A stretch of DNA of 64,000 bases. It comes from Caballeronia sp. dw_276. Lineage in GTDB: Bacteria; Pseudomonadota; Gammaproteobacteria; Burkholderiales; Burkholderiaceae. The position numbers and the translations under genes were made by a program. How positions within the stretch are numbered: the stretch's first letter is position 1; each line of letters starts with the position of its first letter. The DNA is taken from NCBI RefSeq assembly GCF_018449635.1, contig NZ_JAAVUV010000007.1:248001-312000 (forward strand), given 5' to 3'. Positions 1 to 64,000 of this stretch are shown here, piece by piece. The notes below the pieces were generated by a model. The model had not been told where the DNA came from. It saw only the letters and a list, made by a program, of their open reading frames with translations, and ran no database searches.

Positions 1-50
1 CGTAATCAAGCCTGGAAGCGGCTCTCGGACCTGCGTGCGCCATCGGGCCG

Positions 51-69
51 AATGGATACAACATCCATT
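51..69. promoter_or_regulatory. Palindromic operator candidate upstream of GntR gene
   Basis: Seven-base arms AATGGAT and ATCCATT flank a 5-nt spacer, 44 nt before the GntR start codon. FCD-type GntR regulators usually bind short palindromes in their own promoter, so autoregulation is the simple reading. No other copy was noticed in the window. Confidence 0.45.
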
Positions 70-112
70 TGTGGCATCATGTCTTTGACGAATTTCTTCT
101 GGAACCGCATTC

Positions 113-868
113 ATGCAGCGCGCCAATTCCGCTCCGTCGCTCGCCGACGACCTGCTTCCCGACGAAGCCCACTCTCAACTTGCAAGCGCGCGCGCCCCCA
201 AAATCACGCGCGCGACGACCGTCGATCTCGTGCTCGAAGCCATTCGTGGAAAAATTCTGCGCGGTGAAATCGGTTCGGGTGAAGCCCTGCGTCAGGAAGC
301 GCTTGCCGATGAACTCGGCGTAAGCCGAGTACCCATCCGCGAAGCCATTACTCGCCTTCACGGCGAGGGGCTCGTGACGCTGATCCCGCATAAAGGCGCG
401 TACGTATGCGGGATCTCCGCGGACGAAGTCAGGGAAAGCTTCGAGATCCGCCTGCGGCTTGAGCCGTGGATTTTTGGCGCGGCGATGGCCGCGAGCGACG
501 ACGACACCCTGGCGAAGGCGCTTGAAATAGTCGATGAAATGGAAAGCGCCACTGAAGCCACATGGGGCCAGTTGAACTGGCGGTTTCACGAGACGCTTTA
601 TGCGCCCTCGGGACTTCACCTTGCCATCGAAACGCTCAAGCGCCTGAACGATCGCAACGAGCGTTATTTCCGCTTTCAGGTCGTCAACGTCCCTATTCGC
701 GAGAACACACGGCGCGAACATATTGAAATGATCGAGGCGAGCCGCGCCCGTGACGTGAGACTTGGTACACGCATTCTTCGCGATCACCTCAAGATGGCGA
801 TGAACCAGATCGTGTCCGTCGCGGAAGCATTGCTGCGGCGTGAAGCCGCCCGCGGTGCACGGGGCTAA
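113..868 (+). CDS. GntR family (FCD) transcriptional regulator
   Basis: A 251-residue DNA-binding regulator. A disordered tail of about 30 residues precedes a GntR winged helix (about residues 35-100, with the segment LADELGVSRVPIREAI). A helical FCD effector domain follows to the C-terminus (about 110-240), with the usual scattered Asp, His and Arg residues, such as the WRFHETLY segment, that bind a metal or carboxylate ligand. FCD regulators mostly sense small organic acids. The start is the ATG at 113, with only a weak TGGA before it. The neighbouring gene on the left lies outside the window, so the target is unknown; the downstream nitrile hydratase operon, 290 nt away, is possible but not shown. 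Confidence 0.85.
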   Translation: MQRANSAPSLADDLLPDEAHSQLASARAPKITRATTVDLVLEAIRGKILRGEIGSGEALRQEALADELGVSRVPIREAITRLHGEGLVTLIPHKGAYVCGISADEVRESFEIRLRLEPWIFGAAMAASDDDTLAKALEIVDEMESATEATWGQLNWRFHETLYAPSGLHLAIETLKRLNDRNERYFRFQVVNVPIRENTRREHIEMIEASRARDVRLGTRILRDHLKMAMNQIVSVAEALLRREAARGARG

Positions 869-1103
869 TCTGCATCAATGACTTGCACGCATCAATCGGT
901 GTTTCTTCAGGCGATTAGTCACGGAACATTGCGCCCCAGACGCGGGCATGAATGCGCATTGCCGCACCAAGAATCAGCAGCCCGAGCTTGACCCGACGCA
1001 GGCGGATTTTGTCCGTTACGTACCGCTCCGACATATAAAGACATTAGATAGGCGCATTCGAGACAGAGCACGTCGCGCAAAAGCCGCCCAGCGGAAACGG
1101 GCC

Positions 1104-1153
1104 TGATACTCGCTCTAAACGAGGCTGACTTCACTCAGCCCTCGTGGGTATCA
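1104..1153 (+). promoter_or_regulatory. Nested hairpin in leader of the nitrile hydratase operon
   Basis: Outer arms TGATAC (1104-1109) and GTATCA (1148-1153) enclose an inner stem, GAGGCTGA (1121-1128) against TCAGCC plus CTC (1135-1143) with one bulged C. The structure ends 3 nt before the ATG of the GTPase gene, so it covers the weak ribosome binding region (GGG at 1146-1148). No cobalamin riboswitch box was found. Control of translation by this stem is inference. The rest of 869-1103 shows no gene. Confidence 0.4.
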
Positions 1154-1156
1154 GCC

Positions 1157-2155
1157 ATGCACCAGCCCCAAGCTTCAAGAAAGATTCCCGTGACCGTGAT
1201 CTCCGGTTTCCTCGGTGCGGGCAAGACCACGCTCGTCAATCATCTCATGCAGCAGCACACGGGCGGCCGCATTGGCGTGGTCGTGAATGAGTTCGGCGAA
1301 GTCGGCATAGATGGTCAACTGATCGTCGCCGAAGAAGAGGCGCTGATCGAAATCAATAATGGTTGCGTGTGTTGCACCGTGCGCGCCGATCTGGTGGCGA
1401 GCGTGAAAGAACTGCTCGCACGATCGCAAGGCGCATCGCACGGCAGGCTAGAACGGTTGATAGTGGAAACATCCGGACTTGCCGATCCGGCGCCGGTGCT
1501 TCAGACCTTTCTTGCAGACCCCGACCTCCGGGAAGCAGTCGAACTCGAGTCGGTCGTGACCGTGGTCGATGCACATCATTTCGGCCAGCAACTTCATGAC
1601 GAGATTGTCCGCGAACAAGTTGCGTTCGCCGATGTGATCGTGATCAACAAGATCGATCTCATCGATCAATCTTCGCTGCAGCAACTCGAGCTTCAAATAC
1701 GCGCGCTCAATCCGACAGCGTCCATCACTACCGCGAGTCAATCGCGCGTTGCCGCCGATTCGCTGCTTGGCGTGCGGCGCTTTTCATTGCCCGCGCTGCT
1801 GGAACTGGAACCCGATTTACTCGATGAAAACGCTCATGACCACGAGCACGACGCATCCATTCAATCATGCGCGTTGATTGAAAGAGGCGCGCTCGATCCT
1901 GACCGGTTTAATAAATGGATCAATCAACTTGTGCAGGAACGTGGCCAACAACTCATGCGCATGAAGGGCGTATTGCATTTTGAATCGGAGCCTCGCCAGT
2001 TTCATTTTCACAGCGTTCACATGTTGCTCGAAGGCCGCCCCGGCCGGGCATGGCGCGCGGATGAAGCGCGTGAAAACAAGTTTGTTTTCATCGGCCGCGA
2101 TCTCGATATGCCGCGTCTTCGAGAAGCATTCGTGAACTGTCTCCACCCGTCGTGA
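1157..2155 (+). CDS. COG0523 (CobW-like) metallochaperone GTPase
   Basis: A 332-residue G3E GTPase. Walker A GFLGAGKTT is at residues 17-25, the metal-binding CxCC motif (NGCVCC) ends at residue 73, an NKID guanine-specificity motif lies near residue 155, and a His/Asp segment (HDHEHD) sits near residue 222 before the C-terminal CobW domain. These proteins deliver or allocate Zn, Co or Fe using GTP. Fe-type nitrile hydratase clusters carry a related activator. Here it heads an operon containing a cobalt-type nitrile hydratase and a cobalt importer, so cobalt insertion is the likely job. Zinc allocation is the alternative. The ATG lies right after a hairpin and has a poor ribosome binding site. 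Confidence 0.9.
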   Translation: MHQPQASRKIPVTVISGFLGAGKTTLVNHLMQQHTGGRIGVVVNEFGEVGIDGQLIVAEEEALIEINNGCVCCTVRADLVASVKELLARSQGASHGRLERLIVETSGLADPAPVLQTFLADPDLREAVELESVVTVVDAHHFGQQLHDEIVREQVAFADVIVINKIDLIDQSSLQQLELQIRALNPTASITTASQSRVAADSLLGVRRFSLPALLELEPDLLDENAHDHEHDASIQSCALIERGALDPDRFNKWINQLVQERGQQLMRMKGVLHFESEPRQFHFHSVHMLLEGRPGRAWRADEARENKFVFIGRDLDMPRLREAFVNCLHPS

Positions 2156-2180
2156 ATCCCCCACCCTCAAGGAGCCTGCA

Positions 2181-2684
2181 ATGAAAAAGTCCGAAGCGTT
2201 CACGGTCAGCATCGGTGTGTTGGCTGTCGTCGATACCTATGTCACTGCCACCGTTTTTCCCGTCCCGGTATGGGTGACGTTCATCGCATGGGCGTCGTTC
2301 TTCGTGGTCGGCGGCGGCTCGGCCGGGTTTGTTCAGAGCGTCGCATCGAACCTGGTCGGGCTCGTCATTGCGTCGCTCTCGCTTCTCGCGATCGCAAGCT
2401 CGACACAGACGCCCATCATTGCCGCGATATGCGTGGGCGTGGGCAGCGCGGCGATGGTGCAAGCGTCGAAGCTCAAGTTGTTGAACGTGCTGCCCGCCGT
2501 GGTGTGGGGCTTTGCATCCACGGTTGGCACCACGGTTGCGACGGGCAAGGCGATCACAACCGCCGGAATCCATAACCCCGCACTCGTTGCCGCGGCCGCG
2601 CTGGTTACCGGTGCGCTGTTCGGCATTGTGTCGGAAGTGCTCGGCGATGCGCTGACGCGCAAGCCTGAACCACAACTCAACTGA
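2181..2684 (+). CDS. DUF1097 inner membrane protein
   Basis: A 167-residue hydrophobic protein with about five predicted membrane helices and Gly/Ala-rich repeats, resembling the DUF1097 (YcdZ-like) family of unknown function. A good AAGGAG site precedes the ATG, and the gene begins 25 nt after the GTPase. Its place inside the nitrile hydratase operon suggests a membrane role linked to that pathway, such as passage of nitrile, amide or metal, but this is only context. The C-terminal tail (RKPEPQLN) is short and polar. Confidence 0.75.
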   Translation: MKKSEAFTVSIGVLAVVDTYVTATVFPVPVWVTFIAWASFFVVGGGSAGFVQSVASNLVGLVIASLSLLAIASSTQTPIIAAICVGVGSAAMVQASKLKLLNVLPAVVWGFASTVGTTVATGKAITTAGIHNPALVAAAALVTGALFGIVSEVLGDALTRKPEPQLN

Positions 2685-2709
2685 CTTTACGGACGAAGGA
2701 GGCTACCGA

Positions 2710-3453
2710 ATGAAACTACAGCACAACCTGGGCGGACTCGAAAACCTCGGCCCGGTGAATGTCGAAACCAATGTGTTCGTGCAGCCTTGGGAGCGACGCA
2801 TCTTCGGCATACACACGGTCATGATGGCGGAGAGCACGCATCTCGCGAACGCGTTGCCGCGCTATCCCATCGCCGAGTTGCCGACTACGTTCAAGAACAC
2901 ATGGACGTGGGCATCGCTACGTACGGGTGCGGAAGGCATGCAACCGTTCGAATACTTCAAGTATCGCTATTACGAAAAATGGCTGATGGGCATCTCGCAG
3001 TTTTTCATCGACGAAGGTTATGTATCGGCCGATGAACTCGACGAAAAGACCGGTCACTATCGCGCCAACCCGCAGGCTGCACTTCCGGATCAACCCAATC
3101 CGGCGATCGCCGCGCAGATCAGCGCTTACCTGGTCAAGGGTGATTCAGGCTTTCACGAGTTCAAGGAGGCACCTCGTTTTGCGAAAGGCGCACGCGTGCG
3201 CGTGGCTGATCCCGACGCGGTGGATCACACGCGGCTGCCCGGGTATCTGCGCAACAAGGCAGGCACGGTGGATCTCGTATATCCCGGCGCGTTCTCCTAC
3301 TTCGTCTCGACAGGTCCGGACGGCATTGGTCATGCGATGCCGGTGTATCGCGTGGCGTTCGATGCCGCGGATATCTGGGGCAAGGAGAAGAGCGAGCCCA
3401 ACACGACCATCTACGCTGACCTGTTCGATGCCTATCTGCTTGCATCCAACTAA
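2710..3453 (+). CDS. nthB: Nitrile hydratase subunit beta
   Basis: A 247-residue beta subunit of nitrile hydratase, which converts nitriles to amides in the cytoplasm. The N-terminal helical domain carries the family pattern (LGGLENLGPV, then WERRIFGIHTVMM, then YYEKWL). The C-terminal SH3-like barrel (about 155-245) contains the RVR...R.PGYLR segment and the conserved GHAMPVYRVAFDAADIWG end. An AAGGAGG site precedes the start. The beta-before-alpha order is usual for cobalt enzymes. The subunit is full length rather than split in two, which argues against thiocyanate hydrolase, where this subunit is divided between two genes. Confidence 0.93.
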   Translation: MKLQHNLGGLENLGPVNVETNVFVQPWERRIFGIHTVMMAESTHLANALPRYPIAELPTTFKNTWTWASLRTGAEGMQPFEYFKYRYYEKWLMGISQFFIDEGYVSADELDEKTGHYRANPQAALPDQPNPAIAAQISAYLVKGDSGFHEFKEAPRFAKGARVRVADPDAVDHTRLPGYLRNKAGTVDLVYPGAFSYFVSTGPDGIGHAMPVYRVAFDAADIWGKEKSEPNTTIYADLFDAYLLASN

Positions 3454-3474
3454 ACCATGCCAGGAATCGAGACC

Positions 3475-4116
3475 ATGAGCGAACTATTCAAATACGACGA
3501 CGAACGCGAAGCGGCCAGCGCCGCGAGGGTGCGTGCACTGGAAGCGCTGCTGATCGAGAAAGGCGTACTCGGCAGCGATTCAGTCGATACGGTCCTCGGC
3601 CATTTCGAAACGATCGCGGGTCCGTTCAACGGCGCGCGCATCGTGGCGCGCGCCTGGTTGGACCCTGCGTTCAAGCAACTTCTCATAGACGATACGCCGA
3701 AGGCCATTGCGTCCATGAACCTGCCTCAAGGCATGGACGGCGCTGAAGGCGAACACATGGCGGCCGTCGCGAACGGCGACGGTGTGCACAATCTGATCAT
3801 CTGCACGCTGTGCTCGTGCTATCCATGGCCGGTGCTTGGCCTGCCGCCGTACTGGTACAAGGACCCTGTATTCCGCGCGCGCGGCGTGCGTGAACCCCGT
3901 GCGGTGCTGCGTGAATTCGGCGTGCCCGTCGCGCCGGAGACGAAAGTCAAGGTCTGGGACAGCAGTGCGCAGATTCGATGGTTCGTCGTGCCGGAGCGTC
4001 CCGCCGGAACAGACGACATGAGCGAGGACGAACTGGCTGCGCTCATCACGCCGGAAGCCATGATGGGCGTCGCCCTCGTGCCTTCGCCATCGTCGACCTC
4101 AACTTCCGTGGCCTGA
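3475..4116 (+). CDS. nthA: Nitrile hydratase subunit alpha, cobalt type
   Basis: The catalytic subunit, 213 residues from the ATG at 3475, which has AGGAA eight nt upstream. The ATG at 3457 is possible but lacks a site. The metal claw CTLCSC lies at residues 110-115. Thr in the second position marks the cobalt type, while Fe enzymes have Ser. The first Cys is an ordinary ligand, and the next two are normally oxidised to sulfinic and sulfenic acids. The YPWPVLGLPPYWYK segment after the claw is typical of the family. The gene lies 21 nt after the beta gene and 2 nt before the small maturation gene, so the three are probably co-translated. Confidence 0.93.
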   Translation: MSELFKYDDEREAASAARVRALEALLIEKGVLGSDSVDTVLGHFETIAGPFNGARIVARAWLDPAFKQLLIDDTPKAIASMNLPQGMDGAEGEHMAAVANGDGVHNLIICTLCSCYPWPVLGLPPYWYKDPVFRARGVREPRAVLREFGVPVAPETKVKVWDSSAQIRWFVVPERPAGTDDMSEDELAALITPEAMMGVALVPSPSSTSTSVA

Positions 4117-4118
4117 TC

Positions 4119-4463
4119 ATGTTCACTCGCTTCGAGGAATACGCAGCGTCGAGCATGCTCGGCCAACCTGATTCCCCGCCACGTCTGCAAGGCAAATTTC
4201 TCTTCGATAAACCCTGGGAACGCGAAGTATTCGGCCTTGCGCTGTCGTTGTCGAAGGCGGGTTATTTCGAATGGGAAGCCTTCAGGCAGAACCTGATTGA
4301 GTCGATTGCGCAATGGGAAGACGGCTATTGCGAAGGGCAACCGCGTTGGGACTATTACGAACGCTTTTTTGTCGCGCTAAAGAAAACGCTTGTCGATGCA
4401 GGCGTACTCTCGGCTTTGGAAATGGCAGGTATCGATGCCGTATTCGCAAGCGCCGGCGCTTAG
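4119..4463 (+). CDS. Nitrile hydratase accessory (NhlE/P14K-like) protein
   Basis: A 114-residue protein starting at the ATG 2 nt after the alpha stop. Its central part (FDKPWEREVFGLALSLS...YYERFF) resembles the N-terminal domain of the beta subunit. That is the hallmark of the small chaperones of cobalt nitrile hydratases, which carry an alpha subunit and exchange it into the enzyme (self-subunit swapping). Its position directly after beta and alpha matches known operons. Such proteins work with alpha to load and oxidise the cobalt site. The same frame is open further upstream but overlaps the alpha gene, so that extension is not used. Confidence 0.82.
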   Translation: MFTRFEEYAASSMLGQPDSPPRLQGKFLFDKPWEREVFGLALSLSKAGYFEWEAFRQNLIESIAQWEDGYCEGQPRWDYYERFFVALKKTLVDAGVLSALEMAGIDAVFASAGA

Positions 4464-4509
4464 GAAATCCACGCATTCATATTCGGGCTAGAGCCCTAAG
4501 GAGATTTTC

Positions 4510-4722
4510 ATGATGAACGACGCTGTACTCGATCCCGTTGCATTCCCCTCTCCGTTACCCGTTCGCGAACTGATGCCGTGGGCCATTTTCGGCGGTCTTC
4601 TGATGCTCCTCGCCATTTATTTTGTCGGCGCGGAAGAAGGTGCGACTTCGCTGATTCCGGGAATGTACGTCCACGAATTTGTCCACGATGGCCGGCATCT
4701 CCTCGGCTTTCCTTGCCACTGA
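4510..4722 (+). CDS. cbtB: Cobalt transporter subunit CbtB
   Basis: A 70-residue membrane protein with one transmembrane helix (about residues 20-41) and the characteristic histidine-rich C-terminus (HEFVHDGRHLLGFPCH). CbtB pairs with CbtA to import cobalt. An AAGGAG site precedes tandem ATGs at 4510 and 4513. The family is normally controlled by cobalamin riboswitches. None is visible here, which fits supply of cobalt to nitrile hydratase rather than to vitamin B12 synthesis. The gene stops 13 nt before cbtA. Confidence 0.93.
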   Translation: MMNDAVLDPVAFPSPLPVRELMPWAIFGGLLMLLAIYFVGAEEGATSLIPGMYVHEFVHDGRHLLGFPCH

Positions 4723-4735
4723 TAAGGAGCGTCTC

Positions 4736-5485
4736 ATGGTCGGTAAATTATTGGTGCGCGGAATGCTTGCGGGAATTGCCGCGGGCTTGCTGACTTTCGG
4801 TTTTGCAAGGATCGCGGGCGAGCCGCAAGTCGATCAGGCGATATCGTTCGAACAAAAAGCCGATGAAGCCAAAGGCGAAGCGCCCGAACCTGAACTCGTC
4901 AGCCGTCACACGCAAGCGGGTATCGGTTTGTTGACCGGGGTCCTTGCGTACGGCGCTGCTATAGGTGGATTATTTGCACTGAGCTTTGCGGCAATGATCG
5001 GCAGGGTTGGCAAGCTTGGTCCGAAAGCCTTGTCTGCGTTGATTGCGCTAAGCGGGTTCGTGGTGTTGGTAGTCGTGCCTGCAATCAAATATCCGGCCAA
5101 TCCGCCATCGGTTGGAGACCCTGAGACGATTGGCTATAGAACAGGCCTCTACTTTCTGATGATTGTCATTTCCCTGGCGGTTATGGTGTTCGCGCTTGGC
5201 GTCCGGCGCGCCGCGCTAAGCCGGCTCGATGCATGGAACGCGTCTATTATTGGCGGTGCAGTATTTGTCGTGGTCATTGCTGCTGTTCAGATTGCGATGC
5301 CCGAAATCAATGAAGTGCCAAGCGCTTTCCCCGCCGTATTGCTTTGGAAATTCCGCCTGGCGGCCCTCGGAATGCAAGCGGTCATGTGGACTGCGCTTGG
5401 CCTTCTGTTTGGAGCATTGGCGCAGCAGAGCCTGCATGGCACGTCGTTGCGGCGGACCATGCCGCGAGATTATATAAACAGCTAG
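4736..5485 (+). CDS. cbtA: Cobalt transporter subunit CbtA
   Basis: A 249-residue integral membrane protein with about six hydrophobic segments and the conserved SRHTQAGIGLLTG stretch that follows an acidic loop (about residues 38-60). It forms the main channel of the CbtAB cobalt importer. The start at 4736 has AAGGAG seven nt upstream; the longer frame from 4679 overlaps cbtB and is rejected. With the GTPase, nitrile hydratase and small chaperone genes it completes a cobalt supply, insertion and use cassette. Confidence 0.92.
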   Translation: MVGKLLVRGMLAGIAAGLLTFGFARIAGEPQVDQAISFEQKADEAKGEAPEPELVSRHTQAGIGLLTGVLAYGAAIGGLFALSFAAMIGRVGKLGPKALSALIALSGFVVLVVVPAIKYPANPPSVGDPETIGYRTGLYFLMIVISLAVMVFALGVRRAALSRLDAWNASIIGGAVFVVVIAAVQIAMPEINEVPSAFPAVLLWKFRLAALGMQAVMWTALGLLFGALAQQSLHGTSLRRTMPRDYINS

Positions 5486-5508
5486 CCCTAGAACTCCTGG
5501 AACTGCGT

Positions 5509-6528
5509 ATGCGCAAGATCACCGTCGCCATGGTGCTGTTTCCCGGCTTTCAGTTGCTCGACATCGCAGGCCCCAAGGATGCGTTCGCCGAAGTTCGCAT
5601 CCTGAGCCAAGGCGAGTGTGAGTACGAAATGCTGACTGTCGGGACCACCCGCGGCTCCGTGCGATCGTCGAGCGGTCTCACTGTCGTGCCGGACAGAACA
5701 ATATTCGACCCATGCCCGCAGTTCGATACGGTGATCATTCCAGGCGGGCTCGGCATTTTTGAAGTGCTGGAAGACTCCACGCTTAGCGAGTGGCTCGTCA
5801 AGCAACGCCGTATCAGCCGGCGTATCGCTGCAATTTGCAATGGCGTGTTCGCGTTCGGCGCGGCCGGCATGATCGATAACCGGACGGTCACGACTCACTG
5901 GATGGACGCAGCGCGGCTCGCCTCCATGTTCCCAAAGGCCAATGTCGAACCCGATCAGATCTACGTCAAGGACGAGGGCATCTATACGACCGCGGGCGTG
6001 ACGGCGGGTATCGACCTTGCGCTCGTGATGATTGAAGAGGACTTCGGCAAGAAGATGGCGCTCGATGTCGCCAAGTATCTGATCGTGTATGTCCGGCGCG
6101 CGGGCGGTCAATCGCAGTTCAGTCCATTGCTCGAAACCCAGGGCGCCGCCGATTCCCAAATCCAGCCTGTCCGGCAGTACCTGCTCGACAATCTTCATCT
6201 GCCGCACACCATGTCATCGCTTGCCCAACGGCTGAACATGAGCGCGCGCAATCTCTCGCGGGTTTTCAGCAAGGAATGCGGCGTGAGCCTGATGGCTTTT
6301 CTCAACGATGCGCGTATCGACGCCGCCCGGCGTTATCTTGAAAGCACCGATCACACGGTATCCGTGATCGCGCGGCGATGCGGCTTCGAAAGCGCCGACA
6401 CACTCAGGCGGACATTCAGCAAGCGCTTGCATATCAGTCCGATGGAATACCGCCAGCGGTTCCGGTCAAACGACTTGAGCAATACCGAGAATGCGCCAAA
6501 GCGCAACCGAGTGTCCGAGAGGGTTTGA
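5509..6528 (+). CDS. GlxA family transcriptional regulator (DJ-1/PfpI plus AraC HTH)
   Basis: A 339-residue regulator. Residues 1-190 form a DJ-1/PfpI-like domain with the nucleophile-elbow Cys in AAICNGVFAFG. Residues 225-325 form an AraC-type double helix-turn-helix (MSSLAQRLNMSARNLSRVF, then GFESADTLRRTFSKRL). Members of this family control catabolism of nitrogen compounds. The start is the ATG at 5509, 24 nt after cbtA; the open frame continues upstream into cbtA but has no site there. As the last gene of the nitrile hydratase run it is the most likely regulator of that operon, though this is inferred from position. Confidence 0.88.
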   Translation: MRKITVAMVLFPGFQLLDIAGPKDAFAEVRILSQGECEYEMLTVGTTRGSVRSSSGLTVVPDRTIFDPCPQFDTVIIPGGLGIFEVLEDSTLSEWLVKQRRISRRIAAICNGVFAFGAAGMIDNRTVTTHWMDAARLASMFPKANVEPDQIYVKDEGIYTTAGVTAGIDLALVMIEEDFGKKMALDVAKYLIVYVRRAGGQSQFSPLLETQGAADSQIQPVRQYLLDNLHLPHTMSSLAQRLNMSARNLSRVFSKECGVSLMAFLNDARIDAARRYLESTDHTVSVIARRCGFESADTLRRTFSKRLHISPMEYRQRFRSNDLSNTENAPKRNRVSERV

Positions 6529-6624
6529 TCCCCGAACGCGGCCATCCGAGACCCACAAGGCTCCATGTAAATGCATTTCGCGTTAGCATGCGTTCCATCG
6601 AATTGATGACGGGAAGGCATGCCC

Positions 6625-7551
6625 ATGAGTTTCGACGAAAAAATACTGAACGGCATGGGTGTGTTGAGCGCGATCGTCGATAGCGGCAGTTTCGCCGCCG
6701 CAGGCGAAGCACTCGATATGTCGCAGTCCGGCGTCAGCCGAGCAGTTGCGCGGCTCGAAGCACGGCTCGGTATCAGGCTCTTCGACCGGACCACACGTTC
6801 GGTGACGCTCACCGACGAAGGGCGCCGCTTCTACGAACAGATCGTGCCTTTGCTCAGCGGACTCGAAGAGGCTGCAGCATCGGCGTCGCTCGGCGCGAGC
6901 GCCGTGCGCGGACGCTTGCGTGTGAACATCGACCCGTTTTTCTCGCGTCTCTTTCTCGGTTCGCGGCTTGGTGCCTTCGTAGAAAAATATCCCGACCTGC
7001 AACTCGATCTGATCACAAGGGACCAGCTCAGCGATATGGTCGCCGACGGTTTCGATCTTGCCGTGCGGTTCGGCGAACCACGCGAGTCCTCGCTGATTGC
7101 GCGAAAGCTACTGGAGACGCGGATTATCACAGTGGCGTCGCCTGCGTACATCAAGAAGTACGGACGGCCGCTCGCGCCTGCGGACCTCGAACACGAACCG
7201 CATACGTGCATCAACTTTCGTGACCCGGAAACGGGCCGTCCGTTTCCTTGGGAATTTCATCGGGGCAAGAAGAAGGTCGTTATCTCGGCGCGCGGACGTC
7301 TGAGCCTCAACGACGTGGGGACCATGCATGGCGTGTGTCTCGCCGGTCATGGAATTGCCCAGGTCCTGGCGCTCGGCGTCGAGCAGTTGCTTGCAAGCGG
7401 ACGGCTGATCGACCTCTTTCCCGATTGGGCCGATGAGACCTTCCCGCTTTATGCCGCGTATCCGTCGCGGCATCACTTGCCGGCGAAGGTGCGCGCGTTC
7501 TTCGACTTTCTCGTGTCGCTAACCGGCGTGCCGCTGGAAGACGAGGTCTAA
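6625..7551 (+). CDS. LysR family transcriptional regulator
   Basis: A 308-residue LysR protein with an N-terminal winged helix (FAAAGEALDMSQSGVSRAVA, then LGIRLFDRTTRSVTLTDEG) and a periplasmic-binding-like effector domain (about 95-300). GGAAGG sits seven nt before the ATG at 6625, preferred over the ATG at 6619. Most LysR genes lie divergent to their target, but here the upstream gene points the same way, so no target is evident. The closing YPSRHHLPAKVRAF segment is common to the group that also includes the LysR genes at 12246 and 52338. Confidence 0.88.
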   Translation: MSFDEKILNGMGVLSAIVDSGSFAAAGEALDMSQSGVSRAVARLEARLGIRLFDRTTRSVTLTDEGRRFYEQIVPLLSGLEEAAASASLGASAVRGRLRVNIDPFFSRLFLGSRLGAFVEKYPDLQLDLITRDQLSDMVADGFDLAVRFGEPRESSLIARKLLETRIITVASPAYIKKYGRPLAPADLEHEPHTCINFRDPETGRPFPWEFHRGKKKVVISARGRLSLNDVGTMHGVCLAGHGIAQVLALGVEQLLASGRLIDLFPDWADETFPLYAAYPSRHHLPAKVRAFFDFLVSLTGVPLEDEV

Positions 7552-7929
7552 CGGACCGGTCACGCCGCGCCTTATCACCCTCATGTCGTTTCTTATCGTG
7601 GAGTTTTGACCGTTCTGCGCTAACGGTTCAGGCCGCAGGTTTATTCCATCGCATTCAAAAAAAATAAATGAGCCGCCGATGCGCTCTGCAAATGCCGCGG
7701 GACCGTCGCCTTAGTTAGGAACACAGATAAACTTTCCGTGGAAATACTTTGGAATAAATCATTCGATGCGCGCGTTCAGAGTGAGACGTTCGGACGCTTG
7801 AAGGAGACAGGCAACCGGCTGCGCATGCAGCGGACGCCCGTGTCCGGCGAATCCATGTCGTCTGTTCTCCGGCCCTCAACAACGAGGCGGCCGTGTGAAC
7901 ACCACTCATACCGCAAGAGGAGAATTCCA
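7552..7929 (+). other. Intergenic region with no supported gene
   Basis: A 378-nt gap between the LysR gene and the TIGR03118-like gene. It has an A-rich patch (7656-7672) and a GTGTGAACAC palindrome near 7894-7903. The reading frame of the downstream gene stays open back to 7738, but that part lacks a signal sequence and a ribosome binding site. It probably holds the promoter and leader of the downstream gene. Confidence 0.5.
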
Positions 7930-9027
7930 ATGAAACTTAAGCAGAAGCTTGCCTTGTCCGTGATGCTGGGACTTACCGTTGCAACGCTGGCGGCATGCGG
8001 CGGCAGTGATTCCAATTCGAACAACAACACGGCGGTGACGGGCCCGTTCAAGACCACTTTGCTGGTATCGGACGGCAGCACGCCAGCCGCCCATACCGAT
8101 GCCAACCTGGAGAACGGCTGGGGCATCGCATTTAATCCCACGGGCGTCATGTGGGTGTCGGACAATGCCACGAGCAAGTCCACGCTGTACGACGGCAACG
8201 GCGTGCCGCAATCGCTCGTTGTCACCATTCCGGCTGCTGCGAACGGCCGCCCGGGCGGCCCGACGGGCATCGTGTTCAACACCAGCACGGACTTCCAGAT
8301 CAGCGCGAACGGCGCGACGAGCAACGCGCTGTTCATGTGGGCGACGGAAGCCGGCACCATCGCGGGCTGGTCGCCCAAGGTGCTGCCGACGACCGCCGTC
8401 ATCGCCTTCGACGACGGCGCGGGCGCCGCGGTCTACAAGGGCCTCGCGATCGGCAAGAACGCGACCGGCAACTTCCTGTACGCGACCGACTTCCATAACA
8501 ACAAGGTCGACGTCTTCGATAAAAACTTCAGCAAGGTCCAGCTCGCCGGCAGTTTCCAGGACCCGTCGCTGCCAGCCGGCTTTGCACCGTTCGGCATCAA
8601 CGTGACGGGCACGACGGTCACGGTGACGTACGCAAAACAAGGCACGGATGGCCGCAAGCAGGTCAACGGCGCGGGTAACGGCGTGATCGATACCTTCGAT
8701 ACCGACGGCCGCTTCATCAAGCGCATCGCTTCTGGCGGTGCGCTGAACTCGCCGTGGGGTATCGCAATGGCGCCAGCCAACTTCGGCGCGGCGAGCAACG
8801 ACTTGCTGATCGGCAACTTCGGCGACGGCACCATCAACGCGTTCAATCCGGCCACGGGCGCGTTTATCGGCGCATTGACGCAGGCGGACGGCACGCCGGT
8901 CAAGCAGACGGGCATCTGGGGCATGTCGTTCGGCAATAACGCAGCAAGCCAGCCGACCAACACGCTGTTCTTTGCAGCAGGCCCGACCCCGACGACCGGC
9001 ATTTATGGCCGTATCGATGCGCAGTAA
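7930..9027 (+). CDS. Secreted TIGR03118-like beta-propeller protein
   Basis: A 365-residue exported protein. The signal peptide ends in LAACGGSDSN, a good lipobox, so it is probably a lipoprotein. The mature part has repeated NHL/beta-propeller features such as GWGIAFNPTGVMWVSDN, FLYATDFHNNKVDVFD, SPWGIAMAP and LLIGNFGDGTINAFNP, all typical of the TIGR03118 family, whose function is unknown. AGGAG lies about nine nt before the ATG. The gene stands alone between a LysR gene and an amino acid binding protein. A hairpin (9046-9071) follows the stop codon but lacks a U-tract. Confidence 0.85.
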   Translation: MKLKQKLALSVMLGLTVATLAACGGSDSNSNNNTAVTGPFKTTLLVSDGSTPAAHTDANLENGWGIAFNPTGVMWVSDNATSKSTLYDGNGVPQSLVVTIPAAANGRPGGPTGIVFNTSTDFQISANGATSNALFMWATEAGTIAGWSPKVLPTTAVIAFDDGAGAAVYKGLAIGKNATGNFLYATDFHNNKVDVFDKNFSKVQLAGSFQDPSLPAGFAPFGINVTGTTVTVTYAKQGTDGRKQVNGAGNGVIDTFDTDGRFIKRIASGGALNSPWGIAMAPANFGAASNDLLIGNFGDGTINAFNPATGAFIGALTQADGTPVKQTGIWGMSFGNNAASQPTNTLFFAAGPTPTTGIYGRIDAQ

Positions 9028-9209
9028 GTAGATCAGGAACCGATCGCTGCCGCCGGCCACGCGGCGGCAGCAAAACGCGCCACACAAAAAAGCACCGATT
9101 TACTCGCACACGCCGAAGAGGCCCGTCAATCAACGGTCTTGAGATTTACTATCGGGGCTTTCACTAACTCCCAGATTTTTTTGGCTTGGTAACCTGCTGC
9201 GATTCTATT

Positions 9210-9290
9210 GCGGACACAATCCGCGGAATGTAAGCCGTCCGGCGGTGAGGGACCTCGCGCCGGGCGAACCTGGACAGCAACCTGTCCGGG
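9210..9290 (+). promoter_or_regulatory. Structured 5' leader with three hairpins
   Basis: Three stems follow each other in the leader of the amino acid binding protein gene. The first is GCGGA/TCCGC (9210-9224). The second is CCGGCG/CGCCGG, enclosing GAGG/CCTC (9239-9263). The third is a nine-pair stem, CCTGGACAG against CTGTCCGGG with a CAAC loop (9269-9290). The GGAG site follows at 9308. The pattern suggests an attenuator or riboswitch. I cannot match it to a known class; the loops lack the ACGR of guanidine-II elements. Confidence 0.45.
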
Positions 9291-9319
9291 ACGTACCGAC
9301 CACCTATGGAGTAAAAACA

Positions 9320-10111
9320 GTGAAAAAACTGCTCGCGGCTTTGACGATCTCTTTGCTTGCCGTCACATCGATCACCTCCGTCACCGCCAATGCGAAGGAT
9401 TACTCGACCATCCGTTTCGGCGTCGACGCCAGCTACGCCCCGTTCGAATCGAAAGGTCCGGATGGCAAGCTGGTCGGGTTCGACATCGATCTCGGCAATG
9501 AAATCTGCGCGCGCCTGAAGGCGAAGTGCGTATGGGTGGAAAACGATTTCGACGGCATGATTCCGGCTCTGAAGGCCAAGAAGTTCGACGGCGTTCTTTC
9601 GTCGATGTCCATGACGCCCCAGCGCGCCGAACAAATTGCGTTCTCGAGCAAGCTGTTCAACACGCCGACGCGCCTGATCGCCAAGAAGGGCAGCGGCATC
9701 CTGCCGACGCCTGAAGGCCTGAAGGGCAAGACGGTCGGTGTGGAACAAGGCACCATCCAGGAAACCTACGCCAAGACCTACTGGGCAGCCAAGGGTGTGA
9801 CGGTTACCCCGTACCAGAACCAGGACGGCGTGTACGCCGACTTGCTGGCAGGACGTCTGGACGCAGCGCTGCAGGACGCAGTGCAAGCCGATGTCGGCTT
9901 CCTGAAGACCCCGCGCGGCGCCGGTTATGACTTCGTAGGCAAGGATCTCGTCGATGAAAAGATTTTGGGCAACGGTGCTGGTATTGGCCTGCGCAAGGAA
10001 GACACCGACCTGAAGGCGCAGATCGACAAGGCCATTGCGTCGATCATCAAGGACGGCACGTACAAGAAGCTCGAAAAGAAATATTTCGACTTCGACGTGT
10101 ACGGCGGCTGA
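9320..10111 (+). CDS. Basic amino acid (HisJ/ArgT-like) ABC transporter binding protein
   Basis: A 263-residue periplasmic solute-binding protein of family 3. A signal peptide (VKKLLAALTISLLAVTS...VTANA) is followed by the family signature FGVDASYAPFESKGPDGKLVGFDIDL and by DFDGMIPAL, SSMSMTPQRA and GVEQGTIQE. Similarity is to lysine/arginine/ornithine and histidine binding proteins. The start is GTG at 9320 with GGAG eight nt upstream; the ATG at 9245 would extend the protein into the structured leader. No permease or ATPase gene is next to it, so it must serve a transporter encoded elsewhere. A strong terminator follows. Confidence 0.9.
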   Translation: MKKLLAALTISLLAVTSITSVTANAKDYSTIRFGVDASYAPFESKGPDGKLVGFDIDLGNEICARLKAKCVWVENDFDGMIPALKAKKFDGVLSSMSMTPQRAEQIAFSSKLFNTPTRLIAKKGSGILPTPEGLKGKTVGVEQGTIQETYAKTYWAAKGVTVTPYQNQDGVYADLLAGRLDAALQDAVQADVGFLKTPRGAGYDFVGKDLVDEKILGNGAGIGLRKEDTDLKAQIDKAIASIIKDGTYKKLEKKYFDFDVYGG

Positions 10112-10132
10112 TCAGCACCTAAGTTGCTTCGA

Positions 10133-10171
10133 AAAACGGGCTCCGCGTCGTCGCGGAGCCCGTTTTGTTTT
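10133..10171. terminator. Strong rho-independent terminator
   Basis: A 15-bp perfect stem (10133-10147 with 10152-10166) has a 4-nt loop, flanking A-tract and T-tract, and a further GTTTT. It ends the amino acid binding protein transcript and could act on both strands. Confidence 0.9.
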
Positions 10172-10369
10172 AGCAGTCCACACGCGCTGCGTGAGGCGGC
10201 AACGCCGTTTTCGGCTAAGATCGAAGGTCCGGAGCAGGCGGCATCGAGGTCGAACCGGGCCCGCAGCACGCGCCTCAACCGTGGGTCTACGCCGCCCCGC
10301 TCTCCTGAACACGCCGATATCACTCATCGAAGCGCGAAGCCTTGACGGCACGTCGCGCGTCCGACCACC

Positions 10370-11485
10370 ATGCAAACCAAAACGCACACCCTGATTTCAC
10401 CGTCGCTTGGCACGAGCCGCAATATCCTGAGCTTTCATTACGGCCCCGGTGGCGGCGAGAAGATCTACATTCAGTCCTCGCTGCACGCCGACGAACTGCC
10501 CGGCATGCTGACCGCATGGCGCTTGCGCCGCCAGCTCGCCGAACTGGAAACCGCGGGCAAGCTGCGCGGTGAAGTGGTGATCGTGCCGGTGCCGAACCCT
10601 ATCGGCCTGAACCAGAACATGCACGGCACGTTGCTCGGCCGGTTCGAGCTCAACAGCGGCCACAATTTCAACCGCAATTTCCATGATCTCGGCGCGCTGA
10701 TTGCGTCGCGTATCGAGGGCAGGCTTTCGGGCGATATCAACGAAAACAAGCGCGCCGTACGCGAAGCCATGCGCGCTGCGCTCGACGAACAAACGCCGCA
10801 GACCGAACTCGAATCGCAACGCCTTGCATTGCAAAAGCTCTCATACGACGCCGATGTCGTGCTCGACCTGCACTGCGATCTCGACGCCGCGCTGCATATC
10901 TACACGAACCCTGACATCTGGGAAGAAGTCGAACCGCTCGCGCGTTATCTGGATTCGAAGGCGTCGCTGCTTGCGCTGAATTCGGTGGGCAATCCCTTCG
11001 ATGAAATCCACAGCTTCTGCTGGTCGGATCTGCGCGCGAAATTCGGCGAGCGTTTTCCGATCCCTAACGGCGGCATTTCGGTGACGGTGGAATTGCGCAG
11101 CCAGCACGACGTATCGTATGAATTCGCCGATGCCGACGCGCAAGGGATCATCAACTATCTGATGCATCGCGGCGTGATCGACGCGCCCGCGCCCGCCATG
11201 CCCGAGTTGTCGTATCCGGCAACGCCGCTTGCCGGGGCTGAGCCGATCGTCGCTCCCGCGAGTGGCGTGCTCGTTTTTCGCGCGAAAGTAGGCGCCATGG
11301 TGAAGGCCGGTGAGGCGGTGGCCGATGTGATCGACCCGCTTTCCGATACCGTCACGACCCTGTACAGCACGGTGTCGGGGATCTTGTACGCGCGGCAGAT
11401 CGCGCGCTTCACGACGGCCGGGATGGAAGTCGCGCGCATTGCGAGTGCTACGGCTTTCCGGACGGGATCGTTGTTATCGGCTTAG
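10370..11485 (+). CDS. Succinylglutamate desuccinylase/aspartoacylase family hydrolase
   Basis: A 371-residue zinc-dependent M14-like amidohydrolase. The first zinc motif HxxE is seen in SSLHADELPG (about residue 45), substrate and fold motifs in PNPIGLNQN and NFNRNF, and the second zinc His in VLDLHCDLD. A biotinyl-lipoyl-like C-terminal lobe (about 290-355) carries the GVLVFRAKVGAMVKAGEAVADVIDPL pattern. Such enzymes deacylate N-acylated amino acids. Its closeness to the basic amino acid binding protein hints at a shared substrate, although the terminator separates the transcripts. The start is the ATG at 10370 and has no clear ribosome binding site. Confidence 0.88.
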   Translation: MQTKTHTLISPSLGTSRNILSFHYGPGGGEKIYIQSSLHADELPGMLTAWRLRRQLAELETAGKLRGEVVIVPVPNPIGLNQNMHGTLLGRFELNSGHNFNRNFHDLGALIASRIEGRLSGDINENKRAVREAMRAALDEQTPQTELESQRLALQKLSYDADVVLDLHCDLDAALHIYTNPDIWEEVEPLARYLDSKASLLALNSVGNPFDEIHSFCWSDLRAKFGERFPIPNGGISVTVELRSQHDVSYEFADADAQGIINYLMHRGVIDAPAPAMPELSYPATPLAGAEPIVAPASGVLVFRAKVGAMVKAGEAVADVIDPLSDTVTTLYSTVSGILYARQIARFTTAGMEVARIASATAFRTGSLLSA

Positions 11486-11486
11486 G

Positions 11487-12250
11487 GGGTTGCTGGCGCT
11501 TGGGGGGGCGGGGGGAGTGCTGGGTTCCTGCTGCTTGGTCTTCGCGCGTTCCGTTCTAGTTGTTCTCTTTAGCACTATTAGCCACTGTGCGTGGCGGCAC
11601 TTCATTTCTTTGTCCAACGGCGACAAAGAAACGAAGCAAAGAAAACGCCTTTCAACCGCTAATTCTTAAGTGTCCACAGCGTGCAGTGACAACTGTTTGG
11701 TACCCCAAAAGCACGCTCAGCGCATAACAACGAACAGTTGAAACCCTCCCCCTCCGTCAACGGCAACCCACACGCTTCGCCACCAGTGTGGGAATCCATC
11801 AACCAGGCTTCCGCGCTGCGCGCGCTGATGCCCAAACCGAAGGGTCGGCCGTGCCGGTGACGAGGCTTTGAATTCAAGTTGCTTTGGATCTATTGGGCTA
11901 TTCCGTTGTTATGCGTAGGCCAGGTTTCCGTATTAACGGATTCCACACTGGTGGCGAAGCGTGTGGGTATCTGTTGACGGAGCGGGAGGGTTTCAGCTGT
12001 CCGGCGTTATGCGCCGAGCGTGCTTTTGGGGTACCAAACCGTTGTCACTGCACGCTGGGGACACTTATGTGCCCTCGTTTGGAAGGCGTTTTCTTTGCTT
12101 CGTTTCTTTGTCGCCGTTGGACAAAGAAATGAAGTGCCGCCACGGACAGTGGCTAATAGTGCTAAAGAGAACAGCTAAGACAGAACGCGCGAAGACCTAA
12201 AAAGCAGGACCCCACCGCACCCCACCCCCACCCCCACCCCCACCCCTACC
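11487..12250. repeat. Large imperfect inverted repeat with G-rich ends
   Basis: The whole interval between two genes is an inverted repeat. The left arm (about 11522-11810) and right arm (about 11930-12213) are near-identical reverse complements; for example GTGGCGGCACTTCATTTCTT (11591-11610) recurs inverted near 12125-12144. The spacer is about 110 nt. The outer flanks are also mirrored: a G-rich run on the plus strand (11487-11515) and a C-rich run with CCCCCA units (12211-12255), the latter on the G-rich strand of the LysR transcript. Short open frames inside the arms look repeat-derived. A third, partial copy is at 41864. No transposase is present. Confidence 0.8.
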
Positions 12251-13154
12251 CCCTATCCCACGGCGGCACGCCACCCATCGCCTCAACCAGAAAATCGATC
12301 ATCACGCGCACGCGTGAACTCAAATGCCGGCGGCTCGGATACATGGCCAGCACATCGATATCCGCCATATGAAACGCCGGCATCAGCGCAACCAGCCGCC
12401 CCGCGCGCAAATCGCCGCCAATGATGAACGTCGGCTGCCAGATCACGCCCAGTCCGCTGAGCGCCGCCGCACGCGCGGTATCGCCGTTATTCGTATGCAT
12501 CCGACAATTCACCCGGACGTTGTGCGGTTTTTCGTCGGCATCGAGAAACTGCCAGTCATCGCCGCTCGCCGCGTAGGTATAACCAATGCACCGATGCTCG
12601 ACCAGATCCGCGGGCTTCTCGGGCAAACGCCGGCCCTTGAGATATTCCGGCGATGCACACAGCACATTGCGCGACGCCGCAAGCTTGCGCGCAGCGTTTC
12701 CCATCGACCCGGTTCGCGAAATGCGGATCGCAAGGTCATAGCCTTCATCGACAATATCCACCACGCGATCGACCAGCGCCACATCCAGTTCCACATCCGG
12801 ATACCGGCGCATGAACTCAGGCCACAAGGGCGCCAGCTGCAGCACGCCGAAGCTCAGCGGCGCGTTGATGCGCAAGCGCCCGCGCGGCTCCGCCGTCGAC
12901 GATGAAACCAGCCCTTCGGTCTCGGCGAGGTCATCAAGTATGGTCACGCAGCGCTCGTAAAGCGCCTCGCCGCCGGACGTCAGCGACAACCTTCGCGAAC
13001 TGCGGTTGAGCAGCCGTGTCCCGAGATGCGCCTCCAGCTCCACGATATATCGCGTCACGTTCGCCGGCGATGTATCGAGCGCATCGGCCGCGCGCGTGAA
13101 GCTGCCGCGTTTCACCACGGCCACGAAGACTTCATAAGCGCGCAGTCTATCCAT
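12246..13154 (-). CDS. LysR family transcriptional regulator
   Basis: A 302-residue LysR protein with a standard winged helix (FTRAADALDTSPANVTRYI, then LGTRLLNRSSRRLSLTSGG) and an effector-binding domain. It is divergent from the SDR gene at 13297 across 142 nt, the usual arrangement for a LysR activator and its target. The last codons and stop lie in the C-rich tract that borders the large inverted repeat, so the 3' end may have been reshaped by that element. The C-terminus (MGGVPPWDRG) is of ordinary length for the family. Confidence 0.88.
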   Translation of the reverse strand: MDRLRAYEVFVAVVKRGSFTRAADALDTSPANVTRYIVELEAHLGTRLLNRSSRRLSLTSGGEALYERCVTILDDLAETEGLVSSSTAEPRGRLRINAPLSFGVLQLAPLWPEFMRRYPDVELDVALVDRVVDIVDEGYDLAIRISRTGSMGNAARKLAASRNVLCASPEYLKGRRLPEKPADLVEHRCIGYTYAASGDDWQFLDADEKPHNVRVNCRMHTNNGDTARAAALSGLGVIWQPTFIIGGDLRAGRLVALMPAFHMADIDVLAMYPSRRHLSSRVRVMIDFLVEAMGGVPPWDRG

Positions 13155-13296
13155 CGCTGTCTCCGGTCAAGATTCACAAAAGCTGAACGATAAGACCATC
13201 TTCCGTGCCTGTTCGCAAGCCTTCGCTGCGCTTACATTGCGTCACATGGACCGGGGCATCGGGCGCCGGGCAAATTGAACCAATCGGAGAATCATC

Positions 13297-14061
13297 ATGA
13301 ATCGGCTTTCAGGAAAAGTGGCTATCGTGACGGGCGCGAGCGCCGGAATTGGCCGCGCGACGGCAAAACTGTTTGCAGCGGAAGGTGCGAAACTCGTGCT
13401 GGCTGCGCGCCGCGCGACGGAACTCGAAACACTCGTCGCCGAGATCAAGGCGGATGGCGGAGAAGCTGTGTATCTCGCCGGTGATGTGCAATCGGAAGAT
13501 TATGCGAAGGCGGTCGTCGCGCTGGCGATCGAAAAGTTCGGCCGGCTCGATGTCGCTTTCAACAACGCCGGCACGCTGGGAGAAATGGGGCCGTCGGTGT
13601 CGGTATCGAAGGAAGGATTTGAAAGCGCGCTCGGCACCAACCTGACCAGCGCGTTCCTCGGCGCGAAGCATCAAGTCCCCGCAATGCTCCTGAATGGCGG
13701 CGGTTCGATCATCTTCACATCGACGTTCGTAGGTTATTCGTTCGCGTTCCCCGGCACGGCGGCGTATGCGGCAAGCAAGGCCGGGTTGATCGGCCTCACC
13801 CAAGCGCTGGCCGCCGAGTATGGCGCGGAAGGCGTGCGGGTGAACGCGGTGCTCCCGGGCGCCGTCGATACCCCCATGTATCGCGACATGAACAATACCG
13901 CCGAGTCGCAAGCGTTCATCACGAACCTGCACGCGTTGAAGCGCGTCGCGACGCCGGAAGAACTCGCGCGCTCGGTGCTGTATCTTGCATCCGATGATTC
14001 ATCGTTCGTGACCGGCACGGCGTCTTTGGTCGATGGCGGCATTTCGATTACACGCACGTAA
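13297..14061 (+). CDS. SDR family oxidoreductase
   Basis: A classical short-chain dehydrogenase of 254 residues. The NAD(P) motif TGASAGIG is near residue 13, NNAG near 90, a Ser is in FTSTFVGYS, the catalytic YAASK is near 155, and the C-terminal VTGTASLVDGG is typical of the FabG-like group. The Arg in AARRA after beta 2 suggests NADP. A CGGAGA site precedes the ATG. The gene is probably controlled by the divergent LysR regulator. The substrate is unknown. Confidence 0.9.
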   Translation: MNRLSGKVAIVTGASAGIGRATAKLFAAEGAKLVLAARRATELETLVAEIKADGGEAVYLAGDVQSEDYAKAVVALAIEKFGRLDVAFNNAGTLGEMGPSVSVSKEGFESALGTNLTSAFLGAKHQVPAMLLNGGGSIIFTSTFVGYSFAFPGTAAYAASKAGLIGLTQALAAEYGAEGVRVNAVLPGAVDTPMYRDMNNTAESQAFITNLHALKRVATPEELARSVLYLASDDSSFVTGTASLVDGGISITRT

Positions 14062-14074
14062 GAGCCGCGATGTT

Positions 14075-14398
14075 TCAGGCTGGACGGATCGCGTTGCCAT
14101 ACGTCTCGACGATCCGCCGGTCCTGTTCATCGGGCGAAAACTGCTCCCATTCGATGCCGTTTATATCGCGTGTTTTCGCAAAACCCGCTGCTGAATCGTC
14201 TTCGAAGCCAATGTGTCGAAGCAATCCCACTTTCGCAGGATCGCTTGTTTGGTTGATCGAGAAGTTCAGCAGATCGGTGCGCCACATTGCGTAGGCGCCT
14301 GGTACGACGGCGGTCGGCGCCTGGCCAAGACGTTGCGAATAATCCGCGATCGAAGCATCGAGGCTGCCAACGGCGAGCGCAATGTGAAAACGTTTCAT
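14075..14398 (-). CDS. VOC family (glyoxalase/bleomycin resistance-like) protein
   Basis: A 107-residue protein of the vicinal oxygen chelate fold, with the starting pattern MKRFHIALAVGSLDASIADYSQRLG and the ending NGIEWEQFSPDEQ. Related small VOC proteins bind metals and act on diverse substrates, including arsenical lyases, but no assignment is possible. The start at 14398 gives the expected beta-strand N-terminus. The open frame continues upstream to 14536 but adds an unrelated leader. The gene converges on the SDR gene with 13 nt between stops. Confidence 0.72.
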   Translation of the reverse strand: MKRFHIALAVGSLDASIADYSQRLGQAPTAVVPGAYAMWRTDLLNFSINQTSDPAKVGLLRHIGFEDDSAAGFAKTRDINGIEWEQFSPDEQDRRIVETYGNAIRPA

Positions 14399-14550
14399 GA
14401 GGCGGTCCCTTGTGGATGACTGTGCAGCCACTCTAACGCCCGAAATGCAGCCCAAACAGTTGGGCGTATATCCTGGTATGACATCTACCCTGCCCGCAGA
14501 AGGAACGCCCCTTGCGCGCGTCATCTTGTCACTCACCTACGGAGACCGCC

Positions 14551-14772
14551 ATGACCGACAAGCCGACCGATACCAATTACGCGGGCCGATCGCAAGAAGA
14601 ACGCCGGGCGCAGCGCAAGGGCGAAAAGCAGCCCGCGCAGCAGCAACCGGGCGGCCCAATGGCCGAAGAAGGCACGGAACCCGACAAGAACAATAGTTCG
14701 GGCAAGTTATCCGATGAAGGAAAAAAAACCTGGCAAACGGGTTCGGGCATCGACGGAGGGGGTAAAGCCTGA
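14551..14772 (+). CDS. Small hydrophilic protein of unknown function
   Basis: A 73-residue protein, very rich in Lys, Glu, Gln, Gly and Asp, with no hydrophobic segment (QSEERRAQ-like core, PGGPMAEEG, ending GSGIDGGGKA). It looks intrinsically disordered and resembles the small stress-type proteins common in this group, but I do not recognise a family. GGAG precedes the ATG at a normal distance. It lies 90 nt upstream of folE. Confidence 0.6.
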   Translation: MTDKPTDTNYAGRSQEERRAQRKGEKQPAQQQPGGPMAEEGTEPDKNNSSGKLSDEGKKTWQTGSGIDGGGKA

Positions 14773-14862
14773 AGAACCCGACATTGGACCGGGGTCTTAT
14801 CGATGAGAAAACGTGGAACAATGGGGGCTTCATGACTTCGCTACAAGCATCTGGAGCCTTCA

Positions 14863-15510
14863 ATGAGCGCCACGCGCACCAACCCCGACGCGTCCCCGGA
14901 CATCCGCGATCAATCTGATCGTCCGAGCCGCGAAGAAGCCGAAGCCGCCGTTCGCGTGCTGATCAAATGGGCCGGTGACGATCCCGCCCGCGAAGGTCTT
15001 ATCGATACCCCCGCACGCGTGGTCCGGTCTTACGAAGAGTTTTTCGCGGGCTATGCGCAAAATCCCCGCGACATCCTCGCGCGCACGTTCTCCGAAGTGC
15101 AGGGCTACGACGAAATGATCGTGCTCAAGGACATCCGCTTCGAAAGCTATTGCGAACATCACATGGTGCCGATCATCGGGCGGGCACACGTGGCGTATCT
15201 GCCGCGCGAACGCGTGGTGGGAATTTCGAAGCTGGCGAGGCTCGTGGATGCGTTCGCGAAGCGCCTGCAGATCCAGGAAAAGATGACGGCGCAGATCGCC
15301 GATACGCTCGAAGAAGTCCTTCAGCCGCTAGGCGTGGGCGTGATCCTGGAAGCATCGCATCAATGCATGTCCACGCGCGGTGTGCATAAGGCGGGCGCGT
15401 CCATGGTGACGTCGCGCATGCTGGGCACCTTCCGCGACGACCCGTCCACCCGCCGCGAATTTCTCGCTATCGTTGGACATCCGAGCGGCTTCAGCGTGTC
15501 GAATAGCTGA
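14863..15510 (+). CDS. folE: GTP cyclohydrolase I
   Basis: A 215-residue FolE1, which converts GTP to 7,8-dihydroneopterin triphosphate, the first step of folate and tetrahydrobiopterin synthesis. Zinc-site residues are seen in [19 protein letters not shown] and in [10 protein letters not shown]. The catalytic core from [23 protein letters not shown] to the end is complete. The N-terminal 25 residues are variable. A GGAG site lies nine nt before the ATG. The gene converges on the serine acetyltransferase gene. Between the stops a duplicated GGCCGCTTCAG segment forms part of a GC-rich hairpin (15517-15555) that may act as a terminator. Confidence 0.95.
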
Positions 15511-15539
15511 AGCCCAGGGCGGCCGCTTCAGTGGCCGCT

Positions 15540-16493
15540 TCAGCCGCCGCCCTCGGGCGCCACGCCCTCGCCCACTTCGCGGATCTTGCCCTGCGAGACG
15601 CTGCTGCCCGGCGGCACGCTATGGGTGAGCCAGACGTTGCCGCCAATCACCGATCCCCGCCCAATGGTCACGCGCCCAAGAATGGTCGCGCCGGCATAGA
15701 TGACCACGTGGTCTTCCACGACCGGATGCCGCGCGTTGCCCTTGACGAGCACGCCATCGTTGCCGGCCGGGAAGCTCTTCGCGCCAAGCGTCACCGCCTG
15801 ATACACGCGCACATGTTCGCCAATCACGGCTGTCTCGCCAATCACGACACCCGTCCCGTGGTCGATAAAAAAGCTCGGCCCGATTGTGGCGCCTGGATGG
15901 ATATCGATACCTGTCGCCGAATGCGCAATCTCGTTGATAAAGCGCGCGAGCAGCGGCACGCCGAGCTTGTGCAACGCATGCGCCAGCCGATGATGCGTCA
16001 TGGCCCACACACCGGGATAGCACAGCAGGATTTCCGTGATGTGCTGCGCGGCCGGGTCGCCGGTGAACGCAGCCTGGATATCGCTCACCAGAAGCGCGCG
16101 AATGCCAGGCAATTGCGAACCGAACTCGCGGGCGAGTTCGAACGCATGCGTGCCCAGTTCGGCATCGCTGAGATCGTGATTTTCGGGCAGGAAACGCAGC
16201 GCACGCCGGATCTGTTCTGCAAGAAGGCGCAACGTACTTTCGAGCGTATGACCAACGTAGTAATCCACGCTTTCGGCTGTCAGATCGGCAGCGCCGTAAT
16301 GCGTGGGAAAGAGCGCGGAACGCAGGCCATTGACGATCTTGACAATTGCTTCACGCGACGGCAACTCGCGAATACCAAGCGGATGGCGCGTGCGATGCAG
16401 TTGCTCGCGTGACGCGCGCAGGTCGGCCACGATCTTGTCGAGGCCCCATTCGTGGGATGAAGCCAAAGCTTCGGGGGAAACGGTTTTGGGCAT
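15540..16493 (-). CDS. cysE: Serine O-acetyltransferase (EpsC/CysE-like)
   Basis: A 317-residue enzyme, longer than E. coli CysE (273). The N-terminal helical domain (about 1-165) is followed by a left-handed beta-helix with hexapeptide repeats. These include the active-site segment HSATGIDIHPGATIGPSFFIDHGTGVVIGETAVIG and a loop with KGNARHPVVEDHVVIYAGATILG. It transfers acetyl from acetyl-CoA to L-serine for cysteine synthesis. The long N-terminal type is that of EpsC-like SAT. The start is uncertain: ATG at 16493 is chosen, and GTG at 16529 is possible. The last residues (VAPEGGG) are unusually Gly-rich. Confidence 0.88.
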   Translation of the reverse strand: MPKTVSPEALASSHEWGLDKIVADLRASREQLHRTRHPLGIRELPSREAIVKIVNGLRSALFPTHYGAADLTAESVDYYVGHTLESTLRLLAEQIRRALRFLPENHDLSDAELGTHAFELAREFGSQLPGIRALLVSDIQAAFTGDPAAQHITEILLCYPGVWAMTHHRLAHALHKLGVPLLARFINEIAHSATGIDIHPGATIGPSFFIDHGTGVVIGETAVIGEHVRVYQAVTLGAKSFPAGNDGVLVKGNARHPVVEDHVVIYAGATILGRVTIGRGSVIGGNVWLTHSVPPGSSVSQGKIREVGEGVAPEGGG

Positions 16494-16627
16494 GTCTCGG
16501 AGCTTGAGCGGTGTACGCCATAAAGGCACGTTCTAATCGATGCCCCGAGATTAACCGTTTTTTCGCCGATATGCCGGACCTGGCGCACGGCCGATTCCGC
16601 CACACCTCGCCGTTACGTGCTGCAGGG

Positions 16628-16873
16628 TCAGGACTTTGGATCCGCTTTCACATGACTGGCGTCGATCCATCGGACGGCCCAGTCTCTTGCGTGCGCGATG
16701 GCTTCATCGGCGTTGCCGAAGCGCAGGTCAGCGGGAAAGAAACGATTTGCGACCAGTTCACCGTCGCTGGACCGCGAGATCACGACGTACGGTTGAAAAC
16801 AGCCATCGCCCTGACGCGCGGGCGCGCAATTCAGTAGATATCCACGATGTGAAAACGCATCGTCGTATTGCAT
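16628..16873 (-). CDS. Small conserved hypothetical protein
   Basis: An 81-residue protein with the layout of a small alpha/beta protein found often in Burkholderia-group genomes: a beta-strand (PYVVISRSSDG) and a helix ending ADEAIAHARDWAVRWIDAS. GGGGGTGA precedes the ATG. Function unknown. The gap to 17160 (about 290 nt) shows no gene. Confidence 0.6.
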   Translation of the reverse strand: MQYDDAFSHRGYLLNCAPARQGDGCFQPYVVISRSSDGELVANRFFPADLRFGNADEAIAHARDWAVRWIDASHVKADPKS

Positions 16874-17160
16874 TAGTCACCCCCATTTTTTAAGTGCCTC
16901 GCTGGATTCGCGATGGTCATCTCCTGCTCGCTCACGTACACGTTGTCAGTATGGTCCGGTAACGTGCGCGGGCCCGGCGAACAACAAATCATACTCTTGC
17001 AGAATGGCATGTTCGACTGAAAAAAATCGATTGCGTTTAGAACATTTACTGATGATTTATCCCGTTGTTTATTCCATTCGCCTACCGCAAGGCTCGTGCG
17101 CGCTCCGGAATAGTTCTTGCGTCCTATGCCCGGATCAATCAAGCCGAGGCGGAGTGAACC

Positions 17161-17775
17161 ATGGACAACACGCAAAACAACGAGTCGCAGGACAAGCAAA
17201 CCCAACGCGCCGCTGACAGCCCGTTGAAAAAGCCGGAAACGGAAACCGCGCACGCAAACACGGGCGATGTCGCCGCCGCAGCAAAGAGCAATCAGGCGGG
17301 TCCGCGGCAGGATGAGGAGACGCGCAATGCACCGAAGGACGAAGGCGGCCCGATCAGCGAACTCAACATCACGCGCCATGCAATCGATGTGCTCAACGAC
17401 GACACGCTGGACGACACCGTTGACGCCGACGCCAAGAATCGTGATGCCTCGCGGGATGAATTTCTGATCGAGGAGAATCCAAATGCGTTCGTTGGCGTCA
17501 ATGCATCGCTCGTGAATTCACACTTCGAACAAGGCGATGGCCTGGGCGGTTTCGATAGCCGTCCTGTGCGCAACGGCCTCGCACTCAAACTGGAGAATGG
17601 CTTCAGCGTGGTGGATAAAGGCATGATCGCGCCCGACGCGGAAGAGGTGGAGCGGCAGTACGACTTCGTGGATCGCGATGCACGCGGCGATACGTTACGC
17701 GGACGCAAGCACTACGCGGTCAATCACGTTCGTCCTTCAAGGCTGATCGAAATCCAGCGGCGTGATAAGTCCTGA
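17161..17775 (+). CDS. Acidic hypothetical protein
   Basis: A 204-residue acidic, hydrophilic protein. The first 65 residues are low complexity (Gln, Asn, Lys, Ala). A more ordered middle carries LNITRHAIDVLNDDTLDDTVD, then NPNAFVGVNASLVNSHF, and the end is basic (RGRKHYAVNHVRPSRLIEIQRR). There is no signal peptide or membrane segment. I do not recognise the family. A GGCGGAG site precedes the ATG, and a strong terminator follows. Confidence 0.65.
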   Translation: MDNTQNNESQDKQTQRAADSPLKKPETETAHANTGDVAAAAKSNQAGPRQDEETRNAPKDEGGPISELNITRHAIDVLNDDTLDDTVDADAKNRDASRDEFLIEENPNAFVGVNASLVNSHFEQGDGLGGFDSRPVRNGLALKLENGFSVVDKGMIAPDAEEVERQYDFVDRDARGDTLRGRKHYAVNHVRPSRLIEIQRRDKS

Positions 17776-17802
17776 ATACGCTATAGATCGCTGAGAGCAA
17801 AA

Positions 17803-17837
17803 AAAGACCGCGCTGAATTCAGCGCGGTCTTTATTTA
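17803..17837. terminator. Bidirectional terminator between convergent genes
   Basis: A 15-bp perfect stem (AAAGACCGCGCTGAA with its complement, 17803-17832) has A-rich and T-rich flanks on its two sides. It separates the plus-strand acidic protein gene from the minus-strand small gene at 17835 and can serve both. Confidence 0.9.
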
Positions 17838-18008
17838 TTTGGCTTTCGACTTGTTCTTGTCGTCGTCCGATTCGATGCGTGTCACACCGCCCGTGGATGG
17901 CGGATCGCTTGCTGGGAATGTGTCCTCGACGGCTTTATCGACGTCGTCTTCCCCGCGTTCCGAATGCGGGTTCTGTTCCTTGGGCTCATGGGATTGCGCG
18001 GTGCTCAT
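17835..18008 (-). CDS. Small conserved protein with FPASDPPS motif
   Basis: A 57-residue protein read on the minus strand, below the size limit of many gene finders. Its core is VDKAVEDTFPASDPPSTGG, followed by an Asp/Lys-rich tail (SDDDKNKSKAK). Short proteins with a D/E-rich start and FPASDPP are widespread in proteobacteria; their function is unknown to me. AGGAG lies six nt before the ATG at 18008, and the stop codon sits on the shoulder of the bidirectional terminator, both supporting a real gene. Confidence 0.7.
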   Translation of the reverse strand: MSTAQSHEPKEQNPHSERGEDDVDKAVEDTFPASDPPSTGGVTRIESDDDKNKSKAK

Positions 18009-18306
18009 AAATGCTCCTTTTTTCGTTCAGCTTCGGTCGATCCGGTTCGCTGGGTCACTGTGTAAAGCCTGCCATTGCAAAGGAAAACCATGTAATGGAG
18101 CAATGCCGCTGCCGTTGCTCCTTTGGAACGGGACGTTGGCCACGACACGCGTTTCTTCAGGCAAATCCGCCTCCAGCGGGCTTAAAGCTTTGAAAGCAAG
18201 CGATGTTCCCAGGTTTGAACACAGCTGGCATGCCTCGTGCATCAAGGGACCGCGGGTCAGACAAAAGCATCGGAAATTCCAAAAAAAGTACGCCACGGGA
18301 CCAGAC

Positions 18307-18735
18307 ATGACTACGACCAATACCTATTCGAACGAAGCCGCGCCGCAAAGCACGTCACGCTCATTCGATCTGCACGCACCCTGGACACAACAGGCGCTCT
18401 CGACCGCAATTGCGTGTCTGGGCGTGGCCTACGTACTCTCGTGGGCTGAAATGGGACTTGCGTTGATGGTTGGTCCGGACGAACCGCTCGCGCCGCTGGT
18501 TGCATCGCGAATACTGGTTGGCGGCTTGTACGCTTGCGTCGCAATGCGCTTTCAGTGGGCGCGGTGGACGGCAATTGCACTTGGCGTTGCTTCGGTCGCG
18601 ATTGTCGGACCGATGCTTGCCGCCGAGTGGAGAGTGCTGCCGACGGCCGCCGTCGTTACCGGCGCGGTGCTGGTGGCCAAACTGGCGGCATCGATCTTCT
18701 TGCTTTCACCGAACGCCGCGCACGAGAAGGATTGA
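18307..18735 (+). CDS. Small integral membrane protein
   Basis: A 142-residue protein with about four hydrophobic segments (near residues 30-53, 60-80, 84-104 and 110-130) and a polar N-terminus containing FDLHAPWTQQALSTA. No family recognised. The open frame extends upstream to 17839, but the ATG at 18307 gives a normal protein start and GGGA lies about ten nt before it. The 298-nt gap to its left has no gene and shows a CGAAAAAAGGAG leader for the divergent small gene. Confidence 0.65.
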   Translation: MTTTNTYSNEAAPQSTSRSFDLHAPWTQQALSTAIACLGVAYVLSWAEMGLALMVGPDEPLAPLVASRILVGGLYACVAMRFQWARWTAIALGVASVAIVGPMLAAEWRVLPTAAVVTGAVLVAKLAASIFLLSPNAAHEKD

Positions 18736-18820
18736 AAGCGCGGCGCCGAGCGCCGCGTCTTGTTCAAGCCGCCGTAAAAACGCACAATGAGAGCCCATTT
18801 CTTTCTTCGATGAGCCTCTC

Positions 18821-19420
18821 ATGAAAATTGCCGTCATCGGTGCAACCGGCACAGTTGGCCGCGCCGTCCTCGCTGAATTCGCTCCGCGCCACGAAGTGTT
18901 CGAGATCGGCGCCACGCGCGGTGCGCATCGCGTGGACCTGACGAATATCGATAGCGTTCATGCGCTTTTCAAATCGATCGGACAGGTCGATGCCATCGTC
19001 GCAACCGCCGGCCATGTGCATTTCGGCGAGCTTTCCCAGATGACATCCGAACAATTTCGCATTGGCCTTAATGACAAGCTCATGGGCCAGGTCGATCTCG
19101 TGCTCCACGCACAGCGATATTTGAACGATGGTGGCTCATTCACGTTGACGAGCGGAATCGTTGGGGACGAACCCATCAAATACGGCGCGAGCGCGGCGGC
19201 CGTCAACGGCGCAATTGAAGGTTTCGTGCGCGGCGCCGCCATCGAACTGCCGCGCGGCCTGCGCATCAACGTGGTCAATGCGACCATGCTCGAAGAAGCG
19301 CGCGAATCGTTCGGCCCGTACTTCCGTGGCTTCGAAGCCGCGTCGGGCGCACGCGTTGCATTGGCGTATAGCCGCAGCGTGGAAGGGCTCGAAACCGGCC
19401 GCGTCTACAAGGTGCGTTGA
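18821..19420 (+). CDS. Short SDR-like reductase, atypical active site
   Basis: A 199-residue Rossmann protein with the nucleotide motif VIGATGTVG at residues 5-13, VATAGHVHFG in place of NNAG, and a short overall length. The usual YxxxK is seen as YGASAAAVNG, so the catalytic Lys is missing at the standard position. This pattern is found in a recognised group of short NADP-binding SDRs. The next gene starts within its stop codon (TGATG), so the two are translationally coupled. Confidence 0.8.
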   Translation: MKIAVIGATGTVGRAVLAEFAPRHEVFEIGATRGAHRVDLTNIDSVHALFKSIGQVDAIVATAGHVHFGELSQMTSEQFRIGLNDKLMGQVDLVLHAQRYLNDGGSFTLTSGIVGDEPIKYGASAAAVNGAIEGFVRGAAIELPRGLRINVVNATMLEEARESFGPYFRGFEAASGARVALAYSRSVEGLETGRVYKVR

Positions 19421-19851
19421 TGACGACTGAATGGCTTCGCGGTGATTATCGTGTGACGACGGATATCGATGATTTCGACTTCGATGTCGTGCATCGGTAC
19501 TTGAGTGAAGTCGCGTACTGGTCGCCGGGCATCGCACGCGAAAAGGTCGAACGCGCGGCGCGTCATTCGATTGCGTTCGGACTTTTTCATCGTGGCGTTC
19601 AGATTGGTTACGCGCGCGCGATCACGGATACGGTGAGCTTCGCGTATCTTGCCGATGTGTTCGTCTTGCCCGAAAGTCAGGGCGACGGCCTCGGCATCTG
19701 GCTCGTGGAATGCGTACTCTCGCATCCTGATCTGCAGGGGTTGCGGAAGATGCTGCTGACAACTTCGAGCGCGCATACGCTGTATGCGCGCTTTGGTTTT
19801 GCCGTGGTAGCCGAACCGCACAAGCTGATGGAAAAACGCGCGGCGCCTTGA
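19420..19851 (+). CDS. GNAT family N-acetyltransferase
   Basis: A 143-residue acetyltransferase-like protein. Strands of the GNAT fold are seen in SIAFGLFHRGVQIGYARAITD and in FAYLADVFVLPESQGDGLGIWLVECVL, which contains the acetyl-CoA pyrophosphate loop (Q/RxxGxG/A as SQGDGLG). The C-terminal YARFGFAVV is typical. The ATG overlaps the stop of the SDR gene by one base. The substrate is unknown. Confidence 0.85.
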   Translation: MTTEWLRGDYRVTTDIDDFDFDVVHRYLSEVAYWSPGIAREKVERAARHSIAFGLFHRGVQIGYARAITDTVSFAYLADVFVLPESQGDGLGIWLVECVLSHPDLQGLRKMLLTTSSAHTLYARFGFAVVAEPHKLMEKRAAP

Positions 19852-19855
19852 GACG

Positions 19856-20785
19856 TCAGCCGCCCTTCACGCCCTGGGTATTGACGTAGAGCGAATACAG
19901 GCCGTGACTTGCAGCCATGAACAAGCGGTTGCGGTGACGGCCGCCAAAACATACGTTGGCGCAACGCTCGGGCAATGCAATATGCCCGATCGCTTCACCC
20001 TTCGGCGTAAAGATGCGCACGCCGTCGAGTTCGTCGCTGCCCATGCCCCAGCCGCACCAGAGGTTGCCATGGATATCGACGCGAAAACCATCGGGCGTAC
20101 CGTCACGGGCGTCGATCACCACGCGTGAATCCTTGAACGAAAGGCCATCGGGCGCCATCTCGTACGCAAGGATCTCACGCGGCGATGCGCGTGAATCGAC
20201 CACATAAAGCACGGACTCATCGGGCGAAAACGCGAGTCCGTTCGGACCGGCGAGATCAGAAATCATCAACGTGATTTCACCGCTCTTTCCGTCCACTCGA
20301 TACACCCCCGGCGTCAACTCCGGCGTCTTTTGTTCGCCTTCATAGAAGCCGTCGATGCCGAAGGTCGGATCGCTGAACCAGATGGAACCATCGGATTTGA
20401 CGATGAGGTCATTGGGAGAATTGAGCGGCTTGCCCTGGTATTGATCGGCGATGACCGTGATCGATCCGTCGTATTCGGTGCGTGTCACGCGGCGCGTCAA
20501 GTGCTCGCACGTCACCAGCCGGCCTTCGCGGTCACGCGTGTTGCCGTTCGCGTTGTTCGAGGGCTTGCGGAACGTGCTGACAACGCCCGTCTCCTCATCC
20601 CATCGAAGCATGCGGTTGTTCGGAATGTCGCTCCACAAAAGCGAACGTGTGTCGCCGAACCAGACCGGGCCTTCCGACCATCGAGCGCCCTGATAAAGAC
20701 ATTCCACCGATGCCGCCGTCACGCGCAGCTTGTTGAATCGTTCGTCGAGTACGCGCACGGCGGGATCGGGATAACGGCGCTCCAT
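19856..20785 (-). CDS. SMP-30/gluconolactonase family protein
   Basis: A 309-residue six-bladed beta-propeller lactonase. Metal ligands typical of the family are visible: Glu in WSEGPVW, Asn in NSPNDLIV, Asn in GPNGLAFSPDES, and Asp in the following VLYVVDS. Such enzymes open sugar lactones to the free acid. ATG 20785 has AAGGAG eleven nt upstream; the longer start at 20827 would overlap the preceding dehydrogenase gene. As third gene of the operon with hydroxypyruvate isomerase and KGSADH, it probably acts on a pentono- or hexonolactone. Confidence 0.88.
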   Translation of the reverse strand: MERRYPDPAVRVLDERFNKLRVTAASVECLYQGARWSEGPVWFGDTRSLLWSDIPNNRMLRWDEETGVVSTFRKPSNNANGNTRDREGRLVTCEHLTRRVTRTEYDGSITVIADQYQGKPLNSPNDLIVKSDGSIWFSDPTFGIDGFYEGEQKTPELTPGVYRVDGKSGEITLMISDLAGPNGLAFSPDESVLYVVDSRASPREILAYEMAPDGLSFKDSRVVIDARDGTPDGFRVDIHGNLWCGWGMGSDELDGVRIFTPKGEAIGHIALPERCANVCFGGRHRNRLFMAASHGLYSLYVNTQGVKGG

Positions 20786-20804
20786 CAAGATAAAGTCTCC
20801 TTGT

Positions 20805-22382
20805 TCAATTGGGTCCAAGTTCGCCATCGCGCAAACGCCACAGGCTCAGCGGATTGTCGTCCTGAAGTGCAAGCGGCAGCAAGGCCGCCGGCAAGTCCTG
20901 ATAACACACCGGCCGCAGGAAACGCTCGATTGCCATTGCGCCAACGGACGTCGCGCGGCTGTCCGAGGTCGCGGGATACGGGCCGCCATGCACCATTGCA
21001 TACGATACCTCGACGCCCGTCGGAAAGCCGTTTGCAAGAATGCGCCCGGCCTTACGCTCGAGGATGGGCATCAGGCGGCGTGCGAACGGGACGTCATCGT
21101 TTTCCAGCTGCAGCGTAGCGGTCAACTGGCCTTCGATACGCCGCGTCAAGTCCAGCATTTCGTCTTCATCGCGGCAAATCACGATCAGCGCGGTCGGCCC
21201 GAAGATCTCATCCTCCAGATGCGGCGTGTCCGCAAAACGCTCGGCGCTGACGCTAAAAAGCGCAGGCAACGCGGCGAAGGGCGCATCGGTTTCGGCACCG
21301 GTCGCGATACGCTCGACGCCGGATTTGTCGCGTTGTGCGATGCCCTCCTGGTACGCCGAGGCGATCCCCGCCGTGAGCATGGTCTGCGCGCCCTTCTTCT
21401 CCAGCGCGCTCACCGCATAATCGATAAACCCCTGCAAATGCGGTCCTTCCAGTGCAAGCACGAGTCCCGGGTTCGTGCAAAACTGGCCGACGCCCAACGT
21501 GACCGAATCCACAAATCCGTTTGCAAGCGGCTCCGCGCGTGCGGCCAGCGCGCCGGGCAGAACGAAGAATGGATTGATGCTGCTCATTTCGGCGAAGACG
21601 GGAATCGGTTCGCGCCGCTTCGACGCAATCTCGATCAACGCCAGACCGCCGCGCCGCGAGCCAGTGAATCCCACGGACTTGATGGCCGGATGCGCGACCA
21701 GCGCTTCGCCAATCTCGTTGCCAGCGCCCACTACAAGGGAGAACACGCCCTCAGGCAAACCGATGTCCGATACCGCTTTTTGTATCGCGCGTCCGACCAT
21801 CTCGGATGTGCCCAGATGCGCGGGATGTGACTTGACGACGACCGGACATCCGGCGGCAAGCGCGGCGGCCGTATCGCCGCCGGCCACCGAAAACGCCAGC
21901 GGGAAATTGCTCGCGCCGAAGACCGCAACCGGGCCAACGGGAATCTTCTGCAGACGCAGATCAGGGCGCGGCAACGGCTTGCGATCGGGCTGCGGCGAGT
22001 CGAGCGTGGCGCTCAACCAGCGTCCTTCACGCACAAGCGAGGCAAACAGTTTCAGTTGCCCGACCGTGCGGCCGCGCTCGCCTTCGAGACGCGCTTTTGG
22101 CAACGAAGATTCAGCGTGCGCGCGCTCGATGAGCGCATCGCCGAGTTCAACAATGTTGTCCGCAATTGCTTCAAGAAACTGCGCGCGTGTTTCGAGCGGC
22201 GCAAGCCGGTACGTATCGAAGGCTTGTTCGGCCAGCTCGGCCGCACGCGCAACTTCCTTTGCTCCGCCAGCGCCGAACGCCGGCTTCAAATCGATGTTAT
22301 GCGCGGCATCGAAGGCGTGCAGCGTCGCGTCTGTTCCACGCACCGCCGTTTTACCGATCAACATTTCGCCCGTGATCTGCAT
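20805..22382 (-). CDS. Aldehyde dehydrogenase, 2,5-dioxovalerate (KGSADH) type
   Basis: A 525-residue ALDH that matches the alpha-ketoglutarate semialdehyde dehydrogenase group in length and sequence ([14 protein letters not shown] start, [19 protein letters not shown] cofactor region). The general base Glu is in [12 protein letters not shown] and the catalytic Cys in [10 protein letters not shown]. It oxidises 2,5-dioxopentanoate to 2-oxoglutarate using NAD(P), the last step of non-phosphorylative pentose, glucarate and galactarate degradation. It lies between the isomerase and the lactonase genes and could also serve the glucarate dehydratase encoded 20 kb away. Confidence 0.9.
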
Positions 22383-22415
22383 GTGAGTTTCTCCTTGAAA
22401 GTTTCGAACGCGCCG

Positions 22416-23231
22416 TCAGCCTGCACGCGCTGCGTGACCGGAATGTTGATTAAGCTTAAGCCATCCCAAGCCGTCGGAAGTTCCCGCGCGCGGCCGGTAT
22501 TCGCATCCAATCCAGCCGCTGTAACCGAGTGAATCGATGAGATCGAACAGGTACGGATAGTTCACCTCGCCCGTATCCGGCTCGTTGCGGTAGGGTACGC
22601 CTGCGACCTGTATATGGCCGATCCCCGCATTGCGCCGCTTCATGTCGCGCCGCAATTTCACAGCGAGATCGCCTTCCGTGATCTGGCAGTGGTAGCAATC
22701 GAACTGGACCTGAAGATTTGGCGCGCCGATTTCGCCGCAGATCGCTTGTGCCTCGTCCTGCCGGTTGAGGAAAAAGCCCGGCATGTCGCGCGTGTTGATC
22801 GGTTCAATCACGATGGTCACATGCGCGGAAGCAGCCATGTTCGCCGCGAGCGCGAGATTCTTAAGATATACCTCGCGATGTTGCTCACGCGATTCTCCCG
22901 GCGCGATGAGACCGGCCATCACATGCAACTTGTCGTTGCCAAGGATGCGCGCATAGTCGAGCGCAATGTCCATGCTGCGCTTGAATTCGTCCTCACGTCC
23001 CGGCAGCGATGCAAGCCCGCGTTCCCCGCCGCTCCAGTCGCCCGGCGGCGCATTGAACAGCGCCTGTTTGAGCGCGTTATCGTCCAGTTGCGTCCTGATG
23101 TCGGACGGCGGGAATTCGTATGGAAACAGAAACTCCACGGCCTTGAACCCGTCGCGTGCCGCCGCCGAAAAGCGGTCGATAAATGCGTGCTCGTTGTACA
23201 TCATCGTGAGATTGGCGGCGAAACGCGGCAT
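22416..23231 (-). CDS. hyi: Hydroxypyruvate isomerase family protein
   Basis: A 271-residue TIM-barrel isomerase of the xylose isomerase-like superfamily. It opens with [21 protein letters not shown], typical of hydroxypyruvate isomerase and 2-oxotetronate isomerase (OtnI). Metal-site Glu is in [16 protein letters not shown] and in GCEYRPR; Asp and His are in VQFDCYHCQ. It interconverts hydroxypyruvate with tartronate semialdehyde or a related tetronate. AGGAG precedes the ATG at 23231; the longer frame to 23276 is not needed. It is the first gene of a three-gene minus-strand operon. Confidence 0.87.
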
Positions 23232-23356
23232 GGTGATTCTCCTGCTGAGAAACAACGGTTGCCAATAAGCGTGCAACTCTCGCGCCCGCTCTCACCGATG
23301 ATATTGCCCGCCTCCTCGCCGACGATGCTCGGTACAAACCCTCGCCGGAGATGGCT

Positions 23357-23695
23357 TTACGTGGAAGAAGCCTGGCCGATCAGCGCAAATGCATCCCGTA
23401 TCTCCGATACGTCGTGTGGCCGGACCAGCCGCGCAACCTCGCGCCCGTTGTCCAGAAAAACCAGTGTCGGCCAGAGTTTGACCCGAAAGGAACGGCCAAG
23501 CGGCCGGCCGCTGCCGTCCTCGATCTTCAGGTGCCGAACGTCGGCATGATCGTTGAACGCCTGCGCGATCAATGGCTGGGCCGCTTTGCAGTAACCGCAC
23601 CAGTTGGTGCCGAACTCGATAACCGACGGGCCTTGCAGCGCGTCGACATCCGCGCGCGGCGGCGCGTCCGGTGTGTATTCGGTTGCCATCGCCAT
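23357..23695 (-). CDS. Thioredoxin family protein
   Basis: A 112-residue cytoplasmic thioredoxin-like protein with active-site WCGYC at residues 32-36, instead of the WCGPC of true thioredoxins, and the cis-Pro in KLWPTLVFL. It has no signal peptide. GGAG sits eight nt before the ATG. A role in disulfide reduction is likely, with an unknown partner. It is divergent from the histidine kinase gene. Confidence 0.85.
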   Translation of the reverse strand: MAMATEYTPDAPPRADVDALQGPSVIEFGTNWCGYCKAAQPLIAQAFNDHADVRHLKIEDGSGRPLGRSFRVKLWPTLVFLDNGREVARLVRPHDVSEIRDAFALIGQASST

Positions 23696-23782
23696 GAGTG
23701 ATGCTCCATTTAACGGATTACAGACATTCTATTGAGCAACGAGTCTGCCCGCTTGGAACGTACGCGCGGCATGAACAGAACC

Positions 23783-23799
23783 CCGGCAAGATTCTTGCT
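23783..23799 (+). promoter_or_regulatory. Sigma-54 promoter of the two-component genes
   Basis: The sequence CCGGCAAGATTCTTGCT has GG (23785-23786) and GC (23797-23798) separated by exactly ten nt, with GGCA and TTGC(T) matching the -24/-12 consensus. Transcription would start near 23810, 20 nt before the kinase ATG. The downstream regulator is an NtrC-type sigma-54 activator, so positive autoregulation is likely. Confidence 0.6.
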
Positions 23800-23830
23800 G
23801 TAATGCTGCACCTTCTCTCGCGCTCCTTAC

Positions 23831-25339
23831 ATGCCCGCTTCTTCCGCGCGCCTTTCATTTTCCAGCCAGCTAGCGGTTTTCTGGGCCCTCGTGGCAGTCA
23901 TGTGCGCGCTGCTTTGCGCGCTGGTGCTGTTCATGGCGCGGGAGAACGCGGGAAGGCGTATCGACGCCGCCCGCGAACGCAGCGTGGCCGGCTGCCAGGC
24001 GGTGGCGTCGCGCTACGATCTTTCCATCGATAACAATCGAGATGCCGATCCGCATACGGACCTGATGCACGCGATTCTCGACGTAGTACTCGCCCAAATG
24101 CCCGGGGTGGAAGGCGGTTTCTGGCGCAATGCGGGCACTGAGCGCGGCGTATTCGACGCCTACGCATTTCCCACCTACGAGGGCAGCGGCATCAAGCGCG
24201 ATGTGCCCGACGCCGAGACGCCGCTCATCCTGCGGACGTTGCGCGCGGCGGCGGCGAAACAAACGACGTCGACCGATGTAGTCAGTGGCCAGCAGGACGC
24301 GGTGATCGTGGCGGCGTGTCCGGTGCCGCATCGCCCGGCGTTGCTCGCGTGGACGCTCACGCGCTCGCAGCCTTCGCTAGGCGCCTCTGGCCGCAGCCTT
24401 CTTGCCGCACTTGCAGTGCTGCTTGCTGGCATTGTCGGGATTGCGATTGCTCTGGGTGTGCGGTTGCGGCGCTGGCGCGCGCAGCTCGCTTCAGTGGAAC
24501 GCAGCGTCGCGCAACATGCAAGCGCCCAGCCGGACGGTACTGCCCTTATCGCAGAACCAATTGGGAAGACTGGCGAGCCGGAGCTGGATCGCATCGTGGA
24601 AGCGTTCAACACCCACGCAGCGCGCACTGCGGCGCTGCGGTCTCAGACGGCCGACCTGAATGCCCGGCTCGCGCAAGCCGAGCGTTTTTCAGCGCTTGGC
24701 AGGCTCGCCGCGCAGATTGCACACGAGATCCGCAATCCGATCGGCGCAATGCGGCTCAAGGCAGAAAATGCCCTTGCCGGCGATGAAAACCGCAAGCAGC
24801 GCGCGCTTGCCACAATCCTTGAGCAGATTCATCGGGTGGAAGAGCAGCTTTCAGGCTTGCTGGCCCTTACGCAGCCTGTGCGGGTCGACGCGCGGCCCGT
24901 GGCAGTGCGCGCGTGGCTGGACGAACGCGTCGCGCTGCACAGGGAAGCGGCGGCGAACGCAGACGTCGCGCTGACGATCATCGAAGGGACGGCCCCGACG
25001 CCTGCTCTGGCCTTCTTCGATCCCGCGCAATTGTCGCGCGCACTCGATAACCTCGTGCTGAACGCCCTGCGTCATACGCCGCAAGGCGGCAGCGTGACGA
25101 TTCATGCGTCGCAGGTTGGCGACACGCTGCGCGTGGACGTTGCCGACGATGGCCCTGGCGTGCCTCAAGCCGAGCGTGAACGCATCTTCGAACCTTTCGT
25201 CACGGGTCACGCCGCCGGGTCGGGACTGGGTCTGGCCGTGGTGCGCGAGATTGCAGCCGCACACGGCGGCCGAGCGTTTTATGAAGCGCGCCAAACGGGC
25301 GCGTGTTTTGTCATCGAGATTCCATGGCGCACATCCTGA
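23831..25339 (+). CDS. Sensor histidine kinase
   Basis: A 502-residue membrane kinase. Transmembrane helix 1 is at about residues 12-37, followed by a periplasmic sensor domain of about 150 residues and helix 2 (about 190-215). A short HAMP-like linker and coiled region precede the HisKA domain with phospho-acceptor His298 in QIAHEIRNP. The ATPase domain carries the N box (NLVLNALRHTPQGG) and G boxes (DDGPGVPQ, GSGLGLAVV). It matches kinases that pair with NtrC-type regulators. Its last 16 nt overlap the regulator gene. There is no clear ribosome binding site before the ATG. The signal is unknown. Confidence 0.92.
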   Translation: MPASSARLSFSSQLAVFWALVAVMCALLCALVLFMARENAGRRIDAARERSVAGCQAVASRYDLSIDNNRDADPHTDLMHAILDVVLAQMPGVEGGFWRNAGTERGVFDAYAFPTYEGSGIKRDVPDAETPLILRTLRAAAAKQTTSTDVVSGQQDAVIVAACPVPHRPALLAWTLTRSQPSLGASGRSLLAALAVLLAGIVGIAIALGVRLRRWRAQLASVERSVAQHASAQPDGTALIAEPIGKTGEPELDRIVEAFNTHAARTAALRSQTADLNARLAQAERFSALGRLAAQIAHEIRNPIGAMRLKAENALAGDENRKQRALATILEQIHRVEEQLSGLLALTQPVRVDARPVAVRAWLDERVALHREAAANADVALTIIEGTAPTPALAFFDPAQLSRALDNLVLNALRHTPQGGSVTIHASQVGDTLRVDVADDGPGVPQAERERIFEPFVTGHAAGSGLGLAVVREIAAAHGGRAFYEARQTGACFVIEIPWRTS

Positions 25340-26748
25340 TAGTCGACGACGACAGCGCTTTTCGCGAGAGTCTCGCCGAGACGCTGACTGACATGAGCCA
25401 CGATACGCTCGAAGCGGCAAGCCCGGGCGAGGCGCTCGCGCTGCTCGAAAGCATCGAACCGATCGACTGCGTTTTCCTGGATCTGCGGATGCCCGATGGC
25501 ATGGCGCAAAAATCGAACTCGAACTCGGGCGGCGGTCTGGAGGTGCTCGAACGATTGCGCGACATGCCCGCGCGCGCGGACTTGCCGGTCGTCGTGCTCA
25601 CCGCGTTCGCCACCAGCGACAACACGGTACGCGCCATGCGCCTGGGCGCGTTCGATCATCTCGCGAAGCCCATCGGCCGGGATCAGATCGCCGCATTGCT
25701 GAAGAAGATCGAGCTGTCGCAGCCGGGCTTCGGCGTTTGCGCGTCGATGCAAGCCGATCCTTCGGAGATATCCGATGAAGCCCGCGACGCGCACAGCACA
25801 CCACGCCTGCTAGGTTTCAGCGACGCGTTGCGCGACGTCCAGAAAAGTATCGGCCGCGCTGCAGCAACGGGGGCCACCGTGCTGATCAACGGCGAAACCG
25901 GCACCGGCAAGGAAGTCGCGGCGCGCGTGCTGCACGATGCATCGGATAGGCGGCAAGCGCCGTTTATCGCGGTCAATTGCGCGGCGATTCCCGCCGATCT
26001 GCTCGAAAGCGAACTCTTCGGGCATGCGAAAGGCGCGTTCACGGGCGCGGTCTCGGAGCGGATTGGCCGCTTTACCCAGGCAGACGGCGGCACGCTTTTC
26101 CTCGATGAAATCGGCGACTTGCCGTGGCCGCTTCAGGCAAAGCTATTGCGCGTGATCCAGGAACGCACGGTGACGCCGGTCGGAAGCAACAAGCAAGTCG
26201 GCATTGATGTACGGATCGTGGCCGCCACGCATCGCGACCTGCAGGCGGAGGTTGCCGCGCAGCGATTCCGGGAGGATTTGTTTTATCGGCTGAATGTGAT
26301 TCCCATTCACTTGCCGCCGCTGCGTGAACGTCCTGCGGATATCGCGCCCCTTGCCGCTCATTTTCTTGCCGTTGCGGCAGCCGGTTCGACGCGCCCGAAA
26401 ACGCTCGGCGACGGCGCCAAAAGCAAACTACTGCAACATGCGTGGCCCGGCAACGTTCGCGAACTCAAGAATGCGATGGAGCGCGTCTTCGCGCTGGCGC
26501 GCGGGCCAGTCGTCGTTGCAGACGATCTCGCATTTCTCTCGCACACGCCGTCTTCCGGCGATACAGCCACAGGTCTGCCCGCCGCGTGGTTCGACCTGTC
26601 GCTTTCCGATGCAGTGGAACAACTGGAACGGCTCGCGATTACACATGCGCTTTCGGCTGCATCGGGTAACCGTGCCGAAGCTGCACGACGGCTCGGTATC
26701 AGCCGGCAGTCGCTTTACACGAAGCTGGCGGCCTACGGATTGGGATGA
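25324..26748 (+). CDS. Sigma-54 dependent response regulator (NtrC family)
   Basis: A 474-residue regulator. The receiver domain (1-125) has phospho-acceptor Asp53 (FLDLRMPDG) and Lys near 115. The AAA+ domain carries Walker A GETGTGKE at residues 190-197, the sigma-54 contact motif GAFTGA at 237-242, and Walker B in [12 protein letters not shown] Fis-type helix-turn-helix ends the protein ([20 protein letters not shown]). The receiver contains an unusual Ser/Asn/Gly-rich insert (about residues 61-71) just after the phosphorylation site. The ATG lies inside the kinase gene, so the two are coupled. The start at 25324 matches the usual beta strand ILIVDDD. Confidence 0.94.
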
Positions 26749-26756
26749 TGACGTGC

Positions 26757-26863
26757 TGTCCAGATTCGCGACATCGACTGTCGGAAAATTGGACACATGC
26801 ATTCGGGCGATTATCCGAAAACCCTTTCCCGATAAGGCTTTCGCGCATGGCATAGGGCTTGCA
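26757..26863 (+). promoter_or_regulatory. Sigma-54 promoter with upstream activator sites
   Basis: The core is ATGGCATAGGGCTTGCA (26847-26863), with GG at 26849-26850 and GC at 26861-26862 exactly ten nt apart and TGGCA/TTGCA fitting the consensus. Transcription would start near 26874, 31 nt before the next gene. Upstream lie two inverted repeats that could bind the NtrC-type regulator: TGTCCA (26757-26762) with TGGACA (26790-26795), and TTCGG (26802-26806) with CCGAA (26815-26819). Confidence 0.65.
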
Positions 26864-26904
26864 AAGTATGGCTGTCACCACTTGCAACGCTGCCGGAGCC
26901 AGAC

Positions 26905-27627
26905 ATGAAAGCACTCGCCATCGCACTGAAATCAGCCGGCTTGATCGCCGTCATCACGGGCGCAGTCACGTGCGCTGCACAGAATGCACCGATGCCCCCG
27001 GACGCCGCACCGCCACCGGTTGCAGGCAACGCGCCGCCGCCTCCCTTGGACCCCGGCGCCGCGCAACCCGCGACTACCGCGAGCGTGACCACGGGCGTGG
27101 TCAAGCGATACCTCATCAATCCGGAAGGCGACATAGACGGCTTGCTTCTCGGCGACGATTCCCTCGTCCGCTTTCCGCCGCACGTGGGCGCGAGCGTCGC
27201 GGCAATCGCGGCGCCGGGCGACAGCATTCGCGTGAACGGCTTCGCCGAACCCGGAGGCGCGCTGCGCGTACAACAAGTCACCAACACGCGCAGCGGTCAA
27301 TCGGCCATCGACCAGCCGCCGGCCGTCAATACCCAGCGCCTGCCGCCGTCGCTTCGAGGGGTGGGCCTCGTGAAGCTCGATGCCAGCGGCCGTGTGCTCA
27401 AGGTGACAACCGCGCCGCGTGGCGAACCCGACGGCGTGCTGCTCGCCGACGGCACCGTCATCAAGCTCACGCCGCCCGGCGCGCGGCAATTTCCCGCGCT
27501 GCTGCAACCGGGCGCGCTGGTCGCGGCGCACGGATACGGCACACGCAACCGTTTCGGGCAATCGCTGCAAGCTACGTCCTTCGGCACGCCCGGCAATCTG
27601 ACGCCGCTTTACGGCCGCGTCGACTGA
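26905..27627 (+). CDS. Exported protein with duplicated GDxDG-FPPH domain
   Basis: A 240-residue protein of unknown function. A signal peptide (about residues 1-24) leads into a Pro/Ala-rich linker (PPPPL region). Two homologous modules of about 65 residues follow. The first has VVKRYLINPEGDIDGLLLGDD...RFPPH and then GDSIRVNGF. The second has GEPDGVLLADGTVIKLTPPG and then GALVAAHGYG. Each looks like a small beta-barrel (OB-like). The paralogue at 27658 shares the layout. A GGAG site precedes the ATG, and a sigma-54 promoter lies 42 nt upstream. Probably a target of the adjacent two-component system. Confidence 0.75.
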   Translation: MKALAIALKSAGLIAVITGAVTCAAQNAPMPPDAAPPPVAGNAPPPPLDPGAAQPATTASVTTGVVKRYLINPEGDIDGLLLGDDSLVRFPPHVGASVAAIAAPGDSIRVNGFAEPGGALRVQQVTNTRSGQSAIDQPPAVNTQRLPPSLRGVGLVKLDASGRVLKVTTAPRGEPDGVLLADGTVIKLTPPGARQFPALLQPGALVAAHGYGTRNRFGQSLQATSFGTPGNLTPLYGRVD

Positions 27628-27657
27628 ATTTTCCCCACTCTTCTCAAAGGAGCACTC

Positions 27658-28206
27658 ATGCATTGGATCGATCCCGCCAGCCTGCCGGAAACACGTGGCA
27701 AGGTCACGCAATTCCTGTTGAATCCGCACGGCGATCTCGACGGTGTCATATTGAATACCGCCGATGGCAAGCTGCAAGTTCACTTCCCGCCGCACATGAC
27801 CAGGCAGATCGCAAAGCACATCACGTTGGGCAACACCATCCGCGTGCGTGGCGTCAAACCGCGCGGCGCGAACGTCATCGCGGCGGTATCGCTGACGAGC
27901 GCGCAAGGCGTGGAGCTTATCGATGAAGGCCCGCAACATCACGCGCCAAAGCCCGAGAAAGCCGAAGGCAAGCCGATGGACATTCAAGGTGAAGTGACCT
28001 TGTCGCTCTATGGCCCGAAGGGTGAGTTGCGAGGCGCATTGCTCGACGATGGCACGTCGCTGCGCATGCCGCCGCACGCCGCGGCCGAACTGGCGGACTA
28101 CTTGAGCCCGGGCGCGTTCGTGCAGGCGTGGGGACACGGCGTGAAGAACAAATATGGTCGCACCATCGACGTCCATGACATCGCCAATCTCGTCGATGCC
28201 GCCTGA
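27658..28206 (+). CDS. Cytoplasmic paralogue with duplicated GDLDG-FPPH domain
   Basis: A 182-residue protein without a signal peptide, 30 nt after its exported paralogue and preceded by AGGAG. Module 1 has VTQFLLNPHGDLDGVILN...VHFPPHMTRQ and GNTIRVRGV. Module 2 has VTLSLYGPKGELRGALLDDG...RMPPHAAAEL and GAFVQAWGHGVKNKYGR. The same pattern of a P-GDxDG loop, a short strand and PPH recurs four times across the two proteins. The pair in two compartments suggests a shared ligand or signal rather than redundancy. The function is not recognised. Confidence 0.75.
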   Translation: MHWIDPASLPETRGKVTQFLLNPHGDLDGVILNTADGKLQVHFPPHMTRQIAKHITLGNTIRVRGVKPRGANVIAAVSLTSAQGVELIDEGPQHHAPKPEKAEGKPMDIQGEVTLSLYGPKGELRGALLDDGTSLRMPPHAAAELADYLSPGAFVQAWGHGVKNKYGRTIDVHDIANLVDAA

Positions 28207-28263
28207 GTCGTCCATCTAGGGCGACTCAAGCTTCACGTTCGAGCATCGGCGGCCTGGCATCGT

Positions 28264-28794
28264 TCAAAACTGGCCGAAGCCAGTCAGCCCGATCAGGCTT
28301 CCCAACGCCAGCAACCACAGCGGATGCACCTTTGTCTTGAACGACAGCAACGCGACTACCGCCGTAATGCCGCCAAGCACCCACTGCGTGTCCGACGCCT
28401 CCGCGATCAGCGCGGCGCTTGCCGCGAGCAAGCCCGCGGTCATCGGAACGAGGCCGAGTTGTACGTATCGACGCCACGGATGGTGCTTGAAGCGCTCCCA
28501 CGCGTGCATGGCCGCGATGGTCACGACCGACGACGGCCCGAACTTCGCAATCGATGTCACGATCACACCCGGCCAGCCCGCCACGTGCCAGCCGACCAGC
28601 GTCACGATCATCATGTTCGGTCCCGGCGCGGCCTGTGCAAGCGCGAACATCGCGGAGAAATCCGCCTTCGACATCCACTGATGCACCTCGACCACTTGCC
28701 GCTGCATCTCGGGCAAGATGGAATTGCCGCCGCCAAACGCGAGCAACGAAAGCTGGCTGAAAATCGCGGCGAGGGAAGCAAGATCGTGGTTCAT
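28264..28794 (-). CDS. Chromate transporter, short-chain half (ChrA family)
   Basis: A 176-residue membrane protein of the CHR family. It carries the N-terminal LLAFGGGNSILPEM and the hallmark AQAAPGPNMMIVTLVGWHVAGWPG. Short CHR proteins come in pairs with opposite membrane orientation and together equal one long ChrA. It is the second half of the pair, and its ATG overlaps the stop of the first half (ATGA). The family exports chromate; many members have no proven chromate role. The longer frame to 28947 lies inside the other half and is rejected. Confidence 0.9.
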   Translation of the reverse strand: MNHDLASLAAIFSQLSLLAFGGGNSILPEMQRQVVEVHQWMSKADFSAMFALAQAAPGPNMMIVTLVGWHVAGWPGVIVTSIAKFGPSSVVTIAAMHAWERFKHHPWRRYVQLGLVPMTAGLLAASAALIAEASDTQWVLGGITAVVALLSFKTKVHPLWLLALGSLIGLTGFGQF

Positions 28795-29363
28795 CGGCTG
28801 ACCTCGCGATTCGTTTTCGACGCGATGAAAATCGATACTGGCGTGAGGACGAGCATCACCGGCAACAGCGGCAAGCGCAGCAACGCGATCGCGACGAAAG
28901 CCAGCACGGCGACGACCGCCATCGACAATTTCTTGCGCAACGGCCACGCGACTTTCACCGCCATCGATACCAGCAGACCCGCGGCAGCCGCCGCCAAACC
29001 CGCGAACAGATGGCGAATGTGCACGTCGTTGTGCGTGCGCTGATAAAGCACGCCGAGCGCAATCACGATCAGCGATGGGCCCACGAGCAGGCCAAGCAGA
29101 CCGGCGAGCGCGCCCGGAATACCGCGAAACTTCATCCCGATCGCCACCGACAAGTTGATGACATTTCCGCCGGGCAGGAACTGGCAGAGACCAAGCAGAT
29201 CGGTGAATTCTTCAGGGCTGAGCCACTTGCGGCGTTCGACGACTTCGCGGCGTGCCAGCGGCAGTGCGCCGCCGAAGGCGGTCAGCCCCAGCGTCAGGAA
29301 GCCGATGAAAATTTCCGCTACGGTCGGCGGCGCGGATGGCTGTTCGTGAGCGTCTTCGTGCAT
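28791..29363 (-). CDS. Chromate transporter, short-chain half (ChrA family)
   Basis: A 190-residue CHR-family membrane protein with the pattern LGLTAFGGALPLARREVVERRKWLSPEEF and the conserved CQFLPGGNVINLSVAIGMKFRGIPG, where PGG replaces the PGP of its partner. It is the first gene of the two-gene transporter unit, and the partner starts within its stop codon. No chromate-specific regulator (ChrB) is nearby. No clear ribosome binding site was seen before the ATG at 29363. Confidence 0.9.
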   Translation of the reverse strand: MHEDAHEQPSAPPTVAEIFIGFLTLGLTAFGGALPLARREVVERRKWLSPEEFTDLLGLCQFLPGGNVINLSVAIGMKFRGIPGALAGLLGLLVGPSLIVIALGVLYQRTHNDVHIRHLFAGLAAAAAGLLVSMAVKVAWPLRKKLSMAVVAVLAFVAIALLRLPLLPVMLVLTPVSIFIASKTNREVSR

Positions 29364-29457
29364 TGATCGCGATGAGTGCTTTGGAAAGCGAAAGAGGGTA
29401 CCGCTTTATTCTCGCGGACTCAAAGCATTGACTTCGACAGCCTCGCCGTTTCCGAGC

Positions 29458-30405
29458 CTAGGAGGCCTTCGCGTTGATTCGATCCCGTCGCGATTCGTAA
29501 GCTTTCAGATGCGTGTAAGCGGTCGAGAATATCGGCGCGTGTTGCTCCTGCTCCGCCAACTTGCCGCGCGCAATCAGGTCGCCCACCACGTGGTCCGCCT
29601 CGATGCGCGCGCCGTTTTCCAGGTCCCGCAGCATCGAAGCCGTGATGCCGGAGCCGGCTTCGGTCAGCATGGAATGCGTGCGCTTCACGGCGGCTTCGCC
29701 CGGCGGAAAACCGTTTGCGGCGGCGATGGCGCGGGCTTCATCGAAGAGATCGAGCAGCAGTTTTTGACCGCCCGGCGCCGCGATGATGTCGCCCACCGGC
29801 GCGCGCATCAGGCACGTTCCGGCCGCGAGCGTGGCAAGGAAGGTCCATTTTTCCCACATGGACTGGAGGATGTTCGGGCTTGCGATGGCATCGAATTGCG
29901 CGCCTGTCAGCTCGGCCGTGATCGCCTCGATGCGCGCAGAGCTCCCGCCCGCCCGCTCGCCAAATGTCAGGGAATGCAGCTTGTTCAGATGCACGACGGT
30001 GCCATCGGCGTCGAGCGTCACGGCCGCGACGCATTGGCCGCCAAGCACGCGGTCTGGGCCGAACTGCGTTTCGAGCACGTCCAGATGATGCATGCCGTTG
30101 AGCAGCGGCAGGATGGCGGTGTTCGGACCGACCGAGGTTTTTATCGATTCGATGGCGCCGTCCAGATCGTAAGCCTTGCAGCTGAGCACGATCAGGTCGA
30201 ACGGTTCGCTTACATCTTTTGCCAGCACGACGGGCGGGTTGGGTATCGACAAATCGCCGTTCGGGCTGCGCAGGTTGAGGCCCGCCTTCGCAAGTTGCGC
30301 GGCGCGCCGTTCGCGCACGAGGAACGTTACGTCTCGTCCGGCATCCAGCAGCCGTCCGCCAAAATAACCGCCGATTGCGCCCGCGCCCACCACCAGAATC
30401 CGCAT
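29458..30405 (-). CDS. 2-dehydropantoate 2-reductase family (PanE/ApbA-like)
   Basis: A 315-residue NADP-dependent reductase-like protein. The N-terminal Rossmann motif GAGAIGGYFGGRL is at residues 7-19. The catalytic Lys is in LSCKAYDLDGAI, and a second conserved Lys is in SMWEKWTFLA; the C-terminal helical domain ends with an Arg/Lys-rich tail. True PanE makes pantoate for vitamin B5, but several paralogues are common in this group, so the exact substrate is open. AGGAG precedes the ATG. Confidence 0.87.
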   Translation of the reverse strand: MRILVVGAGAIGGYFGGRLLDAGRDVTFLVRERRAAQLAKAGLNLRSPNGDLSIPNPPVVLAKDVSEPFDLIVLSCKAYDLDGAIESIKTSVGPNTAILPLLNGMHHLDVLETQFGPDRVLGGQCVAAVTLDADGTVVHLNKLHSLTFGERAGGSSARIEAITAELTGAQFDAIASPNILQSMWEKWTFLATLAAGTCLMRAPVGDIIAAPGGQKLLLDLFDEARAIAAANGFPPGEAAVKRTHSMLTEAGSGITASMLRDLENGARIEADHVVGDLIARGKLAEQEQHAPIFSTAYTHLKAYESRRDRINAKAS

Positions 30406-30480
30406 GTGCTGCTCCTGATTAGTCTGATTTTTTTGCGCACGGAATTGGTTTGGTCCGTACGCCGCTTTTGCTTACGGCGG

Positions 30481-30816
30481 TCAAGCTTGCCAGACGCCGT
30501 ATCCTGCTTCCCGCAAACCTATGGCCAGCTCCACTTCCATTTCCCGCGCGCCTTCGTAAGGCATCGGGTTGTACAGCTCGTACAGCTGCGGCAACAGGCG
30601 CAGCCCGAAATCGCGTACATAACGGTTCGACTGAATGCCGGCTTTGTGTTTATCGAAACGAACGTCCGGATCGATGCCCGTCATGCCCACATAGACAAAC
30701 GGCTTGCCCAGCACGTAATCCGGATTGGCGCGCCGGAAACGCGCTTCGTTCCAGACTGGATCGGCGAGTTCGATGACGTACACGTGATAGTGATGAATCT
30801 TCTTTCGAAGCGCCAT
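30481..30816 (-). CDS. GIY-YIG-like small protein
   Basis: A 111-residue protein from the ATG at 30816 (the frame is open to 30876 without a site there). It shows VYVIEL and, after an insert, VYVGMTG, in the places of the GIY and YIG strands. These are followed by the RFDKHKAG segment that would carry the conserved Arg, and by MEVELAIGLREAGYGV, which may give the metal-binding Glu. This resembles the GIY-YIG nuclease fold, but the fit is partial and catalysis is not assured. Confidence 0.55.
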   Translation of the reverse strand: MALRKKIHHYHVYVIELADPVWNEARFRRANPDYVLGKPFVYVGMTGIDPDVRFDKHKAGIQSNRYVRDFGLRLLPQLYELYNPMPYEGAREMEVELAIGLREAGYGVWQA

Positions 30817-30876
30817 GCGTTTGCCTTGGTGCGCCTTTTCGCGCGAACCGGTCCTGGAACGGGCTGGGACGCTCAT

Positions 30877-31222
30877 TCTAGACCGGCGCTGAACGAGGCG
30901 CTTGCCGGAGCCGATTCCACGATGTGTTTTGCCGGCTTACGCCCGTGCAACCTGCCTGTGCGGCGCTCCGAACCGCAACCGATGTCTGCCAGTTACGTGT
31001 CAAAGTGGTAATCTCGCTCGGTCTGCGCGTTCCGCGCGGCGTTCGGCGGGTAGCAGCGGCGGCAGATTGCGCGCTGCCGGGCCCAAGTGCCCGGGGGCCA
31101 CCCGCATGGTGGCGAGGATGCCCGGCCGGAACGCCGTCGCGGGCACCGCCCCCATTGACACAAACGCATCCGCAGCGTACGCGGCCACGAACCGCAAGCG
31201 CTCCGGTCATTCGGAGAGAAAC
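30877..31222 (+). other. Leader/intergenic region of gnd
   Basis: A 346-nt GC-rich gap before the 6-phosphogluconate dehydrogenase gene. It contains short GGGCCC and CCCGGGGG inverted repeats (31078-31096). No gene was supported. The frame of gnd is open upstream, but its translation is low complexity (Arg, Ala, Ser) and lacks family features. GGAGAG precedes the gnd start. Confidence 0.5.
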
Positions 31223-32629
31223 ATGAGCAAACAAGCAATCGGCGTTGTCGGCCTCGCCGTCATGGGACGCAATCTGGCTTTGAATATCGAAAGCCGTGGG
31301 CATGCGGTATCGGTCTACAACCGCAGTCGCGAGAAAACCGACGAGCTGATCGCCGAGCATCCCGACAAAAAGCTCGTGCCTTCTTACACGCTGGAAGAAT
31401 TCGTCGAGTCGCTGGAAAAACCGCGCCGCATCCTGCTGATGGTCAAGGCTGGTCAGGGCACCGATGCAACCATCGATTCGTTGCGCCCGTTGCTTGAAAA
31501 AGGCGACATCCTGATCGACGGCGGCAACACCCATTTCACCGATACCATCCGCCGCAACACCGACCTCGCGAAGTCGGGCCTGCATTTCATCGGCACGGGT
31601 GTATCGGGCGGCGAGGAAGGCGCGCTGAAAGGCCCGTCCATCATGCCGGGCGGCCAGAAGGAAGCCTACGACCTCGTCGCCCCGATCCTCACCGAGATCG
31701 CCGCGAAAGCGCCGGACGGCGAGCCGTGCGTTGCGTACATGGGCCCGGACGGCGCGGGACACTACGTGAAGATGGTGCACAACGGGATTGAATACGGCGA
31801 CATGCAGCTGATCGCCGAGAGCTACGACGTGTTGAAGCGCGTGGCGGGTTTGTCGAACAAGCAACTGGGCGACGTTTATGTCGAGTGGAACAAGGGTGAA
31901 CTGGATAGTTACCTGATCGAGATCACGTCGAAGATCTTCTCGAAGAAGGACGAGGAAACCGGCAAGGATCTAGTCGATGTCATTCTCGATCGCGCCGCAC
32001 AAAAAGGCACCGGCAAGTGGACGAGCCAGAACGCGCTCGATCTCGGCGCACCGCTGCCGCTGATCACCGAAGCCGTGTTTGCGCGCGTGCTGTCGTCGCT
32101 GAAGGATCAGCGTGTGGAGGCGAGCAAGCAGTTGAAGGGACCGTCGCCGAAATTCGATGGTGACCGCAATGCGTTCGTGGAATCCGTGCGGCGCGCGTTA
32201 TTCCTGAGCAAGATTGTTTCGTATGCGCAAGGCTTTGCGCAGTTGCGCGCGGCATCGGAAGAATACAAATGGGATCTGCAGTACGGCCAGATTGCGAAGA
32301 TCTTCCGTGCGGGTTGCATTATCCGCGCCGGTTTCCTGCAAAAGATCACGGATGCGTACAAGACGAACGCCGACTTGCACAACTTGCTGCTCGATCCGTA
32401 TTTCAGCGACATCGCCGCGAAGTACCAGGATGCGTTGCGCGAGGTCGTGGTCGCTGCGGTGAAGGCGGGCGTGCCGGTGCCGGCGTTTTCATCGGCCGTG
32501 GCGTATTACGACAGCTATCGCTCGGAGACGCTGCCGGCAAATCTGGTGCAGGCGCAACGTGACTTTTTCGGCGCGCATACGTTCGAGCGCGTGGACAAGA
32601 AGGGAAGCTTTCACGCTGACTGGTCGTAA
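31223..32629 (+). CDS. gnd: 6-phosphogluconate dehydrogenase, decarboxylating
   Basis: A 468-residue enzyme, the same length as E. coli Gnd. It oxidises and decarboxylates 6-phosphogluconate to ribulose 5-phosphate with NADP in the pentose phosphate pathway. The N-terminal fingerprint [20 protein letters not shown] and NRSREKTDE are followed by [17 protein letters not shown] and by the active-site region [22 protein letters not shown], with catalytic Lys and Glu. The C-terminal end ([15 protein letters not shown]) is complete. GGAGAG lies five nt before the ATG. A terminator follows. Confidence 0.96.
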
Positions 32630-32661
32630 GGGCTTCAGAAGCACCTGATTGTTGGTGTTCT

Positions 32662-32695
32662 AACGCCGGCGCATTCGCGTCGGCGTTTTGTTTTT
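32662..32695 (+). terminator. Rho-independent terminator of gnd
   Basis: AACGCCG (32662-32668) pairs with CGGCGTT (32681-32687). Four inner pairs and an ATTC loop complete the stem, and the T-run GTTTTT ends at 32695. It ends the gnd transcript just before the DUF4365 unit. Confidence 0.88.
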
Positions 32696-32758
32696 CTAGC
32701 TGCACAAAATTGCCAAATTTTGTCGCGCCGAAAATTTCATCAGGCGGCGTTTTTCGCT

Positions 32759-32798
32759 TCCCGCTAGCATTTCCTGTCGATAGGAAACATTAGCGGGA
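32759..32798 (+). promoter_or_regulatory. 40-nt inverted repeat over the ribosome binding site
   Basis: Outer arms TCCCGCTA (32759-32766) and TAGCGGGA (32791-32798) and inner arms TTTCCT (32770-32775) and AGGAAA (32782-32787) share one centre, with a GTCGAT loop. The GGGAGA ribosome binding site of the next gene begins in the right arm. The element could be an operator for a dimeric repressor or a translation-blocking hairpin. A second palindrome, CAAAATT/AATTTTG, lies at 32705-32722. Confidence 0.6.
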
Positions 32799-32803
32799 GA
32801 ATC

Positions 32804-33373
32804 ATGGCCACTGCACTTTCAGTACTCAACAGAGAATCGGAGCTGAGCTACGCTTATCTCCACGCAATTGCGTCGCACGCAGGGGTCAACTGCAAGATCA
32901 GCAACTGGCACGACGACAATGCCGGCATCGACGCCATTCTTACGGGCTGGGAACCGTTTCCGAATGGCGGCGCCTTGACCGAGGTCGACATCAAGGTTCA
33001 ATTGAAGGCAACCGTCAAAGTGCCGTTCGACGACGGCGAATCGCTCTCCTACTTCCTCCCAGGGACGCAACAGTACGATGCCCTGCGCCGTGAGACGCAC
33101 GCGTCGCCGCGAATACTCGCCGTGCTGTTCCTGCCTCCGAACGCCGAGGACTGGCTGGAGCATTCCGAAGAGCAATTGGTGCTTCGAAAATGCGCCTACT
33201 GGGTCAGCTTGCGCGGCGCCCCGGCCACGAACAACGCAGCGGGAGTCACCGTGAAGATCCCGAAGAACCAGACGTTCGACGGAGCCGGTCTCATGCAACT
33301 CATGGCAAGCATCTCGCGACGCGAGATCCCTGTTTATCGAAGCCTTTCCGATCAGGTGCCCCATGACGCTTAG
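32804..33373 (+). CDS. DUF4365 domain protein, putative PD-(D/E)XK nuclease
   Basis: A 189-residue protein matching the DUF4365 pattern. An N-terminal helix (SELSYAYLHAIASHAG) precedes GIDAILTGW and then EVDIKVQLKATV. The Asp followed by a Q-x-K strand resembles the core of PD-(D/E)XK nucleases. Later segments LPGTQQYDALR and RILAVLFLPPNAEDWLEHSEEQLVLRKCAYWVSLRG are typical of the family. Such proteins appear alone or beside unknown genes, and nuclease activity is predicted, not shown here. The gene overlaps its partner by 11 nt. A GGGAGA site lies in an inverted repeat. Confidence 0.8.
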   Translation: MATALSVLNRESELSYAYLHAIASHAGVNCKISNWHDDNAGIDAILTGWEPFPNGGALTEVDIKVQLKATVKVPFDDGESLSYFLPGTQQYDALRRETHASPRILAVLFLPPNAEDWLEHSEEQLVLRKCAYWVSLRGAPATNNAAGVTVKIPKNQTFDGAGLMQLMASISRREIPVYRSLSDQVPHDA

Positions 33374-34499
33374 TACGCTATCTCCGTCAGGCCTGCGCGA
33401 TTTCATTCAATCGCTCGGATGGCAATTGCTGCCCGATGGCATGGTGGATGGACTGTACGTGTTCAATCACGTTTCAGCGCCGCGTCGCCAGATTGTCATT
33501 CCCATGGACCATCACGCGCCGGACTACGCGGAGGCGTGCGAACTCGCCATGTCCAAACTCGCAGACCTGCAAGGCATGAAGCCGGCGGATTTGGTTCAGC
33601 TTGCCGCAATCTCGCGTGACGACTCCATGTATTACCGGGTGACGGGCAGCGGCGTGCTCAGTGAAGGCTTGCCTTTGTCGTTTGCAGCGTCGTTGCTTTT
33701 GGGCGCCGAACAGATCCTTCTCGCTTCGGCTTGCACGGTATTGCGACCACAGGCCCATCATCCGCGTCTGCACAGGGGCGAAGCCACGCAGCTTGCAAGC
33801 CACGCGAGGCTCGGTCACACAGAGCGTGGTAGCTTCGTGGTGCGCGTGTCGTGCCCGGTCGATGCCATGGAAACGCCATCCACACTGGCGCTTACCAACC
33901 CCAACGAGTCCTTCGTTCGCATGACCATGCTGAGTGCGCGGCGCGGCGTGCGAGACCTCGTCGATGCTATCGAGACAGACACGCTTACGCGCTTCGTCGA
34001 TTTGCAGAAAGGTGCGCGCTCACCCGTCGTTTCCTCAAATTTGTGTGAGGCGCTGACGCGTATGCATGACGAAGAGATGCAGAACACCATCGACCTGTCA
34101 TTCCGTTGGGCAACGACTGTGGCGTTGCCGCAAGATATTCCCACGAGCGAAAGCATACGGATCAAAAGCGATCACTTTGGGCGTATAGAAGAGGTGCGCC
34201 GTGAGTTGCGCGATGTCGAGCACGATCGCGACGACGTATTCATTGGAACCGTCGAGCACTTGAACGGGCAATTCGACATCGAAGGAAACCGGGCGGGCGA
34301 AGTTATCGTTGGGTTGCTTCAGCATGACAAGGAAACAATCAAGGCACGCGTCGTACTCAACCACGAACAGTATGCAAAGGCAGTTGCGGCCCATCTCGAC
34401 GATCGCACTTTTGTGCGGATCGCGGGGCGGCTACGTCCCGGGCGTCAACCGCGTGTGCTGGTTGACGTGACAAGCTTCACTTTGATTGGTCCGGGGTGA
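33363..34499 (+). CDS. Unknown partner of DUF4365 protein, OB-like C-terminus
   Basis: A 378-residue protein I do not recognise. The N-terminal part (1-100) is alpha/beta with a MDHHAPDYAEACELA segment. A middle region of about 200 residues includes an acidic-basic helix (EEVRRELRDVEHDRDD). The last 85 residues (GTVEHLNGQF...RVLVDVTSFTLIG) look like a five-stranded OB-type barrel, a nucleic-acid-binding fold. Its start lies inside the DUF4365 gene, so the two are translated together and probably act together. There is no signal peptide or membrane helix. Confidence 0.75.
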   Translation: MTLSTLSPSGLRDFIQSLGWQLLPDGMVDGLYVFNHVSAPRRQIVIPMDHHAPDYAEACELAMSKLADLQGMKPADLVQLAAISRDDSMYYRVTGSGVLSEGLPLSFAASLLLGAEQILLASACTVLRPQAHHPRLHRGEATQLASHARLGHTERGSFVVRVSCPVDAMETPSTLALTNPNESFVRMTMLSARRGVRDLVDAIETDTLTRFVDLQKGARSPVVSSNLCEALTRMHDEEMQNTIDLSFRWATTVALPQDIPTSESIRIKSDHFGRIEEVRRELRDVEHDRDDVFIGTVEHLNGQFDIEGNRAGEVIVGLLQHDKETIKARVVLNHEQYAKAVAAHLDDRTFVRIAGRLRPGRQPRVLVDVTSFTLIGPG

Positions 34500-34540
34500 T
34501 CATGCGCGCGAGCGCAACGGCAATACGATGTGTAGGCACG

Positions 34541-35596
34541 CTACCCCCGGATCCCCAGCACCTCCCGTAAAACCTCACCGTTCGCACCGCTTCCGGCGAA
34601 GTCATCGAAAGCACGATCCGCTACGCGAATAATGTGTTCGCGTATAAAGGTCGCGCCTTCGCGCGCGCCATCTTCCGGATGCTTCAGCGCGCATTCCCAC
34701 TCGAGCACGGCCCAGCCGGGAAAATCGTACTGAGCCATCTTCGAAAAAATCGCGCCGAAGTCGATCTGCCCGTCGCCGAGAGAACGGAAGCGGCCCGCGC
34801 GGTCCACCCAGCCCGAGTAACCGCCGTACACGCCTTGCCGGCCATTGGGCCGGAACTCGGCGTCCTTCACGTGAAATGCCTTGATACGCTCATGATAGAT
34901 ATCGATGAACTGAAGGTAGTCCAGTTGTTGCAGCAGGAAATGGCTGGGATCAAAAAGTATGTTGGCGCGCGGATGATGATCGACGGCATCTAGAAACCGG
35001 TCGAAGGTCACGCCGTCATGGAGATCCTCGCCAGGGTGCAACTCGTAGCACACGTCCACGCCGGCTTGATCGAAAGCATCGAGCAACGGACGCCAGCGTG
35101 TGGCGAGTTCACTGAACGCGGTTTCGATCAAACCTTGCGGGCGCTGCGGCCATGGATACAAATACGGCCACGCCAGCGCGCCTGAAAACGTCACATGCGC
35201 GTCCAGGCCCAGGCGTCTGGACGCGGTTGCCGCGAACCCGACCTGCTCGATCGCCCACGCCGTGCGCGCCTCCGGATTGCCGCGAACATGCTTTGCTGCG
35301 AAGCCATCGAAGAGCGTGTCGTAGGCGGGATGAACCGCCACGAGTTGCCCTTGCAGATGCGTCGATAACTCCGTGATGCACACGCCCGCGTCGTCCACCA
35401 CACGACGCAGATCATCGCAATAAGCATCGCTTTTCGCCGCCTGCTCGAGATCGATCAGGCGTGAATCGCACGGAACCTGAATGCCTTCATAGCCCAGCCC
35501 CTTCGCCCAGCCTGCGAGATGCGCGAGGTTGTCGAATGGCAATTCATCGCCGAGGAACTGCGCCAGGAAAATGGCCGGGCCTTTGATGGTTTTCAT
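34541..35596 (-). CDS. Sugar phosphate isomerase/epimerase family protein
   Basis: A 351-residue TIM-barrel protein of the xylose isomerase-like (AP endonuclease 2) superfamily. It carries GYEGIQVPCDSRLIDL, CYELHPGEDLHDG and ILFDPSHFLLQQLDY with HVKDAEF, which supply the usual Glu, Asp and His metal ligands. It is the last gene of a minus-strand sugar ABC operon and probably acts on the imported sugar. The start at 35596 (MKTIKGPAI) is chosen over 35626 because it begins the barrel directly. The reaction is not known. Confidence 0.85.
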   Translation of the reverse strand: MKTIKGPAIFLAQFLGDELPFDNLAHLAGWAKGLGYEGIQVPCDSRLIDLEQAAKSDAYCDDLRRVVDDAGVCITELSTHLQGQLVAVHPAYDTLFDGFAAKHVRGNPEARTAWAIEQVGFAATASRRLGLDAHVTFSGALAWPYLYPWPQRPQGLIETAFSELATRWRPLLDAFDQAGVDVCYELHPGEDLHDGVTFDRFLDAVDHHPRANILFDPSHFLLQQLDYLQFIDIYHERIKAFHVKDAEFRPNGRQGVYGGYSGWVDRAGRFRSLGDGQIDFGAIFSKMAQYDFPGWAVLEWECALKHPEDGAREGATFIREHIIRVADRAFDDFAGSGANGEVLREVLGIRG

Positions 35597-35659
35597 GATC
35601 GTCGATCCACGAACGGGTGCGCTCAACTGCTATTTGACTGCTATTCAAATCGATGAAAC

Positions 35660-36610
35660 TCAGAACGGCGAGTTCGGATAATAGAATTGCTTCGCGTTTT
35701 CCTTCGTGATCAGCACCGACGGAATGATGGTCGTGGCCGGCAGCTTTTCACCCTTCAAGCGGGCTTCGGCCGTGAGCTTGATCGCGTCGTAAATGAACTT
35801 GGGCGAGTACGACACGTCGGCTTGAACCCGCTTGTCGCCGTCCATGATCCGCTTGACCGCTTCCTTCGATCCCGCGCCGCCAAACACCTCCTTGATGTCC
35901 GTGCGCTTCGCCTGATCGATGGCCTTCAGCACGCCGATCATCATGTCGTCGTCGGCGGCCCAGACCGCGTCGATGTGCTTGAAACGCGTCAGGTAGTCCT
36001 GCATCACCTTGAACGCGTCATCGCGATTCCAGTTGGCGTATTTCGCGTCGAGGATCTTCATGTCGGGATGCTGCTTGATCACCGATTCAAACGCGGTCCA
36101 GCGTTCGTTATCGAGCGTCGTGGGGATGCCGCGCAACGCGACAATGTCGCCCTTGCCATCCAGCGTCTTCGCCAGATATTCGGCCGGCAATTTGCCGAAC
36201 GCGGTGTTGTCGCCGGCAACGTACGCGTCCTGCGCGCTGGTATCGGTCAGACCGCGATCCACCACCGTCACATACACGCCCTTCTTCTTGACCTGCGCGA
36301 CGGGCTGCGTCAAAGAGGCTGATTCAAACGGGAAAATAACCAGCGCATTGATCTTGTTGACCGTCACGAGATCCTGCAACTGGTTCGCCTGTTCTGGCGC
36401 ACCGCCAGCAGTCTTGACGATGATCTTCAGATCCGGATGCGCCTTTTCCAGCTCCTTTTTCGCCTCGTTGGCCCACCACACGATACCCCCCGTAAAGCCG
36501 TGCGTGGCCGTTGGAATGGCGACGCCGAGCGTGACTTTATCGGCGGCGATGGCCGAGACGGCGCTCGCCGCCAGCGTCAATGCGCCGAGTGCGCGAAGAA
36601 TGTTTTTCAT
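35660..36610 (-). CDS. Sugar ABC transporter substrate-binding protein (RbsB-like)
   Basis: A 316-residue periplasmic protein with a signal peptide ([22 protein letters not shown]) and a type 1 periplasmic-binding fold. Features are [55 protein letters not shown] and [16 protein letters not shown]. The family binds ribose, xylose, galactose or related sugars. It lies 64 nt after the permease gene in an operon with ATPase, LacI regulator and isomerase. The ligand cannot be read from sequence. Confidence 0.92.
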
Positions 36611-36673
36611 TGCTGTGTCTCCATTGTCATGACAGGCGCCTGATAGGGTTTCAGGGCACGGTTCGAACAGACT

Positions 36674-37696
36674 TCAACGACGTCCACGCTGTAAAAACGC
36701 TACGAAAATAATCACGGCGCCCTGCACTGCCGCGTTGAGATACACGCTGATGATGCTGGTGAGATTCAGGATGTTGGCAATCACGGACAACAGGATTGCG
36801 CCGATCACGGTTCCGATCACACGTCCTTCACCGCCTCTGAGCGCCGTGCCGCCGACGACCACGGCCGCGATCGCTTCGAGTTCCCAGAGCAGGCCCGTGG
36901 TGGGCGTCGCGGACCCGAGGCGCGGCACGTACAACACGGTCGCGACGCCAACGCAGAGACCGAGCAGCACGTACGTGACGATCTTCACGCTATCCACGCG
37001 AATCGCGGCGTAGCGCGCAACCTGTTCATTCGATCCGATCGCCTGGACGTGCCGCCCGAACACGGTGCGATTCAGCACGACCACGCCGCCCGCCGCGACG
37101 ATCAGGAACACCCATATCGGCACAGGAATGCCGAAGAGACTTGCGTAATACACGGGACCGTAGAGATCGGACAAGGTGTTGTCGAGCGTGAGCGCGCCGC
37201 CATCCGCGAGCCACGTCAGCACGGCGCGAAAAATCCCGAGTGTCCCAAGCGTCACGATGAACGGTTCTATGCGCCCTTTCGTCACAAGCAGACCATGCGC
37301 CAAACCGAAAAGACCCCCTAATACGAGGGCTAAAACGATACCGATCGCAATGATCGTCAGCGGCGCGAAGCTGTGTCCGCCGACACCGTGGGCGAGCGTG
37401 TTCATTGTCCAGATCATGCTGCCGGCGATCAGCGCGGCCATCGATCCAACCGACAAGTCGATCCCGCCCGAGATGATCACGAACGTCATCCCCACCGCAA
37501 TGATGCCGATGAACGATGTCCGCGTGAGGACGTTCATCGCGTTGTCGAAGGTCGCGAAATCGGGATTGAGCAGCGTCCCGCCAACGCACAACGCGATCAA
37601 CCCGAGCAACGGCCCGACGCCATGCAGGCGCCGCGCGAGGCCGCCGAGGCGGCTGCGTTTCGATACTTCCACGCCTTCAGTGTGTGCCGGTCGCAT
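36674..37696 (-). CDS. Sugar ABC transporter permease (RbsC-like)
   Basis: A 340-residue permease with about nine membrane helices and the RbsC-family signatures [19 protein letters not shown] near residue 70 and [19 protein letters not shown] near residue 280. Its start overlaps the ATPase gene by 20 nt. A basic N-terminal extension of about 25 residues ([13 protein letters not shown]) precedes the first helix. Confidence 0.93.
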
Positions 37697-39164
37697 GCGC
37701 GATCAACCTCTCTTCAGTGAGTTGTTCCGAGCCCAGCGTCGCGACGAGATGTCCGCCGCGCATCACCGCCACGCGATGGCACAAGCCAATCAGCTCGATC
37801 AGTTCGGACGAGATGACGATGACCGCACGCCCTTCCGCGGCAAGCGCGTGGATCAGGAAATAGATATCGCGTTTTGCGCCGACATCGACGCCGCGGGTGG
37901 GTTCGTCGAGCACGACCACGCGCGGATCGGGATGCAGGAATTTTGCGAGCGCGAGTTTTTGTTGATTGCCGCCGGACAACATGCGCGCCCGGCTCGCGAG
38001 ATTGCCCGTGCGGATGCCGAAATCCTGAACGGCTTTTTGCAGCGCGTCGCGTTCCGCGTTGCCGTCGAGCAAGGGATGTGCGTAGCGCTCGAGCGTCATC
38101 ATCGTGAGGTTGTCTTTCAGCGCCATATCGACGTGCAGGCCGCGGCCTTTACGGTCTTCACTCAAGTACGTGATGCCGTTTTTCATCGCCGTGCGCGGGT
38201 TACGTGGGTTGATCTGAAGACCCTCGAGTTCGATTCGACCTGCAGTCAGTGCACGCAGACCAATCAGCCCTTCGAACAATTCCGTACGCCCCGCGCCGAC
38301 GAGTCCCGCGAAACCAAATACTTCGCCCGCGCGCACCGAGAAGCTGACGTTGTCCGCCCAGCCAGGAACGAACGCGTTATCGACCTTGAAAGCAATAGGC
38401 GCATCCGTTGCAAGCGGCGGCTTGTCGGGAAACATGTCCGATACTTCTCGCCCTACCATCTGGTTCGCCATCTGCTGGCGCGACGTTTCAGCGGTCGGAC
38501 TGCGCGTGACGAAGCGGCCATCGCGCATCACGATCACTTCGTCCGTCACGCGCTCCACTTCATCGAGCTTGTGCGAGATATAGACGATCGTCACGCCGTC
38601 CTCTTTCAGCCGCGCCATCAAGGCAAAGAGGCGTTGCGTTTCGGAGGGCGTAAGCGTTGCGGTCGGCTCGTCCATGATCAGCAGGCGGGCATCGCGCAAC
38701 ATTGCTTTGGCGATCTCGACGAGCTGCTTTTCCGCGACGATCAAATCACGCACGCGTGTGTCCGGATGCTGATGCAGGCCGACATCGGCGAGACGCGCGC
38801 GGGCAGCTTCGCGCATGGTGGGTTCATCGAGGAAAAAGCCGCGCCGCTTTTCGTGCCCAAGAAACATGTTCTGCACAATGCTCAAATGATCCGCGAGATT
38901 CAGTTCCTGATGAATCAGCACGATGCCCGCGGCTTCGGCGTCGCGGGAACTTTCGAATGACTGGACCACACCGTTGATCGATAACGTGCCGGTCGTCGGC
39001 CGTTCATAGCCGGCGAGAATTTTCATGAGCGTCGATTTACCCGCGCCGTTCTCGCCGAGCAAACCATAGACGCGGCCCGGAGCAAGATCGAACGTGACGC
39101 CATGCAGCACGCGCACGGGGCCGAACTGCTTGGCGATGTTGTCGAAGCCGACAGCGAGGCTCAT
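37677..39164 (-). CDS. Sugar ABC transporter ATP-binding protein (RbsA-like)
   Basis: A 495-residue protein with two fused ABC domains. The first has Walker [10 protein letters not shown], a degenerate signature region and Walker [13 protein letters not shown]. The second has a modified P-loop region ([10 protein letters not shown]), signature [15 protein letters not shown] and [19 protein letters not shown]. This double layout is normal for the CUT2 family. It follows the LacI gene by one base and overlaps the permease gene. Confidence 0.94.
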
Positions 39165-39165
39165 G

Positions 39166-40185
39166 TCACGCGCTCCTTCGTATCATCAGCTTGTGCGGCA
39201 GCAACACGCCAGGCACTTCTGCACGCGGATCACGCAGGCGCTTGAGCAGCAGATGCGCAGCCGTTTCGCCGAGCTCGCGCATGGGTTGCGCGACGGTGGT
39301 CAGCGGCGGATCGATCTGCGCGGCGACGGCGATGTCGTCGAACCCCATCACCGCCATGTCGTCGGGAACGTGCAGTCCCGCGCCGCGCAAGCCGTTGATC
39401 ACGCCGATGGCGAGCGTGTCCGACACCGCGAAAACGGCCGTTGGACGGTTGCGTCGAAGGCGCGAGAGTGTGTGCGCTGCAGCTTCGCCAGCGGCATAGT
39501 CGAGCGTATTCAGGTCGATGTGCCATGCCGGATCCGGTTCGATACCCGCCGCGCTCAGCGCATCTCTATAGCCTTCCGCGCGCTGCCGGCCGTATAGGTA
39601 ACCTTGGCCCGAATTGATCAGCGCAATCTTTTTGTGGCCGCGACTGAGGAGATGGCGCACGGCATCGCCGGCTGCCTTGTGGTTATCGATGCCGACATAA
39701 GGCACGCCCGCCACAGGATCGAACTCGCAACATGCCACCCACGGTAGCGCCGAGGCCTCTTCCACGAGAGCTTTTTGTACAGCGGCCGGGTCGAGACAGA
39801 TGGCGCCATCGGCACGGCGCCCGCGAAGCAAATCGAAATAGCTGCGCTCGCGGCCGGGGTCGGCGCCCGTGTCGCACAGCAGCATAAAGTAGCCGTTTTG
39901 GCGCGCGACGCTGTCGATGCCCTGCACGATCGCCGAATAGAAGGGATTGCCGAAGTCAGGGACCATGGTGAGCAGCAGGCGGCTTTCCGCAGTGCGCAGG
40001 TTGCGCGCAAGTTCGTTCACGCGATAACCACTCGCCGCGATCGCCGCGAGGACCTTGTCCCGAGTCGGCTCGCGCACGTTGGTATGGCCGTTGAGCACGC
40101 GCGATACCGTCGCGACGGAGACGCCGGCTTTTAGCGCGACGTCGGAGATCGAGATTTCATCGGCAACGCGAAACGATTCGGGCAT
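39166..40185 (-). CDS. LacI family transcriptional regulator
   Basis: A 339-residue repressor. The N-terminal LacI helix-turn-helix (ISDVALKAGVSVATVSRVLNG) and hinge helix precede a periplasmic-binding-like sensor domain (LLLTMVPDFGNPFYSAIVQGI, and VSDTLAIGVINGLRGAG). It is the first gene of the five-gene sugar operon and most likely represses the operon and itself through the palindrome 42 nt upstream. The inducer is presumably the transported sugar. Confidence 0.93.
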   Translation of the reverse strand: MPESFRVADEISISDVALKAGVSVATVSRVLNGHTNVREPTRDKVLAAIAASGYRVNELARNLRTAESRLLLTMVPDFGNPFYSAIVQGIDSVARQNGYFMLLCDTGADPGRERSYFDLLRGRRADGAICLDPAAVQKALVEEASALPWVACCEFDPVAGVPYVGIDNHKAAGDAVRHLLSRGHKKIALINSGQGYLYGRQRAEGYRDALSAAGIEPDPAWHIDLNTLDYAAGEAAAHTLSRLRRNRPTAVFAVSDTLAIGVINGLRGAGLHVPDDMAVMGFDDIAVAAQIDPPLTTVAQPMRELGETAAHLLLKRLRDPRAEVPGVLLPHKLMIRRSA

Positions 40186-40226
40186 GGGTTTTGATTTCCC
40201 CTCAGATCTTCTCGTTCGCGCAGCAG

Positions 40227-40244
40227 AATGTAATGGATTACATT
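40227..40244. promoter_or_regulatory. LacI-type operator
   Basis: A perfect 8-bp inverted repeat, AATGTAAT and ATTACATT, around GG. It contains the TGTAAN-NNTTACA pattern of sugar LacI operators, with GG in place of the usual CG centre. It lies 42 nt before the LacI start codon. The rest of 40245-40465 shows no supported gene. Confidence 0.7.
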
Positions 40245-40465
40245 ATTGGTGGGAGTGAAGGGATTTTGCGATAGGGATTAACGCGAAGGGGGAGGCGTGG
40301 TGCACTTATTGAAGCTCTGATTATCTTCGTCAAACGTGATCGACACGCCTCTCGGCTTTCGCGTGGTCAAAATATTCTCCATGCCTGCGAGACGGCGTCA
40401 GCCTTCGGCCAGCGTCACACTTGTCCGCGCCTGCTTCTCAAAAAAAGCGCGCGCGGCCCATCGTT

Positions 40466-40849
40466 TTAATCGATTTGCGGTTCGCTTTCACTTTTCGAAA
40501 GCTTTCTCACGAAGTCAAATTCGATATACATTTCAGCGCCTAGCGATGCTGATACAAATGCGATCTGCTTGCCCTTATGTTCATTCTTCCAGTAGGTAGT
40601 TTCCAGCTTACTTGCGGCTTCGGTGTAGTCTCGGCTGCCCGGTTCAAGAATTGAAATGCTGTAGACGATGTTTTGCATCACCATTTCTGTCAAAAGGAAA
40701 CGTGTAGTGCCGTCGAAGATCAGTGTAAAGATTCTCCCCTCCAACCTTAACCGCAGACTAACAGTATTGCTTAAGTGGTCAGCCTCTACGGCGACGATGT
40801 AAGCGTCGTGGAGTTCTTCAAAAATTTTCGGATTCGTCATATTTATCAT
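40466..40849 (-). CDS. Putative immunity protein
   Basis: A 127-residue cytoplasmic protein rich in charged and beta-forming segments (FEELHDAYIVAVEADHLSNTVSLRLRLEGRIFTLIF). It starts 2 nt after the toxin-like gene stop; an alternative ATG is at 40840. The gene is clearly more AT-rich than the surroundings, a sign of recent transfer. Small acidic proteins directly downstream of polymorphic toxins are usually cognate immunity proteins. That role is inferred from position, because the family is not recognised. Confidence 0.55.
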   Translation of the reverse strand: MINMTNPKIFEELHDAYIVAVEADHLSNTVSLRLRLEGRIFTLIFDGTTRFLLTEMVMQNIVYSISILEPGSRDYTEAASKLETTYWKNEHKGKQIAFVSASLGAEMYIEFDFVRKLSKSESEPQID

Positions 40850-40851
40850 CT

Positions 40852-41730
40852 CTAGTATGGCATCGGCGAAAACGGCGCGACGGCCCAGTCTCGATTACCG
40901 CCGACCCAGTTGTGAGCGTGGGGCTTGACACCCCCATGTGGATGGTCAAAATCCAAATCTATATAGCCTTTACCGTCACTGCCATATAAGCGCATTTGTC
41001 CGCTTCCGGGGTTCGTGTACCAAGAACCCGGCTCGCCATTGTTTGGGGTCTTCGCAATTTCGAAACTGTCGTCAAAGCTCGGCATGTCGCCAAGCTTAAA
41101 CGGCGCCCCGCCCCCTAGCGGCGTACTTGCCTTGTCTGCAAGTTCGCCAAGCCCGGACGGGACTGTTTGCATTGCGTGGCGTCCGGCATTCGCGCTACGC
41201 GCGACCATGCTCACTACCGAGAGAAGAAACGGCATTTCCGACTCTTCCACGGTTTCGAACGGCGACGGACTTACCCGCGCTTCCCGCTCGATCCTTGCAT
41301 CAATCGTTGCATTGTATTTGCGCAGCGATTCACGATCCGCATCCAGGAGCGCGTTGTAATCGAACGGCGGCGTATCCGGCCTATCTTGTCGCGCTGGCGG
41401 ATCAAGCGTGAAGCCGCCGTTCTCAAAAGCATTCGTTGTCGCGCCGCCTTCCTGCAAGACATCGACTGCGCCATCACGCACGTAAGAGAGCAACGTTTGC
41501 AACGTGTCCCGGGCGCTACTGTCTGATTGGGAATACCACGAAAAGCCGCCCCTCAAAAACGATTCGACGCGCGCCACAAGCTCCGCGTTTAACTCCCATA
41601 TGTGCATGTCGGCGGCCATTAGCATGGCGCGCCCCGCCTTGGATTTATCGGCGTCATCGCTGAAGCTGAAGCGTTGGCCCTTGCGCATTACGTAACGGAA
41701 GCCGTTGTAACGCGTTAATTCGGTTGTCAT
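40852..41730 (-). CDS. Toxin-like protein with His-rich C-terminal domain
   Basis: A 292-residue protein. Residues 1-70 contain MAADMHIWELNAELVARVESFLRGGFSW. A Pro/Asp-rich linker lies near 110-130, and a hydrophobic stretch (MPFLLSVVSMVA, about 165-180) is present. The C-terminal 60 residues have the pattern GSWYTNPGSGQMRLYGSDG, then DLDFDHPHGGVKPHAHNW. This cluster of Asp and His at the end of a protein is typical of polymorphic toxin nuclease-type domains; my memory of a numbered toxin family (possibly type 24) is not firm. No T6SS or CDI partner gene is next to it. Confidence 0.6.
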   Translation of the reverse strand: MTTELTRYNGFRYVMRKGQRFSFSDDADKSKAGRAMLMAADMHIWELNAELVARVESFLRGGFSWYSQSDSSARDTLQTLLSYVRDGAVDVLQEGGATTNAFENGGFTLDPPARQDRPDTPPFDYNALLDADRESLRKYNATIDARIEREARVSPSPFETVEESEMPFLLSVVSMVARSANAGRHAMQTVPSGLGELADKASTPLGGGAPFKLGDMPSFDDSFEIAKTPNNGEPGSWYTNPGSGQMRLYGSDGKGYIDLDFDHPHGGVKPHAHNWVGGNRDWAVAPFSPMPY

Positions 41731-41863
41731 CCTGATTATTTCGTTGTTGTAACGCTCGTTACGCTAACGCACTTTTCCGCGCGCCCATCTCAAAAATGGC
41801 GCGTGGTTAAAGGTTCATGCTGATACTGGATTTAAGGACGACAACTTGCCTCAAGTGGCGAAA

Positions 41864-42031
41864 GGGAAACGAAGCAAAGAGAACGCCTCTGCACCACGGG
41901 CACATAAGTATCCCGAGCGTGCAGTTTAGGACTGTTTGGGCCCCAAACGCACGCTCGGCGCATAGCGGCGAACCCTGGACCCCTGCCCTCCGTCAACGGC
42001 AACCCACACGCTTCGCCAGTGTGAGTAGCCG
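41864..42031 (+). repeat. Truncated third copy of the dispersed repeat
   Basis: Segments AAACGAAGCAAAGA (41868-41881), GTGCAGTTTAGGACTGTTTGG (compare 11684-11702), GCACGCTC(G/A)GCGCATA and CCGTCAACGGCAACCCACAC match the left arm of the repeat at 11487 in the same order and strand. The outer third of the arm is missing. The stretch 41731-42170 otherwise holds only the toxin gene leader, with a short hairpin (CGCGCCCAT...ATGGCGCG, 41779-41802), and no gene. Confidence 0.75.
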
Positions 42032-42170
42032 TCTCTATGAAAAACAGGCTTGTGCACGTTCATGCGCAAGCGACGGGTTTGCGCTTACCGGCTCGGTCGG
42101 GTTCTGTGCTTGCCGGAGAAATTCTACAGCCGGACCTCTCGTTGAAGCCGCAGATATGGAGACCCAGTTT

Positions 42171-43520
42171 CTACCTGACAAGACTCGGCTTCTTGTTATC
42201 GAACTTCCAGTTCGGAATCAAAAACTGCATCGCTACGCCGTCATCTCTCGCCCCGAGTCCATGCTGCTCGTACAGCGCATTCGCCTTCGCGAGTTCATCC
42301 AGATCGAGCTCAACACCCAGACCCGGTTGCTCCGGAACCTTCACCTTGCCGCCAACAATCTGCAACGGATTGCGCGTCAGGCGCTGACCATCCTGCCAGA
42401 TCCAATGGGTATCGATGGCGGTGATTTTTCCCGGCGCGGCCGCCGCCACTTGCGTGAACATCGCGAGCGAAATGTCGAAGTGATTGTTCGAATGCGATCC
42501 CCATGTCAAACCCCACTCGTTGCACATCTGCGCCACGCGAACCGAACCCTGCATCGTCCAAAAATGCGGGTCTGCTAGCGGAATGTCGACCGATTGCAAC
42601 TGGATCGCGTGGCCCATCTGGCGCCAGTCGGTCGCGATCATGTTGGTCGCGGTCGGCAAGCCGGTCGCACGCCGGAATTCCGCCATGACTTCGCGTCCGG
42701 AATAACCGTTTTCCGCGCCGCACGGATCTTCCGCGTACGCCAATACGTGATGCTGGTCGCGACACAAACGGATCGCTTCGGCCAATGACCACGCGCCATT
42801 CGGATCGAGGGTGACACGCGCCTTCGGGAAGCGTTCGGCCAGCGCGGTAACGGCTTCGATTTCGGCATCGCCCGAAAGAACGCCACCCTTTAGCTTGAAG
42901 TCGTTGAAGCCATAACGCGCCTGAGCCGCTTCGGCAAGCCGGACCACGGCTTCAGGAGTCATCGCTTCTTCGGTACGCAAGCGGTCCCAGTCGTCGTTAA
43001 CATCGGCGCCGCTCGCATACGGCAAATCCGTTTTCTTGCGGTCGCCAATGTAAAACAGATAGCCGAGCATTTCGACTTCATCGCGTTGCTGACCTTCGCC
43101 CAGAAGCGCCGCGACCGGCACGCCCAGGAGCTGGCCAAGCAGGTCGAGCAGCGCTGCCTCCAGCGCCGTGACCGCGTGGATGGTCGTACGCAGGTCGAAG
43201 GTCTGCAAACCGCGGCCGCCTGCATCGCGGTCGGCGAACTGCGTGCGCGCCCGGTTCAGGATCGCCTGCAAATTGCCGATGGACTGACCGACGACCAAAG
43301 GACGAGCGTCATCGATGGTCTTGCGGATCGACTCGCCGCCCGGCACTTCGCCAACGCCCGTGTTGCCGGCGCTATCGGTGAGGATCACGATATTGCGGGT
43401 GAAGAACGGGCCGTGCGCGCCGCTCAGGTTCATCAGCATGCTGTCGCGGCCGGCGACGGGAACGACGCGTAATTCCGTGACGGTCGGGGTGGTGGTGGAT
43501 TTGACTGGAGTCATCGACAT
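42171..43520 (-). CDS. gudD: Glucarate dehydratase
   Basis: A 449-residue enolase-superfamily enzyme that dehydrates D-glucarate to 5-keto-4-deoxy-D-glucarate. The family features are clear: [11 protein letters not shown] with the KxK bases, metal ligands in [28 protein letters not shown] and TNMIATDW, and the catalytic His in [15 protein letters not shown]. The length equals known GudD proteins. The transporter gene upstream on the same strand ends 28 nt before the start, so the two probably form an operon. Confidence 0.95.
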
Positions 43521-43547
43521 GATTTGGGACCCGAAAAGTTGGAGGGA

Positions 43548-44885
43548 TCAAAGCGCTCGGCTGGGCACGTGCTCGCCCATTGCATCGCGATCGATCCGAC
43601 GGTTGCGTGTCAGGAAACAAGCGGCGGCGGCAATCAACGAAGCGAAGCCGAGGCCGTAAAGTCCGCCCGTGATCGAGCCGGTATGTTGCTGCAGATAGCC
43701 GAAGGTCGCCGGCGCGAAAAATCCGCCGAGGTTGCCAACCGAGTTGATCAGCGCAATGACACCGGCTGCCACACGGGCATCGAGGTAGCCCTGCGGAATC
43801 GGCCAGAACAACGAAGCGGCGGCCTTGAAGCCAATTGCGGAAAAACAGATCGCGACAAATGACAGAACCGGATTCCCCGAAGTCGATGCAAACAGCCCGC
43901 ACGCCGCTATGACGAGCGCGGCGGCAAGCCATGCCTGCTGGAAACGCCAACGTGCCGAAAGGAGCGCGAAGCAATACATCGCGACCATCGCAATGAGCCA
44001 GGGCACCGCGTTGAACATGCCGACCTGGAAGTCACTCAGCCCGCCCATCTTCCGGATGATCGTTGGCAGCCAGAATGTCGCTGCATAGATGGTCAGTTGG
44101 ATCGCGAAGTACAGCAGGCAAAAAAGCAGGATCTGCGGGTCCTTGAGAAGCTTGAGCGTGGGCAAATGGTGCCCGCCTCCGAGGGCTTCCCGCTCAGCCT
44201 GTTCGTTTGCGATGGACGTCGAAAGCGCGGTTTGCTCTGCCGGGCTCAGCCATTTTGCGTCCCTGATATGCGATTTGAGCAACATCCAGCTGACGCCGCA
44301 CAGCACGACCGAAAAGCCGCCTTCAATCAGAAACATCCATTGCCAGCCATGAAGCCCGAAGCCACGAATGGACAGAAGCGCGCCGGTGATGGGTCCCGAC
44401 AAGACTGATGCAAGCGCTGAACCGCCCAGAAATACCGCAACAGCCTTGCCGCGCTCTTTTTGCGGGAGCCATTGCGTGAAATAGAACACCACGCCCGGAA
44501 AGAACCCCGCTTCAGCTATACCCAGCAGAAAACGCAGCACGTAGAACGACGTGTCGTTCCAGACGAACGCCATCGCCGCAGCAACAATGCCCCACGTCCC
44601 CATGATCCGCGTAAGCCAGACGCGCGCGCCGTACCTCTGCATCAGAACGTTGGAGGGCACTTCGAACAGCGCGTATCCGATGAAAAACAGCCCGCTCCCC
44701 AAACCATAGGCAGCGGCTCCGATTCCAAGGTCCGCCTGCATGTGCGAATTGACGAAGCCGATGTTCACCCGGTCAATGTAATTCGCAATGAACATGATGA
44801 GGACAAGCGGCAGCACATGGCGCTTTACCTTCGATACAGCTGAATCGAGCACATCGGTTGCGGGTGTGGCAAGGGCAGACGTCAA
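43548..44885 (-). CDS. MFS transporter, glucarate/galactarate type (GudP-like)
   Basis: A 445-residue major facilitator of the anion:cation symporter family with twelve membrane helices. Typical motifs are FIANYIDRVNIGF in helix 1, YALFEVPSNVLMQRYGARVW, and GIAEAGFFPGVVFYFTQWLP. Being encoded with glucarate dehydratase, it is probably the glucarate importer. The start is likely TTG at 44885, which has GGAG eight nt upstream. GTG at 44939 gives 18 more residues without a ribosome binding site. Confidence 0.9.
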   Translation of the reverse strand: MTSALATPATDVLDSAVSKVKRHVLPLVLIMFIANYIDRVNIGFVNSHMQADLGIGAAAYGLGSGLFFIGYALFEVPSNVLMQRYGARVWLTRIMGTWGIVAAAMAFVWNDTSFYVLRFLLGIAEAGFFPGVVFYFTQWLPQKERGKAVAVFLGGSALASVLSGPITGALLSIRGFGLHGWQWMFLIEGGFSVVLCGVSWMLLKSHIRDAKWLSPAEQTALSTSIANEQAEREALGGGHHLPTLKLLKDPQILLFCLLYFAIQLTIYAATFWLPTIIRKMGGLSDFQVGMFNAVPWLIAMVAMYCFALLSARWRFQQAWLAAALVIAACGLFASTSGNPVLSFVAICFSAIGFKAAASLFWPIPQGYLDARVAAGVIALINSVGNLGGFFAPATFGYLQQHTGSITGGLYGLGFASLIAAAACFLTRNRRIDRDAMGEHVPSRAL

Positions 44886-44965
44886 GATTGTCTCCAGATG
44901 GGCCGTGTGGTTGGCCCGGGTCAAACTCCATAACGTCACCGCCCAAGGCCGGTGATCGATTTATG

Positions 44966-44979
44966 TTGTCTGACGACAG
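44966..44979. promoter_or_regulatory. Weak candidate GntR operator
   Basis: TGTC and GACA arms flank TGAC in the divergent promoter region of the two transporter genes. FCD-type GntR regulators bind short palindromes of this kind. Arms of only four bases make the call weak. Related TGTCAG half-sites recur near 45059-45065 and 45117-45122. Confidence 0.25.
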
Positions 44980-45141
44980 TCTACTTGGCATCGATAATTA
45001 TTCCAACGACGTGTTTACCCTATCCCATCTCCTATCTACAGGCGGTGTATCGCGGATATACTGACACCCGAAAAACCAAGCTTGCCCAGATGAGCTAGGA
45101 CGTCAGATGACTTGATTGTCAGAAATAGTTTTGGAGACGAC

Positions 45142-46470
45142 ATGGAAACGCAACCTGCGGCAAACGCCTCGCCACTCAGCACACCAGTGGCGGATTTAAC
45201 CCTGGCCGGCGAAAACGAGCTTTATTCGCTGGTTACCCGCAGATTGCTGCCCGTGCTGCTGACCGCTTTTTGCATTGCCTATCTGGACCGGATCAACGTT
45301 GGCTTGGCCAAGCTCCAGATGGCTGCGGATCTGGGCTTCAGCGACGCGGTGTATGGATTCGGCGCCGGCATTTTCTATCTGGCGTATGCGATCTTCGAAG
45401 TGCCGAGCAACCTGATCATGCATCGCGTGGGCGCGCGCCGGTGGATCGCACGGATCGCGGTATCGTGGGGCCTCGTTTCCATGTGCATGTTGTTCGTGCG
45501 CGCGCCTGCTTCGTTCTACGCGCTGCGATTGCTGCTGGGCATGGCCGAATGTGGTCTTTTCCCGGGCATCATCCTGTACCTCACTTACTGGTATCCGGCT
45601 CATCGGCGCGGGCGCATCGTGGCGTTGTTCATGGCTGCCCTGCCCATTTCCGGACTGGTTGGCGGCCCGCTTTCAGGCTGGATCATGCAGCGCTTTGCTG
45701 GTATGTCGGGGCTGCATGGCTGGCAATGGCTCTTCTTCCTCGAGGCGTTGCCGGCCATTGCGATCGGCGTGGTCATATGGTTCGTGCTTCCTGACCGCGT
45801 CAATGACGCCAGGTGGCTGACCGATGACCAAAAGCGCGTGATCTCGCGGAACATCGCGACTGAAAATGCCGAAAAACCGAGCGCGAACACAAGCAGCGTG
45901 TTCACCAATCCGCGCATGTGGCTGATGAGCCTGATGCTGTTCGCGTTCGCTACGGGCAACATGGGCATCAGCTTCTGGCTACCGACCATCGTGCAGCGTG
46001 CGGGTCATGGAAGTTCGCTGAGCGTGGGCTTGCTGACCGCCATTCCTTACGCTTTTGCCGCGGTCGCAATGATTGCGTTGTCGATGAGTTCCGACAAACG
46101 GCGCGAGCGCCGCTGGCATCTGGCGCTGCCCGCGTTCGCCGGGGCCGCGCTGCTTGCGCTCAGCACGGTCTGGAGCAACGACCTCACTATGACGATCGTC
46201 ACGATGACCGCAGCCTCGATGTGCGTGTTCGCAGTCGCACCGCTGCTCTGGGCGCAACCCACCGCCTTGCTGAGCGGTGGCGCCGCGGCCGCCGGAATCG
46301 CAATGATCAGTTCGCTCGGCAACCTCGCGGGTTTGTTTTCGCCGTCATTGTTTGGCTATCTCACCGTGCGAACGCACAGCACGTCGGCAGGCATGTTCCT
46401 GCTGGCGGGATTCATGCTGCTGGGTGGCCTGCTCTCGCTCGTCACGCCAGGACGTCTGGTCAACAAGTAA
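45142..46470 (+). CDS. MFS transporter (anion:cation symporter family)
   Basis: A 442-residue transporter related to the GudP-like gene at 43548, with the same motifs: FCIAYLDRINVGLAKLQM, YAIFEVPSNLIMHRVGARRW, and GMAECGLFPGIILYLTYWYP. The C-terminal half ends GLLSLVTPGRLVNK. The start at 45142 has GGAG seven nt upstream; TTG 45112 is rejected. It is divergent from the glucarate genes and followed by a GntR regulator. It probably imports a second sugar acid such as galactarate or tartrate. Confidence 0.9.
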   Translation: METQPAANASPLSTPVADLTLAGENELYSLVTRRLLPVLLTAFCIAYLDRINVGLAKLQMAADLGFSDAVYGFGAGIFYLAYAIFEVPSNLIMHRVGARRWIARIAVSWGLVSMCMLFVRAPASFYALRLLLGMAECGLFPGIILYLTYWYPAHRRGRIVALFMAALPISGLVGGPLSGWIMQRFAGMSGLHGWQWLFFLEALPAIAIGVVIWFVLPDRVNDARWLTDDQKRVISRNIATENAEKPSANTSSVFTNPRMWLMSLMLFAFATGNMGISFWLPTIVQRAGHGSSLSVGLLTAIPYAFAAVAMIALSMSSDKRRERRWHLALPAFAGAALLALSTVWSNDLTMTIVTMTAASMCVFAVAPLLWAQPTALLSGGAAAAGIAMISSLGNLAGLFSPSLFGYLTVRTHSTSAGMFLLAGFMLLGGLLSLVTPGRLVNK

Positions 46471-46495
46471 TATCTTTTTATAGCGCGATTCCACA

Positions 46496-47194
46496 ATGAG
46501 CATCCTTACCGACAAAGTCATTGCGACCGTCTCGGACGACATCCAGCGCGGCACGCTTCGGCCTGGCGACAAGGTCCCGACCGAAGTAGCGCTGATGAAG
46601 CAGCTATCAGTCAGCCGTTCAGTCGTGCGGGAAGCCATGTCGCGCTTGCAGGCCGCGAGAATTGTCGAGACGCGTCACGGGATCGGCACGTTCATTCTGG
46701 GCGCGAATCAGTCAGAGAGCTTGCGTCTGCCGGCATCCGACCTTTCGGACATGCTGGACGTCATGGCGATCATCGAGTTCCGGATAGACATGGAAGCCGC
46801 AGCCGCGGGGCTCGCGGCCGGCAGACGCACGGACCAGCATTTGAAACTGATCGATGCCGCGCTCAGACGTTTCGAAGCCGAACTCGAACGGGGCAGCACG
46901 GACGTGGTGGCGCACGACGTCGAATTTCACATCCAGATCGCCCGCGCCAGCGGCAACCGTTATTTCGTCGATGTCCTGAGCCAGCTGGGCCGTGCGGTGA
47001 GTCCGCGCACGCGACTGGGATCAACCGAGATTGCGGAGCTCGACCGCGTGGTGCATCTTCGAAATGTCCTGGCGGAGCATCAGCAGATTTATCGGGCGAT
47101 CGTGCGTCAGGATGCCGACGATGCACGCGCAGCAATGCGGATGCACTTGAGCAACAGCCGCGAACGGCTAAGGCGGGCGCACGGGAAAACCTGA
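46496..47194 (+). CDS. GntR/FadR family transcriptional regulator
   Basis: A 232-residue FCD regulator. The winged helix lies at residues 1-70 (LRPGDKVPTEVALMKQLSVSRSVVREAMSRLQ). The helical effector domain follows, with metal-binding candidates Asp and His in AHDVEFHIQIARASGN and a later His in LAEHQQIYRAI. It follows the MFS gene by 25 nt. The likely role is control of the divergent sugar-acid genes, with glucarate or a derivative as inducer. Confidence 0.9.
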   Translation: MSILTDKVIATVSDDIQRGTLRPGDKVPTEVALMKQLSVSRSVVREAMSRLQAARIVETRHGIGTFILGANQSESLRLPASDLSDMLDVMAIIEFRIDMEAAAAGLAAGRRTDQHLKLIDAALRRFEAELERGSTDVVAHDVEFHIQIARASGNRYFVDVLSQLGRAVSPRTRLGSTEIAELDRVVHLRNVLAEHQQIYRAIVRQDADDARAAMRMHLSNSRERLRRAHGKT

Positions 47195-47263
47195 AAAGCC
47201 AAATCTAGAGTGCAAACAGGAAACGGGCGCATACTACGTCCCCGTCCTCTCCCTGGCCGTTCA

Positions 47264-47968
47264 ATGCCCGGTTACCTGACCAAGCAGCAGAACATCACCG
47301 TCACCGGCGTAGACGACCTGATCATCCGTTCGCTGCTCGACCTGCAGCAATTCTCCGACCCTTCCGGCGACGCCGAGCGCATCGGCATCTCGTCCGCCAT
47401 GTGGCCGTTATTCGGCATGCTGTGGCCATCGGGCGCGCATCTCGCCGCGCGGCTCGCGTTGCGTCCCGTGCTCGCCCGCGAACGGATCCTCGAAATCGGC
47501 TGCGGCCTTGCGCTGGCAAGTCTCGTTGGGCATCGGCGGGGGGCGGATGTCACGGCAAGCGATTGCCATCCGCTGACGGCGACTTTCCTCAGCGAAAACC
47601 TGCGTCTGAACGACCTCCCGCCGATGAAATACCTGCACGGCAACTGGTCGATCCCGGAGCTGGAAGACGCGCTCGAGGACACAGCGGGACGGAGTATCGT
47701 CAATGGCCGATTCGACCTGATCATGGGCAGTGACCTGCTGTACGAACGCGATGCCAACGCGACACTTGCGGCGTTTATCGGCTTGCATGCGACGCCTGCG
47801 GCCGAAGTGTGGATCGTGGACCCGGACCGCGGCAACCGCGCCGCGTTCAACCGGCAGATGGGCGACCGCGGTTTCCAGATGCGCGAGGAACGCCTCGACC
47901 GCATTGCTTTCGACGATACGGCCGCGTACAAAGGCCGCTTGCTGATTTATCGGCTGAACAACATCTAG
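47264..47968 (+). CDS. Class I SAM-dependent methyltransferase
   Basis: A 234-residue methyltransferase. Motif I is ILEIGCGLALASLVGHRRGADVTASD near residue 75, post-I Asp is in that segment, and motif II is FDLIMGSDLLYERDANATLAAFI. The layout resembles the METTL/lysine methyltransferase group (SGAHLAARLAL before motif I), so a protein target is possible. The start is ATG 47264; GTG 47210 is an alternative. The C-terminus overlaps the DipZ gene stop by 4 nt on the opposite strand. Confidence 0.85.
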   Translation: MPGYLTKQQNITVTGVDDLIIRSLLDLQQFSDPSGDAERIGISSAMWPLFGMLWPSGAHLAARLALRPVLARERILEIGCGLALASLVGHRRGADVTASDCHPLTATFLSENLRLNDLPPMKYLHGNWSIPELEDALEDTAGRSIVNGRFDLIMGSDLLYERDANATLAAFIGLHATPAAEVWIVDPDRGNRAAFNRQMGDRGFQMREERLDRIAFDDTAAYKGRLLIYRLNNI

Positions 47969-49743
47969 CCGAACGTAAACGCATAAGCCTCCACGCCCGG
48001 TTCCAGAAATTCGATGCTGAACGTGCGATCCCTGACATCGCCCGGTTGCCGTACGAGCTGATAAAGACGCTGTTCCGTCACCGTCCCGGTGCCGTCGGCG
48101 GCGATGTCGGTGCCGTGGGCATCGCCGGGGGCGGCGCCGTCTATCGACACACGGAACCTGACGGGCTTGCCGTCCTTGCCTGGTCCCAGCACGAGATGCA
48201 AATCCCGCGCATGGAATCGATACACAATGGTCCCGTTCGATCCCGCCAGCGACGCTTCTTCCGCGCCCACCTTCCACGCACCGGCAAGACCCCAGTTGTT
48301 CAACGAAAGCTCGCCGGGGGCCGCATACGTGTGGACCTTGTCGTGCGACTCGCCGCCGCGCCCGGCGAAATTTTCCGCACGCTCGTAGCCAAGGTAGGTT
48401 TCCGGTGAGCGCATGTCGGCGCTGTCGGCGGATTGCTGCACGCCCCGAGCGTCGGTGTTGGTCATGGCCGTGCCGACATCGGTATGACCAGCTTCTTTCA
48501 GCAATTGCTGGATCACTTCTTCGGAGTGCGCATAATCGCCTTCGCCGAAATGATGAAAACGCACTTGCCCTTTTGCATCGATAAAATAATGGGCCGGCCA
48601 GTACTGGTTGCCAAACGCGCGCCAGATGGCGTAGTTGTTATCGATAGCCACCGGGTAATCGATACCCAGATCGTGCACGGAACGCTTGACGTTATCGACG
48701 TTGCGCTCGAACGCAAACTCGGGCGCGTGCACGCCGATCACGACGAGTCCCTTGTCACGATACTTCTGCGCCCACGCTTTCACATACGGCAGCGAACGCA
48801 GGCAGTTGATGCACGAGTACGTCCAGAAGTCGACGAGCACAACCTTGCCGCGCAAATCCTCCGCGCTGAGCGGCGCCGAGTTGAGCCATTGGACCGCGCC
48901 GGACAGCGGCGGCAATTGGCCTTCAACGGGCAGCGGGGTACTGAACGTGGCGCGCATCATCGCGGGCGAATCGGTAGTTGCGACCGTGCTCGCTGCGTTC
49001 GTCGCGGCTGGCGTCGATCCCGGCGAAAAACGGTCGACCAGTTTTTGCTCAAGACCACCCGTTGCAACGGTCGATACACGTGCGAGGACGCCGGTATCGA
49101 GTCCCAGCGAGATCGCGACAACCCCAAGCAACATGGCCGCGCCAATGCCGCGCCTGATCCACTCACCCGCGCCCAGCGATCGTTTCATGGCGGCGAACAC
49201 CCGGCCGCCGATCAGCAACGCCACAGCCAGCGACGTCGCCGCGCCGGCCGCATAAGCCGCGAGCAGCAAGGTGGTGCCGACGCTCGCGCCACGCAGCGCG
49301 GCGCCGGTCAGGACGAGACCGAGGATCGGACCGGCGCAAGGCGCCCACAGCAATCCCGTTGCTATGCCAAGCAGAAACGATGAGCCCGCGCTGACCCGTT
49401 GTCCATCGGCTTGAGCGAATTCCGTGAGACGGTTGCCTGCGCTTACGAACGGGCGCATCACGCGTTCGGCGAAACTCGGCAGCAGCAATGTCAGCCCGAA
49501 GACGGCAATCAACGCAACCGCGAGCCAGCGGCCGTACTGGTTCGCTTGCGTGACCCAGCCGCCGCCGACTGCCGCGAGCGTGGCCACGACCGCGAAGGTC
49601 AACGCCATGCCGGCAAGCAACGGTAAACCGCTGCGCACGAACGGCTGGTCCGCGCGCGAGAACACAAAGGGCAGCACAGGCAAAATGCACGGGCTCAAAA
49701 TGGTGAGCGCGCCGCCGAGGTAAGCAAGGATGATGAGCAGCAT
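47965..49743 (-). CDS. DipZ-type cytochrome c biogenesis/thiol relay protein
   Basis: A 592-residue fusion. Residues 1-235 form a CcdA/DsbD-like membrane domain with the paired cysteines C19 (SPCILP) and C136 (WAPCAGP). A linker leads to a periplasmic thioredoxin-like domain with CINC at 311-314 in FWTYSCINCLRSLPY. The last 150 residues form a beta-sandwich domain (carbohydrate-binding-like), as in DipZ. The protein moves electrons from cytoplasmic thioredoxin to periplasmic substrates. It is encoded directly after the Tat-exported MsrB, which suggests that MsrB is one substrate. Confidence 0.9.
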   Translation of the reverse strand: MLLIILAYLGGALTILSPCILPVLPFVFSRADQPFVRSGLPLLAGMALTFAVVATLAAVGGGWVTQANQYGRWLAVALIAVFGLTLLLPSFAERVMRPFVSAGNRLTEFAQADGQRVSAGSSFLLGIATGLLWAPCAGPILGLVLTGAALRGASVGTTLLLAAYAAGAATSLAVALLIGGRVFAAMKRSLGAGEWIRRGIGAAMLLGVVAISLGLDTGVLARVSTVATGGLEQKLVDRFSPGSTPAATNAASTVATTDSPAMMRATFSTPLPVEGQLPPLSGAVQWLNSAPLSAEDLRGKVVLVDFWTYSCINCLRSLPYVKAWAQKYRDKGLVVIGVHAPEFAFERNVDNVKRSVHDLGIDYPVAIDNNYAIWRAFGNQYWPAHYFIDAKGQVRFHHFGEGDYAHSEEVIQQLLKEAGHTDVGTAMTNTDARGVQQSADSADMRSPETYLGYERAENFAGRGGESHDKVHTYAAPGELSLNNWGLAGAWKVGAEEASLAGSNGTIVYRFHARDLHLVLGPGKDGKPVRFRVSIDGAAPGDAHGTDIAADGTGTVTEQRLYQLVRQPGDVRDRTFSIEFLEPGVEAYAFTFG

Positions 49744-49779
49744 GAGCTAATGGATCTCGATATTCAGGGCTTGTGGCGC

Positions 49780-50295
49780 TCAGGCGGCGCTGGGTTTGAA
49801 GGTCATCGCGAGGCCGTTCATGCAATAGCGCAGGCCGGTGGGTTTGGGGCCGTCATCGAAGACATGACCGAGATGGCCGCCGCAACGCCGGCAATGAACC
49901 TCGGTGCGCGACACGCCGAACGACAGATCCTCGCGCGTGGCGACTGCGTGATCGAGCGGCGCCCAGAAGCTCGGCCAGCCGGTATGGCTTTCGAATTTCG
50001 TGCGCGACGAAAAGGCGTCGAGCTGGCATCCCGCGCACGAAAACACGCCACTGCGATGTTCGGCGTTGAGCGGACTGCTGTAGGGCCGTTCCGTGCCTTC
50101 GTGCCGCAACACGTTGTATTGCGCCGATGTCAGCTGGCTGCGCCATTGATCGTCGGTATGGACCACTTCGAACGATTCGCCCGCGTTCGCCGCCAACGCC
50201 GACCTCACGCCCGGCACCTCGCGTCGCTTGAACGCGGCTATTGCAGCGGTAGCCAAAACGCTGCCGGCGAATAAGAACTGGCGTCTGCTGGTCAT
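49780..50295 (-). CDS. msrB: Exported peptide methionine (R)-S-oxide reductase
   Basis: A 171-residue MsrB with a twin-arginine signal (SRRQFLFAGSVLATAAIAAF) at the N-terminus. The zinc site is formed by C87, C90, C135 and C138, and the catalytic Cys is C158 in RYCMNGLAM. It reduces methionine-R-sulfoxide in proteins. Export through the Tat system makes it a periplasmic repair enzyme. AAGGAG precedes the ATG at 50295; the longer frame to 50349 would hide the signal. The DipZ gene follows 36 nt downstream and could supply electrons. Confidence 0.92.
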   Translation of the reverse strand: MTSRRQFLFAGSVLATAAIAAFKRREVPGVRSALAANAGESFEVVHTDDQWRSQLTSAQYNVLRHEGTERPYSSPLNAEHRSGVFSCAGCQLDAFSSRTKFESHTGWPSFWAPLDHAVATREDLSFGVSRTEVHCRRCGGHLGHVFDDGPKPTGLRYCMNGLAMTFKPSAA

Positions 50296-50510
50296 GATGT
50301 GCTCCTTAACAAAACTCACTGCTTGAGCGACAGAAGAACGTTTGGACATGCTGATAAACAGGCAAACACGCTTGACGCAGCTTTAATCCCTGGCGGCGTA
50401 AAAATGTTCTTTTTGTGCCTGAAAAACGGCCCGCGTTCAGCTGCTTCTAATAGCTAGTTCGTCGTGAAGGCGCGAGCGGTTACATTACATCGATCGAATT
50501 TATCGATCAA

Positions 50511-50538
50511 TTCGCTATATTTTACGAAATATAGCGAA
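50511..50538. promoter_or_regulatory. 28-nt perfect inverted repeat in msrB upstream region
   Basis: Arms TTCGCTATATTT and AAATATAGCGAA surround a TACG loop. Just upstream is a pair of ATCGAT sites (50489-50506). The 343-nt gap from 50296 to 50639 contains no gene. The element may be an operator for either the msrB-dipZ promoter or a trans-acting regulator; no known consensus matches well. Confidence 0.5.
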
Positions 50539-50639
50539 ATGCCTGATTCGGCGACGATGTGAGAAAGCAGCGGGGAGCCGCAAACGAATTGCGCCCGGAA
50601 CCGGGCGCAAGGTAATTTCAAATCAAGGAGGTCGAGGCT

Positions 50640-51167
50640 TCACTTCACCATATAACCGCGATCCGTCATGCATTCGCTATATGCGCGCCAGTATTGCACC
50701 ATCGGCGGCTCGGGCGGCGGCAGGGCGGGCATGGGCGCGTCGGTGGATGAAGAACTCGCGTTTGCGACGGCGCGTGCGTCGGAGGCAACACCCGGTTTTG
50801 CGGCCGATGCCGATCCGGACGCCATCACCGGCGCCGAAGCAGAGGCAGCCGCAGAAGCCGTCGCCTTGCCCGTGGCGGAAGCGGGATAAACCGCCGAGGC
50901 GCCCGAAGCCATCGCCGATGGCAACGGCGCCGCCACCGCAACCTGCTTCACGGTGCCCGGCTTGGTCGTCTGCGGTTTGATCGGGGCTTGCGAGACCTTC
51001 GCCATGTTCACGCCGGTGTGCTGATTGGCGTAGCTGTAGCACATGGCGTTATCGATACTGACTTGTGCCGAATTTTGACTGCGCATCGGGAACGCGGGCG
51101 GCTGCTGGGCGAACGCGCTTGCGCTCACGCACAGCATGGCAATGCCGGCAGACAGGGGAATTCTCAT
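50640..51167 (-). CDS. Secreted Ala/Ser-rich hypothetical protein
   Basis: A 175-residue protein with a signal peptide (about 1-21, ending in FAQ). A conserved-looking part has two Cys (AMCYSYANQHTG and YSECMTDRGYMVK at the end) that may form a disulfide across a long low-complexity Ala/Ser/Pro stretch. The ending YWRAYSECMTDRGY resembles short secreted proteins common in this group. Function unknown. GGAG lies eleven nt before the ATG. Confidence 0.6.
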   Translation of the reverse strand: MRIPLSAGIAMLCVSASAFAQQPPAFPMRSQNSAQVSIDNAMCYSYANQHTGVNMAKVSQAPIKPQTTKPGTVKQVAVAAPLPSAMASGASAVYPASATGKATASAAASASAPVMASGSASAAKPGVASDARAVANASSSSTDAPMPALPPPEPPMVQYWRAYSECMTDRGYMVK

Positions 51168-51391
51168 AGCTCATGCACTCCGGAAACTGGATTGGCCTGA
51201 CAGGGCCGGACCGCGCTGAACCAGGTAGCGGTCCATGCGTGGTCAAACGAGCTTTCACCATACTGTCGGTGCACCGGGCCCGTGCGAAAGACTATCGCAG
51301 TAATCCGCCAACTCTTCGCGTTTCTGGCCTGTTTGGCGTGCTGGACCACTTTTCATCGCGCATTGGCCTGCAGTCTGTTGCGTGAAAACCC

Positions 51392-52213
51392 TTAAACCGA
51401 GGGAAACTTCGCTCGCATGAACTCGATGTATTCCTGGTCAGACAGCGTGCGGCGGGCTTGCACAAAACCACGCGAATCGTCGCCAATAAGATAACGCAAT
51501 TGGTCCGTACCATCGGTTGCGGCCTCGTGGATGAGTGCCGCGACATCGTCTGCGTGAATGGTGCTCGCCGCCGCGAGCGCGCCGAACGCCGCCGCCGTGC
51601 GTTCGACAAAACCATCGTAACTGCCAAGCTTCTCGTCCCGGACATGGCTTTCCAGCGAACGCGCGTTGAAGTTCGTGCTGGTCACGCCGCCATGCGGGAT
51701 CACGAGCTTCACGCCAATTCCCTGCGATGCCAGTTCGTACGACAACGCCTCGGAAAACCCTTCGAGCGCGAATTTGCTCGCGCAGTAGAGCGAGATCATC
51801 GGCAGGGTGAAAATGCCAGCACCCGAACTGACGTTCACGACCACGCCGCTTTTACGCGCCCGGAAATGCGGCAGCACGGCGCGCGTGACGTCCATGACGC
51901 CGAACACGTTGACATCGAATTGCGTCTGGATGTCTTCACGCGAGAGCGCTTCGAACAGGCCGTATTGCCCGTAACCGGCGTTGTTCACCAGCGCATCGAT
52001 ACCCCCGAACCGTGCGATGCCCGCATCGACGGCAGCGAGAATGCTGCCGCCATCCTGCACATCGAGCCGTGCAACAAGCACGTTGTCAGAGGCCAAGATC
52101 GGGTCCGGCCGACGCATTGTCGCGATGACGTTCCAGCCCTTCGCGGCAAACAATCCCACACTCGCCCGGCCAATGCCCGACGATGCCCCGGTAATCAAAA
52201 CGGTCTTGCTCAT
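51392..52213 (-). CDS. SDR family oxidoreductase
   Basis: A 273-residue classical SDR. It has TGASSGIG at residues 8-15, NNAG near 80, the Ser in VVNVSSGAGIF, and the catalytic YCASK near 150. This pattern resembles the short-chain oxidoreductases used in steroid or quinone-type reductions. The start at 52213 has AAGGA upstream. The gene is divergent from the LysR gene at 52338, which probably regulates it. Two CAGTGAGACA direct repeats (near 52269-52278 and 52328-52337) lie between them. Confidence 0.89.
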   Translation of the reverse strand: MSKTVLITGASSGIGRASVGLFAAKGWNVIATMRRPDPILASDNVLVARLDVQDGGSILAAVDAGIARFGGIDALVNNAGYGQYGLFEALSREDIQTQFDVNVFGVMDVTRAVLPHFRARKSGVVVNVSSGAGIFTLPMISLYCASKFALEGFSEALSYELASQGIGVKLVIPHGGVTSTNFNARSLESHVRDEKLGSYDGFVERTAAAFGALAAASTIHADDVAALIHEAATDGTDQLRYLIGDDSRGFVQARRTLSDQEYIEFMRAKFPSV

Positions 52214-52337
52214 GATCGCGATTTCCTTCAGTGAATGAAAACATGCGATCAAGATAAGGCCCGTGGATCAGTGAGACAATACGCACACCGCTGCACGGGT
52301 TGATGCAGAAAATAGCACAATAAACGAACAGTGAGAC

Positions 52338-53255
52338 ATGATGAGCCGAACGGGCCTGACCGAATTAAGCGCAGTAACGGCCGTCGCCGCGCATCGCAGT
52401 TTTCGCGGCGCGGCAGCGGAACTTGGGATGTCGCCCTCGGCGTTGAGCCACGCGGTCGCGGCGCTCGAGCAGCGCATGGGTGTGCGGCTGTTTCATCGGA
52501 CCACGCGCAGCGTCTCGCTCACCGAAGCCGGCGAGCAGTTTCTCGCGCGCGTCAGTCCTGCGTTGCGCGAAATCTCGGCGGCAATGGAAGACGCCAACTT
52601 GCATCGCGAAACGCCGGCGGGGACGCTGCGCATCAACGCATCGGAAGGCGCGGCGCTGGAGTTGATGAAGCCGGTCGCCTACGCATTTCTCACGCGTTAT
52701 CCGGATATGAAACTCGATATCGTGACGGAAGGCAGGCTGGTCGATATCGTCGCGGAAGGTTTCGATGCCGGCGTGCGTGTGCTCGACATGGTGCCGCAGG
52801 ACATGATCGCGGTGCCGTGCAGCCGGCCGGTGCGCTTCGCGGTGGTGGCGTCGCCTGAGTATTTCAGGAAGGCGAAACAGCGCCGCCCAAAAGTGCCCGA
52901 CGATCTGCGGGTGCACGAATGCATCCGCGCGCGCTATTCAAGCGGCGGCGTGTACAAATGGGATTTTGAAAAGCGCGGCGAGCGGATTGAAATCGACGTA
53001 AAAGGCGCGCTCACGCTCGACAACCATCACCTGATGCTCGACGCCGCGTTGAACGGCGTGGGCCTCGCGTGGATGAGCGAATGGTCGGTGGCGGAATACA
53101 TCGCTGCGGGCCGCCTGGTTCGCGTGCTGGAAGACTGGTCGCCGCCGGGTCCCAGGTTGTATCTGTACTACCCGGGGCATCGGCATGTGCCGGCGGGATT
53201 GCGCGCTTTTATCGATGTAATCCGCGAGTTCAATCCAGCGCCGGCACGCGCCTAG
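52338..53255 (+). CDS. LysR family transcriptional regulator
   Basis: A 305-residue LysR protein with winged helix [20 protein letters not shown], then [19 protein letters not shown], and an effector domain ending [22 protein letters not shown]. It is divergent from the SDR gene across 124 nt and is the likely regulator of it. Tandem ATGs lie at 52338 and 52341. Its stop is one base from that of the convergent thiolase gene. Confidence 0.9.
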
Positions 53256-53256
53256 A

Positions 53257-54453
53257 TCAAACGCTTTCCAGCGCCAGCGCGATGCCCTGGCCGCCGCCAA
53301 TACACAGCGTCACCATCGCGCGCTTAAGGCCATCGCGTTTCATCGCGTGGACGAGGCGCGTGACCAGCACCGCGCCCGTCGCGCCAATCGCGTGACCATG
53401 AGCGATCGCGCCGCCCTCCGGATTCACGATGTCACCAGGCAGACCAAGCGTGCGCGCGACCGCAATCGGCACGGCGGCGAACGCCTCGTTGATCTCGATG
53501 CGTTCAAGATCGCCCAGCTTCCACCCCGCGCGATCCAGCGCCTGCTGGACGGCCGGCACCGGTCCAAGCCCGAACATGCCGGGCTCGACCGCCGCGATGC
53601 CATACGCCACGAGCCGCACCGATGCCTCGATCCCATTGCGTTCCGCAAACGCGCGATCCGCGACGAGCATGGCCGCCGCGCCGCTGTTCAAACCGGGCGC
53701 GTTGCCGGCCGTGATCGTGCCGTCGGGACGAAACGCGGGACGAAGTTTCGAAAGCGTCGCGAACGTGGTGTCGGGGCGCGGTTGCTCGTCGGTATCGAAG
53801 AAAACGGTTTGCTTGCCCGCCTTCACTTCAAGTCCAACGATCTCCGCCTTGAACAACCCCTCCGCTTCCGCCGATGTAAACCGCTGCTGCGAACGCTCGG
53901 CAAAACGGTCCTGCGCCTCCCGCGTGATGTCCATCTGCGTGACGAGATCTTCCGTGTGCCAGCCGGAATGCTTGCCGGAAAAGGCGTCGTCAAGACCGTC
54001 GCGCAACATGCTGTCGTGGACTTCCGCGTTGCCCATCCGATACCCGAAGCGGCCGTTGTCGAGCAAATACGGCGCGCGGTCCATGTTCTCCATGCCGCCT
54101 GCCACCGCGAGCTGCACGAATCCCGCGCTGATTTCGTTCGCCGCCGATACCACCGCCTGCGCGCCCGAGCCGCACACGCGGTTCACGGTCAACGCGGGAA
54201 CGGAGACTGGCACACCGCCGTTCACCGCAGCCTGACGCGCGGGATTCATCCGGTTGCCGGCCTGGATCACGTTGCCGAACGTGACCGAATCGACTTTCTC
54301 CGGCGCAACGCCCGAGCGCCGCAAGGTCTCGCGGATCACCGCCGCGCCGAGATCCGTCGCGGGCGTGCCTTTCAGCGTCCCGTTGAACGCGCCGATCGCG
54401 GTGCGCACCGGCGCGCACAACACGATTTCGCGTGACTGATTTTGCGTGGTCAT
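53257..54453 (-). CDS. Acetyl-CoA C-acetyltransferase family thiolase
   Basis: A 398-residue thiolase. The acylated Cys is in NRVCGSGAQAV near residue 91, the second His in GGAIAHGHAIGATGAVL, and the third active-site Cys in TLCIGGGQG. It joins two acyl-CoA units or cleaves beta-ketoacyl-CoA. It follows the SDR gene by 14 nt with a GGGAGA site, so the two are probably co-transcribed. Whether it acts in biosynthesis or in degradation cannot be told. Confidence 0.92.
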   Translation of the reverse strand: MTTQNQSREIVLCAPVRTAIGAFNGTLKGTPATDLGAAVIRETLRRSGVAPEKVDSVTFGNVIQAGNRMNPARQAAVNGGVPVSVPALTVNRVCGSGAQAVVSAANEISAGFVQLAVAGGMENMDRAPYLLDNGRFGYRMGNAEVHDSMLRDGLDDAFSGKHSGWHTEDLVTQMDITREAQDRFAERSQQRFTSAEAEGLFKAEIVGLEVKAGKQTVFFDTDEQPRPDTTFATLSKLRPAFRPDGTITAGNAPGLNSGAAAMLVADRAFAERNGIEASVRLVAYGIAAVEPGMFGLGPVPAVQQALDRAGWKLGDLERIEINEAFAAVPIAVARTLGLPGDIVNPEGGAIAHGHAIGATGAVLVTRLVHAMKRDGLKRAMVTLCIGGGQGIALALESV

Positions 54454-54467
54454 GGCGGCTCTCCCGT

Positions 54468-55172
54468 TCAGTGCGCGGGCGTCAGATAAGCGGGCGTTGC
54501 CGACGACAACGATCCCTTCACGTTTCGGCCGACGTCATCGACGAGAATTTCTTCCTTGCCTTGCTCGATCCCTTCCAGCACCTGACGCACGACTTCTTGC
54601 GGCGTGGTTTTCGGTGCATTGATGCCCGCGGTCATGTCGGTATCGATAAAAGCCGGGTGCACGCCAACCACCAGCGTGCCCTGGCCGCGCAGTTCGGTGC
54701 GCAGGCCGTTCGTGATTGCCCACACCGCCGATTTGGACGCGCTATAAGCACCGGTTCCGTCAATGGTCAGCCAGCTCAGCACAGACAGGATATTCACCAC
54801 CGCGCCGCCGCCGTTGCGCTTCAAGGCCGGCGCGAACGCTTGCGTGACGGCGAGCGGGCCGATCACATTGGTTTCGAACAGCGAGCGCGCGGCATCGATG
54901 GAACCCGCGTCCAGCAGCGGCCCGGCGATAATCGCGCCAGCGTTGTTGATGACGATCTGCACATCGGTCAGCCGGTCGGCCGCGGCGGCGATGCTCGCCG
55001 CATTGGTCACGTCGAGTTGGACGGCTTCCACGCCGGGGATCTTGATGGCGGATTTGTCACGCGCCGTTGCATAGACCTTCGATGCCCCCGCCGCCAGCAA
55101 CGCCTTGGCAAAATGCTCGCCGAGACCACGATTTGCGCCCGTTACCAGAACTACCTTGCCTTTGATTTCCAT
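54468..55172 (-). CDS. SDR family oxidoreductase
   Basis: A 234-residue SDR with TGANRGLG at residues 11-18, NNAG near 80, the Ser in NILSVLSW, and YSASK near 145. The TARDKSAI segment after beta 2 supports NADP use. The start at 55172 has GGAG six nt upstream; the frame extends to 55340, but that part overlaps marR and its terminator. It is transcribed from its own promoter carrying a MarR operator and is followed by the thiolase gene. Confidence 0.9.
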   Translation of the reverse strand: MEIKGKVVLVTGANRGLGEHFAKALLAAGASKVYATARDKSAIKIPGVEAVQLDVTNAASIAAAADRLTDVQIVINNAGAIIAGPLLDAGSIDAARSLFETNVIGPLAVTQAFAPALKRNGGGAVVNILSVLSWLTIDGTGAYSASKSAVWAITNGLRTELRGQGTLVVGVHPAFIDTDMTAGINAPKTTPQEVVRQVLEGIEQGKEEILVDDVGRNVKGSLSSATPAYLTPAH

Positions 55173-55186
55173 GTCGAACTCCGATT

Positions 55187-55198
55187 GTGTATATGCAC
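55187..55198. promoter_or_regulatory. MarR operator at SDR promoter
   Basis: GTGTATATGCAC differs by one base from the perfect palindrome at the marR promoter (55692-55703). It lies 15 nt before the SDR start codon and directly downstream of a TTGACG -35 box on the minus strand. Confidence 0.65.
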
Positions 55199-55206
55199 TT
55201 ACTACG

Positions 55207-55235
55207 TCAAAAAAATGCCCGGCTATGTGCCGGGC
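55207..55235 (-). terminator. Rho-independent terminator of marR
   Basis: On the minus strand, GCCCGG and CCGGGC pair around CACATAG and are followed by ATTTTTTT. The stem lies 9 nt after the marR stop and before the SDR promoter. Confidence 0.88.
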
Positions 55236-55243
55236 GAGCTTTT

Positions 55244-55675
55244 TCATTCCATCGATGTCAGTTCCAACAACGTCTTCCTCAGTTCGCCGGCGCGACCCTG
55301 ACCAAACTTCTGCTCGAATTCCTTTTGCGCGTCCTTCCACCGCAACGCGGCTTCACCAAGCGTTTTCCCGCCGGCTTCCGACAGGTTGAGCGCGACCGCC
55401 CGCGTGCCGGAGTCCTGCTGTTCGGCTGTGACCAGACCATCGCGCTGCAAGGGCTTCAAGGCGCGCACGAGCGTGGTGCGCTCCATCACCATGGCGTCGG
55501 CCAGTTCGGCCATGGTCGTGCCGGGACGCTTGTGGATTGCCGCCAGCAGCGTGAATTGCGCCGCCGTCACACCCGCCTGGCTGACGTGACGCTCATAAAG
55601 CTGCGAAACGAAGCGCGCCGCCTGGCGAATGGCAAAACAGTTGCAGTCGAGATAGGTCAATTCGGGGGAAGTCAT
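55244..55675 (-). CDS. MarR family transcriptional regulator
   Basis: A 143-residue MarR protein with a winged helix (MAELADAMVMERTTLVRALKPLQRDGLV) and flanking dimerisation helices. LDCNCFAIRQAARF at the start includes two Cys that could sense oxidants. The ATG at 55675 has little leader; TTG 55711 would place its start inside the -35 box. A palindrome in the promoter shows that the gene is probably autoregulated, and the same site precedes the SDR gene. Confidence 0.88.
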   Translation of the reverse strand: MTSPELTYLDCNCFAIRQAARFVSQLYERHVSQAGVTAAQFTLLAAIHKRPGTTMAELADAMVMERTTLVRALKPLQRDGLVTAEQQDSGTRAVALNLSEAGGKTLGEAALRWKDAQKEFEQKFGQGRAGELRKTLLELTSME

Positions 55676-55691
55676 CTGCAGAGGGTAATTC

Positions 55692-55703
55692 GTGCATATG
55701 CAC
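55692..55703. promoter_or_regulatory. MarR operator at marR promoter
   Basis: GTGCATATGCAC is a perfect 12-bp palindrome. It lies two nt after a TTGACA -35 box (minus strand 55711-55706) and about 17 nt before the marR start. A matching site precedes the neighbouring SDR gene. Confidence 0.7.
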
Positions 55704-55743
55704 TTTGTCAAGCTGGCACCATTTCATGGTTTGACGCGGATCA

Positions 55744-56784
55744 TCAGGCTCGCGGATAAGCCACCACGTCCCCTTCCACCGATAACCCCACCCGTTCGCC
55801 CACGCGCGGATAGGAATACCCCGCCACGCGGATCTGCACGCTGTGCGATCCTGCGGTGGAGCGCAGCATGACGCTGGCATCGTGTCCGTAGAAGACGACT
55901 TTTTCGACGGTCGCGTGGACCTCGCCTTGATCCGTGATGCGGATCTGTTCCGGGCGGATCATCACGTCGACATCGTTTGCCGCAACCGGACGCGCGATCG
56001 GCAAGATGCCGAATTCGCAGCGCACGTGCATTGGATCGCCGGGAAGAGTCGATCCCGCCACGATCACCGCATCGCCGACAAAACTTGCGAGTTCTCTCGA
56101 TACCGGCCGCCGGTACACCGCTTCCGGCGTGTCCGTCTGCACCAGCCGCCCGCGCCACAGGACGGCGACCTCGCGGCCGAGCGACAACGCCTCGGCCTGA
56201 TCATGCGTAACGAGCACGGCGGTCGCGCCGGTCGCGGCCAGCGCGTTCGCCACGGCTTCGCGCGTCTCGATGCGCAACGCGGCATCGAGCGACGAAAACG
56301 GCTCGTCGAGCATCACAAGCGATGGCGACGGCGCCAATGCCCGCGCCAGCGCAACGCGTTGCTGCTGGCCGCCCGACAAAGCCTGCGGCGCGCGGTCGCC
56401 ATACGCGGCCGGCAAACCGACCAGAGCCAGGAGTTCATCGACCCGATACCGCGCCCGGCGCTGCGCACGCGGCAAGCCGAAGACGATGTTGTCGGCGACG
56501 GAAAGGTGCGGGAACAGCGCCCCCTCCTGCGGCACGTAGCCGATGCGGCGCGCTTCCGACGGCACATGCACGCCCGGCCCGGCGACACGCACGCCATCGA
56601 TTTCCACCGTGCCGGCGTCGGCGCGTTCGAAACCGCACAGCACGCGCAGCAATGTCGTTTTGCCACTGCCCGAAGGTCCGAGCAGGGCCAGCAGAGTCCC
56701 CTTTTCCACCGATAAATCCACGCCATGCAGCACGGGTTGTCCATCGAAGGATTTGGTCAGGCTGGTAACGCGAAGTTCGCTCAT
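55744..56784 (-). CDS. fbpC: Ferric iron ABC transporter ATP-binding protein (FbpC-like)
   Basis: A 346-residue ATPase of the ferric/polyamine/sulfate group. It has Walker A GPSGSGKTT near residue 40, signature LSGGQQQRVALARAL, Walker B SLVMLDEPFSSLD, and VTHDQAEAL. A C-terminal TOBE-like domain (about 245-346) follows. It energises iron import with the permease and binding protein encoded upstream. It is the last gene of the six-gene Fur-controlled operon. Confidence 0.93.
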   Translation of the reverse strand: MSELRVTSLTKSFDGQPVLHGVDLSVEKGTLLALLGPSGSGKTTLLRVLCGFERADAGTVEIDGVRVAGPGVHVPSEARRIGYVPQEGALFPHLSVADNIVFGLPRAQRRARYRVDELLALVGLPAAYGDRAPQALSGGQQQRVALARALAPSPSLVMLDEPFSSLDAALRIETREAVANALAATGATAVLVTHDQAEALSLGREVAVLWRGRLVQTDTPEAVYRRPVSRELASFVGDAVIVAGSTLPGDPMHVRCEFGILPIARPVAANDVDVMIRPEQIRITDQGEVHATVEKVVFYGHDASVMLRSTAGSHSVQIRVAGYSYPRVGERVGLSVEGDVVAYPRA

Positions 56785-56790
56785 ATCGAT

Positions 56791-58446
56791 TTACTTGTCA
56801 GACGGCGAACCGGCTTGGCGATTGATTTTTAGCGCTGTATCGATGTCGGCGGCGCGACCGGCGACCGCGGATCGTCCGAGCAGCGCGAACAATGTTCCCG
56901 ACGCCAGCAGCGAGATGCCCACGAGCAATGCCGCATACGGCGCGGCGGCGGCGAACGCGAGCGTGGAGGTATCGATCCAGACTTGTGTCGCGAGCGTGCG
57001 GGTCCCTATGGGCGATAGCAGCAGCGTGGAATTAAGTTCGGTGACGACCGAGATGAAGACCATGGTCGCGCCGGCGCCAAGGCCGGGACCGGCGAGCGGC
57101 AACAACACGCGTCGCACGGTTTCGCGCCAGCTCAGGCCGAGCGAGCGTGCGGTTTCTTCCAGACGCGGCTGTGCCTGCGTGAACGCGGCGCGCACGCTCA
57201 CCAACGCGAGCGGCAGAAACAGAATGGCGTAAGCCACGACCAGCAGCGTCGCGCTTTGATACAGCGGCCGCAACGCATGAACCGCCAACGATACGATCGC
57301 CAACGCAACGACAAGACTCGGCAAACCTTGCGCGAGGAACACGGTGCGCTCGAACATGGTTGCCATGCGGCTCGGGAAACGCACGAGCAAAAACGCCAGC
57401 GGCACGCACGCGAGCGTGGTGACAATGGCCGCAGCGAACCCGTAGCCCAGCGACGAAAACGTCGATTCAATCAGCAATTCTGGCGACACTTCGGCCGGCG
57501 TGATCGCGGCGGCGCCGCTTTGCGTGAGCCAGAAACCGATCATGCCGATAGGCACGCCCAGCGTGACAATTGCCAGCACGGCGAAACCTGCTGCGACGAC
57601 CCATCGCCAGTGCCCGAGGTCGTAACGCAAAGCCGCTCGACGCACCCCGCGATCCAGACGTTCATATCGCGCGCCGCCGCGCACGCGCATTTCGAGCGCG
57701 AGACACAGCAGGCACATCGCGATGAGGAAGCAAGCGAATACCGAAGCGCCGCTGCCATCGAAGCTCGTGCGATATTCAGCGTAGATCTGGGTAGTGAACG
57801 TGCGAAACCGCAGCAGCGTAAATGCGCCGAATTCCGACAGCACGCCGAGCGCGACGAGCAGCATTCCGCCCAGCAAAGCGGGCCGCAATTGCGGCAACAC
57901 CACGCGCACGAATACGCCGATACGTCCGCACCCGAGCGACCGCGCGCTTTCTTCAAGCGCCGGGTCCATGCCGCGCAGCGCCGCCGCAACGGGCAAATAA
58001 ACCAGGGGAAAATACGCCGTCGATATCACCAGCAACGCGCCTGCAAAGTCCTGCAAATCCAGACTCAGCGATACCCACGCATAACTTGTAATGAACGCGG
58101 GCATGGCAAGCGGCGCAACGGTCAGTACGGCCCAGAAGCGCCGTCCGGGAACACGCGTGCGTTCGATAAACCACGCCGTCGCCGTGCCGACAATCGCCGA
58201 GACCAGCGTCGCGCTGATTGTTATGGATAACGTATTGATCAGCAATTCGCCGACGAGCGGCCTGAAGATCAATTCGAGGGCATCGTCCCAACCGTAGGTC
58301 ACCGCGCGATACACCGTGAACGCAAGCGGCATCAACACGAGCAGCGCGCACAAACCCGCCGCCACGAGCAAACCCCGTGGCGCGCGTTTGCGGCCACGGG
58401 GTTTGGGCAACGCCTGAATGCTGGTGGCGTTCACGACATCGCTCAT
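56791..58446 (-). CDS. fbpB: Ferric iron ABC transporter permease (FbpB-like)
   Basis: A 551-residue protein made of two fused permease halves with about twelve membrane helices. Each half has the EAA-type loop, seen as EESARSLGCGRIGVFVRVVLPQLRPALLGG and EETARSLGLSWRETVRRVLLPLAGPGLGAG. This two-domain layout is normal for FbpB. It lies 6 nt before the ATPase gene and 4 nt after the binding protein gene. Confidence 0.93.
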   Translation of the reverse strand: MSDVVNATSIQALPKPRGRKRAPRGLLVAAGLCALLVLMPLAFTVYRAVTYGWDDALELIFRPLVGELLINTLSITISATLVSAIVGTATAWFIERTRVPGRRFWAVLTVAPLAMPAFITSYAWVSLSLDLQDFAGALLVISTAYFPLVYLPVAAALRGMDPALEESARSLGCGRIGVFVRVVLPQLRPALLGGMLLVALGVLSEFGAFTLLRFRTFTTQIYAEYRTSFDGSGASVFACFLIAMCLLCLALEMRVRGGARYERLDRGVRRAALRYDLGHWRWVVAAGFAVLAIVTLGVPIGMIGFWLTQSGAAAITPAEVSPELLIESTFSSLGYGFAAAIVTTLACVPLAFLLVRFPSRMATMFERTVFLAQGLPSLVVALAIVSLAVHALRPLYQSATLLVVAYAILFLPLALVSVRAAFTQAQPRLEETARSLGLSWRETVRRVLLPLAGPGLGAGATMVFISVVTELNSTLLLSPIGTRTLATQVWIDTSTLAFAAAAPYAALLVGISLLASGTLFALLGRSAVAGRAADIDTALKINRQAGSPSDK

Positions 58447-58450
58447 GCCT

Positions 58451-59476
58451 TTACAACAAGCCGGCTTGACGCATCAGCTTCGCGGCCTTGCTGTCATCGC
58501 CGAGTTGTTCGATGCTCAAGGACGGCGGGCTCAACTGGTCGAACGGCTTCAACATCGGGTCTGGTGCGACCCCTGCATGCAGCGGATATTCATACGCAAT
58601 CTTGCCCTTCGCAATCAGTTGCTGCGCGCGCTCGCTGACCAGATACGCCAGGAATTGCTGCGCGACCTGCTGATTCTTGCTCGACTTCAACACCGCCGCA
58701 CCCGACACGTTCACGAGCGCGCCAACATCGCCGTTGCCGAAGTGATAGATCGCGCTGCGCGTGGCGCTGTCGCCCAGTTGCGTATGCAAGCGCGCCCAGT
58801 AGTAGTTGTTCACCACGCCTGTGGCCACGCCGCCGCGATTCACGGCCGCGACCACGCCTTCGTCGTCATCGAAGAGTTGCGCGTTTTTCTTCAAGCCCTT
58901 GAGCCATTGCAGCGCTTCTGCATCGCCCTTCATTGCGATCACGGCGCTCACGACCGGCAGGAAATCGCCGTCGCTCGGTGCAATGCCGACCTTGCCTTTC
59001 CACTCCGGCTTCGCAAGATCCATCAACGATGCCGGCAGTTGCGCCGCATCGACCTTTTTCGTGTTGTAGGCCAGCACGTTCTCACGCGCGAGCACGCCGA
59101 CCCAGTCGCCTTGTGGCGAGTTGAAGCGCGTCGGAATCACCGAAAGCGTGGATGCATCCGTCTTCTCGAGCAGCCCTTTCTCGCCGAGCAGAACGAGCTC
59201 GGGCGAGTTTTCGGTGAAGTAGACGTCGGCGGGAGAAGCCGAGCCTTCGGCCACGAGTTGCGCGGCCATTGCCGGGCCTTCGCCGTTGCGGATCTTCACC
59301 GATACCCCGCTCTGCGCCTCGAAGTCTTTCGCGAGCGATGCCACGACCTGTTCGTGCTGTGCGTTGTACAAGGTCAGCGTGGCCGCGACCGCGCTCAGCG
59401 GCAGGGCAGCCGAGGCGGACAGCACCGCGATGCCGCACAGCGCGCGCAGCAAGGGCATGGAGCGTGTGGTCTTCAT
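58451..59476 (-). CDS. fbpA: Ferric iron binding protein (FbpA-like)
   Basis: A 341-residue periplasmic protein. A signal peptide (about 1-31) leads into LTLYNAQHEQVVASLAKDFEAQSGVSV. The iron-ligand tyrosines are in VVNNYYWARL, and ADVYFTENSPEL and GAVLKSSKN complete the family pattern. AGGA lies ten nt before the ATG at 59476; ATG 59485 is possible. It delivers Fe(III) to FbpB. Confidence 0.92.
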   Translation of the reverse strand: MKTTRSMPLLRALCGIAVLSASAALPLSAVAATLTLYNAQHEQVVASLAKDFEAQSGVSVKIRNGEGPAMAAQLVAEGSASPADVYFTENSPELVLLGEKGLLEKTDASTLSVIPTRFNSPQGDWVGVLARENVLAYNTKKVDAAQLPASLMDLAKPEWKGKVGIAPSDGDFLPVVSAVIAMKGDAEALQWLKGLKKNAQLFDDDEGVVAAVNRGGVATGVVNNYYWARLHTQLGDSATRSAIYHFGNGDVGALVNVSGAAVLKSSKNQQVAQQFLAYLVSERAQQLIAKGKIAYEYPLHAGVAPDPMLKPFDQLSPPSLSIEQLGDDSKAAKLMRQAGLL

Positions 59477-59524
59477 TGCATTCATTCCTGTTGTGTTTTT
59501 GACGTTGAGCAAAACGGCTGACGA

Positions 59525-60796
59525 TCAAGCTTCAAACAATCCCGCACCGATGTACGACCCCGGCCGCGCACCCGGCGGGCACGCAAACACGCCGCTGCCC
59601 ACGTGCGTGGTGAACTGATTCATCATGTCGAACTTCGCGAGCCGGTCGTTGATGGGAATGAAACCGGTGCGCGGATCGCTTTGATGCGCGATGAAAATCA
59701 GCCCCGCGTCGTACTCGGTTTCCTGGCGCCACGGCGGCCACCGTTCAATATAAAAATCCGTGCCGTCGTTGTACGAATACGAGCGGCGCAGGATTTGCGC
59801 GCCCTTGTTCGTCGCTTGATTCGACAAGCGCACGTGCGAGTTGTCGGGGATCACGGGATTGCCGTCTTTGTCGGCGGCGTCGAGATCGAGCGCATCGAAT
59901 TCGTTCTTCTTGCCGATCGGCGCACCGCTGTATTTCTCGCGGCCCATCACCTGTTCCTGGAAACCGCGTTCCATCTGGTCCCAGTGTTCGATCGTGATGC
60001 GAATGCGCCGCACGACCGTGTAGGTGCCGCCGTTCATCCACGGCGCGTCGGGTGCGTTGGCCCAGACGAACTGGTTCATCAACGCGGGTTGCGCCGTCGA
60101 TGGATTGTTCGTGCCGTCCTTGAAGCCCATCAGGTTGCGCGGCGTTTGTCCGCGTGGACCCGACAAGAATCCCGCCTGACCCCAGCGCATCGCGACCGCA
60201 CCGTAACCCATGCGCGCGAGTTGACGCACCGCGTGGAACGCGACTTGTGCGTCGTTGGCGCAAGCCTGAATCAGGATATCGCCGCCGGTTTTCTGCGGCA
60301 GCAACTGGTCGCCGTTAAAGCGCGGCAAATCCACGAGCGCAGCCGGACGATGCTTCGCTATCCCGTATCGATCCTTGCCTTCGTGCTCGAACATGCCCGG
60401 GCCGAAGCCGAACGTGACGGTCAAACCCGCCGCGCCGATACCGAGGATATCGCCGGAATCGGGCGCGGATTTATCGTCGGTGGGCAATGGCTTCGCCGTC
60501 TCGCCGCGCGACATGCGCGCTGCCGCGTCGGTCCATTGCTTGAGAAGGTTGATGACGTCATCGCGTTTGTCGGTCGTGAGATCGAGCGCGGCCACGTACG
60601 TGTGGCTCTGCTGCGCTGTGACGATACCCGCCTGATGCTCGCCGAAGAACGGTTCGACCACGGTCATCGGGTCGACGGGCTGCTTGAATTGCGCCTTGGT
60701 CGCCGCGTGCGCGACGGAACCCGCGCCCAACGCCGCGCCTGCGGCGACGCCTGCCTTTAGAAAGCGCCGGCGCGGTGGATCCTGATCGTTTGCCAT
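59525..60796 (-). CDS. Dyp-type peroxidase, EfeB-like, Tat-exported
   Basis: A 423-residue haem peroxidase with a twin-arginine signal (RRRFLKAGVAAGAALGAG). It carries the DyP motif GFKDGTNNP (GxxDG) near residue 225 and a likely proximal His in ITIEHWDQMERGFQEQ. EfeB proteins act in the periplasm in iron uptake, using peroxide to help in ferrous iron oxidation. The gene lies between the beta-propeller and the FbpA genes, which links it to ferric import. Confidence 0.92.
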   Translation of the reverse strand: MANDQDPPRRRFLKAGVAAGAALGAGSVAHAATKAQFKQPVDPMTVVEPFFGEHQAGIVTAQQSHTYVAALDLTTDKRDDVINLLKQWTDAAARMSRGETAKPLPTDDKSAPDSGDILGIGAAGLTVTFGFGPGMFEHEGKDRYGIAKHRPAALVDLPRFNGDQLLPQKTGGDILIQACANDAQVAFHAVRQLARMGYGAVAMRWGQAGFLSGPRGQTPRNLMGFKDGTNNPSTAQPALMNQFVWANAPDAPWMNGGTYTVVRRIRITIEHWDQMERGFQEQVMGREKYSGAPIGKKNEFDALDLDAADKDGNPVIPDNSHVRLSNQATNKGAQILRRSYSYNDGTDFYIERWPPWRQETEYDAGLIFIAHQSDPRTGFIPINDRLAKFDMMNQFTTHVGSGVFACPPGARPGSYIGAGLFEA

Positions 60797-60827
60797 GATG
60801 TTGTCCTGCCTTGTTACGTGTTGCGTG

Positions 60828-61940
60828 TTACTTCGCCAGGACCAGCGTGTTCACATCGTCCTGGACGTAATAGAAGCCGTCGCCTTCCGGCGTCAGCGCA
60901 ATGCCGAACAAGTCGCCGTTGCCCGGAGGCGATTGCGCTTTGTCGGTATCGATCCAGCGTGCATACAGTTGCTTGCCCGTCGCGGGATCGATCTCCACCA
61001 CCTGGCCGTTCAACGCGTTCGTCACCAGCAAATGCCCGTTGGGCGCGGTCACCATTGCAAGCGGCCGATGCAGGAAGCCATCGGCGGTCAGCTGGCGGCC
61101 AACGCCCGCGCTGGTATCGCGTGTCATGGGGTCGTCGATTTCCGTCACGCGGTTGCCGATGGCATCCGACGCGTACAACAACTTCTGGTCCTGGGACAAA
61201 GCCAGCCCCGTCGGCCCAACGAGGAACACGCCCTTGTCGGCCTGCGCGCCAAAGCCGCTTGCGATCACCGTTTCCTGCTTGACGACGGGCGGCTTTCCTT
61301 CGGGGATATCAAGATCGAGACGCAGGATGGTCGCCTGCTTGAACACGGGCGGCGTGCCGTCCGCGCCGCCCACGCCGAAGCCCGCATTGCTCACGAAGAG
61401 CGTGGCGTGATCGCCGTTATCGACGACTGCCATGTTGCCCCACGGGTCGTTGATGTTCGGGCTCACGATCGTCGATGCAACCTTGCCCTGGTTGTCCAGC
61501 ACGATCAGGCAACCGGCGCCTTTGGTATTGGTCGTGCCGTCATTGCTCGGCGTGCTGCCGACGATCACCCAGCCCGACTTGAGCATGGTCATCGCGGTCG
61601 AGAGGCCGATGCCGCCCGGGCATTCCTTCAGGTCGCGCGGCACGGTTGCAAAGAGGGTGAGCTCTTTGGTGTCGGGGTGATAGTTGACGATGGTGCTGCC
61701 CGTGCCCTGCAGGTTGGCGGCGTTGTTGAAGTTGCCGACCAGTACGTCGCCTTGCTTGACGGTTCCGCTCGAGACCGGCGCGACCACGACCGCGTACGGA
61801 TTCTGGTCGCCGTTGGACGGCACGGTGTTGATGAGCGTGGTGTTTCTGTGCAGCGTTTCGAGAAAGCCGATGGGCGCCGCGTGCGCGATCGTCGCTGCAA
61901 GCGCGCCTGCAACTGCAATGCTGCCGATAAGTTTTTTCAT
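60828..61940 (-). CDS. Secreted NHL-type beta-propeller protein
   Basis: A 370-residue exported protein with a signal peptide (MKKLIGSIAVAGALAATIAHA). Propeller-like repeats follow, such as GDVLVGNFNNAANLQGTGSTIVN, GNMAVVDNGDHATLFVSNAGFG, GLALSQDQKLLYASDAIGNRVTEID and GHLLVTNALNGQVVEIDP. The ligand is unknown. It is encoded between a porin and a DyP peroxidase in an iron-regulated operon, so it may bind or present iron compounds. The very long open frame on the opposite strand here is a shadow of high GC content. Confidence 0.8.
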   Translation of the reverse strand: MKKLIGSIAVAGALAATIAHAAPIGFLETLHRNTTLINTVPSNGDQNPYAVVVAPVSSGTVKQGDVLVGNFNNAANLQGTGSTIVNYHPDTKELTLFATVPRDLKECPGGIGLSTAMTMLKSGWVIVGSTPSNDGTTNTKGAGCLIVLDNQGKVASTIVSPNINDPWGNMAVVDNGDHATLFVSNAGFGVGGADGTPPVFKQATILRLDLDIPEGKPPVVKQETVIASGFGAQADKGVFLVGPTGLALSQDQKLLYASDAIGNRVTEIDDPMTRDTSAGVGRQLTADGFLHRPLAMVTAPNGHLLVTNALNGQVVEIDPATGKQLYARWIDTDKAQSPPGNGDLFGIALTPEGDGFYYVQDDVNTLVLAK

Positions 61941-61991
61941 GCGAGTGTTCCGGGTGCGTGCATCGATGTTCATGGTCACGAGTCCCGTCGA

Positions 61992-63470
61992 TCAGAAAGT
62001 AATGGTGGTGCGCACGCCGACCACGAAGGTATTGCGCAAGGCCGCGGTGGGGTCGTTCGGATTCTGTCCCGCGCCTGCGTTGAAGGTGTATTGCAGGTCG
62101 CCCTGCATGATCCACCACGGCGTGACCTGATATTGATAAGTGGCTTCGACCGCGGTTTCGCTGGTGCGTATGCCGTACGGGCCGCCGCTGAACGCTGCGC
62201 TCTGCACGTCGAGATCGTGCACGTGATTGCCGACCTTGATGTACGCGAGGCCGATGCCGACGCTATCGTTATCGCGTCCCTTGAACGGCGCCTTCATCAC
62301 AATGCCCGCGTTCGCCGAAAGGCTCACGAGGTTGCGGTCGCCGGGCGCGCCCATCACGCGCGCGAACACGCCGATACTGCGCGGTTCATCCGGATCGGGA
62401 CGCCAGATCATCTGGTCGGCTACGGCATAGAAGCTGTAATTTCCACGATGCGATTGCGGCGTGCCGCTCGTGGCCGAACTGGCGAGCGACACGCCGGTGT
62501 TGTCGATGCCCTGGTCGTCGAAGCGCTCGTTGTTGTACCAGAAGCCGATCTTGTAGGTGCCCGGCAACCCGCTTTGCGGCATGCCGACCATTTCGCCATC
62601 GGACGGCTGGTTGATTGCGTACTGCAGCTCGCCTATATACAGCGCGCCGTTATGCAGGTTGAAGTTCGTGCCGCTGAGATTGTTCGGGTTGTTGCCGAGC
62701 GGATCGCCGTCGAATACGCCGGCCAATGCCGTGATGGACGGCGTGATCTGACCGCGTACCCGCACGCCGAGCGCGGACAGCGGATACGCCGGACCGCCCG
62801 AGGGCATGTCGTAGGACGGCAGGCCCGGCCAGCCGAACATGGTGTTCACGAAGGTAGCCGCATACGAGCTGACCATGAACTCCTGGTCGATACTCTGCTG
62901 CCCGACCTTTACGTCCACGCGCTTGTTCAAGAACGATTGCTGATACCAGAGTTCCCACAGACGCGTTGTGTCCTGCGCTTCGATACCGCTCGCCGTGTTC
63001 AGCGTTCCAAGGTTGTACTGGCTCAGGTTGCGGCCATGGATCTGCAGCGCACTCGCGTTGAACGTGCCGCCTTCCCAGCCGAAAGCCTTTTGCGTATCGA
63101 GGCCGAGCGTGACCGTGGTCAGGCCGTCGTAGGTGCCGCCGGTTTTCAGGCCGCCACGCACATTGGCGAGATATTCCGATGTCTCCGTCGCCTGCAGCGA
63201 CACGCCGTACTTCCCAAGAAACGAACGGATGCCGCCCATGTCGCCGAGCAGGGTTGAACGGGTCCAGACACCCGTCCACTGGCCGGCTTGCTGCGCCTGG
63301 ATGTTCAGGTCGGCCTCGGGCGCGTCCGTGGGTGTCGCGTCCGGATTGGCAGGATTGCCGGCAGCCAATGCCGCCGATGAAGCCAGCAGAAGCCACGCGC
63401 TCAACAAGGCTCGGCGCACGGGCGCTCTGGAAACGCGTGTGTCGCGTTGGACCGGGTGGACGGGTTGCAT
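61992..63470 (-). CDS. OprB-like carbohydrate porin family protein
   Basis: A 492-residue outer membrane protein. A signal peptide (cleavage near residue 37, after AALAA) precedes a periplasmic segment and a beta-barrel ending in Phe (TTITF), as expected for Omp insertion. Features are VWTRSTLLGDMGGIRSFLGKYGVSL, LWELWYQQSFLNKRVDVKVGQQSIDQEF and GLAYIKVG. The family moves sugars, but here a Fur box and iron genes suggest passage of an iron chelate. AGGA precedes ATG 63470. Confidence 0.87.
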   Translation of the reverse strand: MQPVHPVQRDTRVSRAPVRRALLSAWLLLASSAALAAGNPANPDATPTDAPEADLNIQAQQAGQWTGVWTRSTLLGDMGGIRSFLGKYGVSLQATETSEYLANVRGGLKTGGTYDGLTTVTLGLDTQKAFGWEGGTFNASALQIHGRNLSQYNLGTLNTASGIEAQDTTRLWELWYQQSFLNKRVDVKVGQQSIDQEFMVSSYAATFVNTMFGWPGLPSYDMPSGGPAYPLSALGVRVRGQITPSITALAGVFDGDPLGNNPNNLSGTNFNLHNGALYIGELQYAINQPSDGEMVGMPQSGLPGTYKIGFWYNNERFDDQGIDNTGVSLASSATSGTPQSHRGNYSFYAVADQMIWRPDPDEPRSIGVFARVMGAPGDRNLVSLSANAGIVMKAPFKGRDNDSVGIGLAYIKVGNHVHDLDVQSAAFSGGPYGIRTSETAVEATYQYQVTPWWIMQGDLQYTFNAGAGQNPNDPTAALRNTFVVGVRTTITF

Positions 63471-63527
63471 CGAAATCCTCTGTCTTGGTATGTCCGAAGC
63501 CAATCGCTATAAGGCACTGGCGAGCGA

Positions 63528-63579
63528 ATCGTACCGAGGCGACATCCAATCGTCAACACAAATGAGAACGATTCTCATT
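63528..63579 (-). promoter_or_regulatory. Fur box and promoter of the iron operon
   Basis: The Fur box AATGAGAACGATTCTCATT (63561-63579) is an inverted repeat with 8-bp arms and closely fits the Fur consensus. On the minus strand a TTGACG -35 box (63556-63551) and TACGAT -10 box (63533-63528) are 17 nt apart, giving a promoter 60 nt upstream of the porin start. A second TATAAT overlaps the box edge at 63578-63583. Repression by iron-loaded Fur is expected. Confidence 0.85.
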
Positions 63580-63583
63580 ATAA

Positions 63584-64000
63584 TTACATGGAGTTGAAAC
63601 TGACATTACGGAAGGCCTTTTTCTCCCTTGTTTCAACGACTTGGATGAAAATAATCTGTAATGCTGTAGATATATATGAGCAATTAAACCGAGCGACCAA
63701 CCTTCGCGACGGTATCGATATATTTGTGCCGCAATCTTCAGGCGCCGCCTGACGAGGCCACGGGATGGCTCAGCGAGGTCAACAATCGGATCAGCCCCGA
63801 CAAGCGTTTCATCCAGCACACTCCTTTCCGGCCGACCCAACCCGCTGTGCCGAAATGCGCATCCTCAATGCGACGAACTGCCAAGACGCCGCCAATTTGG
63901 TTTCCTAAATTGCTTGAGCGGTCGTCTCCTCGACACCGCATTGACGACGCGGGGAAATCCGCCTTGCCCGGGTATATCGGCCATGGTTCAGTCATGGTGC
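63584..64000. other. Region with no supported gene
   Basis: About 417 nt at the right end. Two overlapping open frames on the minus strand (63553-63840 and 63738-63995) have no recognised family, no good ribosome binding site, and cross the Fur box or each other. A frameshifted remnant is possible because they continue one another, but it is not shown. Confidence 0.4.

Follow-up and report, generated by a model that had tools for sequence, protein, structure and literature searches.

In Caballeronia sp. dw_276, two overlapping genes, here denoted A and B, are located between gnd and a sugar-isomerase/ABC-transporter operon (Table 1). They were analysed within a window of 64,000 nucleotides, i.e. 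the whole stretch of contig NZ_JAAVUV010000007.1 from position 248,001 to 312,000, to which the coordinates of this locus refer. According to the list of open reading frames, both genes are encoded on the plus strand, start with ATG and share 11 nt, yielding products of 189 and 378 residues; the overlap and the size of the second product agree with an earlier note on this DNA. The siting between a terminator and a convergent operon was also read correctly: gnd with its terminator (32662-32687) lies upstream, and the sugar operon is oriented convergently. The regulatory palindrome that the note ascribed to the pair is present as an inverted repeat, but its regulatory role is unsupported, since only the closest relatives retain the repeat as a palindrome and it extends into the ribosome-binding region. 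The reading of the repeat as a dedicated operator was rejected, as conservation in relatives is lacking. A scan for promoters did not find a sigma-70-type site. In almost every Caballeronia locus compared, a small conserved gene of 131 aa (window 30481-30876) accompanies gnd.

Table 1. Features of the A/B locus (positions in the window)
Feature	Position	Strand	Basis
Gene A, predicted free-standing DUF4365/DREN-type PD-(D/E)XK nuclease, PADLOC PDC-M02A	32804..33373	+	Pfam, PADLOC, AlphaFold2 fold; 189 aa
Gene B, partner protein PDC-M02B, 378 aa	33363..34499	+	PADLOC; AlphaFold2 model
Overlap of the A and B reading frames, 11 nt	33363..33373	+	Close spacing or overlap recurs in homologous loci
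Codon of D43, predicted metal-binding Asp	32930..32932	+	Invariant in 28 homologues; motif order comparable to D41 of the NbaSPARDA DREN
Codons of Q66-L67-K68, predicted catalytic QxK strand	32999..33007	+	Q66 and K68 invariant; motif order
B N-terminal domain, residues ~1-95, retained in mini-B forms	33363..33647	+	Comparison with mini-Bs
B middle region, residues ~96-287, missing from mini-Bs; conserved GQTERGS-like and SANLC motifs	33648..34223	+	
B C-terminal OB-fold domain (predicted), residues ~288-378, retained in 3 of 4 mini-Bs	34224..34496	+	AlphaFold2 secondary structure, Foldseek, second stretch of mini-Bs
Imperfect palindrome directly 5' of A; role unsupported	32759..32798	.	20-nt arms, 80% complementary

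The pair had been regarded as undescribed. A profile search of the second protein, proposed in the earlier note, corrected this view: B matches the PADLOC model PDLC04329 (PDC-M02B; E 1.9e-151, 502 bits), and A matches PDLC04287 (PDC-M02A; E 2.2e-83, 276.5 bits). Since PADLOC assigns A to PDC-M02A and B to PDC-M02B, adjacent here in one operon with A first, the Caballeronia pair is, judged by these profile matches, a member of the existing, unvalidated candidate defence system PDC-M02. It consists of the same two proteins in the same order, and homologues elsewhere match the same models; it does not differ in kind, the only peculiarity being a fixed chromosomal site of its own. The founding preprint of the PDC series is reportedly that of Payne et al. 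2024. PDC candidates originate from a guilt-by-embedding survey, and most of them await validation (PMC12988326). The literature search retrieved no paper naming PDC-M02; going by the literature searched, the candidate is catalogued but has no mechanism assigned to it, and the link to SPARDA set out below offers a testable proposal for one.

Gene A encodes a DUF4365 protein (Pfam PF14280; E 1.8e-16, 60.9 bits with a cut-off of 24.3). The nuclease-like Q-x-K strand recognised earlier is present as Q66-L-K68, and in an alignment of 28 homologues, viral-contig loci included, D38, D43, Q66 and K68 are invariant and represent possible active-site residues. When the AlphaFold2 model of A (mean pLDDT 80.7) was compared with the PDB by Foldseek, the top 11 matches were all SPARDA chains, the best with an E-value of 7.2e-6 and a probability of 1.00, and ten of the 11 were below E 0.001. 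SPARDA systems are short-Argonaute immune systems, whose effector nuclease DREN (DUF4365) is fused to APAZ. Searching PDB sequences with profiles of A and of B found nothing useful, so that the connection between A and SPARDA is seen by fold search only. For NbaSPARDA, the catalytic residues of the DREN domain are D41, Q60 and K62; the isolated domain shows no detectable nuclease activity and is switched on by filament-driven tetramerisation (PMC12205087). In TmuRE, Q62 and K64 are the predicted catalytic residues (PMC10810196). The order of the motif in A is comparable, D43/Q66/K68 corresponding to D41/Q60/K62 of NbaSPARDA and Q66/K68 to Q62/K64 of TmuRE. As motif and predicted fold both match the SPARDA DREN, we infer that A is a free-standing DREN-type nuclease. 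It shares the nuclease fold and the D..QxK active-site pattern with SPARDA, but would comprise the DREN domain only (189 aa), without the fusion to APAZ. Weaker structural matches to MspJI and DpnI reflect a faint similarity of the catalytic core to type IV and other PD-(D/E)XK restriction endonucleases; in contrast to these, A lacks a recognition domain, and the OB-fold partner is encoded separately.

This partner, B, has no match in Pfam. Its AlphaFold2 model (mean pLDDT 85.7) mostly retrieves OB-fold proteins from the PDB, namely RPA, SSB, PriB and PrgE, with Foldseek probabilities of mostly 0.9-1.0 and E-values no better than 0.008. Judged from their length and secondary structure, these matches are best attributed to the C-terminal strands of the model, which bears out the OB-like C-terminal domain proposed earlier; for the N-terminal ~240 residues, Foldseek revealed no clear solved relative in the PDB. 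The models are confident as regards both the predicted nuclease fold of A and the predicted OB fold of B, and the latter likely binds single-stranded nucleic acid. Going by its model, B is unlike both Argonaute and APAZ. The structural matches listed for B include no SPARDA chain, and no short Argonaute (MID-PIWI) is encoded in the operon, B having no Pfam match and OB-fold proteins as structural matches; the partner of A differs in this from that of the SPARDA nuclease. Among viral-library proteins, B best matches an uncharacterised protein of Leptospira phage LE1 (E 3.3e-20).

B also occurs in shortened forms. Plasmids of Nostoc, Tolypothrix and Azospirillum (L176, L177, L178, L179) encode, behind A, a short protein of 175-185 aa that replaces B. 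These mini-Bs match the PDC-M02B models; for three of the four, the match is split into two stretches with the middle missing, which comprise the first ~90 and the last ~80 residues and correspond to profile positions ~1-90 and 287-371. The match of the Azospirillum mini-B is limited to the N-terminal stretch. Both stretches were recovered by two-sequence comparison, and the N-terminal part is backed by profile comparison. The mini-Bs suggest a minimal partner of ~180 residues, a size convenient for biochemistry.

Within Caballeronia, B was detected in 13 of 58 species-level genomes, the other 45 giving no match, and in carriers the pair is always found between gnd and the sugar operon. Conservation in all strains together with a housekeeping role had been named in the earlier note as speaking against a defence module; the locus is indeed fixed, yet only these 13 species show the gene. 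In G028, a genome inside the carrier clade, the site is empty and gnd is separated from the isomerase gene by 128 bp, and across the genus the gap between these two genes, computed from coordinates, ranges from 0.1 to 22.7 kb. In several non-carriers it is filled by an oxidoreductase gene which, named from sequence, we take to be of the Gfo/Idh type; in G014, the pair lies between gnd and the Gfo/Idh-type gene.

Other genomes harbor quite different cargo at this position. The gap of G010 contains ~22 kb with a T3SS ATPase, a homologous cluster being present in G023 (L104-L107 for these two genomes), and that of G040 (L112) a T6SS TssF/VgrG group; given this ~22 kb T3SS/T6SS cargo in the three genomes, the site accepts large, functionally unlike inserts. 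In G038, type I-F CRISPR-Cas genes (Cas1, Cas2-3, Csy1) are situated beside a long Rhs protein, with homologues in G049 (L108-L111 for the two). The site of G043 (L119:60-1759) is occupied by a toxin-antitoxin-like two-gene unit of HTH/ImmA-IrrE and DUF4411, and homologues of its ImmA/IrrE gene reside at the same site in G002, G037 and G039. Ten cargo proteins of the site (G040, G048, G017, G020), encoded mostly by T6SS, metabolic or unknown genes, gave no match in PADLOC.

The trees of A and B agree with the Caballeronia species split, with G014 outermost. As the B tree follows this split, the pair looks inherited and lost in Caballeronia rather than freely mobile, and a single old acquisition followed by several losses would fit the data; repeated exchange at the one site is a possible alternative history. 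For A and B, the median dN/dS values over ten species are 0.09 and 0.13, compared with 0.02-0.05 for three flanking genes. Both genes are therefore under purifying selection, which identifies them as real genes and not chance reading frames, and by the same measure the pair is maintained while evolving faster than its neighbours. Decayed copies occur as well. G032 combines an intact B with an A that is interrupted by a stop at codon 91; the draft genome G021 shows the reverse, with A intact and B carrying a stop at codon 32 plus a frameshift; and in G050, a reduced symbiont, A and B have decayed together with genes next to them. For G021, a sequencing error is possible, because an ATPase gene at the same locus is frameshifted too, yet B bears two separate lesions. 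The intact A beside a broken B in G021 and the truncated A beside an intact B in G032 weakly suggest that neither gene alone is lethal, weakly because some of these genomes are drafts or decaying.

The family as a whole is rare. With the models used, matches came from 4 genomes among the 369 of the class sample and from 9 among the 399 of the phylum sample, and records of the family derive from Pseudomonadota, Actinomycetota, Bacillota, Spirochaetota and Bdellovibrionota, with the short form in Cyanobacteriota. Among 33 B loci on viral contigs, some near-identical, A is immediately upstream of B in 30; two of the three exceptions are near-identical loci with B behind a pentapeptide-repeat gene, and the third is a partial B. 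In a survey of the gene neighbourhood, likewise proposed in the earlier note, single loci adjoin defence genes: the pair immediately follows HsdS in L050 and comes after AbiJ in L052, it precedes SIR2 in L047 and, in Entomospira, it is near three DUF262 (GmrSD-type) genes. Among the 147 neighbouring proteins, no defence partner recurs beyond methyltransferases (3), GmrSD (2) and ResIII (2); the commonest Pfam families, each with 2-4 members, are CI-like repressor domains, methylases, capsid, SSB and resolvase. Seen in single loci and with no matched background count, the defence-gene neighbours are suggestive and do not amount to statistical enrichment. No third conserved partner was found among the 147 proteins, so a larger operon is unlikely. 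One pair lies beside an integrase gene (L134), others adjoin CI-like repressor genes in prophages, and two M. abscessus prophages carry the pair at the prophage end, in their first genes.

A two-gene nuclease module in a defence-like layout, as the earlier note had proposed, is well supported by the DREN-type fold, the close pairing of A and B, their patchy presence, the carriage by prophages and plasmids, and the neighbouring defence genes, and a defence role of the pair is likely. More specifically, chances are about even that the two proteins form a nuclease-based defence module of the PDC-M02 kind that works without Argonaute and is directed against phages or plasmids, with B as sensor and activator of A. 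The effector would be A, a SPARDA-like degrader of nucleic acids with the putative catalytic residues D43, Q66 and K68, and B, with its conserved N-terminal domain, middle domain and C-terminal OB fold, would stand in for the Argonaute-APAZ sensor. In the resting state, B may keep A inactive or monomeric; upon meeting phage- or plasmid-derived nucleic acid, it would cluster A, which would then cut DNA, perhaps RNA too, so that the invader is cleared or the cell is stopped. The physical interaction of A and B and the nucleic-acid trigger are both features that we infer. The term sensor is a guess, since the fold search linked the N-terminal 240 residues of B to no clear relative of solved structure.

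The same anatomy is for the most part shared by two rival explanations that assign B a different task. In a toxin-antitoxin-like arrangement, A would be constitutively active and B an inhibitor that releases A on infection or plasmid loss. The tight two-gene pairing with overlapping frames, the purifying selection on both genes and the carriage by prophages and plasmids would all suit such a system, but the intact A next to a broken B in the draft genome G021 should then be lethal, and the related NbaSPARDA DREN domain is inactive on its own; this arrangement is considered unlikely. The activator role of B is thinly preferred over that of an inhibitor, on the pseudogenes in draft genomes. B might instead recognise a DNA sequence, modification or structure and direct A to cleave the invader as a type IV restriction system does, without collateral damage. 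This would agree with the PD-(D/E)XK fold of A, with MspJI and DpnI among its weaker structural matches, and with the loci behind HsdS and near the DUF262 genes of Entomospira. The module, however, does not include a methyltransferase, and the closest structural relative of A is a non-specific nuclease activated by assembly, leaving restriction a rather improbable reading.

A role in host DNA repair or metabolism, unrelated to invaders, could draw on the fixed chromosomal site and vertical inheritance in the Caballeronia clade, and OB folds are common in repair proteins. Against it stand the 45 of 58 species without a match, the clean absence from G028, the decay in G021, G032 and G050, and the prophages and plasmids that carry the pair in other phyla, which make a host function very improbable.

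If the pair is the nuclease defence module outlined above, it raises the question of how a DREN nuclease is switched on without Argonaute. A tentative answer, given somewhat less than even chances, is that PDC-M02 is an Argonaute-free DREN switch, in which an OB-fold protein, reducible to its N-terminal and OB domains, would perform the sensing and assembly that SPARDA entrusts to guide-loaded Argonaute-APAZ. The link to a structurally solved SPARDA effector singles out the exact residues concerned, i.e. D43, Q66 and K68. Should collateral cleavage upon a nucleic-acid trigger prove true, the pair would also qualify as a compact candidate tool for detecting nucleic acids, an application for which SPARDA has already been put forward.

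Individual loci depart from the complete pair. In one of them (L157:6617-7891), about 0.7 kb of additional sequence interrupts the A gene, and B is open. On two viral contigs (L151, L152), a B homologue without A, behind a pentapeptide-repeat gene, is found close to an ERF-like recombination gene; such a lone B may represent a remnant or else a decoy of the phage.
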